In this document: piece after piece, positions 1 to 64,000 of the stretch
How positions within the stretch are numbered: the stretch's first letter is position 1
Layout: the number at the start of each line of letters is the position of its first letter
Source of the DNA: Hesseltinella vesiculosa
Lineage: Eukaryota; Mucoromycota; Mucoromycetes; Mucorales; Cunninghamellaceae
Length of the DNA: 64,000 nucleotides
Assembly (NCBI GenBank): GCA_002104935.1
Contig: MCGT01000012.1
Span: 124,001-188,000, forward strand
Reading direction: 5' to 3'
The notes under the pieces: model-generated
What the model was told of the DNA's origin: nothing
The model's input: only the letters and a program-made list of their open reading frames with translations
Databases searched by the model: none
Position numbers and translations under genes: made by a program

Positions 1-51
1 ATTCTGCTCTCTTCAGCCCATTCTCGATAAATAAAATAGGTGACCATTTAG

Positions 52-708
52 ATGCTCCACGCATTATTTTTAATAGCTGCGCTCAATGGTAAAAATGACT
101 TTCACCCAGTGCAAGATCAGGAGATGAAAAAAAAGTGAATCGAGAGCTGAACAGTGCATTTTTTTTATTCTTTCATGACAGCGGGGTCATTATGTCTTGC
201 CCAAAATATCCAGTACAATGTGGTGGTAACACCCGATATCGAAGACGCCACGGTGTGTGTTGCTGTCGGACAGGATGTGTACCCACTGAAGCTCAGCGAA
301 ACAGTGCCTTATTTTTACTCCGGGTATGCTCCTGGTCAGAAGGAATACCGCTACACAATCCTGAACGGTACTCTCGACGTGCACCATTACGAAGATTTTG
401 AACGCCCAGCCATCATGGAAGCTGCGTCGACGTTCAACGAAGTGTATGACCGATCCTGGAATAAGCTGGACCTGCCAGATCTGCCCACCGTCTACAGCTA
501 TGACGACTATGGCACTGCCCGCCCCATCCCCGGGGAATCTGCATTGTATGAAGATGGGCATATCGCAAACCTATTTTTCGAAGGTGACGCAGAAGATTTG
601 TTTGAAATCCACGACAACAAAATGAACAACAGTCTTCGAGTCTGGGGAAACCTCACTTACATCAGGTCAGCAAGTGCGGAGGCCATGACACTCATCGGAG
701 ACTGCTCA

Positions 709-745
<37 letters not shown>

Positions 746-2254
746 AGTTATAACCATATTGAACAGTTTGAAGGAGTAGTGCTGAAGGTCACAGGCCATA
801 ATAGCCGAAAATGGGCCAAGGTGCCATACAAAGTCAAGATTCCTCAGAGTGATTATCCCAACGGCCTTTTCCGTCGCTGGTCGCTAAAGCTAAGGCCTGA
901 AGCCACAGATATTACGTTGCTCCGTGAAAAAGTCTATGCTGATGTCATTGCTGCTGCTGGCGTGATTGGCCCTCGAGGCTCTTATACAAGGTAAAAGCCT
1001 GTCAGCTTGATGGTTTTTCCAAGCAGGCTTTTTTTTTGTGTGCACCTTCAGATTTCATCGGTCCATTTTTTCGGCGTTTTGACGCTTTTCCTCTTCTTTC
1101 TCTCACTCTCTAGGCTCCATTTTAATGGTCAGCCTATTGGGTTATATTTGATCACTGATGACGTTGGCCATTCCACGTTAGTGTTTGTAAAAAAAAAAAC
1201 CAGCCTTGGGGCACTGATGCTTGTTTTTGGGCGGAGTTAGATTTTATCAAGAAACTTTCCATGATGGCGATTCTTCCGTCAATACGGGTGTCATCATCAA
1301 GGCGGATGGTGGCCGAGGAGCCTATCCCGCCGACATGGACTACCACGGTGACAAGCCTTCGGATTATGATCCTAATGTGTACCGCTGTGCGGAGGAAGGT
1401 AGCAGCGGCAGTCAGGACTTGCTGAAACCATTTATTGATCTGCTCAAATATGTCAATGAGTACACCCGAGAAAAAAAAGTCAGTGAGGATGACGCCATTG
1501 CCAAATGGAACACGTATTTGGATGTCAAGCATCTTTCTCGCCAATTGGCTCTGGAATGGTTGACAGGCAACTGGGACGGCGTTCAATACGGTAAAATGAG
1601 TGACTGGGAATCATGCTGGAACCCTCTCTCCTTTTTTTTTTATTAGCTGGCAACAACTACATGATCTACTATCACCCTTCAATGAAGCGACATGTCTTTA
1701 TTCCCATGGACTTCGACTCAAGCTTCGGCAATGGAATCATGGAGGACAAGGAAAAGTTGATAGGGGGCAAATGGACCGACTTCACTTCGGGACGGCGCAT
1801 TCACAATTTCCTCTGGGAGAAGCTCGCGACGGTGCCCAAGATCCAAAAAATGTACATGGATGAGATGTACGATATGAATGAGCGCTTGATGCGACCCGAT
1901 GTGATCATGCCTCGCATCGAAGCGCTTGCTTATATGATTGAGGCCGACGCTTTGTGGGACCGGTCGATTGCTCCCTACACCGTGGGCATGGCTCGGCACT
2001 GGCCCGAAAATGGTCAATATTTCTCCACTCTGGAAGTAGGCTCGGGCGAGCCAGACGAACCCTACAGCCTGAAGTACTGGATTCGTGAAAAATACCAAGT
2101 CGTCCATGTTGACTATGCTACATACACCATTCTTGACGAGGAATCCATTGACAATCTGATCCAAAGCAATGCCATCGACATGAAAGGCGTCATGCCCGCC
2201 CAACAGGTGAATCTCACGCGGCCAATCAAAGTTGCCAAAGTTGGCGATATTTGA
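52..2254 (+). CDS. CotH-family secreted spore-coat/kinase-like protein
   Basis: Exons 52..88, 182..665, 748..990, 1114..1176, 1241..1590 and 1647..2254 join to 594 codons plus stop. The first 37-nt exon is easy to miss; spliced to 182 it supplies a hydrophobic N-terminus (MLHALFLIAALNAGSLCLAQ) that reads as a signal peptide. The mature part has the CotH layout: an N-terminal beta-rich segment, then RWSLKLRPEA, a LYLITDDVG strand, LTGNWDGVQYAGNNYMIYY, and FIPMDFDSSFGNG with conserved acidic residues. CotH proteins are atypical kinases in bacterial spores and surface proteins in Mucorales, some of which act as host-cell ligands. This copy ends in KVAKVGDI with no Ser/Thr-rich tail or hydrophobic GPI signal, so I infer a soluble secreted form. 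Intron 2 contains a 29-nt T run. Family call is strong; specific role unknown. Confidence 0.88.
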
Positions 2255-2912
2255 GCTGCGACTATGGCAGAAATGAAATGCTCTTTTCAGAAATAAAAAT
2301 AAAAAAAAGGTGAAAACGACAGTATGACCGTGTGATTCTATTGCTGATCAGACACTCTACCTTCCATTACCTTCACTTCATTTGCCAAATCTGACGATGT
2401 ACGAGCCAAGACACACACACGTCGCAGATAACAAGCTGCTCACACGAGTCACTTCCTGGAGGATCATAGGCAGCACAGAATGATGTAAAGCTTCTTCTAG
2501 GTCTTGCCATAGTTCTATGTCACAGCCTTGTAGTGATTCAGTTCCCCAACAATCATTGAAAGGACATTTAATATTCCACTGTCATATCAAGGAAGTATGG
2601 CTCGCAGGTCGTCATCGCAGGCTAAACTTACTCAGTCATTTAAAACTCCGGGCCCATTGCGCTGCGTAGTAAATAGTGTGGTCGTGTGACCAACCCTCAT
2701 CATCTTCTCTCTTTCACCTCTTTTTTTTTCTTTCTTTCTCGTTTTCTTCCACTTTCTTTCTATTGAGTAAGTTTTTATTATTAGTATTGTTATTGTTTTT
2801 GAAACAGGAATGGCAACAAATGGCCAAGGCCATTTGAGACGAAAAGGAGGCAGAGCTGGGAAAAAACAAAAAGGCAACCTTCTCACCGCCATTCTTCACT
2901 TCCTCATAGAAT
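2255..2912. other. Intergenic spacer, CotH-like 3' end to ATG4 promoter
   Basis: 658 bases between two same-strand genes. AATAAA-like motifs lie just after the CotH stop (about 2291-2300), compatible with polyadenylation. The stretch before 2913 is rich in C/T and A homopolymers, as in other promoters here. No ORF with recognisable similarity. Confidence 0.6.
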
Positions 2913-4876
2913 ATGAAATCGTTGGATGTATATGAATCTGGCGAAGTCGACGATGAACATATACGACAAAGTCAAGGGTCCTTGGAAAAAGAAGATGGGC
3001 TGCCGCAGCCTCAAAACATGAACCACATCAGTCAAGCACCGCTGGCAGAAAAACTACTAACCAACTCGTCCTACTTTGCTGCAGAGATCCCTCTTAAAGT
3101 TGGTCACTTTATGAACCACCTGTGGATGTCTGGTGCCGACCTTATGAGCCACGATGATACCCCTTCCATGTCGGACGACAATGAACTTTGGTTACTGGGT
3201 TGCCGCTATGAATTACCAGACGCCAACGCACGACGAATGCAGCAAGACATATTGGAAGCCCAGACCGATGACATGTTCCGACCTCGCCCCACTGACTCCA
3301 CTTCTTCACATGATATCTCGTCCTCTTCCAACGCCACCGATTCGAAAACATCCAATGCGGCTGTTATGTCCTTGCTTTGGCCGCCTGATTTCTATGCTGA
3401 TTTCTGTTCTCGGTATTGGATGACTTACCGCCACAACTACCCACCTATCCGTCCTTCTCATTACAAGACCGACATTGGCTGGGGCTGCATGCTGCGCAGC
3501 GGTCAATCCTTGCTGGCAAACACCCTGCTGATTCACCTTTTATCCCGTCATTGGCGACGTGTCACACCATCCAATCCCTCTTGGAAAACCTACGTCAAGG
3601 TAAAAAAGAGAGGAGGGGGGGGGGCAAAAATGAATGACGGGAGCCTGAATTTTTTCCCTCTGTAGATTACACACTGGTTTCTCGATGAATTATCACCGCG
3701 AGCACCATTCTCCATCCACCGCATTGCTTTGTTGGGGAAACAATTGGGGAAGAATATCGGCGAATGGTTTGGGCCTAGCACAATCAGTCAAGTCATCCAG
3801 TAGGTCACGCGAGTGATGGGCAACGTGGAAAAAGGAAAAGGCTCATTTTTTTTTTCCTGGCTCTTTTTGACATAGGGCGCTCGTGTCAGATTTCCCACCA
3901 GCCAAACTTTCCGTGTACGTTGCAACGGATGGCGTGGTGTACCGAAACGATGTTCGAGACGTTGCCAGCGGAAAGAAACCTCGAGGTGAATTTGGTTATT
4001 GGACAAACCGTGAAGCTGCTGACCAAGAACAAGAAGAAGCCCGGGTCATCTACAATGAGGCCACCGAGGCGTCGCCCACGACCTCTGGATCACCCGACCC
4101 TCCTACCTTCAACGCTTGTTTGATTTTGGTCGCTGTCCGCCTCGGGATTGATCAGCTCCATCCAAGCTATTATCCTGCTTTAAAGGTAGATGCGACAAAA
4201 AAATAGAACCATCCTCGGATAGGAGATTACAATGATTCAATTCTCCTGTCAATAGGCATGCTTCCGTATCCCTTATTTCATGGGCATTGCTGGGTAGGTT
4301 TGTTGTGCCTTATGCTGCCTGTTTAGGTTAACTCTCTTTTTAGTGGCCGACCAAATTCATCCTTATATTTTATGGGCTTGCAAGATAATGACCTTATATA
4401 TATTGATCCTCATTTTTCCCGGTGTGCATTGGAAACAAAGAGCTTGAAGGATTATACTCCTCAAGTAAGCCAGATGAGCGTAGAAAAACATCTTTACCTA
4501 TCCTTTTTTTTCAGGACTTGGGTACGTACCATTGCAGCATTCCTCGAAAGCTGCATGTGTCGCAAGTGGATCCATCAATGATGCTTGGATTCTATTGTAG
4601 AAACGAGCTCGAATTTGAAGCCTTTTGCCAAGAGATTGAGCAGGTACGTGTTTTTTTTGTATCCACGCGCACTGGCTGACTCTTTTTTTTTTTTTTTTTT
4701 TTTTTTTCCTGTACTCTCAGATCGGGCAATTACACCCAGCCATCTTCAGTATTCAAGAACAAGCACCTGACTATGACGAAGATATCAGAAGCGAAAATGA
4801 TTTTGGCATAGTGAGCGATGAGGAACCCGAGGAAAACTCTGCCCATCAATCACTTTGCTCCTCTGGATCATTTTGA
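2913..4876 (+). CDS. ATG4: Cysteine protease ATG4 (autophagy)
   Basis: Exons 2913..3599, 3666..3799, 3876..4185, 4256..4293, 4344..4464, 4515..4643 and 4721..4876 give 524 aa. Peptidase C54 features are clear: [13 protein letters not shown] with the catalytic cysteine at about residue 192, [19 protein letters not shown], and IDPHFS with Asp411 and His413 completing the triad. ATG4 processes the C-terminus of ATG8 and later removes it from phosphatidylethanolamine on membranes. The acidic C-terminal tail contains [10 protein letters not shown] (Phe501-Val504), which fits an LC3-interacting region as in other ATG4 proteins. Exon 4 is only 38 nt. The stop is 55 nt from the convergent MED9 stop. 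The N-terminal ~90 residues are poorly conserved. Confidence 0.95.
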
Positions 4877-4931
4877 TAGCATAGCAACAAGCATTGATTC
4901 ACAAATACATAAAAAAAAAGTGTACCTTCAT

Positions 4932-5438
4932 TTATTCTTTTGTATTGCCCGTGAACGCGGGCAGGTTGGTATAGGCGGCCAGTTGCTGTTTTTTCTGGGC
5001 CAGGATATCTAATTCTTGTTGGAGGATGGCTTCTTGTTCTTCTTGGACATAATACAGTCCAGGCAGATCTTGCAGGATCAGGCGTGCTTGGTCGATCTTG
5101 TTGTTGAGCTGAACCACGGCTTTGCCAATGTCATCAGCCTTGCTGCCCTTCATGATGTCTTGCAGGATGGAATGCAGCTGAGGCAAAAACGTGAATTCAT
5201 TCTTATCAAAGAGCGTCGATGATTTAGGAGGATCATCTGCTTCGTCTGTGATGATCATTGGCTGCTGGCTGCTGGTGCCGTCGATGGGGTCTGCTGTGGG
5301 GATCGCATTGGCCGCCGACTCCAGTACGTGTGTTTCAGTGCCAAGCAAGGAAGCGTCCATCATTGTGATATCTTCACCTCCTGTTAGATCAACAGTGTAA
5401 TCGGCAAAGTCATCCTGTAAAAATGACGACTCATCCAT
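4932..5438 (-). CDS. MED9: Mediator complex subunit 9
   Basis: A single-exon gene of 168 aa beginning MDESSFLQDDF. The N-terminal ~85 residues are acidic and low in order. The C-terminal ~80 residues match the Med9 helical domain: FLPQLHSILQDI, a helix with ARLILQDLPGLYYVQEEQE, then a coiled coil ending in KKQQLAAY. Med9 belongs to the middle module of Mediator, which links activators to RNA polymerase II. An upstream in-frame Met at 5558 would add a Lys/Phe-rich peptide translated from A/T runs and is unlikely. The gene shares a 113-bp divergent promoter with the CMD-like gene. Small Mediator subunits diverge quickly, so the call rests on the short domain. Confidence 0.72.
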   Translation of the reverse strand: MDESSFLQDDFADYTVDLTGGEDITMMDASLLGTETHVLESAANAIPTADPIDGTSSQQPMIITDEADDPPKSSTLFDKNEFTFLPQLHSILQDIMKGSKADDIGKAVVQLNNKIDQARLILQDLPGLYYVQEEQEAILQQELDILAQKKQQLAAYTNLPAFTGNTKE

Positions 5439-5551
5439 GGTTTCTTTAGTGGAGAAGAAATTAGCTTGGAAAGAGAAAAAAATAAAAAAATAAAAAATAG
5501 GGTCAAGGCTGGGCTTTGCCTTTTTTTTTTTTTTTCCATCCCCACAAAAAA

Positions 5552-6453
5552 ATGACACTTGCAGACATTGTTCAGCGCATTCGCCACATCTACCAAGTCA
5601 GTACACCTGCACAACAAGATACTATTCTCCAAAACGAATGGGCTCTTATCACGGTACGCCAACCTAACTAAACTAGGTTGCATGGTTTACTGACATGCAA
5701 CATTGCGCTCTATTCTTCCCCTGCCACAGGCTGTTGTCATGGCCGCTTTGAATCACCCTGAAGACATCTCTCTGGTATACCAAATCGTTGTGCAAGATAT
5801 TGAGCGACTCTCTCTGTCCAAGGATATGACACAAGATCTCACTGTAAAGGTAACCATGAAGCTGCGGGACAGCATTCTGAAAGGCTATGTTGCCAGCGGA
5901 TTTCCCAAGGTAAATCTTTTTTCCCCCTTTTTTTACATTATCCAAAATGACACCGGCAAGCCATTTTAATATATCCGCGTCCGCTGTTCTTATGTAGACC
6001 ATCAATGGACTTCAGCACCTGCACAAAGCTACACCAAAATCTATCCTCGAGCTACTGCCTACAACGCCCATCCGATCGGAAACCACCTGGGATCAAGTGG
6101 TTCACCAACGACAGCGTGGTCAGGCCCTCTTTGACAAGATCTATGATCGACACACAGTCCGCGTCATGCAGTCCATGCATACCATGTATCCTGACCTGGC
6201 TCAGTCGGCTCACCATCACCTCTATAGTCCATTACTGTCGGAATGCGCCATCACCAGCGGCCGTGAAACCAGCCTTATTGTCGTCGCCGGTTGCTTTGTC
6301 CAGAATGTGCCTTCTCAGCTTCGCGGCCATATTTACGGCGCTCTGAATAATGGAGCCACCAAGACCGACATTGAACGCGTCCACGAGACCGTTCTCGTCC
6401 TCTGCCGTCATTATGGCGCCCAACTGCCCCCTCATATCAATGCCAAACTGTAG
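5552..6453 (+). CDS. Carboxymuconolactone decarboxylase/AhpD-like protein with peroxisomal signal
   Basis: Exons 5552..5653, 5730..5909 and 5998..6453 encode 245 aa. The C-terminal half has the all-helical CMD fold signature (TSLIVVAGCFVQNVPSQLRGHI, then NNGATKTDIERVHETVLVLCRHYG). The CxxC redox pair of bacterial AhpD is not present, so peroxidase activity is not implied. The last three residues are Ala-Lys-Leu, a type 1 peroxisomal targeting signal. Fungal CMD-like peroxisomal proteins such as Pxp2 of smuts are known, but their chemistry is unsettled. The tail-to-tail spacer to the beta-adaptin gene is 365 nt. Confidence 0.75.
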
Positions 6454-6818
6454 GGAGCGAGAAAAGATGTACTGTACTTGTAGAGACTCAAACAATAAAA
6501 TGGTGTGCTACCTGGCTCGTTTACGCTAGTCAGCCGCCCCTCAGTGATTTGACTGAACTTTTCCCAGCTGTCCTGTTCTTTTTCAGCTACGAGTCAAGCG
6601 GAGCACGTTCAGGTACTGCCTGTATCCCCCGCTTTAACAACCCTCAACCCGGTCATACTAACTGCAGGTCATTGTACTGTATGCCAGCATCCACAAGCAA
6701 GGCTTCTATCATAGTATTATGCCTCCGCCGCCGCCAAAGAAAAAAATCCATTGAACCAATAAAAATTTATCACTGTGATGGATCCTTTTTACTGTATTTG
6801 GGGTCAGCATAGATTTGT
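6454..6818. other. Convergent 3' spacer
   Basis: Terminator region shared by the CMD-like gene and the beta-adaptin gene. AATAAA occurs at 6493 on the plus strand. No coding signal seen. Confidence 0.5.
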
Positions 6819-9800
6819 TTAAAAGAGACCAGCAAAGGGATCTTCCTTTGCGGGTTTAGAATTAGCCGAGGTTGACAATGGTTGTGTGGTGCTGATGAGG
6901 GAGGGGGAGAGGGGAGATGATTGCTGCAGGCCAGAATGGGCAGTAGAAGTGGTGGACATATTGAAGTCAAACAGATCGTTCATAGAAGAGGAGACAGCGA
7001 CAGGCTGCACAGGTTGTTGAGGCTGAGGCTGCATGGGATTGCCCATGCCTGCAAAGGTGTTGCTTGGGGAAGCAGAAGGCTGGTTATACAAGTTCATGAT
7101 ATCTGTCAGAGACTGAGTTGGTGACAAGGTCGATGAGGGTGGCGGCGAAGGGGCAGCGTTGCCGGCATCCAAAGACATCAGATCGCCCAATGAGGACGAA
7201 GTAGCAGAAGGTTCGTTGATCGGAGTGCTTGCTGAAGGCTCGTCCCAATCCAGATCGAGCAAATTGTCGAGGTTGCTGTTGTTGCGAAGAGCTTCTTGGA
7301 TCTGAGGAGGAGGCGCCGAGGCATCTTCATCTTCGTTGGTGGGGCTAAGAGAAAGAGAAGGCGACGGATTGTCAGCCTCATGATTTTCCTTCAACCTCTT
7401 TGCGAGCTTACTCATGGGCCAGGGCTTGGACATTGTCAGCGCCATATTTTCTACCAGCAATAAAGGTTTCTGCGGGTTTGTGATACACCGAGGCCAGCGT
7501 CCCAATTTGCGACAACAGGCTTTCTAACAAACCAGATGACAGGCCATTGGATTCGCCAGCCACAGCCGGTTTTTCAGAGAGCACGACCGCCTGAAAAGAA
7601 AATAAAAAAGGGTGAATTTTACTGCCCGTGCTCAATGGTGAATGCATTACCTTGGCAGCTTGAGGATCTGTGGACAATAAACGCCAGTAGACATAGGCAC
7701 GATCACGGATATCGGCATTGTCACATTCGTTGGTGGCGGTTTGCAAGACACGCTGGACGAGGTCTTGGTTTTCGGTTGGTTTCTTCAGGAACAGCTTGAC
7801 CGTGGCAGTCAGCAATTGGAGTTGTACCTGGTTAAAAAATAATGAGTCGCGTGCGTTCTCCCATTGATTATTCCTCCCATGCTTTCTTTACCTGCGTGCT
7901 TTCATCTTTGAAGTTTTCCAAAAAGTTGTTGATGAGGTCGTCGGCATTTTCAATACGCTCTGCATATTCGCCAATGATCCAAATCAACGAGGCACGGGCT
8001 TGAGGTTCATCGAGCGCTTCCAGGTTATCGCACAGAGTAGGAATGATGCCTTCATAGGTGTGTGGGTATTTGCGGAATATATCCTTGATCACAACAATGG
8101 CTTCTTGTACAACATAGCTGACGCCAGTGTTGATGAGATCCAAGAGCACATTGATACAGCGCTCGGCGGCTTCCTCGATCTTGATAGCGCATCGACCGAT
8201 TGCATTCACCGACTTGCGTACAAAATCCACGTCCACTTCGTTGGCATATCTAATACAGGCGATTGGATACAAAAAAAAATGTCAAGGCTCGCTTGGGTGA
8301 TGTCACTCTGGCGACTTACTCCTTCAATTCACTGAGCAATTGATCCACGTTGCGATCGTTGCACAGGCGGATCATGATTTCTAATTTCTCCATCTTGACA
8401 TAAGGTGGGTCATTGTATTTGCAAAAGAAGACGCGGATTTCATTGCTGAGGACCTCAGGACGGCGTTGTAAGACCAGATTGATGTTGCGCAGAGCAATGT
8501 ACTGAACTTCGGGGGGGCTAGACAGTAGAGTCACTAAGGGCAGGCGTTGTCAGTATCCTATCTTTGAAGAGATCTGGTTTGTGATGGTGGTGGGGGGAGT
8601 TTACCTAGAGGAGGGGCCATCTTTCGGCAGAGCACTCGAACAGTGTTTTTATCTTGAATGTATTGCATGTTGATCATCATCACCTGTCGTAGGATAGCAT
8701 GAATAAAGGCGTATGAGTCATTGCAGGGATTCAAATGTCGTCATTCTTTACCTTCACAACAGCCAAGACAACGGAGCCATTGGCATGCTGGAGACGGGGC
8801 AGGACACGTTCACATAAACTTTCGGCTTCCTTGTTACTGGCAACTTTGTAATCCCCAAGAGCAGTCAAAATAGCAATCTGGCCCCACCTTTAGATCACAT
8901 AGCATGAACGAAGAGTGAGTGGCGACTGGGAAAAAAAAAGACACTTACTCGGTACATTCATTCAAGGCGTTCAGGAGCTTGTTGAGGATGGTTTGGTTGA
9001 TAATAAAGATGTCTTTGGTGTCGGACAGTTCATGGATATCTTGCAGAGCAATGACGGCATTGGCCACGACCATGGGGTTGATATCGGAGACAAGCTCCTT
9101 GAGTTCCTTGACAAAGTCTTGTTCAGTGGTTAATTCAGGGTTGAGCTCGTATAATTTGGCGACGCAGATGGCAGCGGTCTTGCGCACATAGGGGTTTTCG
9201 TCCTGCCACAAAAGTAAATTAAAAAGATAGAGCAGGTCAGCGAATGGTCCGGGCAAAAGTAAGAGCATGGTTTGCATTTTACCTTGAGACATTTGCGAAG
9301 AGGCTCCGTCAAGTAATCAATGATTTTGTCCACACGCAAGCAGCCCATGGTGCGGATGGACAAGGCGCGAATCAAAGGATTAGGATCGTCCGAGTCCTTG
9401 ACAAACGTGTTGACAGCAAGGATGACCAGCTCAGGCTGCGACTTTGCGTAGTTCATCAGATACAAGTACACCAACTTCTTCAATTCCAAGTCTTCGGTTT
9501 GCATGTTCTTCAGGACATCAGGAAACAGGCCACTGACATCCTTGCCCACCGTCATATTGGCAATCACCTTTTTCACGGCATCCTTTCGAGTATGGCGGTA
9601 CTCGCTGTTCAGTTCAGCTTTCAATTCATAGTTTTCACCTAGTCAAGACAGAGAGATGTCAGTTGTGCTCAAGAATAAACTAAAATAAAAAAACAAGAGG
9701 ATCCATCGTGCACACCAGGCACGCCCAGCTTTTGCACCCACGCTCTCATCATTGGCAAACGATAGTCGTATGCTATTTTTTATACATATTACCTTTTTTG

Positions 9801-9829
9801 TTTGTAGTGAAAAACTTTGGTCGATTCAT
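6819..9829 (-). CDS. APL2: AP-1 type clathrin adaptor, beta subunit (beta-adaptin)
   Basis: Ten exons on the minus strand: 9829..9793, 9638..9283, 9202..8949, 8887..8752, 8683..8605, 8533..8320, 8249..7892, 7827..7651, 7590..7412 and 7344..6819, giving 771 aa. The first exon is 37 nt and encodes [12 protein letters not shown], matching the usual beta-adaptin start. The HEAT-repeat trunk is very well conserved ([51 protein letters not shown]). The hinge holds a clathrin box, NLLDLD. The C-terminus is a low-complexity Ser/Pro/Gln tail ending DPFAGLF, with no appendage domain. The protein would sort clathrin cargo between trans-Golgi and endosomes. AP-1 is preferred over AP-2 but not proven. Confidence 0.92.
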
Positions 9830-10763
9830 GTTAAACAACGTAAGAGTGGAGATGAGAGGAACAAAAAAAAAAAAAAAAAAAAGGCACAGCGAAAAAGTAA
9901 AGGGTCAAAAGCAGGCAACCAGCAATTGCGGTGATTGAAAATGAGATGGCTGCTGGGCTTTGGAAAGATTTTCTCTTTTCACTTACGCTTTTGCCCACTG
10001 CATGCCTTTTGGATCGAGCATCATTATAGATCAGAACGGGCTACGATATTGCACCTGCACCAACTCTTTTTAAGCATAAATGTCAGCTCTTTTTTGTTTT
10101 GATAGAGCTGACGCTGCAACTCCACCAGTGACGCTGTTTTTTTTATTTCCACCATTGCAAGGTGCTTGGCCCCCGCATGGCAGCGTTAGCCATGAGTACG
10201 GTTGTACATCAAACATCTGAGCGTCTTGTAGTGGTACCGACTATGAGTGCTTTGACTTGGGTGACAGAAATGAGGAGGAAAACAAACTGCAGGACGCTGC
10301 TGGAGTCTTTGTTCATCGGCAGGTGGGCTCGCAAAACGGCAGCCCAGCAATTACCAAAACGTTACGTAATATTAGCCATGCGCGGAAACAATCATCTCAA
10401 GCCGGATGGACAGGAGCAACTTTAATTTGTATTGGTTGCATCAAAGAGCTTGCAAGGGGCATATTGAAGTTAGACAAGTATGTATGTAGCGTGGCCATTG
10501 GTGGCTGACATGGGAGCTTTTCTTTTTATTTTCTTAATGAAAAGTGAGTATTTTTCAAATCTATAAGAGTGAATCGAAAAAGGTATAAAAAAATAGCACA
10601 GGCTTTGTTTTATTTTTCAGCGGCCTTTTCGCGCATTCATCTTCTCTCTTTTTCATTTCTTCTTTTTTTGGGTTGATCAGCATTAAACAAAAAAAAAAAA
10701 TAAACTATTAAAAAAAGAGAGAAGGAACAGCTGGCATATGCTATTTCATTTATAAAATAGTCG
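9830..10763. promoter_or_regulatory. Divergent promoter region, beta-adaptin / RRM gene
   Basis: 934 bases between divergent starts. Contains an 18-nt A run near 9865-9882 and T-rich runs. Short ORFs at 10162-10508 show no conserved motif and are not called. Confidence 0.45.
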
Positions 10764-12478
10764 ATGGTAAACGGAACTTGCAATAATCAACAGGACGATC
10801 ATGATCAACCTACCATCGACCAAATTGTCTACATTTGCTCCCCTGGACCGTCATGTCAGCCCCTTCTGGAACATGCTGTGCTACAGTTGGAACCCCGATC
10901 CAAGTAATTTAAAAGTCTTCTAGAAATCAAAGGAATTACCAGCTTATCTACAACTATGATTTAGACTTGCATACTACAGTCAAAGTGAAACCGATGTTGT
11001 CATTGAAAGCAGTGTGGTAGCCATTGGTCGCATCGTCTTTCCCACGTCAGAGTCAGGTAAGAAAAAAAAATGTATTAAAATGTTCCCTTTCAAGTGACAA
11101 AACAATCTCAACCCTTCACCGGCGCCCATTCGTTTCATCCCTGGAGACTTGACACTTTTTTTTTTTTTTCATAGCGGCAATGGTGTTTGCCTTGATGAAC
11201 GGAGCCACTATAGGAAAAGTGGTTGAAAGCCTGCCACCGGAAACCTGCCAGGACGAAATTGTTCAACTGAGATACAGCCGTTTTAGCGCCCCCTCACGCC
11301 ATGACCCTTTATGGATCAGCCCTGTTGACGCCCGATTATCGCTCCAATCCATCTACAATCATTTTCGAGCCCATGGCGTCATCACTCTCTGTCAACGTCT
11401 GGATCAGAGCCCCACCACCATCGCTTTGCACTATCTTGAAAAGCAGGATACCACAGACGCCCAAATAGCACATCATCAAACCACCCTCTGGGAAAATGTC
11501 ATGTAAATTTTTAAGGGAAAAAAAAAGTGAGAGGGATTTCTGACCTCTTCTCTAGCACAGTGCATGCCGGCACATGGCCAGGAGTGAAAGCTCCTAGTCC
11601 ATCACGCAAAAAAAGCTACTCAAATGAAGTAAGCCTTGTTTTCATTTTGACGTCGAAACTCATTTATTTATAATTTTTTCTGTATGACCCAGCCAGGTGA
11701 GCCTTCTCAGTCACGACGCCGATCACACCAATTACAGATCGAGATCAAGCCAACCATGGACTTGTGCAACTTGTACATCAAAGGCCTGTCACTATCGATG
11801 TCCAGCAGCGAGCTTTTCAACTTGTTCAAACCCTACGGTCGCATCATCAGTGCCCGTGTGATGGAGAACGCCCAAGGTTTATCCAAAGGCTTTGGCTTTG
11901 TCAGCTACAGCCAACCCATTGAGGCCGCCTCAGCCTTGGTCGCTCTCTGCGGCTATTACAGCATCCAATTCCATGAACCTCGAGTGCTTCGGCCCGATCA
12001 TGATGCCCAGCAGCAATATTGGTGCCTGCTGTCGTCGCCGCTTGCCTCCTATTTTTATTCAAACAGCCTGTCGTCATTGCCCGCCGCGTCGTCGGCCACT
12101 AACCCCGCCCCTTTTTATTCTGTGCCACCCCAGACACTGCATCACCCAGCTCATGCCTATCCATCTTATTATATCTACACGCCTTATGCCACGCCATCTG
12201 CCTACATGCCAGCCACAACACACCCACATTATTATTACCCGTCCACTTACTACCCTCCAGCCTACCAACCCACAGCCACCAATCCGCCAGCCATCAGCGA
12301 CCCAGCTCGAGTAGTGATGCAGCACGCCCTGCAACAAGTCTTGGTCAATGACGTTGAACTTCAAGCCACTGTCGATGCCTTGATGTCCCTCGATCCCAGC
12401 GATCGTCAAAAATGCCTCGAAGACCCCACTTTTCTGAAACAACAGCTCGACACGCTTAACCAAAGAAGCGAATCTTGA
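10764..12478 (+). CDS. RRM-domain RNA-binding protein
   Basis: Exons 10764..10903, 10965..11056, 11175..11502, 11556..11628 and 11693..12478 join in frame to 472 aa. The model fuses what look like two separate ORFs: an intron starting at the ATGTAAAT after 11502 removes the apparent stop, and a 73-nt exon bridges to the second ORF. The N-terminal part (residues ~20-95) looks like a degenerate RRM. The central part is a canonical RRM with RNP2 NLYIKGL and RNP1 KGFGFVSY. A Tyr/Pro-rich low-complexity stretch follows, then a helical C-terminus. RNA target and role are unknown. If the bridge is wrong, a second gene would start at 11684. Confidence 0.75.
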
Positions 12479-12622
12479 TCCCCTCTCTTTTTGACCAGCT
12501 TGTTTCTCTAATGCCTTTTTTTTAGACGTCTTTCTAAAAAAAAAAAAAAAGTAAACATGTTTTTATTTCCAGCGAGCGTTTTCAGCAATGCAAATGTGGA
12601 AAAAAAAGGATGGAGTTGCAGG

Positions 12623-13228
12623 CTAACGAGTAGCATTGTGATCAAGGCAAACCGTGCCATTCAACAAACCACGATGGCAGCAAAAGGGGAGTGGCTCTTC
12701 CAAGGGGCATTGCTCATCCATCCAGCTAAAAATCAATGGCAATGGGGTTGACGGAGGCAGGAACAGGTCTGTCATGTCCAAGGCTGGGTCAAATGGTAGA
12801 GGCTGATCCACCATGACAGGCATGGTGATCTCCGGTGGTTGCTGGAGCAAGAGGTCATTGTAAAATAGGTCATGCCCGAGCATGGATGGTGACAGCACGT
12901 CGTCCAGAACCAAATCATCTCGAGCCGCAAGGAGCGGAGATGGACAAAGCAGGCTGGGTGAAGGGCTGCTGGAGCTGGTTTGTTGAGATGTGCTCTTGGA
13001 GGCCAGTTTTTTTTCCTTGGCCCGTCGATTTTGGAACCAGGTAGAAACGACACGCCTGGTTGTTTCTATTTTGTCGGCTAGTTCATCAATTTCAGTCTGG
13101 CCGGGATTGCGTGCGTTGGCATAGGTGGCTTCCAACAGATGGACGTCATTGTCGCTAAACCGATGACGGGATTTGATTTCTGGAGACCACGACCGAGTCG
13201 AGTGAGTATCTTTATCGTCAGAGTCCAT
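12623..13228 (-). CDS. Homeodomain transcription factor
   Basis: Single-exon ORF of 201 aa. Residues ~20-75 form a homeodomain, with the recognition helix reading RRVVSTWFQNRRAKEKK, including the invariant Trp, Phe, Asn and Arg. The C-terminal ~120 residues are Ser/Pro-rich and acidic-hydrophobic (DLVLDDVL, DLLLQQP), compatible with an activation region. No second domain such as LIM or POU is present. Fungal homeodomain proteins of this size act in development or mating, but nothing here points to a specific one. Ends 144 nt from the convergent RRM gene. Confidence 0.85.
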   Translation of the reverse strand: MDSDDKDTHSTRSWSPEIKSRHRFSDNDVHLLEATYANARNPGQTEIDELADKIETTRRVVSTWFQNRRAKEKKLASKSTSQQTSSSSPSPSLLCPSPLLAARDDLVLDDVLSPSMLGHDLFYNDLLLQQPPEITMPVMVDQPLPFDPALDMTDLFLPPSTPLPLIFSWMDEQCPLEEPLPFCCHRGLLNGTVCLDHNATR

Positions 13229-13472
13229 GGCAATGAAAAAATGAGGAAAAAAAAAAAAGGCGACGTGAATGGCTGTAGAAGTTCAAGCTTTTTTTTCATG
13301 TCGATGCTGATAAAATGGCCCAATGTTAAAATTGAAAGGGTGGCATGATCTTGGACAATTTTGATGAGTGATGCAAAAAGAAGTTTTGCATGAATGACAC
13401 CATTGGGAGCATAAAAAAAAATATAAAAAAAGGCGGGGGGCATTTTAATGATAGAGTGCGGAGGTTAGGGTA

Positions 13473-14303
13473 TCAAGGGGAGGTGACGCTAAGGATACGA
13501 CGACAAAGGAAATGAAACAAGGGAGCCCATACCCAGGAATAAAAGATGAGATAGGTACCAAACAGCAGAGCAAAGATAGCGAGGGCAGCGATGACCAGGA
13601 TGCGCCAAAGCCAATAAGACTTGCCCTGCCTGGTCAAGTGGACGCATTGCTGTACAAAAGGGGCCATGTCGACATAATGCACAGCGTGTATCATGTGGAC
13701 GGTGCGATGCAATCCCACGATTCCACACACGCCAAACACATACACAAGACCAAGCAATGCTTCGCCTGCGAACCCCGTTACAAGATGCACCATGTTCAGC
13801 CAAGCAGCAATAGCAAACATCTCGTGGTCTTGCCATTTTTCATCGCCGTCCAGCTTTGTACCAATGTCACTGCCCAGTGCCACTTCGTCTAGAATCCGGC
13901 CCAAGGTGGCCAGACCAAACATCAACCCAATGGCAGAAAGTATGCTGAACACATGTGTCAAAGCGACCAGTAACAGCAGCCACCGTTGTCGCTGTCGCAG
14001 GCCATAGTTCACTTGGCAGGAGGGACAGGTTTGGCCATCGCGATTCAGTAGGCTGACTACACAACTTGCATGAGCTTGTCGATCGGCACAGTCACACAGC
14101 GCTAACCAATAGGACCGATGAGGGTATTGGATCAGATAAGGCCCAATGGTGTTAATGGGCCGTTGTTGAAACGGCATGGAAGATGCGAATGGAGGACATG
14201 GCGACTGAAAGCACAGCACGCAGGATCGTTTCGGCCGTTTTTTCAATTGGGTATCTATAGGGTATGGAGGTGGAGCATCGGGCCAGAGAACACTATTTGA
14301 CAT
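13473..14303 (-). CDS. RING-CH (MARCH-like) membrane E3 ubiquitin ligase
   Basis: Single-exon ORF of 276 aa. The N-terminal part carries a RING-variant arrangement: CVLC, later CDCADRQAHASC, then CPSC, i.e. a C4HC3-type order. At least four hydrophobic segments follow, starting at WLLLLVALTHVF, then around LNMVHLVTGFAG, LVYVFGVCGIVG, and ILVIAALAIFALLFG. MARCH-family enzymes ubiquitinate membrane proteins on endosomes, ER or mitochondria. The RING spacing is somewhat loose, so catalytic competence is inferred. No introns are evident. Confidence 0.78.
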   Translation of the reverse strand: MSNSVLWPDAPPPYPIDTQLKKRPKRSCVLCFQSPCPPFASSMPFQQRPINTIGPYLIQYPHRSYWLALCDCADRQAHASCVVSLLNRDGQTCPSCQVNYGLRQRQRWLLLLVALTHVFSILSAIGLMFGLATLGRILDEVALGSDIGTKLDGDEKWQDHEMFAIAAWLNMVHLVTGFAGEALLGLVYVFGVCGIVGLHRTVHMIHAVHYVDMAPFVQQCVHLTRQGKSYWLWRILVIAALAIFALLFGTYLIFYSWVWAPLFHFLCRRILSVTSP

Positions 14304-14465
14304 GTGAGTTCATTCAGTGTCTGCCAAAATAAAAAAAAAAAATATTAATGAAAGAGGGAAAAGGACCAGATAAAAGAAAGAGCGATGGATAAACGAGAAA
14401 AAAAAGGAGACATGAAAAAAAAGGAGGTTTTTGCGCGGCATCCGACTTTTTTTATTTTTTCTTTT

Positions 14466-15905
14466 TTACGCTCTTGCCCTTGTCAGGCACCGTTCTTTGA
14501 CGAGTGTGTTCTGGATTTGATAAGCGTTTTTATGGAGCAGCTGTTTGAAAAAAAAATATGTCAGTTGGCAGTATTCTTTTCAGAAAAAGAAAGATGATTA
14601 CGAGGCAGGAAGTGCAGAGCAATTCCAGTCGGCCACCAGGTGTTTGGCGTATTTTTGCTGAAGAATCCAGCACTTTTTTACAAGTTTGGCAGGCGAGACA
14701 TTGGCGGTGCCATTTTGCAGCACGCGGGCCTGTGCATTCCTCATGGACTGAGACGATTTTCTGTAAACAACCGGGACATTGTTTGACATTGCCGAACTGT
14801 GGTAGTGTTCGCGTTGGCGTTGGCTGGCTGCTCATTGGTGAGCTGACTTTTGTATCCTTCGTGCCTGGCTGTTGCTTGGCGTCAGTGTTGATGGTGGGCA
14901 ATGATGCGGGAATGGTGGAACCAATAAGCTCACACATGGGTTTTTTCATCGACATTGGCTGCGGCACCACCATCCATTTTATATCGCTAGCCAAGTTCTT
15001 CATTTCTTCAGGGTATGCTCTTTGATAGCATGGACCACAGTGCACGCGCTGGTTCTTTTGGCCATAAATCGTAGCCGGTGTCAAGGCGCAGTCGCAGGTG
15101 GAGCATCGGAAGCACTTTTTTTTATAGGTCCGTCAGTCACGAAGTTCTCATTTTGTTTGTCCTAGCTTTTCTTCCCCGCTGACTTACCTCTGGATGAGCC
15201 ACCACCGAGTCAATGGGCAGGAATTTGTTGTCAATAAGCTTATTGCACCGATCACAGGCCCGGATGACCCCCATGGTGCTCTCAGCACACTGGACAAAAA
15301 AAAAAGATGAGGTGAGAAGCGGCGCAAGTGGGGTCAACAGGAGGGGGATTGTGAGAGTACCTCGATATGAAAGATTTGATGAAATGAATCGACGTACCAA
15401 TCTTTGAATTCAAATGGCTTCAGACAGGTGGTACACACAATGCAAGACCAGTGCATCATGTTTGGAGATCCTGGGAGATGACCCACTTTGCCCGAGAGAG
15501 GCTTTTCACACCGACCACATGCAGGCATGTTTGTCTGGGCCGATGGGGTAGACGTAGGTGTTGTGGTTGCTGACCTTGTCAATTTTTTTTCCTCTGGTAT
15601 TTTATTATCAGTCTTGATGTGGTTCTTGTCCTTGCTGCAATCAGTTAAAAAAAAAAAAAATAGCCTGTCAGCAACACACAGGCCGCTTATTTTCCTGATC
15701 CGCTTCAAGCTCACCTGGAATGCCACCGGTCGCTGTCTCGAATATCAAAAACCGAAGATGATCTGTCTACGTTGGATAAAATATCGGGTGATTACTCACT
15801 TGATTCTATGGTTGTGCCTTGATTCTTACTCTGTTGCAACAAGGCGCCGCATTTATGACATTTGTTTGACCGTCCCAATTCTCCACAAATACGACAGTAA
15901 GGCAT
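14466..15905 (-). CDS. Multi-LIM-domain protein with N-terminal zinc ribbon
   Basis: Minus-strand exons 15905..15800, 15766..15715, 15634..15361, 15289..15188, 15114..14602 and 14540..14466 give 373 aa. It begins MPYCRICGELGRSNKCHKC, a CxxC-CxxC ribbon. Three LIM modules follow: one starting CGRCEKPL (second half ends HIEC), one with CDRC, HPECFRCSTC and HCGPC, and one with CPGC, HRQCLACQTC and CTSC. LIM domains mediate protein contacts, often at actin or signalling scaffolds. The intron before 15114 ends in AAAAG with no pyrimidine tract. Retaining the last intron would give a different C-terminus. Confidence 0.82.
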
Positions 15906-16141
15906 CTGGTTTTTTTACTATACAACGATGCAAACGATGAAATAAAATAAAGAACAAAGAAATGGAGAGATCCAAGGAAAATTCAAGTTGTTTATATGGC
16001 AACTTTCCTCGGGGACATTTCAAATCGGCTTGACACTTCTTTTTCGTTTTCGAGGATTTTCCCAAAACCGTTCTATTATTTTTTTTCCTAGTCTCAAACA
16101 AGATGCTATTTTATGAGCAGGATTCAATAAAAAAAAATAAT

Positions 16142-19100
16142 CTAACAAGGGTTGAAGGCATGTAAAAGTAAAGAGGCATTGGTGAAAAAATGCTTGTCTT
16201 GTTTTCGGAGCCAAGCAGGTAGGATAAAAGGCGACAAGGCAATGCCAAGCTGGGAAGGCGGTGCAATGCTTTGCATGGGTGTCATAGCAAACACAACGAA
16301 CCAGAGGGTATCAGGGCAGATGGCATAGAGTGAAGTGTACAGCTGGCAGGTCAGGGATTGTAGATCAGGGTGCACTTGGTCAGAAAGAAGCCACTCTGAA
16401 GCGCGCGCCATGTCGGCCACCACTGGCTGCTTTGGCTGCATAAACTGGACCACCAGGATCAACGTTTCGAGCACACAGCGTTGCAGGCGATGAGGATAGG
16501 AGTAGGTGGAGTAGTTCAGGGACATTCCAGCTTGTTGTCCTTGCTGCAGGTACCGCTGGAACCGTGGCCACACGTCTTTCATAAACCGGGACTCGATAAA
16601 ATCACCCGACACCTTGGCAAAAGCTTGGATCAGCATCACGGCGTAGAAGGTTACGTACGGCACCGAATCGTCCAATCGATGTAATAAGATGGGCCATAGG
16701 TCGTTCACCAGAACGTTCAGCTTGTCGGTGCGATGCGCCAGCACACGAACACCATCCACCACGAGCTGGATCATCTTCGCTCGCAAGGCTGGAGACGGCG
16801 ACGAGAGGAAGTGGATCGCATGCGTCAGAATCGTCCATACAAGCTCTTCATTGGAAGACAGGCTCGTCGTAGGAGCGTCGTCCACACGGCCATTTGGGTC
16901 TGCTGTCGCTTCCTTGTCGCTGGTCAGATGGTCGAGTAGGTCCTCGTCTGTTTTGCCCTGGTCACGCTGGTCGAGGAAGAACTGGCCAATGTCATCGATG
17001 CTTTTGGGAGGCTGGCTTCCAGAGTCGGAGGCTGGTCGGCTATCTCGATACTGCTGAATAAATCGAAGAATGGAGGGCGACGGTTGGCTCGTGTGATCAG
17101 GTGAAGGCTTCTCGTGGGCAGGAGCCAGAAGAGGTAGAGGCGGCGCTGAGGCAGCCGCCGCACGGACGGTTTCAAACAGCACGGAGCAGAGGTCGAGGCA
17201 CAGGGTAGGGTGTTGGTGGTACCGAGTGAGAGCATCAAACACTTCATCAATCGAGTCTTGTAAATACGACAGACTGGAGGCACCGGTGACATGGATCAGA
17301 GCGGTCAGCACCAATGGCGCTTGAGGGTTGTCAAGCAGCAAGGATATCCGCCGAGACACAGCGTTGATGATGTAGTCGACGTTGGCCACAGCCAGGTCCG
17401 CTGCATTGGGCTGGCCACACAGCACAGCTACATTGTCCAAGGCCGTCAGAGCATATTCATGAATCGCCACATTCTTCGAGCCTAGGTGCGCTAGCATCGG
17501 ATATAGCAGCGTCATCAGGTGGTCTTGCAGCAAATCACCAGGGACCAGGCCGGCTGCCAGGCTGACGATCTGCAATTGCAAACACACAGTCACCACCAAA
17601 TTTTGCTCCAGATCCACAGCATGCGTTGCTGAAAGTGAGCTAGGAGCCACAATCGAGGCCAGGGCAGAAGCATCCAGCGTCGAAGAGGCCGGGGACAATG
17701 ACGTCGTCAGATCTTTGGAGGTCGTGCACGACGTTGCTGCTGTCAGGGAGTCCACCATGTCGACCAGCAGCTGATTTGTGAGTGTAGCTAGTGACTGGCG
17801 TTCACGGCTGCCGCCATCCAAGGTTTCGCTGCCGTCCACAAGGTCCATCATGGCGGTGCCGTCTCGGTTGGCCATGGTCTTGTCAGGTACCATGCCCCCG
17901 GTCAAAAGGCCATAGACAACAAGTGCTGCCTGAGGGACCACATTCTCCAACCGTGGCGCCAGCGGATCCAATAGTACATAGGACAAAAAGTGGTCAAGCC
18001 ACCGCTGCAACACTTCAGGCGAGACTGCACCAATGACTTGCAACATACGCATCGCCTGTGCCGAGGAGGCGTCCGACGCCAGGTGTTTGAATCGCAGTGT
18101 TGGAAAGCGTCGCACATGCTCAGAAATCATTTCGCCGGCCTGCGTGTTTTGACCCATCTCCAATTGTAGACCAGCAGATTGCTCATCCAGCACCTGGAGC
18201 CCATGTACATCAATTTCCAAGGCTGCCAGCCAGCCATCAGTGACACGGGACAGGATGGTGTCCAGCACAGTCGAGGAAGGCTCTTGTAGAATCTTGACAT
18301 GGCCAATGACATGTTGGCATGCATTGGCTTTTTCACCCTCATCACCCGAGATCAACCGTCGAGGCAACTGGGTCATGGCATCGTACAAGCCTTGCTTCAG
18401 GAGTGGCACAACTTGGGTCGTAAAAATGGGCTTGACACGAAGGCGGATCAGTACGTCCTGGCAGGCACCTGCCACCTGATGCATGTCGTCATCCACCGCA
18501 AGCACCAGAGTGTCCAAGCAGATCGGCAAACAGTCTGGCAGCGACAGTAGACAGTGTTCTAGAAGGGCGCCAGCTAAGTCAACAAACGCTAAGCGTACTT
18601 GCCAGTGTGCATGCAGCCTCACCTTAGCCACTTGTCGCAAAAGTCCATGTAATGCTGTTCGGGTGGTTGCAAGCCAGTCGTCATCTTCGCCCTTGAGGTC
18701 GTCTCCTTTTTCTTGCTTTTTGTTCTGATCTCGCCAGACCTCGGTCAACTCCTGCAGGGAGGCGGGCTCCTGGTCGTGATTCTCCAGGCGCTCGTCGTTC
18801 ATGACAATGCAGATCAAGTCGGCCAGGATAGTAAGCGTGTAAGCGATGACTTGGTGGTGCTCTTTCTCCTGCTTCTGCCACACAATCTTGCACAGGACAG
18901 AAGTCAGGCCAGGGAAGATGGGGGCCAGTAGCACTGGGTCATTGATGTTGTCATGCAGAAGCTGGCGCACGGTGTCCAGAGCCAGCAAACGAAGGTCCAG
19001 CAACATGTCGCGCTGTGCACAAGCCAGAAGTTCAGCCGCGCATTGAGCGAGCACCCCCTTGAATGTGTCTTCCTTAAGCACAGGTCGTAAGTGCATGGCC

Positions 19101-19609
19101 AGTTGACTTTGTAAAAATAGCGGGCTCCGAGGCGTCGTTGTCAAAGGGATCGGCAGCGTCAAACCAAGACATTGAATGGTCAGCACCTTGATATCGTCCA
19201 AAGCACCAGACGACGAGGAAGAATTATTGGTGACTTGTAAGCAAGTGGTAAACAGCATCAGACATTGCTTCAGCATGGTGGCGTCGAACGTCAGTGGCCA
19301 TATGGTCTTGGCCAGCAGGAAGAGGAAGCATCGTAAGAGGGCCTCAAAGGTTTGATCACTAGAGATGCGACTCTGGATCAGCGTCTTGAAGCAATGCAAC
19401 AAAGGAAACAATATCGTGTCGATGAGTGCCATGTCCAGCACCATCTCGGGATCGTCAATAGCCTGCAGAACTTTGTCCAGCTGATACAATGTCGCGGCTG
19501 CTCGTTTGCAGTCGTCCAACGTCATGGGCACTTTGCTGTCAAGTAATGGAACGCACGTCGCTTTCAATCGAGCATACAAGTCCTTACGTTGTTGATGTTC
19601 ATGACTCAT
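16142..19609 (-). CDS. TTI1: TELO2-interacting protein 1 (TTI1), TTT complex
   Basis: Uninterrupted ORF of 1155 aa, the longest in the window and without any intron, unlike most neighbours. It is a HEAT-repeat solenoid. TTI1-like stretches include FEALLRCFLFLLAK, LDLRLLALDTVRQLL, LPGLTSVLCKIV and a C-terminal WPILLHRLDDSVPYV followed by MKDVWPRFQRYL. With TEL2 and TTI2, TTI1 forms the TTT co-chaperone that matures PIKK kinases such as TOR, ATM and ATR. A Ser/Thr-rich low-complexity insert lies mid-protein and an acidic one nearer the C-terminus. Its promoter lies in the 334-nt gap below the Fanzor-like gene. Confidence 0.85.
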   Translation of the reverse strand: MSHEHQQRKDLYARLKATCVPLLDSKVPMTLDDCKRAAATLYQLDKVLQAIDDPEMVLDMALIDTILFPLLHCFKTLIQSRISSDQTFEALLRCFLFLLAKTIWPLTFDATMLKQCLMLFTTCLQVTNNSSSSSGALDDIKVLTIQCLGLTLPIPLTTTPRSPLFLQSQLAMHLRPVLKEDTFKGVLAQCAAELLACAQRDMLLDLRLLALDTVRQLLHDNINDPVLLAPIFPGLTSVLCKIVWQKQEKEHHQVIAYTLTILADLICIVMNDERLENHDQEPASLQELTEVWRDQNKKQEKGDDLKGEDDDWLATTRTALHGLLRQVAKVRLHAHWQVRLAFVDLAGALLEHCLLSLPDCLPICLDTLVLAVDDDMHQVAGACQDVLIRLRVKPIFTTQVVPLLKQGLYDAMTQLPRRLISGDEGEKANACQHVIGHVKILQEPSSTVLDTILSRVTDGWLAALEIDVHGLQVLDEQSAGLQLEMGQNTQAGEMISEHVRRFPTLRFKHLASDASSAQAMRMLQVIGAVSPEVLQRWLDHFLSYVLLDPLAPRLENVVPQAALVVYGLLTGGMVPDKTMANRDGTAMMDLVDGSETLDGGSRERQSLATLTNQLLVDMVDSLTAATSCTTSKDLTTSLSPASSTLDASALASIVAPSSLSATHAVDLEQNLVVTVCLQLQIVSLAAGLVPGDLLQDHLMTLLYPMLAHLGSKNVAIHEYALTALDNVAVLCGQPNAADLAVANVDYIINAVSRRISLLLDNPQAPLVLTALIHVTGASSLSYLQDSIDEVFDALTRYHQHPTLCLDLCSVLFETVRAAAASAPPLPLLAPAHEKPSPDHTSQPSPSILRFIQQYRDSRPASDSGSQPPKSIDDIGQFFLDQRDQGKTDEDLLDHLTSDKEATADPNGRVDDAPTTSLSSNEELVWTILTHAIHFLSSPSPALRAKMIQLVVDGVRVLAHRTDKLNVLVNDLWPILLHRLDDSVPYVTFYAVMLIQAFAKVSGDFIESRFMKDVWPRFQRYLQQGQQAGMSLNYSTYSYPHRLQRCVLETLILVVQFMQPKQPVVADMARASEWLLSDQVHPDLQSLTCQLYTSLYAICPDTLWFVVFAMTPMQSIAPPSQLGIALSPFILPAWLRKQDKHFFTNASLLLHAFNPC

Positions 19610-19943
19610 GTTCTTCTTTTATGTTGTGTCAAGCCAGATCAAACAAAGATGCAGCGAGTGAATGAAGTGGAAGGTGAAACAAAGAAAAAAAATTGCTGGT
19701 TGACACTACAGAAAAAAATCCAATGTTAGTAGCCAATCAGGCGCTTGAATTATTTTCATCTAAACTTCCTTTATTCATTTTCATGACAAACCTGCCAAAA
19801 AAAAAAAAAAATCAGCATTTCCTCTTCAAATTCTGCCTCAGGCTTACGAAAATAAGCTGGTTTTTTGGCCAGCGAGGTAAAGATATTCATTAGTGAGGGT
19901 CCCGAGACGAAGAAGCAACTGCTGAATTTTGTTGGTGTGGTGA
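19610..19943 (-). promoter_or_regulatory. TTI1 promoter / Fanzor-like gene 3' flank
   Basis: 334 bases downstream of the Fanzor-like stop and upstream of TTI1, both on the minus strand. It must hold the 3' end of one gene and the promoter of the next. In TnpB/Fanzor systems the guide (omega) RNA typically overlaps or follows the nuclease 3' end, so this is where one would be sought. A 15-nt A run lies at 19798-19812. I see no convincing terminal inverted repeat or hairpin by eye. Confidence 0.35.
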
Positions 19944-22900
19944 TTATTGGTCGGTGGAGGTGGGTCGTGGTGGGCAGAACAACGCTGGGCGAGGCAATCC
20001 TTGGAGGGCAGTCTTGCCAAGACGCAACATATTCCAAGCCGCAAGCTTGTCCCTGTCCCAGTTGATTTTACAGTGTTGGCACTGTAGAACCGACCACAAA
20101 GACATGCTTGCACCTCGCAGGAATGGGTCACCAACGGTCTTGTGTTCAAGGTCTTTTTCATCACACATTGGACAGACCTGTAAAAAAAATGAGATAGAAA
20201 AAAAAGGTCATTTTGCGCTTCATTTTTCCCTCTCCTCATGATTTACCTTGCTTGTGTTATATTCATTTGTTTTTGTAACAAGTAGTAACCCTTGCTTTTC
20301 CGCTATTTTGAGTGCTTTGTACACTTTTCCGGAGCGAGTGGACTTTTTCCCTCTACGGGTTTGCGCAAACAATGCACCACCATAGGCAATCACTGGAAGT
20401 TTGCAGCTATAAAAAAAGTTAGTCCAGGCATCACACCTTTTTTTGTGTAGTGCATACCTATCATAGTCTTCCTTTTGGTGTTTGTACTTGTTACCACCAT
20501 GGACGAAGTGGTTGACGACTTCTGCGCACATCTTCTTGTCCCCACAATAGTCCATGAACCGATGCAGGGTATAGTCATCAGCAAAATGTTCGGTGATATC
20601 ATCAAGGTGTTGGAATACATAGATGGTGCGCTGAATGAAGCGGTCAGTATGGCTAGTTTTTGCTGGAGGTATACGCGTGAGGATCTCCTCCATGCCAGAA
20701 TCTTTGAGCCAACGTTTTCGAATGCATGAGCGCCCATGTCGACCAGAGAGTGATAGCCATTCATTATTCGAGAATCGCATGTACCGACCATGCCAACCGT
20801 TGGTGCTGTTGCTGCTGTGTTCAGTGCCTGGGGCAGTGCGATCATTTCCCGGGAGGTGCTTGTCTTCTTGAGCAGATGTGTAAAGCTCACTATGTCCTGG
20901 ATCGACTCCATACAGCTGCATACGTTCTCGTGGTTCACCATGCAAGTCGTCCATTTCGAGATCAGGAAGTTCAATTTGGGGTGCGCGCTTGCCATAGATA
21001 AATTCCAATTGAAGCCCATCAGTGCGAACACGGTTGGAAAATACCAAGGAGGCAGGATCATCATCATCCTCTTCATCGCTACTATCGATTTCAGTCAATT
21101 GAGTATCGCTGCCAACGTCCTGGTGTGTTGTCTCGTCAGTAAAACTGCCTTGATCTGATGATCTGTCATGGTCGCCTTTGTCTTGATCACCATCGTCGAT
21201 TTCGCCCTCCGATGGGGTATTGTGAGCACCATCAGAACCGCCAGCAGGGTTGCCGATGTCATTAGCATCTCCATCAGTAACACTGCCACTATCATCTTCG
21301 GCATCACCGTTGTCAAGATCGGGATCAGCACCACCAGCGTCATCATCACTGTCGCTGTCAGGTTCAGTGAGCGTTGGATAATGCAAAAATGCGGTAGTAC
21401 TAAAAAAAAATCAGTCACGATTCCTGCCATCACAAGGTTCCTCAGTTACCATTTTCGAAGACGAGCCTTCTGAAAGTCCAGGTAGGTGAAAAAGAGAGTG
21501 GCATCGCGAGCAAGGCGGGTATAAGGATGAGTATTGACACCTGACGGCACAGTCACGTTTATACCGGCTTGCTTGAGAATTGACCGAAATGAGGAGGCAT
21601 CCAAAGTGATAAACCGGCGACGAAAGGACAGAGTCGGCACAAGGGAAAAGAGGGCTGTTGACTTGGATTGCCTCATGGTGGAGGAGGAGTAGCAAAGGTC
21701 TGCTGATATGTCAGTGCCAGCCAGTTTCGCCTTGGAGTTTGCCAACTTTACACGAAGGCCAAGGACGAGATCTGACAGCCAGGTCTTAAATTCTTCTGGT
21801 AGACTCCAGGGGATGTCAATTGGATTGTCCGGGTGCTCCAGCAATTGCATCATGCCCTTGAATACTCTTTGGCGACAGCGACGAGGCAGCACATGATAGT
21901 CCATGTTAGATGATAGTAAGAGCTTCATGGTGATTGTGTCCATTTGATCATGCACATCGTCATGCCCCATCTCAGATGGTTCCAGGTCGTTGCCTTGTTC
22001 CATTTCTTGCAATAGTCGGTAAAGTACTTGCAAATATGTTCCGGGGCTTGCAGTAAGTTCCTTCAGCGTAACTGGACTTGGACCAAAGTTCAGGGTTGAG
22101 ATAAATGTTGAGACGATCGTTCGCAAGAGATCAGGGCTATTTTCTGACAGTTGCTCAACGTTTTCTTGACGGGTGACAGTGTCGTAAATATTCTGGCATG
22201 CGTTCATAATATAACCGGACTTTGGCATTTCCTATGTCAAAAAAAAGTGAGCAACTCGCGCCTTCTTATTTTCTCTCTCTTTCTTACTGACCTGGCCTTC
22301 AGACAGCTGATCCTTGAGGGTGTTGACCAAGCGAAAGCGAATATACTTGATACACTTTTCTTCAAAACGTTCAGTCACAGCCAAGAGATTGATTTGGGCT
22401 AACTCATCCGCCATTTCAGAAATCATGTTACTAGCACCCTTGATCCAATATAGTTCGAAGCGGCAGTCACCCAAGAGAGACTGGTAATGGTGATACATTG
22501 CTGTAGGATCAGGTATGTTCGAGTTGGGGGAGGTCACAGCCTTGCCAGTCACCAGTTGGCAGATCCCATAGAAAAAATCTTTACAGAATACAGTATCGTT
22601 GACCACAGAACCCTCAGACATGACATGCAGAACATAATAGTTGAAGAACGACTGGGCGCAGATGGAGACATAGCGGATGTGATCGACCCATAGGAGGATG
22701 GTTTCTTGGACGTCCATCTTTGCTTGGCATTGGTCTTGGATATTGTTTTAGGCCATGTTAAGAGCATGACAAAGAGATATCTTGCGAACACGGGTTTTGA
22801 AATTGGTACCAAGCAAGAGAGACTGGAGATCCTTCAACTTGAATTTCTTGGCCCTTTTTTTCCCATCAGGGTTCTTCTGCTTTTCCTTGCGGGCCATGGA

Positions 22901-23241
22901 GCCAGCCTTACGTAGAAGCTTGCTGGCCCTTTTGAGCTGGGTTTTGGACTTTCGTTTGCCACCTTTAAAAGTAAATGTTAGAAACTGGCAATGTAGGGGC
23001 GCTCAATACTAACGGTTGAAAGGACAATCTGCTCGCTTGTGCCCTAATCCATGGCACAAAGTACACTTTAAACCTAATGGAAGAGAATGAGATCATGAAG
23101 CAACGCGTTTTAAAAAATAAACAAACAAGGTCAATAATAGGATTTACCTTTGAGAATGTAATATTTCCTCATTTTCAAGTTATACAGCCAAGTCTTATTT
23201 GCATCTATTCGTAATTGCCTTCTTCTTATATGACGCCCCAT
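19944..23241 (-). CDS. Fanzor-like (TnpB-family) putative RNA-guided nuclease, possibly interrupted
   Basis: Minus-strand exons 23241..23148, 23073..23014, 22962..22292, 22231..21450, 21399..20247 and 20177..19944 join in frame (997 codons plus stop). Start to end: a CCHC zinc knuckle (CTLCHGLGHKRADC, residues ~35-48), a Lys-rich segment, a helical middle region, a long acidic Asp/Ser linker (~548-650), then the nuclease core. That core has QLYGVDPGHSELYT (RuvC-I, Asp702), PVIAYGGALFAQ, TNEYNTSK with Glu915, a CPMC/CQHC zinc ribbon (Cys922, 925, 953, 956), and NWDRDKLAAWNML (RuvC-III, Asp963). These match TnpB and the eukaryotic Fanzor proteins. One in-frame TAA lies at 22748..22750 (codon 123) unless a 75-nt intron (22735..22809) is spliced. 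Two further calls are uncertain: exact start, and a 51-nt optional intron at 20407..20457. Confidence 0.82.
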
Positions 23242-23358
23242 TTTAAATGTAAATAAATGCTGAAGCAAGGTTGTAAAAAAAAAGTAAAGAAAAAGAACTC
23301 TTTGAACGCGCAGCACCCTTTTCAATAAACCCCGCTCGTTGTTTTTCTTGCCTCTGGC

Positions 23359-23392
<34 letters not shown>

Positions 23393-24412
23393 GCAAAGTC
23401 TGTAGGAAGGATTTGTTTATTTACTACCTTTTCAACCTTCAAGAATACAAGGAATAAGTGGGGCATGATACTTCCAGATCACGAGATGAAAAGTCAAACG
23501 ACGAATATCCAGTTTAGTAACTTGAACAGGTTTGAAGTGAAAAGTATTCATTTTTGTATTGATGATAAATATAACCCATTGAATGCGAACTTAAATGGAA
23601 AAGTACATGCAGCAACTGCTAATCTTCATGGTATTTTTGTACCTCGTTTCGTTGGTTTAATCGCGCTTCCCTACTTTAGTATTATCAATATTAAAGCGTT
23701 TTTAATTGGCTCACCATTTCGCATTTCCCGTGGTGGAGAAAAAAAAAAAAACTGTCCGCTTGAGCAGAATTGTCCAATCAGCTGACCCGTGGCCCTGCGC
23801 TCCGCCTAGGCAATTCTCAGCCTGTCATCGCTGTTCGTTTGTTCTTTTTTTTTTTGCATTTCTAATGACATCTGTTTTGTTTGAATAACGTGTATTGATC
23901 GGAGAGAATGAGTCATTGACTGTCTAAAAGTTTTTCAAAGGCTACAGGTTTTCTTGCCAGGTGATATTGCCGAGGAGGAACCAAGGCGGTCTAAAAACGG
24001 CGTAAGAAAACGTCATGGACGATAGCTCATTTTGGGGGCGCTTACGGGTGTGGTCAATTGCACTGTGTTCTGTACGTGTTCTGCATCTGTAACAAGTTAA
24101 ACGTGAGTGCAATCATAGACAGAAGGCTTTCAGGTCGTACCCAAGTGATGCATGTGCTGGCAGTGAAAATTAAATACAGGCTGAGATCGGATGGCAGCAG
24201 CCTTGACGGCTTTTTTTTATATATACCTTGAAACCAAATGGCTGGCTGATGCTGCTCTTTTGAAATTTAGGAGAGGAAGAAATGTTGCCCATTTTTTTTA
24301 CAGGAAGGACAAAGAAAATGGGTTGCAAGCAGATGGAGGAAGAAAAAAGGTACAGGGTGAAAAAAAAAAAAAGCTCCGAGCGATGGCCATTTTCGGCACA
24401 ACTTCAGTGTGT
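23242..24412. other. Spacer upstream of the Fanzor-like gene, with CT microsatellite
   Basis: 1171 bases between the Fanzor-like start and the 3' end of the TRIC gene. A (CT)n microsatellite of about 31 nt sits at 23360-23390. An AT-rich open frame spans 23339-23785, but it begins with translated microsatellite and has no recognisable domain. The left part presumably contains the Fanzor-like promoter. No inverted repeat matching the other side of that gene was found by eye. Confidence 0.5.
23360..23390. repeat. CT dinucleotide microsatellite
   Basis: An uninterrupted run of CT units about 120 bases upstream of the Fanzor-like start codon. Confidence 0.9.
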
Positions 24413-25282
24413 TTATTCGTCCTTTTCTTTTTCTTCCACAGGACGGGGAGCGGCGGTGGCATTTCTAGAGAGCTTGGTATTGTACATGAGGCCTAGGGTC
24501 ATGAAGATGGCAGCCCAAGCTTTGGCTTGTTCATCGGTGTTGATGTCGGTAGGCAGCCATTGGTATTTCAGGGCCATGTAGAGGGTGGTGGTCAAAGCAC
24601 TCAGCTTCATGTCGGGTGACATCTGCTGCAAGCATCGAGGTGTCACAAACGACCAATGCGGTTGCGCCAGCTGGAAGCTATCAAGCCAAAATCCGCCGCC
24701 ACAGCCGCCAAGGACGCCACAGATCCACTGGGCAAAGAATTTGCCTTGGCCCAGGGCATTGTCGGCCCCGTCGACACCAAAGCGCACCATGGTCATGATC
24801 CGGCCCAGAGCATCCGCCATAACAAACGCATATTCCACCAGGGGAAGTTGGCACAAGAAACGCATCAACGCATAAGCACCGTTATTCGAGAACATCAGCC
24901 AGTAGGACAAGCTGCAAGGAAGGGTGTGAGCCTGTGCGCATGATCAAAACGTGACCCAATTCTTCAAAGTCTGGCGACGTTACCTGTGGACGATCCAGAA
25001 CTCATTGTTTTTCAGGATACCCAGGGGTTCGCCACGAAGCAAGGCGATCGTACAACCGCCACCAGAAGCCATGACAATGGTGGCCAGGTAGCCTTGTAGC
25101 CAGCCGATCTGGGCTGCATTGGGGCCAAGGCTGTGCCGATACAGGTAGTTGATGTACAGGCCAAACATGATATCTAGGATTCGAAATGTGAACGGCTCAA
25201 TGTGGATGTTTGTATTTAGCAAATCAAACACCGTGTTGCTGACAAGGCCATTGACATGGCTGCCGAGTTCAATATAGGACAT
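24413..25282 (-). CDS. TRIC-type (TMEM38-like) intracellular cation channel
   Basis: Exons 25282..24984 and 24911..24413 give 265 aa. The membrane protein shows the two TRIC signature blocks: GGGCTIALLRGEPLGIL (glycine triplet plus GEP), and GVLGGCGGGFWLD followed by MSPDMKLSALTTTLYMALKY. Several hydrophobic helices match the seven-TM TRIC topology. TRIC channels are trimeric K+-permeable channels of ER/SR membranes that balance charge during calcium release; fungal members are little studied. The C-terminus is charged (RPVEEKEKDE). An ER location is inferred from the family. Confidence 0.83.
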
Positions 25283-25559
25283 GAAGAATCGTGAAGAAAA
25301 AAGAAAACAACAATAACAAAAAAAAAAAAAGGTGTGGATCTGTTTGTGAGACACTGGAGCAACGGGACAAAAAAAGGCCATGTGATTGGGTCAGCGTTTT
25401 GCCAAATCCAGCATTTCGGTTTGGAGGCCTGATTGACACTTTTTTTATATATTGCAAGAAGAAAAAGTAAAGAGGGGAATATGGTTTTAACCTTGGAAAA
25501 AAAAAAAAAAGGCAGAAAGGGTCTATCGTCGTCGGACCATCAACTTTGGTGTGGGCCAT

Positions 25560-26647
25560 TCACTGTTTGTGGTGATAGCGACGTTGCTCGGCTGCCTGTT
25601 GCCGAAGTTCCAAATAAAGGGCATCCTTCTGTAGTCGAGCTTTGGTCAAGCGGTCGCGAGCGCCTTGCAGTTTTGACAAATATTCGTTGCTGTAATTGAT
25701 ATTTTCCTAAGGTATGATATTCAAACAGTCAGTGGCGGAGCGTGCTACCAAAGTGGGGCGTTACCAAGAGTAAATCCTTGACGGTGCGCAGAAGTTCGGC
25801 GGGGTCCTCCTTCTTTTCTTCGTCGGTACCATTGGTGTCTTGGTTGGGGTGGTCGTTCAGATGAAGATCCAAGTACTGGGGGTCGTCTTCGTGCAAGATG
25901 GACGACAAGCGACACAGGATTTTGTTAAAGTTCTTTTCGCCCTCGATGAATTCCATGGCAGTGCCGGCCAGAGCATCGATTTGCCTGGATTTGAGAATGC
26001 GTCGTAGTGAAGGACGTTGGATGATATCCGTGGGGGTTTCGATAGGACTCAGAATTTCTAACAGCCAAAGAAGAGCTGGTGAGCTTCATTATTGTCGACT
26101 AAGGACAAGAGGTCAGGGGAAGCCTTTGGTTACCTTCAATGTTGATGTCTGTGTAAGGATCTTCTTCGTCGCTGGCTTCATCGACGGACCGCCGTTTTCG
26201 TTTTACGACAGTGTGCTTTTTGCCATCCTTGATCAGCTGGTTGGGTGAGCAAAAAAGGTGAATGGTCTGTGTTGTGAATTATGGACAACAAGTCTACCTC
26301 GGCTTCCTCGGTGATGGATTTTGTTGCGCGTAGCTTGTTTCCGCTGTGCTGTTCGTCGGATGTGGCCCATCGTTTCAGTAATGAGAGCAGAAAAAAAAAA
26401 GGTTAAGGATAATAGCATGGTCAGTGCATAGCTCTGTCCCATCCGATCAACATGTTGTTTTCCCTGCCGATCCATTCACTCCCTCTTTGCTGTAAACAAT
26501 CAAAAACATGGCAAAATAAAAAAGGATATGTTTGTAGCCTCGGTTATGAGGGACCAAGCCGACCTCTTGTTCACTATCGCTTTCTTGATCATTAATCCAG
26601 TGATGAGCTTTGGCTGGGGAATCGGCGACGGGTTTTGTTTCTGTCAT
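25560..26647 (-). CDS. RXT2: RXT2-like subunit of the Rpd3L histone deacetylase complex
   Basis: Minus-strand exons 26647..26564, 26348..26298, 26236..26134, 26057..25765 and 25706..25560 give 225 aa. The RXT2 N-terminal domain is recognisable: GNKLRATKSI, then a Lys/Arg-rich patch (VVKRKRR), then EDPYTDINIEEILSPIETP and RPSLRRILKSRQIDALAG, and EDDPQYLDL. Rxt2 is a scaffold subunit of the large Rpd3 deacetylase complex in the nucleus. The downstream exons are firm. The first exon is less so: its donor could be 26564 or 26555, both in frame, and intron 1 is about 210 nt with its acceptor far from the pyrimidine tract. Confidence 0.72.
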
Positions 26648-26788
26648 AACAAGCAGATTATCGTGGAAAGGAAAAGAGAAAAGAAATACTCAAGCGCTCC
26701 TGACTTTTTCACATTTTGCGGGACTTTTTTTTTCCAAACCTTTCTTCCCCTTCCATCTTTTTTTTTTTTTTTTTAATTAGCTTGAGCC

Positions 26789-28409
<1,621 letters not shown>

Positions 28410-29100
28410 CGTTCTCTTCGTTTCTGTACAATAATGGTTTTCCCCCCCTAACGTTCCATTTAATGCAATCACCCGCCTATTTCCTGCAAATAAATGAAAT
28501 ACCTGCAATTAGCCATCTTGCAAGGCTCATGCTTGAGCAAAAGATAAGCACAGGATCCCTGTGACTCCTGCGCATGGCAAAAAAAGAAAAGAAAAACCAC
28601 CATCGAAACAGCGCCCCTTCACGTGTCGATCGCCAACGAGAACCGGTAGCTGTCAGTCACCTGGCCGATACCAGGCACTCCTGAAACACCTGCTCGTATT
28701 TTATTTCCAACGCTCGATTTCCCTCGCTGGTGGTCCATGAGAGCACGGACTCTTGTTTACACCATTGATCACTTCACCAGCATTCAGCACCAAGCTCACG
28801 GGCATGCGTCGAAATGAGTCCACCGGTCTCCCTATCGTAGATTCTGCTCCATCCTTATTAAAGTTTTCGTTTCAGAAGGAAATTCTCAACAACCATGACC
28901 GGTGAACGACCGGCAGCGTACTGTAAACCCACCCCCAAACGTCCATGTACTAAAAGCATCTGAACTGGCCGAGATCGGTAAATGCATGTCCAGATGGTTT
29001 CCATCAATGACCTGGGCAAATCGACTTGGGGTTTTTCAGCGATGACATGGATACCGGTCGAGAAAAAAAAAAAAAAGAAACTACTTTTATTTCTGGCGGT
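28410..29100. other. Convergent spacer
   Basis: 691 bases between the RNF121-type and PKA 3' ends. Contains a CACGTG E-box at 28620..28625, of unknown meaning in a 3' spacer. No coding signal or RNA gene recognised. Confidence 0.45.
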
Positions 29101-30919
29101 TCAAAATGACAAGAAAAGATGGCGGTAAGGGTCGGTGAGACCAGCTGAGCCGTACTGTTCGTTTGTTTCTGGGTACTTGTCAAAATGGGATGCGTCGCCA
29201 TCGCCACGCAATCGCGGTACATATGGGGCTCGGACTTGCTTCATCAACAGTGACTGGAAATGGACGCCTTCAAACCACGGGTGCTGCTTGATATCCTCGG
29301 ACCCGCCCTTGAGATTACCGTAGCGTTTGGAGAGATCGGCTGTCAGCAATTTGCTGCACAGCGAGGTGGCAGCCTGGTCGAAATGTGGCGGGTACTGAAT
29401 CTTGCCTTCGAGGATCTTTTCAAACAGTTTTAGCTGATCATCATCGTAAAAAGGCGTTTGTCTAGTAAAAGAAAGGTCAGCCGCTGCTCACGCTCTTTTG
29501 ATCTTACCCAGCTAGCATTTCGTATATCAGCACACCCAGACTCCACCAGTCAACGGCCTAGTCAGAAAACACAAAAGGAATGGGTTCAATGACGGTACTT
29601 GGGGTAAAAAGGTAGCTTACCTTGCTGTAGCCTTTGGACTGGATGACTTCAGGAGCCAAGTAATCGGGCGTTCTAGTCCAAAAAAAAAAAAAAAAAAGCA
29701 ATGAGATCCAAGAACGCTGGTTCCTAAAAAAAATAGGCGTACCCACAGAGCGTCCAAGTGACGTCAGGTACATGCTTTGCAAAGCCAAAATCGATGATCT
29801 TGATGTTGCCGTGGTTGTCCAAAAGCAGGTTTTCAGGCTTGAGATCTCTATAGATGATGTCTTTGGAATGGAGGTACTCGATTGCCAAAAGGACTTGACC
29901 AGCATAAAACTTGGCGATGTTACTGGGGAAGCGCTAAAGAAGAGATGAGTCATGCAAATTTCATGCGATATTTGCTCACGTTGTCCGATAGGCAAAGCGT
30001 TAGCGTTGATATTTTACCTGCATGCGCCGTAAAACCGAAAACAGCTCACCGCCAGCGACATAGTCCATGACCACATAAAGATTCATATCATCTTGAAACG
30101 TGCCCCACCTGTAAATCATAAAATGAGTGGTGAACCTTCAAGCCTGCCTCCTTTTTTCTTTCTTAGATCCCCACTCCTTACATGTTGACCAAAAAAGGAT
30201 GGGCCACTGTTTCGAGGATATGCTTTTCATTGTTGGTGTGCTCGATCTGTTTAAGACGCACGACTTCTGACTTCTTCAATACCTTCATTGCATAATGACG
30301 TCCGTTGACACGTGACTGAATGAGATGCACTCTGCCGAACGAGCCTGTGCCTAGCGTGCGCATGATATGGAAATCAGCTATCTTGAGTTTAGGGCGGGAC
30401 TGGCGCTGTTCTAGCACGAGCTGGTCATTATACGTGAGGTGATCTTGTTGAGACGTTGGCAGGCTGGTATGTGGTGTCGACTGGTATTGATTTGGCATGG
30501 ACTGTGGTGTGGATGGCTTAACTAGATTGCCAAGAAAAAGAAAAAAAACATGAGTCTTACTTTCTTTTTGACAGTACCTTACATTGTTCTTGACCCGTTG
30601 GCGAAGGATCTTGAGAAATCAAAAAAAAAAAAAAAAAAAAAAAAAGGAGAAAACAGAACGAATGAGCCAGGTGGATTAGTTTGTATGAAGTGGTGGGGAA
30701 AGAGTACTTACTGTGAAGTGTGCGCTGAACTTTGGAGTCTCTATAGTCTTCCCAATGAAGAGGGCGTTTGTTGGTGGTGGTGGGGGTGGTGGTGGCATCG
30801 CAAAGCATGTGCATATGCATAGGAGACTGTTTGTCAGTTTCAGAGGGAGGGGTGGTGGAAAGAAGTGAAGATATGGAAGGGACAGTATGGGCCATGGGCT
30901 TGGATGCAGACGAATCCAT
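29101..30919 (-). CDS. cAMP-dependent protein kinase (PKA) catalytic subunit
   Basis: Exons 30919..30712, 30521..30182, 30108..30018, 29933..29743, 29672..29621, 29557..29508 and 29461..29101 give 430 aa. All AGC-kinase landmarks are present: GTGSFGRV glycine loop, [11 protein letters not shown] with the ATP lysine, [12 protein letters not shown] catalytic loop, [20 protein letters not shown] activation loop, and a C-terminal FLSF hydrophobic motif. The N-terminal ~110 residues are Ser/Thr/Pro/Gln-rich, as in fungal PKA isoforms. PKA transmits cAMP signals; in Mucorales it controls dimorphism and germination. Intron 1 is 190 nt and holds a long A run. The gene shares a 244-bp divergent promoter with squalene synthase. 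Confidence 0.96.
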
Positions 30920-31163
30920 GGTCAGTCTTTTTTTTATCTTTTGTCAAGAAAGAAAGAAAAAGGGAGCAAGTGGGAAAGAGAAGGTGGGGAGGTTATTTTG
31001 CAGTTGCGCACTGCCGGCCACCCACGCCGCGCGGAGTCCCAAATTTCATATTTGAATTTTAGGTTCCCTAGAAGCTTGTTTTTTGTTTCTTTTTTTTTTT
31101 TTTTTTTCAAACAATCGACCCCCATTCTGCCATTCTCGTTCCTTTCCTTTTCTTTTTGCATCC

Positions 31164-32841
31164 ATGTTTTCAGTCTTGTTGGAATCCGTCACTCGTCCTA
31201 CAGAATTCAAGGCCTTGATCGACTACAAATTTGCCAGTAAATCCGCAAATAAGCTGTCTCATCAAAAGAAGCTGGCTGCCGACCCTGCCAAAGCCAAATG
31301 CTACTATTACTTGGACATGGTAATAGCCTCATTGGCTACTGGCCACTCCTTGGGTTCTTCTTTTGCTCACGCTCTCTACTATTGTTTAGACATCTCGTAG
31401 CTTTGCGGCTGTGATTCAAGAGTTAGATGATGACCTACGTGATGCTGTAAGTCTATTTTTTTTAGCCCCAATCGTTTCATCTCTCTTTTTATATACACTC
31501 CACGTTTTTCACCACCTTCTCCTCCCATGCATGATCCATACAATGTACTCATGGCTGTATTCATCCTTGTTTGGAAATAGATTTGCTTGTTTTACCTTGT
31601 GCTGCGTGGATTGGATACCATTGAAGATGACATGACTTTGGATTTGGATAGAAAGGTTGAACTGTTGCGCTCCTTTGATACCATCATTTATCAAAAAGGC
31701 TGGAATTTCAATGAAAGCAAGTCTAGATGACAGAGAGATACCCGCGCTGACCGACGTTTTACTTTAGATGGGCCAAACGAAAAGGACCGTGAGTTGCTTG
31801 TGCACTTTGACGTGGTGATTGACGAATTCTTGCGACTGAAGCCTGAGATCCAAAATGTCATTGCTGATATCACCCGCCGTATGGGCAATGGAATGGCAGA
31901 CTATGCCACGGGTGAACACCGAGTCAACACCTCGGTGAATTCCATCAAGGACTTTGACCTGTACTGCCACTATGTGGCTGGTTTGGTTGGCTACGGTCTG
32001 TCAGATCTGTTTGTGGCCTCGGGCCTGGAAGATGCCTCGGTTGCGAAGGACAAGGCCCTGTCCAACAACATGGGCCTCTTTTTGCAAAAGACAAACATCA
32101 TCCGTGATTACCGTGAAGATCTGGACGATGGCCGCCAATTCTGGCCCCAAGAAATCTGGGGCAACTATGCTGAGCACTTTGGTGACTTTATCAAGCCTGA
32201 AAACAAGGACAAGGTAAAAAGAAAAAAAAAAAAAAAAGGCAGGGATGGCCAGCAGGTCTAGCTGACGCCATCTTTATTCCAAAACTTCTCTCTAGGCCCG
32301 TTCATGTCTGAGTGCGATGGTGTTAAATGTGCTGGAATTGATCCCCGATGTATTGACATACCTGAAGCAACTCCAAAACCAGTCTGTTTTCAACTTTTGC
32401 GCGATTCCCCAAGTCATGGCCATTGCCTCGCTGGCTTTGGTATTCAACAATTTGGATGTCTATCAGCGCAACGTCAAGATCCGCAAGGGCGAGGCTGTCA
32501 AATTGATCCTGGCCAGCACCAATATGGACAACGTCATTGCCATCTTCCGTGAATACATTCAAGTCATTTCCACAAAGAACGACCCCACCGACCCCAATTT
32601 CATGAAGATCTCCATGGCTGTTGGCAAGGTAAAGGAGAAGGGGAAAAAAAAGATGTGTGGGTTGGCGGAAAGTTGATGGACCTCTCTTTTTTTTTTATTG
32701 AAGATCGAGCAATGGATCACAGCCAATATCCAACCTCAACAAACTGTGGCTCGTCGATCATCTGGTTCATCCTTTTGGTTGCCTATTTTGGTTGGCATCC
32801 TTGGCATTGCCTTGATGCAATATGTCAATGGCCACTGGTAG
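31164..32841 (+). CDS. ERG9: Squalene synthase
   Basis: Exons 31164..31319, 31390..31446, 31581..31716, 31768..32213, 32296..32628 and 32704..32841 give 421 aa. Diagnostic motifs are present: YYYLDMTSRSFA, the first Asp-rich motif GLDTIEDDM, ADYATGEHRVN, and the second Asp-rich motif QKTNIIRDYREDLDDGRQFWP. A C-terminal hydrophobic anchor reads FWLPILVGILGIALM. The enzyme joins two farnesyl diphosphates into squalene, the first committed step to sterols, on the ER membrane. Intron 3 has a GC donor (AAA|GCAAGT at 31717) and AG acceptor; using it restores the conserved FNENGPNEKDRELL, while a GT donor two bases later breaks the frame. Confidence 0.97.
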
Positions 32842-32970
32842 ATTTAGGCCATCCATCGCATCTGGTTCTTTCAGTCCCCTCCTCCACCTTCCTTAATTTC
32901 CCTTTCCGCATCGCTTGACCAAGCAAGAAATAAATTTTTACTCATTACAGCTTTAAGAAGAAGGGGCATG

Positions 32971-34041
32971 TCACGTCAGCAAATGATCTAGTTTCATGGA
33001 TCCACTGGGTGGGGTGGGCGATCGGGAAGGCTGGCTGGACTGGAGAGCATGGGCTTTCATGACATCTTTGGGCTTCAAGGGTTCAATGGAGGTGGCAGAC
33101 GTAGCGGCAAGGGGGTGTTTTGTTGGGTCCTCTTCCATGGAAGGGGTGGGGGTGGGTGGAGATCGCTGATAATGAGGGTGATTGGCCGGCAGGCTCTGCA
33201 AAGCCGGCCCGCCTAGGCTGGAAGGCGAATGGGCTTCTTCGGCAAGGGTGGCTGTGCTGGTGGGGGACGGGGGCGGCAGGGGCGGTTTTTGGTCGCCCAG
33301 ATCTTGCTCCTCAACCACCGTCTTGAGGTATTTGATGTAGTCGATGGCACTTTGCAGGATCGAGAGCTTGTGTAGGTACTCTTGGTTGGCGCAGGTTGGT
33401 ATGATGCTTTTGAGCTGCATGATTTTGTCGTTGATACGTTCACGCCGCCGCCGCTCGATGGCGCTGTGGGACATCTTGCGGGCTTTTTCTCGTTGATCAG
33501 CGGTGGACTGGGCTGGGTACATGGGAGGAGGCAAGGGATGGGCATAGGCCATGGGTGCATGGGGTGATAACGCCGCGGCTGGTAGCAAGGGCTGGGGAGA
33601 CAAGGTCATGCTGGGAGGTGGCAAGGGAGCCAATGGGCCGGAGGTTGGTGAAGCGTGGACGGCATAGGCATAAGGTGACATGGCTGGCGACGAGGTGACG
33701 CTGACGCTTCCTTCGGAAGGGCGCTTTGGCAAGATCCGTTCAAATTTGGTGGAAGGCGTTGTTGTGGGCGAAGCATTGGGAAGGATGGGTATTGATGCCG
33801 GCCCAGCAAGGATAGGCGTGTGTGGGACCATGGCGTTGTTGGGTGACGCAACGGGGATAAAGTATTGGGGCTGACCAACGGCCGACTGATGATAGACGAT
33901 GGGTATAACGTGATGTGCGTGATAGGGTGAGACGGATGCTTGGGGATAGCCGACAAATGGAGGTGCAATGGCAGTGGGCGTGGCCGGCAGCAGCGGTGAT
34001 GCCTGTTGCTGGCTTGGATCACTTTTCTTGCGTTGCGTCAT
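32971..34041 (-). CDS. bHLH transcription factor
   Basis: Single-exon ORF; I prefer the Met at 34041 (MTQRKKSD, 356 aa) although 34056 is also in frame. Residues ~200-265 form a basic helix-loop-helix: SHSAIERRRRERINDKIMQLK, then loop and second helix KLSILQSAIDYIKYLKTVV. The basic region has His, Glu and Arg at the positions that select CACGTG-type E-boxes. The rest is Pro/Ser/Ala-rich low complexity. A CACGTG lies about 0.44 kb upstream. It could regulate metabolism or development; no specific orthologue can be named. Ends 129 nt from convergent ERG9. Confidence 0.87.
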   Translation of the reverse strand: MTQRKKSDPSQQQASPLLPATPTAIAPPFVGYPQASVSPYHAHHVIPIVYHQSAVGQPQYFIPVASPNNAMVPHTPILAGPASIPILPNASPTTTPSTKFERILPKRPSEGSVSVTSSPAMSPYAYAVHASPTSGPLAPLPPPSMTLSPQPLLPAAALSPHAPMAYAHPLPPPMYPAQSTADQREKARKMSHSAIERRRRERINDKIMQLKSIIPTCANQEYLHKLSILQSAIDYIKYLKTVVEEQDLGDQKPPLPPPSPTSTATLAEEAHSPSSLGGPALQSLPANHPHYQRSPPTPTPSMEEDPTKHPLAATSATSIEPLKPKDVMKAHALQSSQPSRSPTPPSGSMKLDHLLT

Positions 34042-34056
34042 GTTTACAAATATCAA

Positions 34057-37000
34057 AGGAGACGAGAAAGAAAATAAAAATAAAAAATTTCAAGGAATTA
34101 AAAAAGGGTGGGATGCAGGGGCAACAAAAAAAGGTGAGGATGATCAAAAAAAAAAAAAAAGTTCTAATACAGACAGCGAATCATGAAGAAACAGAGGAAA
34201 CAGGCTGTCTTCTTTTTCGATTTTGAGGAAAACGGTGAAGGAAGGGAAGAGAAAGAAAGAAAAAACAAACCGGAAAATCTTAAAAAAGCCATTTTGGGGT
34301 TTCTCTGGTTTCTCCACAGCAAGCCGACAAAGATAAAAAAGCTTCTATCAAAAAAAAAACAAGCGTGAATGCGAGGGCATGTGCACCAAAACATCCTCGT
34401 ACCTGGAGACAGTGGGACCTCTTTTTCATTGTGCCATTTTGGACGCCTACCGTCCAATAATGGCGATCACCTTACACCACGTGTCAATCTAATTGGCTGG
34501 CTGGCCTGCATGAACTGGACCACTTCTCTCCTTTTTTCCAATTCAATAGGCAACAATCATTTCACAGTCGTGTGACCTCATGAGAAACGTTTGCCAATCA
34601 TCGTCCTGGGTTGTTTACACGAGGTGTCAACTGAACCTTGCTGGTTGCTTGTTGTTTGATGATCGTCTCCGCATTTGATCTCCCCTTGTTCTTCACATAT
34701 TAACCCCATGGACTCATTCATCAATAAAAAAGTAGCTACACCTAATTTGGTGAGAGATACTGCAACTTCAATGCTAATCAACTATCTCACATGTCCTCGT
34801 TTCTGCAAATGAATCAAAGGTCAGCCAAGCTTCCAGCAAAGGAAGCTGCCTTTCAAAAGAAGAAAAAGAGGATGACGACGTGGAGCCCTTTGCATCCTGG
34901 CTACCTCTGTCTTTTTTTAAAATTCTTCTATGAGAACGAGTAGCCTTGTGAAAACAAGAACAACAAAGGGGGGCGTAAAGGACCATCATCTTAGTTGACC
35001 TCCAAGCCTTCTTTTCAGACATGTAGCAAACTCCGTTTTTAAACCCCAATTTTTTTTTTATTTTCATCCTGCCGTTCATCAAGTTTTTTTTTTCCAAGTT
35101 TTCAATATTCAGATATCAAAGATAAATACATTATACCCCTCGGTTAAAAACGGAAGGATATTGATATTAGAAGTGCCAGAATATATTGCATACAAAAGTA
35201 TCATCATCAAAGAAAACTTGGAAAAAAAAAACTCGACCCGAAGCTAACACTTTCACTCCTCATCACAATAAAAAAGGACAAACTGGGAATTGTTTATTTG
35301 ATGAATCTACAAAAACAAAAGAGTCAATGGGCTGTTCAAAATGCACCAATTCCATGACACTTTTTTTTGTTGGATGATAGGATCAGACATCCAAGGAAGT
35401 GTTATTGCCGACATGGAGAATAAAGACAGAAGGGTCAAGACGAATTACATCCGGCGAAGGACAACGCCAACCCAACCATCAGGCATCTCTTCCAGTGGAA
35501 ACTGCGAACACGGGATATGGTATCATCACATCACCAACCAACAAAAAAAATAATCCTGAAAGACAAGATGACTTACACAATAAAAATAGGACCATCTCCA
35601 CTGGATCTCAAGTTCTTCTTGCAAGCAACAAGCACTGGAATAAATAATAAACGGTGAGTTTACAAAATCACGCTTCCTGGTTCTCTCCAGTCATGGATGA
35701 AAGAGAATGAGTGGTCAGGAGTTTTTACTGGCAAGTAACAACTGCGCTCAGCGAAGCACAGTGGGTTATCTCGTCATGGTCGATAAGTTGGTGAAAGACG
35801 AAACTTTCAAATTCTTTCATCATCCCACATCAAACATCTTTGTCCATTCCTTCAGACAGATTGCTTACCTTGAAGAATCATTGATCCATCATCCCTCAGG
35901 TCCAAACGGCCAAAACAAAATAAAACAAAAAGGTAAAAGAAGAAGCTGAAAAATAAGCTCAACGGTTTTTTTATAGCACCGCCATAAAAAATTTTTCATG
36001 ATGCGCTGTGGCTTGATCTTGAGCTCCCGCTTGTGACCTCGTCAACGAAGAAAAAAAAATTTAACTCCCTGTCGTTTTTTTTTTTTTTTTGGTCAACATA
36101 AAATGTGTGTCAAGCTTACATACAGGAGAGCAGCATCGAGGCAGATGCCTGGTCACCATGGCAACCGTGATTTATTTGGGGGGAAAGGGTGGCTTGTGAG
36201 AAAGCTATATTTTTTTTCCTTGCTTGGCAATTTTCGTCCTTGTTCAAAAATAGCAAGGGGTTTTTCCAAGCCAACGGGTTGTCAAAAAACCTTAGCCTTT
36301 TCAAGCAAGCTTCCCCAATACAATTTTCATCCAATAAACATGTCAAGCCTGTTTTTCCCATGCCCTTCATTTTGCTTGCCAATTTCCCATCGGCACGTCT
36401 GCTCTGCCCCTTTTTCCGCCTTCGTTCCGAAGTCCCTGCAAGGCTTGGAGCTCTTTGACATGCTGGTTTCATTTTTTTTATTATTTTTGATGGGCGATGA
36501 TGTCAGCAGCGGGAGCAACGTCAGCCGAGGTGGACCTTCCAATTTTATCCAACGAATTTCTTCGAAAATGATATGGCTACATGAGTTTTTGGAAGACAGA
36601 GAGGGAGGTACACAAGAAAGTTTTTTTATTGTTTCGAACAAAGAGAAGGATCCACAGATTCTCTGGCGCGTCTTTCTTCCGTTTCTTGATGCCCGGCGTC
36701 GCTCTCAAGAAAGCAATTGTGCAGGATGATTGTCCTGCAGATCTTATTGTTATTCATTTTCTCCTCCTACAAATCGACTGAGCAAAGCTTACAGATGGAG
36801 GAGCTCCAAAAAGTGGCAACCTCCGGCGGTGCATTCTCTATGAAAAAGCCCCGGGATTTGACTCGGGGATTGATCCTTGCGTGTGCGAAAAAGGAGAACC
36901 CTACCCAAAAAAAACCAGACAGGGTCATGCTGAACATTTTGAAAAAGGGAATTTATAAAAAAAAGGTTAACGAGAACCAAGATTCAATTACCATGTTCAA

Positions 37001-37573
37001 GTGGCGATTAGATTGAAACTTTTCAAGATCATGACAGTTTCATTCGCACGGTCAGAATAGCCCAGAAACCCCCCATGTTCTTTTTTCTTGCCTGGGAAAA
37101 CCGGAGGATGAAATCCCTATTGGGCTTGCACCAATGGCATGATCTCTCAAGCTGTGATTCATTGTCACTTTCCAACCCCTCAGCTCTCCTTTTCTTTCCA
37201 AACTCAAGGATCCATTTGAAAAAAAAAAAAAAAAAAAAAAAAAGTCAATAAAAAAAACGTGCGGATAGCACCGCTCGGCTCTTTTTTTTTCTTTGCTTCT
37301 GGTAAAGATCTTGATGTCAAATAAAAGGTTTTAGCCAAGGTTCAACCCCACGTTTGTTCCTAATTCGTCTCTAGATCTTTACCTGAACCTTATCCATGCA
37401 ATCAACGAAGCGAGAAAATTGCAGCGCCGCTGCCCCAATAGGAAGAGCCAGAAACGTTTAAAAGGTACAATGTTTTTGCCTGAAAATTCACTTTCTTCCT
37501 CTTTGTTCTCTTCTTTTTCCCCGGATCTTTTTTTTTTTTTTCATCTTTTCGCTTCTCCACATATAATACAGTC
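34057..37573. other. Long AT-rich intergenic region, bHLH / amino-acid transporter
   Basis: About 3.5 kb between divergent genes. Contains a CACGTG E-box (34478..34483), many A and T homopolymers (for example ~23 A at 37220-37242), and scattered open frames such as 36103-36729 and 34774-35097. None of these has a conserved motif, a plausible composition or splice partners, so none is called as a gene. Large promoters are expected for a regulatory bHLH gene and a transporter. I see no transposase remnant. Confidence 0.45.
34478..34483. promoter_or_regulatory. CACGTG E-box upstream of the bHLH gene
   Basis: Perfect palindromic E-box (CACGTG) about 440 bases upstream of the preferred bHLH start. 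The bHLH basic region has the residues that recognise this hexamer, so autoregulation is possible. Confidence 0.4.
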
Positions 37574-39042
37574 ATGGCTGATACCGAAAAGCAAGTGGAC
37601 TTGTGTGAAGTCACCAGTGGTAGGCTTTTTTTTACTGGCTGTCAAAATCAACGGCTGCTGACCATGCTCTTTTTATAGACAAAGACTATGCCTCATCTGT
37701 TGGTGCTGGCGCCACTGAAGGCCATGGTTCATGCTCATCCTTCATGTCCTACTGGAACGTTGTGTGTGTCGTGGTAAGTCCATTTGCCCCCCTTTTTTTC
37801 TACGAAGGCGTCTTTTTTTTTTTTCTCTATGGAAAAAAAAAATCTGAGACACAAAAAAAAAGAACAGGCCACTTAATCATTGTTTTCCATTGACAGGCAG
37901 GCTCAGGCACGCTCGGTTTACCCTATGCCTTGAAACAAGGTGGCTGGTTTGGTCTGTTCATTTTGTTCTTGTCTTGGGCTATGAGCATCTACACGGGTGT
38001 GCTGCTCATCCGCTCATTGTATGCTGTGCCTAACCGCCGCATTGGCTCCTTCAAAGAATTGTCTACCGTCTGCTTCGGTGCCATTGGTGGCTGGGTCACT
38101 TTCTTCTTGCAATGCTGGATCATGATTGGTGTGCCCAGTTTGTACATGGTGCTTGCTGGCCAAAACATGCACTCGCTCTGCCTTGGCACCTCGGCCGAAC
38201 TGACTCCCCGTATCTGGATCATCATCTGCACTATCTTCATCGGCCTTCCCTTCATCCTGGTCAAGACGATGAAGGAAGCTGCCTGGACCAGTGCCGTTGG
38301 CTCGGTCACCACTGCTGCCGTGGTCTTCATTGTCCTCGTTGCCGCTTGTGTCGAACGTCAATCCTTGCCACCAGCTGTGCACGACGGCGTCATCTGGCCC
38401 CAATTCCCCTCTGCCTTGGCCACCATCTCCTTCAGCTTCGGTGGCAACGTCATCTACCCCAACGTCGAATCCTCCATGCGCCACCGCAAGGACTGGCCCA
38501 AGATCATTGCTGCCGGTCTTTCCACCTGTGCTTGTCTGTACCTTCTTTGCGCCATTCCTGGCTACTACATCTATGGCCGTGATACCGTCACCCCCATCTA
38601 CAGCAACCTTCCTCGCGCCGCCCCTTATATCGTGGCGGTGGTGCTCATCACCATCCACGTGCTGATGGCTGCTCCTCTGCTCACCACCTCGCTGTCCCAA
38701 GATCTCGAAGAAATGCTCCGCATCAACCGCATGGACGGTGCCAAGGAAACCATGGCTCGCATTGTCTTGCGTATCGTCATCCTTGGTATTGTCTTGATTC
38801 TCGCCATCTTCTTGCCCTACTTTGGTATCCTTATGGACCTGATTGGCTCCTTCAGTAACTGCGTGCTGATCTTTGTGTTGCCTATCTTGGCTTATGTGAA
38901 GCTCACTGGCCTCCGCAACAAGCCTGTCTATGAATTGGCTTGGATGGGCCTGACTGTCTTGCTTGGCATTGTCGGTCTGATCTTTGGTACCAAGAATGCC
39001 ATTCAAGAACTGATCGAAGCTGTCCAAGCTCCTCTTTCCTAA
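37574..39042 (+). CDS. Amino-acid transporter, AAAP family
   Basis: Exons 37574..37619, 37679..37773 and 37897..39042 give 428 aa. After a short hydrophilic N-terminus the protein has about eleven hydrophobic segments. The first contains AGSGTLGLPYALKQGGW, the hallmark opening helix of the AAAP/SLC32-36-38 family. FSFGGNVIYPNVESSM and the PYFGILMDLIGSFSNC segment are also typical. It should move neutral or cationic amino acids across the vacuolar or plasma membrane with proton coupling; direction and substrate cannot be told. Exon 3 is strongly enriched in C-ending codons, which suggests high expression and produces a long antisense shadow frame. Confidence 0.92.
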
Positions 39043-39214
39043 AGAGAAACCCCCAAGATCCAAAAATTGTATTTTTAGACGCTCTTCTCGTATCCTTTTA
39101 TTACCCCCTATTGTAAATACACCTTTTTTTTAAAAAAAAAATTAAACCGTTGTTATTTTTCGTGCTCAGCTTTTATTTTGCCCTCTTCTGTGAAGTCATG
39201 AATGACTGGTTTAG

Positions 39215-40880
39215 TTAGTCCGTGGATGTGCAGTTGCCTGCATCGAGAGAGGTCCAGCCTGGCCCACAGGTGCAGAAGGACTTGGTCAGCTCCAGCACTT
39301 CTCGAGAGATCCGCTTGACTTCGCGCTGGACCACATCGGTCATGAATTGGCTCTGACGGTAGCCGTCCAGAGTGTCCTGCAGGTCACGGGGTAGGGACGT
39401 GTAGAGCATGCGCGGTGAACCAAGGATGAACAAGGTGGCAAAGGCTGCTTGCTGGTCAGCTTCGTTGCCGAGGTCAGCCGTGGGATACAGCGACCGGAAG
39501 ACGATGGGGTACAGCGGCGACTGGGTCGTGTCGGCCAGCAGGTGACGGATGTAGTCCTTGGCTTTGGCTTGGTCGTTTTCTTGTTGTGACGAAGAAGCAA
39601 GGGACTGGTTGGCCAGCACGCGGGTGAATTGGGGTGGCACGTTGCGAAGCACTACCTTGACGGCATCCTCTAGCGTGCGGGGCTTCTCGGACCACATGTT
39701 TTCTGGTATCCGTTTGCAAAACGAGTGAGCGACGGTGGCCCAATTCAAAGGCGTCGAAGGAGGGACAAGGGCAGGAGGGCGGGCGGTGGCGGGCGAGGAC
39801 GTGGGGCTGCTGGTGGCGGCACCGTCGGCAGCTGTCGAGCTTGAGGCGTCAGGTTGGCACAGTTTGACGGGAGGGTGGTCTTGATCATAGCTGATTAAAA
39901 AGTAGCCTCTTGGGCGGCCGGTTTCGCTGTCGATCGGGTGCAGGGATTCGTACAGGACATCGAGGGAGCACCAGTAGCTTGGGTATTTATAGCGGGCTGT
40001 GTCGAGCACCAGCACCATCTTCGTGTCTGGGTTGTAGGCCCCGATGGGCGAGAAATGGCCATCGCCTGTCTGTCCCAGGGTCTTGCGGGAAAAGGAGATT
40101 ACCAAAAACTTGTCAGAGCGAGCTGTCACATCGGCCACATCGTTCTGGAATTCATCCAAGGAGAAGTTCGGGGCTCGTTTGGCTACCACATTGCTATGGC
40201 ATTTGGCCAAGCATGCAAACTTGTCAAACGTAATGCCGTTCTTCTTCATGTCTTCCTTGGAAGCGCAGCAATCCAGCAATTCATCTAAAAGTTGAATGGC
40301 ACCATTGTCAGCTGCCTTCCTTTTTTTTTTTAGGACTTGCCTGAATACCAGCGCCAGTTGCCTTTCCAGCGACGCTTTGGATCGACTTCCAGGGCATTCA
40401 ATACCATGGCCACTGGCGATCGACATAAATGAGTGGGTCAGCTTCAATCATTAAATCAAAAAAAAAGGCGACGACACCGTGCTTACGGGAAGAAGGGCCA
40501 CAATAGGCAGGCTCACTTTGGGTGGTGAAGTTGCCGGTCAGGGGGAAGAAGCCTTCAGCATGGCCGGCTTCCATGGCTTCACGAAACAGTCGTTTGCCAT
40601 GGTCGGAGGAAAAGCGGATCAGCGATGTTGGCAGCTGACGTTGGTAAAAGGTGTTTTGCAAATCAGAGGCGGGATCTTGATTCAGGCCCAACAAGTCCTG
40701 AAAAGCATCGGTGGCTGGCTGAGGTGAGGGTTGGTGGTCGTCCTGTTGCAGTTCTGGAAGCTGATGGGCTTGGGTCGACATGGACTTGGCGCACTGACTG
40801 CAGAGGGCAGGCTTGACACTTGCATTTTTCTGGGCATTCTTCTTGGCAACCAGGCCAATCCTTCGTAATGCAGCTTTCAT
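39215..40880 (-). CDS. PCS1: Phytochelatin synthase (glutathione gamma-glutamylcysteinyltransferase)
   Basis: Exons 40880..40487, 40412..40341 and 40284..39215 give 511 aa. The papain-like Phytochelatin domain is clear: FYQRQLPTSLIRFSSDHGK, SEPAYCGPSSLAMVLNALEVDP, QTGDGHFSPIGAYNP and VLVLDTARYKYPSYW. The catalytic triad is Cys127, His232 and Asp250. The enzyme polymerises glutathione into metal-binding phytochelatins when activated by cadmium or other thiophilic metals. Intron 2 has a GC donor (TCAG|GCAAGT) with a normal AG acceptor; it alone joins RWYS to DELLDCC in frame. The N-terminus (MKAALRRIGLVAKKNAQKN) is basic and could be a mitochondrial presequence. Divergent from RACK1 by 153 bp. 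Confidence 0.95.
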
Positions 40881-41033
40881 TTTTACGAAGAAAGAAAAAG
40901 GGAAAACATTCTCTTTCAGCCAAAAAAATGGCCGGTTTTGGCCGGGGTTTCAATTCAGAGAGAAAACAGAGCGATTTGAGCTGGTTTCTCCTTTTTCTTC
41001 CTCTTTCTCTTGTTTTCTAAACAATACGTCAAC

Positions 41034-42129
41034 ATGGACTCTCTCTCTCTTCGCGGTACTTTGGAAGGTAAGTGAATGCCAGGATGGATAGATGGACGAT
41101 GGATGGATGATGGATGATGGATGGACTCACGGATGATCCCATAGGTCACGGTAACTGGGTCACTGCCATTGCCACCACGGCCGAAGCTCCTGACATGGTT
41201 CTGTCTGCTTCTCGTGACAAGACCTTGATTGTCTGGCACTTGACTCGCGATGAAGTCAACTATGGTATTCCTCGCAAGTCCTTGGTTGGCCACAGCCACT
41301 TTGTGCAAGATGTTGCCATCTCCTCCGATGGTCAATTCGCCTTGTCTGCCTCTTGGGATAACACCTTGCGTCTGTGGGACTTGGCCACCGGCACCACCAC
41401 CCGCCGTTTCATCGGCCACGACAACGATGTCTTGTCTGTTGCTTTCTCTGCTGACAACCGTCAAATCGTGTCTGGTTCTCGCGACAAGTCTATCAAGCTC
41501 TGGAACACCTTGGGTGAATGCAAGTACAACATCACCGAACACGGTCACTCCGAATGGGTCTCCTGCGTCCGTTTCTCGCCCAACCCTGCCAACCCTGTGA
41601 TCATCTCTGGTGGCTGGGACAAGGTTGTCAAGATCTGGGACTTGACCAAGCTCAAGTTGAAGGCCAACTTCATCGGCCACAACGGCTATGTCAACACCGT
41701 CACCGTCTCTCCCGATGGCTCCCTCTGTGCCTCTGCTGGCAAGGATGGTGTCGTTATGTTGTGGGACTTGAACGAATACAAGCACTTGTACAGCTTGGAA
41801 GCCGGCGCTGTCGTCAACGCCTTGACCTTCTCCCCCAACCGCTACTGGTTGTGCGCTGCCACTGATTCCTCCATCAAGGTAATTCAAAAAAAAAAAAAAG
41901 AGTCCATTTTTAGCCTTGGTGACTGACGTCCATCTTTCATGATTAGATCTGGGACTTGGAATCCAAGTCCTTGGTGGATGAATTGCGTCCCGAATATGCC
42001 CTTGTTGGCAAGGGTCGTGCTTTGCCCCCTACTGCCTTGTCCTTGGCTTGGTCTGCTGACGGTGCCACCCTCTTCTCCGGTTACAGCGACAACTTGATCC
42101 GTGTCTGGTCTGTGTCCCGCACTCTCTAA
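41034..42129 (+). CDS. RACK1: RACK1 / Asc1 / Cpc2, ribosome-associated WD40 protein
   Basis: Exons 41034..41067, 41145..41878 and 41947..42129 give 316 aa, the usual RACK1 length. Seven WD repeats are visible ([54 protein letters not shown] endings). It sits on the 40S subunit near the mRNA exit and links translation to PKC and cAMP signalling. The gene has the strongest optimal-codon bias in the window, as expected for a ribosomal protein partner. Intron 1 contains imperfect GGAT/GATG tandem units at about 41088-41125. No snoRNA boxes were recognised in either intron. Confidence 0.97.
41088..41125. repeat. Imperfect GGAT-rich tandem repeat in RACK1 intron 1
   Basis: Repeated ATGGATGG/GATGATGG units fill most of the short first intron. 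Confidence 0.7.
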
Positions 42130-42395
42130 ACAATGACAGGTAAAAGAAAAAGTATTTCCAACCCCACCTTGTATACTCCTACGTCTGAAAAAAAAAAGTG
42201 AAAGGGGACCTGTTTAGGTCTAGTTCTAGGATAGTGTAGGATAGCGTAGGTTAGTCCGGGCTCCCCTTTTGCAATAAATTTCAAAAAAAAAAAAAACAAG
42301 ATATGAATTGCAGAACCCGTGGTTGTTACCCACCGAACGAGAATCTTGGAAAAAAAATGCAGCTTTTTTTTTATATATTTATCATTCTAAGGTTT

Positions 42396-43442
42396 CTAAA
42401 CGCGGCAATTGGTGAATGCCATGACGAGAATGTCTGTAGCACCAATGCTGGTGAGTTCGTCCATGATGTCCCCCTTTTTCTTCTTGTCGATCATGGCTGA
42501 GACGGCCACCCAGCCTTCGTGCGAGTCGAGGGTAGAGACGGTTGCGCCTTGGCGACCAGGCGTGATCTTGACAGCCGACGTCAGGTTCTTACGCTCAATG
42601 TTGTAGGTACACAGCACAAATTTGGAGGCGGTGATCACGCCACGGATGCGTGATGCCAGTTTGCTGACCAGCTCTTTGTGCTTGGTATTCTTGTTGGCTA
42701 ACAGTACAGCCTGGGTGGACATGAGTGTATGGATATCGTGGAGGCCAGCCGCGCGCATGGTTTCACCAGATTCTATTTAAAAATCGAGACATAATGAGTC
42801 ACAATTTCTCTTTTTGCCCAACAAAAAAAAAAAATCGGGCGGTTGGCATGTGCACACATACCAACAAGATCGACTGACAAGATATAAAAAAAAAAAGGTT
42901 GAGTTGCCTACATAAAAATCACAAGGAATGAACTTACTGATACCGTCAGCAAGACCCAATGCGCAGGCAGCTTCGACGGAGCCAGACACGTAGTTGATAG
43001 TGGTGGTTTTTCCATGTTGAGCATCCAATGGTTCAAAGACCTTGCGAGCATAGGCATCAAAACTCGTCACAATACGCTTGCCAACCAAGGATTCCAACGT
43101 TTGTTGCTCACCCTTGACCGGCACTTGCACACACAGGCGGCAGCTGCCAAAACCAAGCTCCAGAACCTCCGTGACCTTTTCTTGCACTTCGTTTTCAACC
43201 ACCATATCTTGACCCGAGATACCCATATCCACATTGCCTTCTGCTACGTATTTGGGAATGTCGGCAGCGGGGAGGAAGATCAGCGCCACAGGCAAGTTGT
43301 TACATAACGCAATGTCTTGTCGTGATCGTCGGTTGAAGTGAAGGTCGGATCCCTGTAGCAGAGTCAAACATTGTTCGTAAAGTCGTCCTTTCTTGGGCAC
43401 AGCAAATAGTAAGCGATTGTCGAGATCCTTAACAAAGTCCAT
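42396..43442 (-). CDS. HIS1: ATP phosphoribosyltransferase (histidine biosynthesis)
   Basis: Minus-strand exons 43442..42938, 42873..42862 and 42772..42396 give 297 aa, the same length as yeast His1. HisG features: LLFAVPKKGRLYE, AEGNVDMGISGQDMV, LGFGSCRLCVQVP, and the C-terminal regulatory domain ending DILVMAFTNCRV. It catalyses the first, feedback-regulated step of histidine synthesis from ATP and PRPP. Without the 12-nt middle exon the protein would read GLADGIKSGETMR; with it, it reads GLADGIIDLVESGETMR, which is the family consensus. The microexon has good AG/GT flanks (CAG before, GTATGT after). Confidence 0.95.
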
Positions 43443-43653
43443 GATAAATAAAATGAAGATGGAAAAAAGAAAAATGTGAAAAATGCTGACCGGCTGTCAA
43501 ATTTTTTTTTTGTTTTGTCGCTCTTTTTTTTTTTTTTTTTTGTGTTTGCGCGCTTGCAGTTGACCACTGCCCAATCGTGGGATGTTTAGATGGATCTATT
43601 GATACTTTATTTATTGTCTATGGTTACAAAAAAAAATCGGGAGATGCTGGTGC

Positions 43654-44831
43654 TCACTGATGGCTGGGAGGGCCGCCCAATAGACGCATGGTCGTCTCAA
43701 ACATGAAGACAGCGGCGGCATTCGTTGGGAAGGCTCTTAAAAAGGAAGGCAGGAAACCTAAAATGACCAAAATGGAGACGATGAATCATTCGTGTTATCT
43801 GGCCAATGACAAACCGCCATTACCTCGGTAGAAGCCTTTGAGACCAGCAGTGCGATAGATGTACTTTGTCACGGCTGTGGGCGTTGGGAAGCGTCGAGGC
43901 ACAACGTCCGGCTGAGACATGTAGGTGTTTTTGATCAAATCTATAGAAAGAAATAAGAGGGTGGATCATGTCTAAAAGCAACGGTACCTGAAGGAAAGGC
44001 ACCGATCCAAAAAGCAGTGGCGCTGAGCCCGCCAGCAATAAAGGTCACTGATCCATCGGACAATGGGTAAGTTTTCAAGTGACGGACAAAGATCTACAAA
44101 GGATCATGAGCTTCTCTTATTTTAGAACAAAGGCTTACATCGTAGGAACCCCAAAAGACAAAGAACCAGCTTCGGAAGGCCATGGTTGGAAGCAAGCCTT
44201 GCCATAAACCAAACACGCCATTGTTGCGTACCACCTGCCGGATACAATCGATGGGGCCCGAGTACACTGTGGTTTTTGCGTCGTACTGCACCTGGAGTCG
44301 AGCCTTGATCTGTTCCACAGGTGTGGCTACAAACGACACCGTCCAACCACCCACCAGGCCCGCCAGGCCATGCTGAAACGGTGTCAATGGCCGATCCCCA
44401 TTCCATTTTTGCTGAACGAGCCGTGCATTGTGCAGGGTCCCAAGCATGATGCTGTCCATAAACATCCAGCCTACCAATGGCGGGGTGGCGCCTTTGTACA
44501 AAGCCCTGAATCCTTCGTTGCGGATCGTTTTCATTAAGCAATCCAGTGGTCCTTTGAATCGTCCATCGGCTGGTGTTGTTGTTTGCAATCGCACTTTAAC
44601 CAGATCGAATGGGTGGCCGCTAAAAAAAAAAAGCAAAGCAGCAGTCAGACGAGTACAAAAAGTGAAGGTTTTCTTACACAGCCAGTTTCGTCACGCCAGA
44701 CACCATGCCAGCAGCAAATCCTCTTAATCGGTTGTACGTCGAGTAATCGGCTTCGACTTTTGCTGTATCTGTGAATAAGATAACTTGTTAGTCCTTTTCT
44801 GGCCATCGTTGCCAGCCTTACTTTGAGCCAT
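43654..44831 (-). CDS. Mitochondrial carrier family (SLC25) transporter
   Basis: Exons 44831..44822, 44768..44678, 44619..44139, 44093..43988, 43940..43824 and 43757..43654 give 302 aa. The first exon is only 10 nt (MAQ plus one base). Three carrier repeats are evident through their signatures GHPFDLVKVRLQ, ATPVEQIKARLQ and FPSDLIKNTYMS. The opening GFAAGMVSGVTKLAVGHPFDLVK resembles the carnitine/acylcarnitine and related basic amino-acid carriers. The second repeat has TPVEQ instead of PxD, and the third reads PSDLIK. Substrate cannot be assigned. It would sit in the mitochondrial inner membrane. Confidence 0.9.
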
Positions 44832-47215
44832 CCCACTATTTTTTCCCGGAAAGACAGAAAGGAAACTTGAAAAAAAAAATTGGAGCCCGTCGTTTTGCGC
44901 CCACTCTCCAGCCGACCGGCCCTTTTTCATAGATAAAGATACAGCAGTGGGCCTGCCAATCGACTTGATATTTTCAGTATGGTTTTCAAACGTCCCTGCT
45001 CACATGCAACATCTCCTATCGATCCAATTGTTTAAAAGCAATGTGCTTTTTTTTTCGAAAGCGTAGGCGATTTTCATTAAAAAATCGACTTCCGCCCATA
45101 CCCCAAATTTGGCTCAGCCAGCACTTTTGACAGTGGATGCTGTGACCAGTTTTGGGACTAGCGTCCGAGGAACGCCTTACCAGCCCCTTTCACAAGACAG
45201 CGGCAGTGAGAGATTGGCAATACGATAGCTTCCATCAAACTTAAGGCACCTGTCAGTTCAGAGCTACAGCAAAGAGCGCGAACCTTTTGGGTCGATCGTT
45301 ATGAGCCGAGGCTTTGAGGGGAAGGCTGGTGAAGCAAGCTAAACCGAAGACAGTGACAAGACTTGCAGACTTGCTAGGCCATGACATTTTTTTTTTTTTT
45401 TTTTTTATCATGGACCTTCCGCTAGATTGCACCGGCTTGAATGAACACTGTATGACACAGCGGACCATTGCGATTTCATTGACCGATATTGAAGTGTCGA
45501 TTGAGGCGTGGGGGATCAGCGTGTAAGAGTTTACCCTGAACTCGGCGCGTGTGCAAGGACAGAGTGGGTCTGGCTAGGAAGATCTAGCCCACGGCCAAAG
45601 TTTAGCTCTGGAGACCACTCGCCACAGTCCAGGACGTCCTGCCTCTGAACAAAAACAACGACAAGACCGTCTTGCACCTACTCTCCTTGAAACGTCTCGG
45701 GGGCCGTCCCAAGATGTCAAGACCGAGCACGGGACAGGAGGCTCCGGGCTCAAGCAGAACAGAAAAGGGTGTCCATGGATGTGATGAACAGTTTGTCTCT
45801 GGACCTGTTGGTTGACAATGATTCTGTCTCACCTTGTCGAAATTGAAATTGGGATTGGTGTTTCACCACGATGTCGCTGATTTCTTTATTCAAAACAAAT
45901 GGCGGTGTCTCTTGCTCTCTTCTTTTTTTGGAGGGCCAAGAAGTAGACATGTAGGCTGACTCTCTATTTGACAGCTTGCTACAGGAGATCTGGTTCGATA
46001 AGTTTACGATGGGGTTCTCATCGACATCTCTGAGCGGCTCCTATCCTTACCTACCACTAGGCAATGGCAGATGCATCATCAAGGCCTGAGGGCAAAACCT
46101 GTCATTAGCAGGGCTGAAACTGACCTGGCAACCCCTCGTTTTTTTATTTTTATGTAGTTATTTATAACTATCCAAGTTTCATCGAATATATCAAGTGCAT
46201 CAAAATGCTGGGCGTCTGGTTGAATGACCTTTTTAATGACCACACCTCGCGTTGAAGTAAAAAAAATTGTGAGTGGCGGCACCAGAAATTCCAAAATGAC
46301 ATTTTTTTTTTTCATATTGCCCAGCACATGCTGGTTTTATTGATGTCCAGGCATTCTTGCACTTTCGCCAAGCATGGCAAAAAGTCAGCATGGAACCTAA
46401 TAAAAGGTCTGGTGTGACGGAGATTGGCGTCACATTGAGAAGATCTCAAACATCCCTGAAAAAAAAATAAAAAAAATTGGGCACATGAGACGCCTGGTCA
46501 TTTTTGGACCGAGGGCGCTGGGAACTCTTAGCCGTGGATAGGAAGGTCCAAGCGGCCAGCGTTATTTTGAACGATAACCCTCATTTAAAGTTTCTTTGTA
46601 ACTCTCTCCTTTTGGAAGCAGCGCTCGTGGAATAAGAAAAACCAGTTGGCCAGTCATAAAAAAAAAGGGTTTTGTGTGCAAGCTGGCGAACTCTAGCGGA
46701 TCTTTGGCTAGACCAAAAATCAAATAACAAAAGAAAATGAAAAAAAAGTGAGAATGGTGTGACCTCGTTCCTTTGGTAGAAATAGAAATTGGCCTGGGCT
46801 TTTTATCAAGGGCAAGGGGATCAGCGAAGGCAAAGAGATGCATCCATGAAAAAACGAGGCATTTTTTTCTGCGTTCATGTGAGCAAGAGGTTCAATGGGT
46901 TGGGATGCAGGCTAACAATAAAAAAAAGACAAGCACAAAGCGTTTCCTTTTTGCTCCAACTTGCCACAAAGGCTACTGCTCTTTTTGGATACCTTCCAAA
47001 AACAGCAAAACGTTTGTGGCACCTCTCTGTACGTTGCACAGAATTTATTAGCGTGTGTCCCATCATGTTTAATTTTTCACTCATTTTCCTTTTTTTCTTC
47101 GTTTTTTTTTTTTTCTTTATTCTCTCTTTCCTTCATTCAACACTCTCGACATCCCATTCTCTCTTGAGATCCCCATTCCTTTCCCTCCTTTACTTTTAGA
47201 ACATATTTCTGTATC
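44832..47215. other. Gene-poor region with possible decayed coding fragments
   Basis: 2.4 kb with no intact gene. Between about 45200 and 46000 the base composition is less AT-rich, and short open frames on both strands read like protein (for example ALPLDCTGLNEH-type text after 45414 on plus, and MSTSWPSKKRREQ from 45950 on minus), each broken by stops. From 46080 to 46470 the minus strand has more broken frames. They could be remnants of a gene or element. I recognise no family. 46480-47215 is AT-rich promoter-like sequence for the next gene. Confidence 0.3.
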
Positions 47216-48107
47216 ATGGTTTTGAAATCCATTGTTTTATTATCCTTATCGATTGTGCAACTTGCTCTTGCCTCCACCATCACCATCAGCTCACCAAAAG
47301 CCAACGATGTCTGGACCCCTGGTCACGTTGTGGAATTTGCGTGGTAATGAAACACCTCCCTCCCACCTTTTTCGCCTACGAGCAAACAAAAAAATACCTC
47401 TTTTTTCTCCCGTTTCCCGTACATGATCCTTGGCGGCGGCGTTGAAATAACGTAAACCTTTTTTTTTTCTTTTTCGCCAGGTCCTTGGCCGGTGATCACC
47501 ACCACAAGTCTGGTCACTTGAATTTGGCCAACAGCAAGCCTGGCAAGCTGTCTATTGCTATTGCCTCGGGCCCTGCCCAATCCTTGGTGATTGACCGTGT
47601 GATTGCCTCCAATGTCAATGCCACCAAGGGCTCCTACAAGTGGCGCGTGCCCAAGAACTTCAACGCCAACAAGAAATACGTCGTGGAAATCGGCACCAGT
47701 GCCAACGATATCGCCTTTGCTGGTAAAGTTTAAAAAAAAAAAAAAAAAAAGGTTGTACTCATCCTTTTTTGATCAAAGGTTACATCTCCATTGCCAAACC
47801 CGCCACCAACGGCACCGCCCACCCCACCCCCTCTCACCACGCCAACCCCTCCAAGACTCCTTCTGCTTCCCACTCTTCCAAGACCCATGAACCTTCATCT
47901 GTCTGTGTAGTTGTGCCCAACTCCGACGGCATTGGCTCCACCGTCAAGTGCCACCCCAAACCTCACAAGAAGGGCGGCAAACACGGTGGCAACCAAGACG
48001 GTAACCAAAAGCAACACAAGGAACACAAGCACCACGGACATGGTCACCACAGTGTCAAGCCCAGCCATGCCATCTCCACTCCTGTCAACGGTCAAGTGCC
48101 TGCCTAA
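47216..48107 (+). CDS. Secreted KRE9/KNH-like protein with histidine-rich tail
   Basis: Exons 47216..47343, 47481..47722 and 47779..48107 give 232 aa. It begins with a signal peptide (MVLKSIVLLSLSIVQLALAS) followed by TITISSPKANDVWTPGHVVEFAW, the opening of the KRE9/KNH-like Ser-Thr-rich surface domain. That domain occurs in fungal cell-wall proteins linked to beta-glucan. The C-terminal third is Ser/Pro/Lys-rich and then markedly His-rich (KEHKHHGHGHHSVKPSH). There is no hydrophobic GPI tail, so I infer a soluble wall protein. The His cluster could bind metal, which is speculative. The last intron ends in CAAAG rather than a pyrimidine-rich acceptor. Confidence 0.77.
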
Positions 48108-49519
48108 ACATTCTCTCTCTATGACAAGGCAAGCCCATTTACAATAAAAAATATTCTGGCAACTTGTCTTTGTCCCTCACCTTACCCCTCCCCCTCCCTC
48201 TCATACTTTTCTGTTGTATTTTAGCCCTTTATTCCTCACCCCCTACCACCTTTTTTTTTTATCGTGTTATTCCTGTTGGCATAGTTCCACTCACGTCCTA
48301 TTTTACATGACAGGCTGGTCTGATTTGAATAAATTCAATTTAACCTTTTTTTTTTTTTTTCGACAACAGGCCAAGACGGCTTCCAAGAAATAGGCTTTTT
48401 TGACTTTCATTGCTCGTAACGTGACATCTTTGGCAAACACCGATTAATTAAACTTGCCTTCTTGCCTGGATGCATCCTAACGACACTGTTCTTTTTCTTT
48501 TCGATTTCCCCAAGCCTCTCGTTCACAGATACCGTCGATGAACACAGCCTTTCTGCTGGACATGCACAGTCACCATTGCCCAGCGAGAACGGGCATTCAC
48601 GGCAAACAGACATGGCCGTTTTCCAGCCTCTTCCTATCCTTACAAGTGAACCCCTCCTGCTAATTGGATAAGGAGGGAGAGAAAAAGAGGGAGCCAAGGG
48701 AGCGTCGGGGTTCGAAATTGGTGAGCGGTGCTTCTTACTGCTCCATCTTTCTTTAGCGTTCTTCTTTGAGGAGGTGTTGACGAAAGAGAAAACGGCCGCC
48801 TCAGGGGGGATCATCGTTTCTTTTCATTATTGTCCATCCATTTTTACCAGTCGGTTCGTCCTCCCTATGTAAGACACCATCAAGAAAAAAGGAGCCAGGA
48901 TGCACAAGTCATCTAAAGTCGTCTCGTTGCAGGTCCTCTTTCCATGGCTGCCCCTTCATGTTGGCCAACCGCACCCTGGCCATCTCCCATCTCCAAAGAA
49001 ACCATACTCTCCACCAAGCATCGCATAAAAAAACATAACCCGTCAAGAAAAAACCATTTCCGTCGCGTCGTTTTCATCCTTGGTTCATTTTCTTTCGATA
49101 TCAATGAAAGCAATTAATTGAAAGTTTGCATAAATAAAATCAAGCCTCTCGCCACATGTTTGTTCCCAAATGCCCAAAAATACATGAGGCTGGAACGGAA
49201 AACAGCAGGGAAATGGGTTAGGGACTCACTGGTTCATGCGTATGGCTCCTTTTTGACCACCTGATGACACTGGAGCTTGCCCCTCTTGCCGTTGTTGTCT
49301 TGCATCTAAGAAAAGTTTGGAAAGATGAAGCAGTGGCCTTTTTAAAATGAAATCCCGCTCCATGGCTATTGTTCTCCTTTTTTTTTTTTTTTTTGAACTT
49401 ATAAAAGGGTCCTTGCGATTCATGCTTGTGTTGCTTGACGTTGATCCGTTTTCTTGACCTCTACTTCTGGTCGCTGTACTTTTCTCTTTTTGTATTTCTC
49501 CACTGCATACCCTAAAAAC
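48108..49519. other. Intergenic spacer
   Basis: 1.4 kb between two same-strand secreted-protein genes. T-rich runs at 48250 and 48346, and a 19-nt T run near 49376-49394. No conserved open frame or RNA gene seen. Confidence 0.45.
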
Positions 49520-50242
49520 ATGGTGAAGTTGTCCATTCAAACGTCCTGGCTGACCTGTGTCTGTTTCTTGGCATGTCTTGAAGCCCTGCCGGTCAAGCCA
49601 CCGCGCCTTTTTGCAGATCAACGGCATGGACCCTCCGCCCTCCCATTGCCAAACCCGACAATGAGCGCATGGCAAGGCAAACCCCAGAGCCAGCAACGAC
49701 AGGCTGCACCACCGATACCCCATGAGCTTTTCACTAAACCCAAGATCACCAAGAAACCCAGCCAGTCAGCCAAAACCAAGACCGACAAGGGCAAGAAGAA
49801 AAAAATAAAACCTCACCATGATAAAGACCACCAAGGTCAGGACGAAGAGGACACCACCACCTACAATGGCCATGGCACCTTTTTCAGTCCAGCCACCGAA
49901 GGCGGCGACCGAGGAGCCTGCGGAGGCAAGAAGGAGTCCGACGCCAGCGACATCGTCGCCATCAGTGCCGACCACTTTGGCCCCACCGACAAGAACAGCA
50001 AATGGTGCGGCAAGAAAGTCCTCATCAAATACGGCGACAAGGAAACCACCGCCATCATTCAAGACGCCTGCCCTACGTGTAACAAAGGTAAGGCATGAAA
50101 AAACCAAACATCGCTCACCTCCTCTTTCTCCATAGACTCTCTAGATATGACTCCCTCTGTATTTGCCAAACTAGCCGATGCTTCCAAAGGCATCATCCCC
50201 ATCACTTGGTGTGTCGTCTCGGATAAAAATAGCTGTAAATGA
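49520..50242 (+). CDS. Secreted double-psi beta-barrel (barwin/RlpA-like) protein
   Basis: Exons 49520..50087 and 50136..50242 give 224 aa. An N-terminal hydrophobic segment (SWLTCVCFLACLEAL) is a probable signal peptide. A Pro/Lys-rich linker with a KKKKIKPHHDKDHQ patch follows. The C-terminal ~110 residues form a DPBB domain: YNGHGTFFSPATEGGDRGACGG, DIVAISADHFG, CGKKVLIKYGD, IIQDACPTCNKDSLDMTPSVFAKLA, then IPITWCVV. Such domains occur in expansin-like and riboflavin-aldehyde-forming-enzyme-like fungal proteins, which loosen or bind walls. It has no added carbohydrate-binding domain, so this is a short expansin-like protein of unknown target. An earlier Met at 49454 lacks a signal peptide. 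Confidence 0.83.
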
Positions 50243-50358
50243 ATACCCACGCCATTGTAATAAAACAAAATTCTCCAGCTCTTGCAAAAAAAAAAAAAAA
50301 AAGAAACGAAGAGGAGATGTTATATTTATCGATGTGCTTTTTTTTTCTTCACATTGCA

Positions 50359-52375
50359 CTAGCTAAGAATGGGTAAAAACTACAAAAGGAGGTCAGTCAG
50401 TGGGCAGCACAAGAGGATCATGCACTTACGTTGCCAACGATGACGCTTGGTAAATCAAAAATGTCTCGTTTGATGGTGAAGCAAAAGGTACACGGGACTG
50501 GCCGTTGTTGAGGAGTGCGTAAAATACATGAATGAATGCAAGCCTTGTCCGTGTTGTCAAACGCATGCATGGAGAATTGCTCCCAATACTCGACCGCAGA
50601 TTGATTGTCCATCAGCTTTTAAAAAGACAAAGGATCAGCGTCACTTCTTATTTGGGAAAACCTACCTCATAGATATACGTCTTCTTTCCTAACAATGCAT
50701 CCTTGGTCCACTGAGTCAGTAGGGAGAATTCCTTGCCAGCCAAGCACACTTCGCCTGTGCGGCGCCACACCACCGTCGGGGTGCCCGAGAAATTGATCAG
50801 CTTCTCGTATTCCAGCAACGTCCTTTGGAAGCATTTTTCCATAAACACCCGGTCTTCCTCCGTCAGGTTCATGATCAGGGCCAAGAAAGAGGGTCGAATC
50901 AGAGCCAAGGCTCGGCTAATCCGCATGAGATCTTCACGGCCCATCCTAAAAAAAAAAAAAAAAAAATGTTAGCCCAGCAGACAGAAACGACATCACGTGC
51001 ACTGCATGTGCCGATCGGTTTTTCTCCCCAGCCGAGCTATCACGCGGCACTTACTTTTGCCTGACATATTGAATCAAGTAATGGAATCCTTCGGCATAGT
51101 TGAATGGCTTGCGCACGCTGTTATATACTTGTTCGGGGGTATTGATGGAGCTGTGTTTCCTTCGAGGTGGGTGAAGCATAGCATTGTAGTCCCGTTTGCC
51201 ATTGACCTTGGGCGTGGCGGGTGACGGTTGTTGCTTGAGCAGAGCTGACGCCTGCGGCTGTTGTAAAAGGGTGGGCGATGTCTGCTGCAGCTGGTCGGCA
51301 TACAATGAGGTATTTGTGAAGGGATATAGATCGTTGGCATTAGAACCGTTTGGCAAAGGTGGGCTGGTGACGGTCGACGGCGTCGACGTGGGGGCTGAAG
51401 TCGAATACAAGGAATCTAATGGATTGGCCATGGATGGCGAGATCGAGGTGGTGGAGGGGGTTTGCGAGATGGAGGACAAGGAGGGGGTCGACAATGGAGG
51501 GGTCGACATGGAGGTAGCATTGGTGTTGTCGTTGGTGGATGAGGTGGCGGTCGAGACGGATGTCGATGTGGTGGGCTTTGGCGGCATCAAATCCAGCGGC
51601 GACTGCAGCATATTGCCAATGATGCCGTATTCAAGACCTGCTGATGCTGACCCAAAACCAAGATCTTCCAGTGAAAAATTCAGCAATTGTGACGAATCCA
51701 TAAAACCTGTATCTGCAATGAAAACCACATGTAAATGGATGGCGTCCCGCGAGTTGGGTAAAAAAAAAAAATCGTCTTACTCATGCTATTGTCTTGTGGA
51801 TAGGGCGTTTGAGGTGCATCTAAAAATAAAAAAAAGTTTTCGTTAATTCTACAATTGTAAAAAATAAAAAAAGGAAAGGGGCTCGAAAGGGATGAGGGAG
51901 TTATCGTGAGTGTGTGCGGGGGAGGGGGAGCTGAACCTTGAGCACTTACATTGATCGAAATCATCTTGCTTGTCCTTTTTGAATAGCCCATCGCTGCAAG
52001 TGTCAGCCAGCTCTCGCTTGACGCATTGTAGACATGGTCGGGCTAGAGAAGTTCAAAAAAAAAAAAGAGAGAGAAAAAAATAATAAAGAGTCATCGTTAG
52101 CATGAAGACATGGAGCCATCAATGAGGTGATTACCTCCATCACAGCCAAGCTGAGCCTGTGAACAATACACACAATGAAATGAAGAAGTCAATGAGTTGG
52201 ATGGACGCTGAGTGAGGGAGAAAGCCCTTTTTTTTATCTCGCTTACCTTTTGACAATGATCGCAGGTGGTGTCCATTGGTCGTTTTCGTTTGTTGTCCAG
52301 ACCATCGAAGCCAAAAAAGGTACCAAAGTTTATATCGGATAGAGTGCCAGATGCGGTTGCTGCACTTTGTGTCAT
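50359..52375 (-). CDS. Zn2Cys6 + PAS transcription factor, ERT1/AcuK type
   Basis: Eight exons on minus: 52375..52247, 52156..52135, 52042..51950, 51819..51781, 51712..51055, 50945..50666, 50615..50430 and 50379..50359, giving 475 aa. The zinc cluster is CDHCQKAQLGC then CLQCVKRELADTC, assembled across three exons, one of just 22 nt. The middle is Ser/Thr/Pro-rich. The C-terminus starts at EGFHYLIQYVRQKMGRED and has the PAS-like ERT1 domain (LEYEKLINFSGTPTVVWRRTG, GKEFSLLTQW, ending PSVIVGNFLPILS). ERT1/AcuK/RDS2 proteins activate gluconeogenic genes on non-fermentable carbon. The final exon is only 21 nt. Family call is strong. Confidence 0.9.
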
Positions 52376-55300
52376 GATATAAAAGAATGCAAGTAGCTAC
52401 AAGTCCAATGGAATAACAGTATGAGGCTGAATGAAGTGAGTGAAGAAAGAGGCAGTGGGAAAAAAAAAAAAGAGGCTCCCCCCCCCTTTTGCGTCTTGCT
52501 CAAAAATAAAAGAAGCTTGCCAACCAATCGCCGTTCCCCTTTTTCTTTTTCCTTGTTTGGGCAGCCCGTGCAACATGAGTCACCCCCCAGTGGTTCATTC
52601 TCTTTTTCCCAAATCCTGTTTTCTGTGAAAGAATCTTGGTCCTGCTCACTTCTTCCCAAGGATTGCACTGTGAACAGCATGGAAGTATAAGGAAACATCT
52701 GTTTGCTGGAGACGGGCGTGCAGGGCAGCGGGCTCAAAGAGGTTGGCTAGTGGTACCGATATCTTCGATCAGGGTTGACACCATTTTGACAGGTTAGCAA
52801 ACTTGCTACGTGTGTCTCCCCAGAGATGAGGATGGATCCTTTCTTATAAAAATCGACGGCAAAAAGTCTAATTAAAAAGCACAATGGATGGAGACAATCT
52901 TCTTAGAAAGCCGACGGTTTTTTACTTGATTCGTGGTCGAGCTAGTTGCTCTACCATGCTCCCAATAAGTCTATAATCCTCCGCTGCATTGAATCTGGCA
53001 CATGTCCTCAGGCGGTCGCCCCCTTTTTCTTGGGGGGGGGGGGGGTTGATCGAGCCTGAAACCTTTTGCCGCAGCTGAACGCAGAAAATGACATGACTGC
53101 CAATGCTTGATGGTCATTTTCGCCTCTTCCTATGGTTGCCATCCAGGACCAGCACTCGATCATGTTTGTTTCTCGTCGATCCTGTCGTAAAGCTTAAGGC
53201 CAGGCGTGTGAACTTTTCTTTTTTCGTGGGCTCGGCCATTTAGCCAACGGCAGCCAGCACCGTCGCAGGCAGCGTCGGACTTTTGACCCTTACTAATCTG
53301 GTGTCGCCTTTTATTCAGCATGACAGTGCTACCATTCATGTGTGTCTGTGCATCTGTCTTCTTTTACGTCGATCCATTCACTCAGACGGGCCGTGAAGCA
53401 TTCGCGTTTGTTTTTTTCTGCCAGGCTATAGCGGCCAGCATGGACGAATGAAGCAAAGGTAATCTGCTCTTTTCTATAAAGTTGGCTTTCTATTTTTTTT
53501 TTCATCTTAGAGAATTGCCATATTTATTGCTTACCATAGTCTCTACAAGGCAATATCAGATGGAATGCGCCATAGCCATTGAATGAGTACAGTCTTGTAT
53601 GTTATTCAGCCTGAGTTTGTTCACGCGTTGATGCCTGGCCCGGCCAGCAGTAAAAAAGGAGGGCAGTCGACATGGATAAGAGCTTGAGCAGTGGCCGTTT
53701 CTTCTGGGATGCTTGGCTTCTCGGGTATTGTGTTCCACACTGACCAGCATTCCTTGATACGCATGATGAAAAACAAATGCATAACCCAATCACCTATGCG
53801 GATCACTGCATTGTTAAAAAGTGCTCGAGTTCCTCTTTCGTCGACCCGCGATGAATAAGCGTGAAGACCCCTTTTTTTTCAGCCTGTGCCGGCCGGGGTT
53901 TTAAATTGTATTTTGGCTGGCCACTTTTTATTTTTTCATTTTTGGTGCCTTCACGGATCTATTTGATTTTTTCAGTAGCCATACTGGTGATGAGGAGGCA
54001 CCTGATAGCAATAGTTCCTATCGATCGATTGACTTGTCAATGAGTTATTGATTCTTCTATTTTTAAAAAAAGGCTATTCGCTCAATCATCGATGGTGTCG
54101 ATCTAGAAGCACCCAAAGGTACTGCTGCCCAGTCATTTTGCCTGAATCACCCACCTTTGTCTATAGCTGTCGCTCATCAGCATCATGCCCGGCTTTACTT
54201 TTATCTGCCCATCACCTATCCTTATGTATTCGATGTATGCAAAGTGTGATTTCAACCGACGGCTGTCCTTCTCACCATCAAAAATTATCAGAATCAGCGG
54301 CAGATCAGCATTGGCTGGGCGGCGGAGATCAAATATTGGCTGAGGATGAGCTGCCCTTTTTTTTTTAGCCTGTGTGGCTCTATCGTAGTTTGACGAGGTT
54401 TTGCACCACTGATGTCATTGAGAAGAGCATGCTGACGAAATCATTCACTCAGAAGCAAGTGCGGAAGGGGACCAGGGGGGGGGGACAGCTGAACAAAAAG
54501 TTCAATCCAGCTGGTCAATTAGGAGGCGCCATTTTTGCTTGGACGAGGTATTTGAAGGAGGCTGCCATTTTAACTAAACGTAGTCACTCTTCGTGTACTA
54601 ATTTTGGGCAGATCCTACTCAGTCATTGGCTGGTAGAGTATTAAAAATCACGCCCATCTCGTCCTCCTCAAGCAGATCTATTTTTCTCTGCTCTATCGTC
54701 GAAAAGAAGGAGAGCTGGCAGTCTACTATCATAAAGGATAGAGTGCCCTCAGAAAAATAGGAGGTTCAGCGAAAAGCCGACTGCGGGGCGTGCTGACACA
54801 CCTGATTTGCTAATCCTGATATACTGGACAAGTTGCCATACTATCACCTGCCATCAATGCTTAAGCAGCCACGCCCGCCCTTTTGCTGAGGTGGGGGGGG
54901 GCAGGCAGCTTTTTTTTTTTTTCAACTGGCGACTGGCTCACAAGAGGTAAATTATCTCATCACGTTAGTATGACAGAGGCAGGCATCATTCTTGGATGAA
55001 CAGAGAAGCATAGTTGGGAGTAAAAAAAAAATAGGTCGGTTAGTGTGCTCAGAGAGGGAAGCAAGGCTTTATTGAAAGGACTTGTTTGAAATGGATGCAT
55101 GGTGTGCGTTGGCCGGGAACAAATCAAGCAGCGCTTTCTATTGAAAAAAGGACATTAACTCACGTGTAAGGGAAGCTGCATGTTCGTTCGACAAAATAGA
55201 AACCTGCTTTCACAGACACAGCATACCCCATTTGAATCATCTGCAAGCCCTCCCTGACGCATAAACCAGCCCCTTTCTGACTCCCGGTCCACTTTCTATG

Positions 55301-55660
55301 CCCATTGAATCAAAGGACCACGGTCGCCAATTTCTAAAGAGGATTGCATCCCAGTCCAATCCATAATGCCAAGGCTGCATCGCCTGTGCTTTTTTTTTTC
55401 GAGTGGTTTCTGGAAGTGGAAGACTTGTTTGTTATTCAAGCTGTTCATTCAAAGGGGAAAGGACGTGATATCTACACAGATATGTAATCGGATATGGGCT
55501 TTCAAAGAGGAATAGTCAAAGATAAAAAAAAAAGCTAAAGCATGTGGATGGGAAGAATTCAAAGCAGGCGCGAGGAGGTGAGGACGAGATATGCAAATTA
55601 CAACGAAAAAAAATATAATGTATGGGGAGCTGACCAAGGGAGACATGAGAAGAAAATGAA
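52376..55660. other. Long intergenic region
   Basis: 3.3 kb between the ERT1-like start and the LAMMER kinase 3' end. Contains G runs of 9-13 nt (about 53034-53045, 54476-54484, 54892-54901) and many T runs. Open frames such as 54048-54368 and 53556-53789 have no conserved motif or splice context. No tRNA recognised. Confidence 0.45.
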
Positions 55661-57782
55661 TTACAGTGTGAAGAAAGAATGTCGAAGAGCTTCCCGAGCC
55701 GTGATCCGTTCCTTGGCATCATAGACAAGCATCTTGCTGATTAAATCGCGGAATTCAACGTTCATGGGGGTATCTGGGGTGATCAAATGCTGAAAAAAAA
55801 AAAAAAAAAAAAAAAGAGTCAGTGCCATGCCGTGAACCAGCCATGAGCTTACATTCAAAGTCTTCATTTTTGCTACAAACTCTCGGCTTTGACGAGTGGT
55901 TTTCGCATCAGGGTAACGTAGTATGCTGTTCTTGAAATACTTTTGCGCAAAGGTACTAAAGGGGAGTGTGAGAAAAAAAAAAAAAAAAAAAAGACACGAC
56001 TTACGCAGCTGGGCGGGACACATGCGCAGGGATTTTTCCAAGGCAGGCTTCCATCAGGGCGAGATGTTCCAGGTTTTCATGGGTATGGAAGAGTGCTTCA
56101 CCAGTAAACAATTCGACCAAGATGCAACCGACCGACCAGATGTCACAAGGATAGGACCAGCCTGACCCGAGGATGATTTCGGGAGCTCGATAATGACGGG
56201 TGCACACGACACTGGCGTGGTAGTCTTGTTCAAACGTTGCCGAGCCAAAGTCAATCAACCGAATCTCGGTATTATCGAGCACACGTGATTTGTTCTAGTT
56301 AGGTAGAAATGGGTGAGGGGCGTCCTTTCGATGAATCCAAATCTTACATCCATATGACATGTTTGGCTCACCAGCAAGATATTTTCCGGCTTCAAATCGG
56401 TATGAATCAGCTTGAGATCGTGGAGGACTGAAAAGAAGAGTAAGCTCCTTTCGGGCGAGAGCGCAATCCATCGTCGCCCCCCCTCCAACTCTTTTTTTTT
56501 TTTTTTTGTTGGCTCCCCCTTTTTTGTTTCTTCGGCAAGACTTACAGGCAACACTGGTTAAGAGCTGCTTGGCGAAATGTTGAATGTGCGTCGATGGAAA
56601 AGGCTTGAATTCATTGGACTTGAGGAAATCAAACACCGATTGGCCCAAAAGTTCAAACACCATGCAAATGTGATTGCGATAATCAAACCATTCCAATAAA
56701 TGAATGCATTTGCTATAAAAAAAAGAGGATACAAGTTATAATAAAAAAAATAGCCCACTTTTTTTTCAACAGGGTCCCTTTTCTTGTTTCCCCCTCCTTT
56801 TTTTTTGGGGTAGGTCGTCCAAAAACGGGACTTACTGGAGGTTCAATGGATCTCGTTCTTTCAAAGTAGTAAGGACTCGGATTTCAATCTTGCTGGCTTC
56901 ACGGTATTTGGGGATGGCACGAATCACCTTGATGGCACAGAATGTCCTTCGTACTCGGTCATAGCATTCCACCACTTTTCCAAATGTACCTTGGCCAAGC
57001 ATCCGCATTACCTTGTCTAAAAGAAAGGATGAGAATGACCATTTTGCCACTTTATCTCAGCAAATCATCCCCTTTCCCTTTTTTTCCCACTTGCCTCCTC
57101 TCGCCCCCCCCCCCTCTTCACCACCAAGGTAGTGCTAATAAAATAAAAAAAGGACTTACATCGAGCTGTCAAGTAATCATTGGGTTGCATGATAAGGTGG
57201 CCATCCTTGTCGTCATACGGCTAAAAGAGAGGCAAGGGAAAAAAAAAGTGAGAAGGTTTACCCAGTCATTTTTTTTGGGGGGGGTACTTACCGCATGAGC
57301 TTGCTTGGTAGCAATAGCAACCGCCGATTTATCATGGGCGAGAAGGTGGCCTAAAGACAAAGAAGAGGTAAGAAAAAAAAAAGCCAAGCGACATGGCGTT
57401 TTTCCTATTTTCACATACCACTGAGAGAAGCGGCGGCAGGAAGAGCCTGCAGTTCTTTTCGTCGTTTCTTGAGACTGTGCAGGATTTCATCGGGATGGAG
57501 AGTAGGGCCTTGGAGGGCGGCGGTGTGGTAATGGGTCGAGGAGGATGACGAGGGATAATGTTGCATTTGGCTGCCATAAGCAGGTGTGTGAATGGTGGGG
57601 CCATTGGAGGACGAGGACGAGGACGAGGAGGCATTATGATGAGGAGGAGGCGTGGGCGAGTCGTCAATGACAATGACTTCCTTGGGGTAGCCATTCTTGT
57701 AAAAGTCCTTTTCCCAATCTACAGGCTTGCGTTTCCGTTTCAATAGACGAGTGGCTCCCGTCGTAGCTGTCATACTAGCCAT
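55661..57782 (-). CDS. LAMMER-family dual-specificity kinase (CLK/Kns1/Lkh1-like)
   Basis: Nine coding exons: 57782..57419, 57350..57292, 57220..57160, 57016..56836, 56712..56546, 56427..56348, 56294..56005, 55955..55853 and 55789..55661, giving 477 aa. Kinase motifs: [41 protein letters not shown] and the CTRHYRAPE loop. The eponymous motif reads EHLALMEA here, so the final Arg of LAMMER is Ala. Such kinases phosphorylate SR splicing factors and, in yeasts, respond to TORC1. The N-terminal 125 residues are Ser-rich with KRKRK basic signals. An intron in the 5' leader (donor near 57843, acceptor 57787) puts the start at 57782. Confidence 0.93.
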
Positions 57783-59113
57783 GGTTCTATCGTAAAAATA
57801 AAAAGGCTTTTTCAGCATGTTGGGGAGTTCGTGGCTTCACTTACCGAAAGCGTCTGAGAAGATCAATGGAGCTATTAAAATAAAAAGGAAAAGAGCAATA
57901 GGAAAGAAAAGAGTAACGAAGAACAAGGTGTTGTTTGATAAACAAAAGAAAAAGGAGAGAAAAGGAAGAAGAAGAAAAATCGATCAAGGAAAAAAAAAAA
58001 AAAGGACGGGGTTCACTGGTTTTTTTTTTTTTTGGAACATCCAACAAACGAAGCAGAGCAAAAGAGATGGAATACAGGCGAAATCAAATGCAAAAGAACG
58101 AACGATAGGTGTATTGTTTGATAGAGAGAGAGAGAGTAAAAGGGAGGCCACTTTTTAATGAAAGGTTCATGAGGCTTGAAGGCCAAAGGGCAATTTCCCG
58201 CTGGTTTGGTAAAGGAATCCATTTGACAATCGTCCCAAAAATGGATTTGAGGGAGGTTTTTTCTCTCTTGTATTGAAAACAGCATGGAATGGATTGGACT
58301 AAGCCCTCGTTTATTTCTAATGAAAAAAACTAAATGGGCGGTGGGGGGCGATGGGGGAGAAACATCGCTCATTTTTTTTTTAGGTCATCGTGATCGGCTC
58401 GAAGCTGGCATTGAATTGGAAAAGAAGCGAAAAACCACCCTCCATTTCATTCGGTGCATGCTCTCTTTATCTCTGATTTGTCAGTATGACTTTTTTGACG
58501 TCCTTTTTGGATGTTTCTCGAGAAGAATCCATGCTGACCTTTTTTATTTTATTTTGTCACCATCTCACTTTTGGTTAGGTTGATGCTCCGCAAGATCACC
58601 AGAAATGATCTTCATTCTTCTGCAGCTTGACTTTTTCGCTGGTCTTTTTTTTAAAAGAGCCAGGGCGAAAAGAAACCAAGATGGGGGTGACCATTCCAAT
58701 GATTTTTTTATGTTGATCCCTCGTTTCTTGGAAACGGCCGACCAACGGTTTTTTTTTTTTTTTTTTTTCTGTTACACTTGCACCAGAGGGGAAAAAAGGC
58801 AGTGCTTCAGCTGATTTTTTCGCACATGTCAAGACAGATCCTCTCTGTTTTAATTTGCTCGGTCCTCCTGAAAATTGAACAGTGTGATTCCTGAGAAGGT
58901 TCTACTACAAACATACGAAACTTGCAGCCGTCACTTACATTGGCCATGCCTGCCCTGCCACATCGTCATGAATGCTTACCGAGCACATGAAAAGGGGAGG
59001 AGGGGGCAAGGCAGTGGAGTGCATGAATGAAAAAAAAAAAAAAAAACAACAAATCCTTTTTTTTCCGCCGCCGCCCACTTTTTTCTTTTCACTAAAAAAT
59101 TGAAACCCAAAGC
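57783..59113. promoter_or_regulatory. Divergent promoter region, LAMMER kinase / ABC ATPase
   Basis: 1.3 kb with purine-rich A/G leader sequence just upstream of the kinase, a T run at about 58749-58768, and an A run at about 59029-59046. It includes the kinase 5' leader intron. No conserved coding signal. Confidence 0.45.
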
Positions 59114-60099
59114 ATGGCATTACTGGAAGCCCGGGGCATCTCTATGCAGCTGTCGAACGAAAGGTGGTTGTTTCGTAATGTGGATTTGACTCTAGATCAA
59201 GGCGACATTTTGATTGTACGAGGGCCAAGTGGAGCTGGGTAAGAAAGAAGGATAAGCCCAAGTAAACAATGGATGTTGATTGATTGACAAAGGAAAACGA
59301 CATTGTTGAAATGCTTGGCTGAACTTGTCCCCTACACGGAAGGTTACCCGTTGCTTCATGGCAAGAAACCTGTAGACTACGGCATTCCTTCATGGCGCAC
59401 CAAAGTCATGTATGTACCCCAAAGACCAGCCCTGCATCCCGGCTCACCTATGGATCTGTTCACCATGGCCAAAAAGTTCCAAGCGCAAAAAAACAAGTCA
59501 TTTGGTGATCCTGTAAGCCAGCCTTCTCCCTTCCACGGGCCCTTCTTTTACGGGCCCTTCTTTTTATGGGTGATCAACAATGTGACACTGACACTTTTTT
59601 TTGGGGGGGATCGGCGACTAGACAAAAATTGGCATGGAATGGAACTTGTCTGAATCACACTTTTTGGAAAGTTGGAGGTAAGAAGCTCATGGTCATGGGG
59701 AGGGGATGTGCGGAAAAAAAAGGGGGGTCTTGTCTCATCTGTTTTTTTTTTTTCTTCCATTGTGCCTCGGCCATTAGCAACTTATCAGGGGGTGAAATGC
59801 AACGTTGTGCACTGGCCATAGCCCTCGCTTTGAACCCAGATGTTTTATTACTGGATGGTAATGGCAAGACAAAGAAGAGAAGTGTCCCTCATCCTGTTTT
59901 CTCCATAGAACCCACATCTGCCCTGGATCCCGACACGACCCAGCTAGTGGAAAAGACGCTGAAAGGACGAACGTGCATTTGGATCACCCACAGCACTGAA
60001 CAGCAGGAACGTGTGGCAACAAAGACTCTGAACATCCCTCGGTTGGCAGCCCCTTTGGACCAACGGGACGACATTACGGAAATCACAATGACGGCCTAA
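59114..60099 (+). CDS. Stand-alone ABC transporter ATPase (FetA/STAR1-like)
   Basis: Exons 59114..59238, 59293..59512, 59622..59677, 59778..59857 and 59909..60099 give 223 aa, a single nucleotide-binding domain. Walker A is GPSGAGKTTLL, split by intron 1; the Q-loop region reads MYVPQRPAL; the signature is NLSGGEMQR; Walker B is DVLLLDEPTSALDP, split by intron 4; the H-loop is WITHS. There is no transmembrane part, so it needs a partner. The closest known types are bacterial FetA/YbbL and plant STAR1, which pair with a small membrane subunit for metal or sugar-nucleotide export. No partner gene is in this window. Intron 1 ends in CAAAG. Confidence 0.83.
59536..59565. repeat. Tandem 15-bp duplication in ABC gene intron 2
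   Basis: Two adjacent copies of CGGGCCCTTCTTTTA (second ends in T) within the intron. Confidence 0.85.
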
Positions 60100-60938
60100 A
60101 CCCATCCTTCGCACCTCCATCTTGCATTGTATTACCTTCCCCCCTGACTTTTTACCATGACACGAAAACGAACGAGAAATGAAAAAAAAGTGATACACGA
60201 GATGATTGTTTTGGGGGTAAGAGGTTGTGGTGCGTGTTGGACATGCGGTCGGCAAGCACTTTTTTTTTTTTCTTGCAACGGATGTGCCGCATGGGCCAAA
60301 TGCCTATTTTTGGATGAGCGTCGGTGACACACCCATCAAGGTTTTGGAAGGAGCAGGTCCTTCTGATCAAACCAATGGCCATGCATGGTCCGTCCAACAC
60401 ACAAGAGCAGTTTTCATACATCTTCTAAAAACTTTTTTTTATTTTTGATCAATGGAATGGCTGTTTTTATAGAACGGGAAGGGGGAATCATGTCATTAAA
60501 GAAGCATCGGAAGTCGGCTTCCGAAGTCCGGATATAGAAGGGAAACATTATGAAATAAAAGGGGGGAGAGGAGCATAAAGAAAAAAAGGCATAGAATCAT
60601 AATTTTTTTTTTGGGGGGGTAAGAGGGATGAGATCAGTACAATGCATGAAAAAGAAGCATACAAACAAAAGGGATATGTCCTAAAATAGGGGAGAATTAG
60701 GGAGGAGAAACGAGCAAAAAAGGGAGGCGAAGTGAGAGAGTATCATAAGAAAAAGATCGAACCATAAAAAGAGGTATCATGACTTGGGAATAAAGAGAGG
60801 ATCCAAACAGTAAGAATGAGCCAGAATGTAAAAAGAAAAGAAAGATCCAAAAAGTGTTGTCAGAGGAGACTTGAGAGAGGCCAAAAAAAAAAAAGGCGTG
60901 CACGCACCCTCTTTTTTTTCCATCCTTGTCTTGTCGTG
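60100..60938. other. Convergent spacer
   Basis: 839 bases between the ABC ATPase and C2H2 factor 3' ends; A/G-rich on plus from about 60530 on. Nothing recognisable. Confidence 0.45.
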
Positions 60939-61850
60939 TTAGATATCGCGATAGCGGCGCTTGCCGGCACCTTTCATGGCTTGGACCTCGGGTGACAGAC
61001 GGCAGGCTTCTTCCATGCGCAAGTGGCGTTTCAGCGCATCCGTGCGAGCAAAGGACTTTTTGCAACAGAGACATGGGTAGGGCTTTTCACCCGTATGGAC
61101 CCGGACATGGCGTTGGAGATCATGCTTTCGAGCAAACGAGCGGTAGCAGGTGGTGCACTTGTAAGGACGCTGGCCAGCGTGCGACTCTGAGGCTGATCGA
61201 GGACGAGTCACCACCGGTGACACGCTCATAGGATGGGGGCTCTGGTCAGCAGGTGAAAGGGTGGCGAGGGAGGAAGAAGAGCAACTGGTGGCCGTGGTGG
61301 AATAGGCGCGGGTGCGCGCGGGTGTGGTCGGATAGGCCCATTCCTCGGCCGTCGTTGTGGGTGAGGGTGGAGGCATCATAGTGAAGGTGGCCATGGAGGG
61401 TGGATACGCCGAGGGAGACGCATGGGGTGTGGGGAGAGGCTGGTATGGATAATCCAGGGGCGACGTGGACGAAGCAGGGTAGGGCAGCAGGTCCACCGTC
61501 TCGATTTTCAGCATGGGAGACGACATGCACGAGTTGGCTCCATAGGGATCCATCCATTGATCGGCCACAGGTGAGGAGGTGCAAGAGGTAAAAGCATCGG
61601 TGGGTGACAGAGGCAAGACCATCATGCCTTCCTCGGTTGATTTGTGGTTGACCAAGCACAGCGAGGTACCGTAATCGTAAAAGTTCGCTTCCCAGTCTTG
61701 AACAGGTGGTGAACAAGCTTCGAGCGGGTGGTAGGCTTGATTTGCTGTATTCATAGGATACATCGTCATGGAGGTTTCCATGTTCCAGTAAGCAGGTTCA
61801 TGCAATAATTCGTCTTCTTTGATAGAATAGTCTTGGTACATCATGATCAT
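60939..61850 (-). CDS. C2H2 zinc-finger transcription factor
   Basis: Single-exon ORF; I start at the Met at 61850 (MIMMYQDYS, 303 aa), because the frame upstream to 61931 translates an A/T run. Two zinc fingers lie near the C-terminus: YKCTTCYRSFARKHDLQRHVRVH, written here as CTTC...HVRVH, then CLCC...HLRMEEAC, where the last ligand is Cys. They are joined by a TGEKPY linker. The rest is Pro/Ser/Thr/Tyr-rich. Two tandem fingers with an ARKHDLQRH helix are common in fungal regulators of stress or development. No specific orthologue can be named. Confidence 0.85.
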   Translation of the reverse strand: MIMMYQDYSIKEDELLHEPAYWNMETSMTMYPMNTANQAYHPLEACSPPVQDWEANFYDYGTSLCLVNHKSTEEGMMVLPLSPTDAFTSCTSSPVADQWMDPYGANSCMSSPMLKIETVDLLPYPASSTSPLDYPYQPLPTPHASPSAYPPSMATFTMMPPPSPTTTAEEWAYPTTPARTRAYSTTATSCSSSSLATLSPADQSPHPMSVSPVVTRPRSASESHAGQRPYKCTTCYRSFARKHDLQRHVRVHTGEKPYPCLCCKKSFARTDALKRHLRMEEACRLSPEVQAMKGAGKRRYRDI

Positions 61851-63761
61851 AAAACTGACAGCCGTAAACGTAAAGCGTGAAGTAGAGGAGCGTAAAGCCA
61901 AAAAAAAAAAAAAATACAAAGGATCAAACAATTATATACAACGGTTGAGTGATAAATGGAAAGAAGGGGAGAAAATGGCCAAACCCCATTTATAAATACA
62001 CACGGCCACCACAAAAAAAAAAGGGAGGAAAAAAAAAAGCTTATTGAAAAAGCGGATTTGCTTTAAAAGGAAAAGAGGGGGAGAGTGACAAAGGTGTGGA
62101 AGTAGCCAACTTGCCATATTGTAATTGTGATCAGTTTTATTTCTGGGGGGGGGAGACGCGGCTGCTCCCCTCCCCTCCCTCTCATTTCTAGTCCTCCTCT
62201 TTTTTTTTGACATGGACAATGGGTGAACATGGATCGTTTGCTGTAAAAAGGGGGGGGTCTTTTCCAAAGCTGGTCATACCAAAGCGTCAAGGTGGAGTAT
62301 GAACTCTTCTCTCCCACTGCCACTCCTTAACAAAAAGGCATGTCAAAAGTGCTGAAAACCAACATTGATTGTCAGAAGGAAAAAAATGTCGATCAATCTG
62401 CTTTCATGTTTTGAGTAACCATGAAAAATGAGGAGACATACCCCCCCCCCATCACTTTTACCCATGCTTCTTTTTTTTTTTTTTTGTGTCACCATTGCCT
62501 GTCCATGTTGCAGCTTTTAGTCAATTGAAAGGCCACATCTAGACCAAGATGAGAAAAACCCTTGCAAGTCATCATGTGTTTTTTCACTTCAGAAACAATG
62601 GTTTTTCCTCCTCGATTTCTCACCCTCCTGCCTTTCCCCAATGAGTTTTTTACCCCTTGACAAAAATAGAGGGATTTTCACACTTTACTTAACATGCTTG
62701 TCACACAGACTTGACTGCTTGTCATCCAAACGACTTTTTTTCCACGTTGATTGTATTAACTGCTGTTTATTAATAGCAAATCAGCAGGGCCAATTTGCGT
62801 CAAGCCCATCGTCGGTTTTCAAAAAAAGGAGTGTTGGTGTCCCCGTGCCCTAATGACAGCTGTCCATCGCGCGATTAAAAAAAGGTTTCATTTACTTGTT
62901 TTTTTAACAAGGGTCATTGAGCTCTCATCCATACCTCCTGTCCTCTATGCAAGCACAATAAACAGATAGGTAAAGGCCTTAGCCAATGGGGAACCCTACA
63001 GCTGGTTTTCTGGAAATGCAAATGGGTCTTTACACAAAAAGGAAATCAACCAAGATTGATGTCCCGTCCGAAATAAAAAAAAGGAGGGTGGCAAGTGGCC
63101 ACGATCATGTTGATCTTCCAACCAAGCACTGCATTTTTTTTTTGTTCTATGCAGGAAATCTGGGACACTTGTCAGTGGGTCCTATTTGATGTTCAAAGAC
63201 TGACTCATTGACAAATGGGCTTTCTTTGATTTTATGGAAAAAGAAAACCATTCCTTTACCAGGCTCCTTCTTGATCATTCGGGTGACCCATCCCGCGATG
63301 TTTCCTAAAGTGACGTTCCCACCTTTTGACCTTAACGCTCTTAGAGTTCGTGTCATTATCACTTTTTTTTTTTTAAATCAACCTTCGCAATTGCCCAAAA
63401 TCGGAAACCTCATGTCGAATCATGCTTGTGTCAAGCAAGTCTCGTTGAAATGCAAGAAAATTTTCCAATGGTTGCCTTGACTTTTTTTTTTTTTTCCTCC
63501 GTCACATGAGCAATGCTTAAAAAAATGACAATGAGATCGACTTGCACATTGATAAAGTCAACTGCAAGCCAAAAAAAAAAAGTTTTACTTTTCTCTGTTC
63601 CCATGATACCCACCTCCAGCCATCCAATCCACATCTTTGGCAGTCTTGATTGTGCGGACAGAATTAAAAAAACGCGTGGTTATCACAAAAAAAACAGGGG
63701 GGAGACGACGAAGCACTTTGAGTGACCTGCCTTTTTTCTACCCATTCTCCTAACACACGCC
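61851..63761. other. Intergenic region near right edge
   Basis: 1.9 kb with A/G- and G-rich runs (62142-62152, 62250-62257), a C run near 62442-62451 and several T runs. It includes the promoter of the C2H2 gene. No gene recognised. Confidence 0.45.
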
Positions 63762-63902
63762 TTATGCAAACCACTCTGCCAAATTGGCTCGGTCCTTCGT
63801 CACCGGCTTGCCAATGGATCGCTGCCTGTCCACATTCAGTGTGAGTGGATCCATCAAGAAACGAAGATGATGCCGAGACACGTTTCCAAACCAGGTGCGT
63901 AA
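63762..63902 (-). CDS. 3' exon of an unidentified gene (partial)
   Basis: An open frame of 46 codons plus stop begins right after a good acceptor (TTTTATTCTACAG) at 63902 and encodes LRTWFGNVSRHHLRFLMDPL and on to ...KDRANLAEWFA. Its amino-acid make-up looks like real protein. A donor upstream at about 63958 (GATG|GTGACA) could join it to an exon reading IGILIVWLSD at the window edge. I do not recognise the family. The rest lies beyond the window. Confidence 0.35.
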   Translation of the reverse strand, partial: LRTWFGNVSRHHLRFLMDPLTLNVDRQRSIGKPVTKDRANLAEWFA

Positions 63903-64000
63903 CTGTAGAATAAAAAAGAGAGAAAGGGGTGAAAGGAGCATCAATGTAGACAATGTCACCATCAGATAACCACACGATCAGGATGCCAATCGCTCAGCCA

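Follow-up and report, generated by a model that had tools for sequence, protein, structure and literature searches.

Evidence for a stop-interrupted copy of a multi-copy mobile element encoding a Fanzor1 protein in the fungus Hesseltinella vesiculosa

Eukaryotes carry relatives of TnpB and Cas12 known as Fanzor proteins, of which few have been characterised. A long, multi-exon gene on the minus strand of a 64,000-nucleotide stretch of Hesseltinella vesiculosa DNA (hereafter the window) raises the question of whether this locus carries such a protein, and in what state. A sequence-only reading had proposed that it 'is or was a Fanzor element', and this is borne out by a profile match to SpuFz1, by a match to Pfam family PF07282, by published motif features and by the additional copies described below. 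The evidence supports the view that the locus is one stop-interrupted copy of a multi-copy mobile element encoding Fanzor1, such that 'was' fits the window copy, with its premature stops, and 'is' fits the family. Fanzor1 is a known kind of protein, a eukaryotic RNA-guided DNA nuclease related to CRISPR-Cas12. The window family is a large, abundant new Fanzor1 family and no new kind of system.

Our gene model was derived by comparing 17 copies from the window's own genome, and it comprises seven probable exons and six introns (Table 1). The gene span recognised from sequence alone, which ran from the ATG at 23241 to a stop ending at 19944, is retained with respect to strand and start, but the terminal stop proved to be private to the window copy. 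Likewise, the multi-exon organisation holds, but the six exons originally counted are probably seven. Residue Asp702 was numbered correctly, whereas Glu915 and Asp963 are 17 too high if intron 5 is spliced and become Glu898 and Asp946; this offset therefore indicates that the 51-nt stretch from 20457 to 20407 had been kept as coding. On DNA evidence intron 5 is probable rather than proven, given that all 16 copies that have it keep an in-frame stretch of 51 nt. Its ends are GT/AG in 14 of these copies and GC/AG in two (L020 and L022; L numbers denote individual loci), and GC replaces GT also in intron 4 of L022. Splice dinucleotides are otherwise kept across copies, introns 1 to 4 and 6 vary in length, and one copy (L025) is without introns 4 and 5.

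Table 1. Coordinates of the element, its gene and the adjoining host gene in the window.
Feature	Positions	Strand	Basis or remark
Whole mobile element, ~4.03 kb, from CACGGG (gene 5′ side) to GTG (3′ side)	19704-23732	-	copy similarity ends there
Exon 1	23148-23241	-	copy comparison, GT/AG
Exon 2, with zinc-knuckle-like motif (residues 35-48)	23014-23073	-	copy comparison; motif by eye
Exon 3, N-terminal/REC-like region (named by analogy), with first premature stop	22292-22962	-	copy comparison
In-frame TAA, codon 123	22748-22750	-	window copy only; siblings have a sense codon
Exon 4	21450-22231	-	copy comparison
Exon 5, acidic linker followed by RuvC-I Asp702 (DPG) at 20903-20901	20458-21399	-	copies, family alignment
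Probable intron 5, 51 nt, in frame	20407-20457	-	GT/AG mostly; ACTAAC before acceptor (window)
Exon 6, with invariant Gly859 and alternative catalytic Glu898 at 20264-20262	20247-20406	-	family alignment, SpuFz1 profile
Exon 7 of window copy, C4 ribbon (CPMC from 905, CQHC from 936)	19944-20177	-	PF07282, PDB profile
RuvC-III Asp946 in exon 7 (Asp963 if intron 5 is kept)	20051-20049	-	PDB profile
Terminal TAA private to window copy	19944-19946	-	15/15 siblings have a sense codon
TAA closing the frame in six of seven open siblings	19890-19892	-	sibling comparison
3′ non-coding part of element	19704-19889	-	no structural signal
TTI1 (TELO2-interacting protein 1), host open frame, ATG at 19609	16142-19618	-	outside element

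The diagnostic motifs first read from the sequence, VDPGHSELYT, TNEYNTSK, CPMC...CQHC and WDRDKLAAWNM, are all present and in the order given. The glutamate singled out as the rearranged ('alternative') catalytic residue also stands, as exactly six residues separate it from the first zinc-ribbon Cys and it aligns with E541 of SpuFz1. A published Fanzor1 motif takes the form D-X(125,275)-[TS]-[TS]-X-X-[C4]-X(5,50)-RD (PMC3627910), and the window protein exhibits D702, 198 residues, TS-KV, CPMC/CQHC, KINWD and RD. A Fanzor1 signature has been given that combines DPG at RuvC-I with an alternative Glu placed six residues ahead of the zinc ribbon (PMC10711439); the window protein carries VDPG (with DPG in all five aligned families) and has E898, six residues and then C905. 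SPu-1 is described as having a conserved Gly some 36 residues ahead of the corresponding Glu (G500/E536; PMC3627910), and the window protein has G859 located 39 residues ahead of E898 and invariant in 5/5 families. A search pattern published for pro-Fanzor TnpB proteins, DPGx(120,160)E with CxxCx(12,18)CxxC (PMC10711439), does not describe the window protein, where DPG and E are separated by 193 residues and the CxxC pairs lie 27 apart.

Near the N terminus, residues 35 to 48 can be read by eye as C-x2-C-x4-H-x4-C, which resembles a zinc knuckle, and a related family has C..C...H...CPFNR. The window family has this motif in common with a sister family, with 28% identity over 261 aligned positions. 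Pfam yielded no CCHC zinc knuckle above cut-off (zf-C2H2_10 scored 18.3 bits versus 26.2).

To compare the locus with proteins of known structure, we used a profile of the C-terminal RuvC and zinc-ribbon part built from one member each of five families, namely the window family and those represented by L050, L046, L048 and L045, which are other stretches of the same genome. In this alignment their identities to the window family are 38%, 36%, 25% and 27%, respectively, and the DPG Asp, the Glu that precedes the ribbon, all four ribbon Cys, the RD and the subsequent Asn are invariant in all five. Among PDB sequences the top match of the profile is SpuFz1 (E = 4.5e-11, 231 profile positions). 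The Glu and last Asp of the window family align to residues 935 and 1000 of the SpuFz1 chain, which equal E541 and D606 at a constant offset of 394, and these two residues have been named as catalytic (PMC11423790, PMC10432273). Mimivirus L79 (E 1.2e-4) and GtFz1 (E 2.3e-4) follow, and then TnpB and Cas12 relatives; PpFz1 of Parasitella reaches only E 0.088. The local alignment to SpuFz1 stops short of the RuvC-I DPG Asp, and DPG finds an aligned counterpart just in weakly matching stretches of L79 and GtFz1.

Family models agree with this assignment. The spliced C-terminal part of the window protein scores 35.8 bits against PF07282, whose cut-off is 26.3, and members of all five families match this model at E up to 1 (best 9.2e-10). 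All five also match NF040570 (guided_TnpB; best 1.6e-8), but the NCBIfam scores of the window protein fall far below the curated cut-offs (18.5 versus 100 bits). Searches with TnpB/OrfB and Fanzor profiles had been suggested as the check on the original proposal, and the outcome favours it, as evident by the PF07282 score over cut-off and the SpuFz1 match. Neither exon 5 nor exon 7 alone matches a PDB sequence significantly, and a protein database search with residues 440 to 972 of an intact sibling, a query that leaves off the last 17 residues, returned no homologue at E 0.001 among 7,990 candidates scored. A single-sequence structure model of an exon-5/6 fragment, which does not include the last Asp, has a mean pLDDT of 35.5, a value too low to be informative. 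We assign the locus to Fanzor on the basis of sequence homology to a characterised Fanzor1, the published motif features tested, and its residence in a multi-copy mobile element of a eukaryote, as evident by 17 close copies with common ends and the adjoining eukaryotic host gene TTI1.

The boundaries of the element are common to copies that lie in different flanks, and at least 17 close copies are present in the genome; 20 of the 88 match rows fall at those 17 loci, and the other 68 represent diverged relatives. No perfect terminal inverted repeats were found at the element ends, and the sequence AGCCAATYA occurs in inverted orientation near both ends, 21 and 27 nt inward from them. The 5′ non-coding part includes a run of GA dinucleotides (window 23360-23390) that is longer in L012. 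In a check for target-site duplications, left and right flanks shared more than 5 bp in register in one of the 11 copies for which both ends are recognisable (L018, 7 bp). When the flanks of 10 of the 17 copies were joined and searched as empty sites, no junction-spanning match beyond the copies themselves was found among the 40 of 108 candidates scored.

Two copies have unusual surroundings. L021 (G000:C11:77100-87000) is slightly truncated at its 5′ end and, unlike the full-ended copies, has a perfect 14-bp direct repeat, TCGTGACACAAAAA, on its two sides. This repeat resembles those of 5′-truncated Helitron2-type Fanzor elements that have been reported (PMC3627910), but we assign the element to no superfamily because L021 is a single copy. 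In the right flank of L020 (G000:C5:124625-125652), another repeat beginning GGGCTGACGGTGACAATTTT starts within 5 nt of the element. It recurs inverted about 1 kb further on and in at least 19 other places, and is probably an unrelated inverted-repeat transposon.

How might such an element operate? We consider it very probable that the locus holds one copy from a family of DNA transposons, ~4.03 kb long, in which the sole recognised gene encodes a Fanzor1 predicted to work as an RNA-guided nuclease like SpuFz1. Open copies would yield a protein of 989 to 999 amino acids, with the N-terminal zinc-knuckle-like motif, then an extended REC-like region and an acidic linker, and finally the C-terminal RuvC domain and zinc ribbon. 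This protein would bind an RNA made from the 3′ end of the element, with the guide part reaching into the right flank, and the RNA-loaded complex would recognise a short motif together with matching DNA. An empty donor site could then be cut by Asp702, Glu898 and Asp946, and repair of the cut site would restore or spread the element. This guide and cleavage mechanism is proposed because of the homology to SpuFz1 and by analogy with TnpB. Movement itself is expected to depend on a transposase supplied in trans, since no transposase was recognised in the element. None was seen by eye in the end-sharing elements L040, L042, L043 and L051 to L053.

In known systems, guide RNAs are located at the element 3′ end, and this region was therefore searched for the putative guide. 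Folding of the stretch from position 19943, which includes 54 nt that are coding in siblings, gave a z-score of -0.81 relative to shuffled sequences. Further folds of the 3′ region gave z-scores of -0.22, 0.05 and 0.14, and that of a relative gave 0.42, so none was better. None of 61 predicted pairs in the 3′ region changed on both sides. Conservation of the last 93 alignment columns does not clearly exceed that of introns and third codon positions (a fraction of 0.066 of random samples was as low), and values as low as in these columns occur in 108 of the 376 sliding windows along the element. Rfam models applied to the whole window at gathering scores gave no match. The length of Fanzor guide RNAs is described as varying considerably across species (PMC11423790).

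The condition of the copies bears on whether the nuclease matters to the element. The in-frame TAA at codon 123, which the sequence-only reading overlooked, silences the window copy. All 16 siblings have a sense codon at this position, and at the terminal TAA a sense codon is likewise present in all 15 siblings whose sequence reaches that far, L023 being truncated by its contig end. Seven of the 17 copies are open from the ATG to a downstream stop, with predicted proteins of 989 residues (L013, L015, L016 and L018), 990 (L019), 991 (L017) and 999 (L020). Six of these seven share the family stop, and L020 extends slightly further. The remaining 10 copies, including that in the window, are not open, with frame shifts, deletions and a contig end all contributing.

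It is conceivable, but in our judgement unlikely, that Fanzor1 is a decayed passenger of the transposon, with an irrelevant nuclease, copies that degrade neutrally and a dead copy in the window. The two private stops in the window copy would suit this explanation, as would the negative outcome of the guide-RNA searches and the 10 copies that are not open, although some of the latter result from deletions or a contig end. Values of dN/dS among the seven open copies (calculated up to the codon at 19944) range from 0.44 to 1.24 and are below 1 in 20 of 21 pairs; these values are high, and with the single pair above 1 they would suit neutral decay. Synonymous distances among these copies are only 0.011 to 0.039, and because the copies are young, the ratios offer weak evidence for selection on the protein. 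However, seven copies remain open, variation at third codon positions is double that at positions 1 and 2 (0.034 versus 0.017), and five diverged families all keep the same residues at the catalytic and zinc positions. These observations argue against neutral decay.

Far less credible is the idea that the host has domesticated the Fanzor gene for a cellular role at this locus. The element ends 94 nt upstream of the ATG of the conserved host gene TTI1, which has the same orientation, as might be expected for a domesticated gene, but the same element resides at 16 other loci and it is the window copy that is broken whereas others are open. An exon of a LIM-domain gene (window 14530-15132; Pfam PF00412, 1.8e-11) lies beyond TTI1. 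Similarly improbable is another RNase-H-fold transposase or integrase with a coincidental zinc knuckle and zinc ribbon, for although CCHC knuckles are typical of retroelement proteins and neither exon 5 nor exon 7 finds a significant PDB match by itself, the SpuFz1 match covers 231 positions of the profile and keeps the catalytic residues in register, the next profile matches are Fanzor, TnpB and Cas12 entries, and NCBIfam TnpB families and PF07282 are also matched.

The flanks of the copies share short pyrimidine sequences. The right flank starts with TC in all 15 copies with a recognisable right end. On the opposite side, TCTC is found no more than 10 nt ahead of the left end in all 13 copies where that end is recognisable (e.g. 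window 23733-23741), and in 11 of these it is positioned exactly at -8 to -5. By comparison, TCTC appears in 586 of 26,000 random 10-mers taken from the same left flanks (2.3%), and in none of three relatives (L040, L042 and L043) that share the left end and have no Fanzor gene in the stretch read. Two positions within the left-flank motif vary freely, and a target-site preference is therefore favoured, but the motif could instead be element sequence with lineage-specific changes. A more ambitious interpretation, which we put forward as a doubtful one with the odds clearly against it, is that the (Y)TCTC-N-C-W-C stretch preceding the left end serves the Fanzor as its target-adjacent motif, and that insertions persist only where the nuclease can recognise, cut and re-fill the empty site.

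Among known systems, SpuFz1 of Spizellomyces punctatus (PDB 8GKH and others) is among the closest counterparts, sharing in register the alternative Glu before the C4 ribbon, the RD of RuvC-III and a C-terminal RPxxF. The SPu-1 element is likewise multi-copy, with one protein described for it (PMC3627910). As given in the same source, SPu-1 measures about 2.1 kb and has a single-ORF protein of 633 amino acids, 33-bp terminal inverted repeats and TA duplications. The window family differs in its ~4.03-kb length, its 989- to 999-amino-acid protein, its probable seven exons, its knuckle-like motif and acidic linker, and the lack of a perfect terminal inverted repeat. Fanzor1 families were published in 2013 for Mucor (10), Rhizopus (4) and Phycomyces (3) (PMC3627910). 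These MCi, ROr and PBl families (M. circinelloides for Mucor), here compared by description only, are Fanzor1 elements of early-diverging fungi like the one reported here, and MCi-2 and MCi-5 are also described as being without recognisable inverted repeats (PMC3627910).

PpFz1 of Parasitella parasitica (PDB 9CF0; PMC11423790) is likewise a large fungal Fanzor1, described as having an insertion of about 100 amino acids in RuvC, but its profile match at E 0.088 does not establish close kinship. GtFz1 and mimivirus L79, which are Fanzor2 proteins, share the Glu before the zinc ribbon but are much more distant from the window family than SpuFz1 is; the L79 chain has 520 residues. Most Fanzor1 proteins are stated to have 600 to 700 residues (PMC11423790), and the protein of the open copies falls in the upper part of the known Fanzor1 size range.

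The window family has company in its genome. A genome-wide scan (27 Mb) identified 46 PF07282 matches at E ≤0.001 outside the window family's loci, 42 of them over the cut-off, some only when neighbours in frame are included. Because exons were matched singly, these numbers count zinc-ribbon exons, which may be fragments. Most of the 46 are without an internal stop, a heavy Fanzor load. One sister family includes eight copies (L050 and seven others) that are 94 to 100% alike across a 363-nt stretch of the 3′ end, and its ends were not found in the stretches read. At L051 (G000:C12:111900-117300), the remains of a different Fanzor directly precede a stretch of about 95 bp with 98% identity to the right-hand part of a short element (L040) in which no Fanzor gene was recognised, and element ends seem to be shared between elements of the L051 and L040 types.

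The role that Fanzors play for their transposons is left open in PMC10432273. This genome of only 27 Mb, in which one family has no fewer than 17 close copies, seven of which are open, alongside dozens of further Fanzor matches, lends itself to that question. If the target-adjacent interpretation of the TCTC motif were true, this motif would be an insertion-site footprint of RNA-guided homing in a eukaryotic genome.
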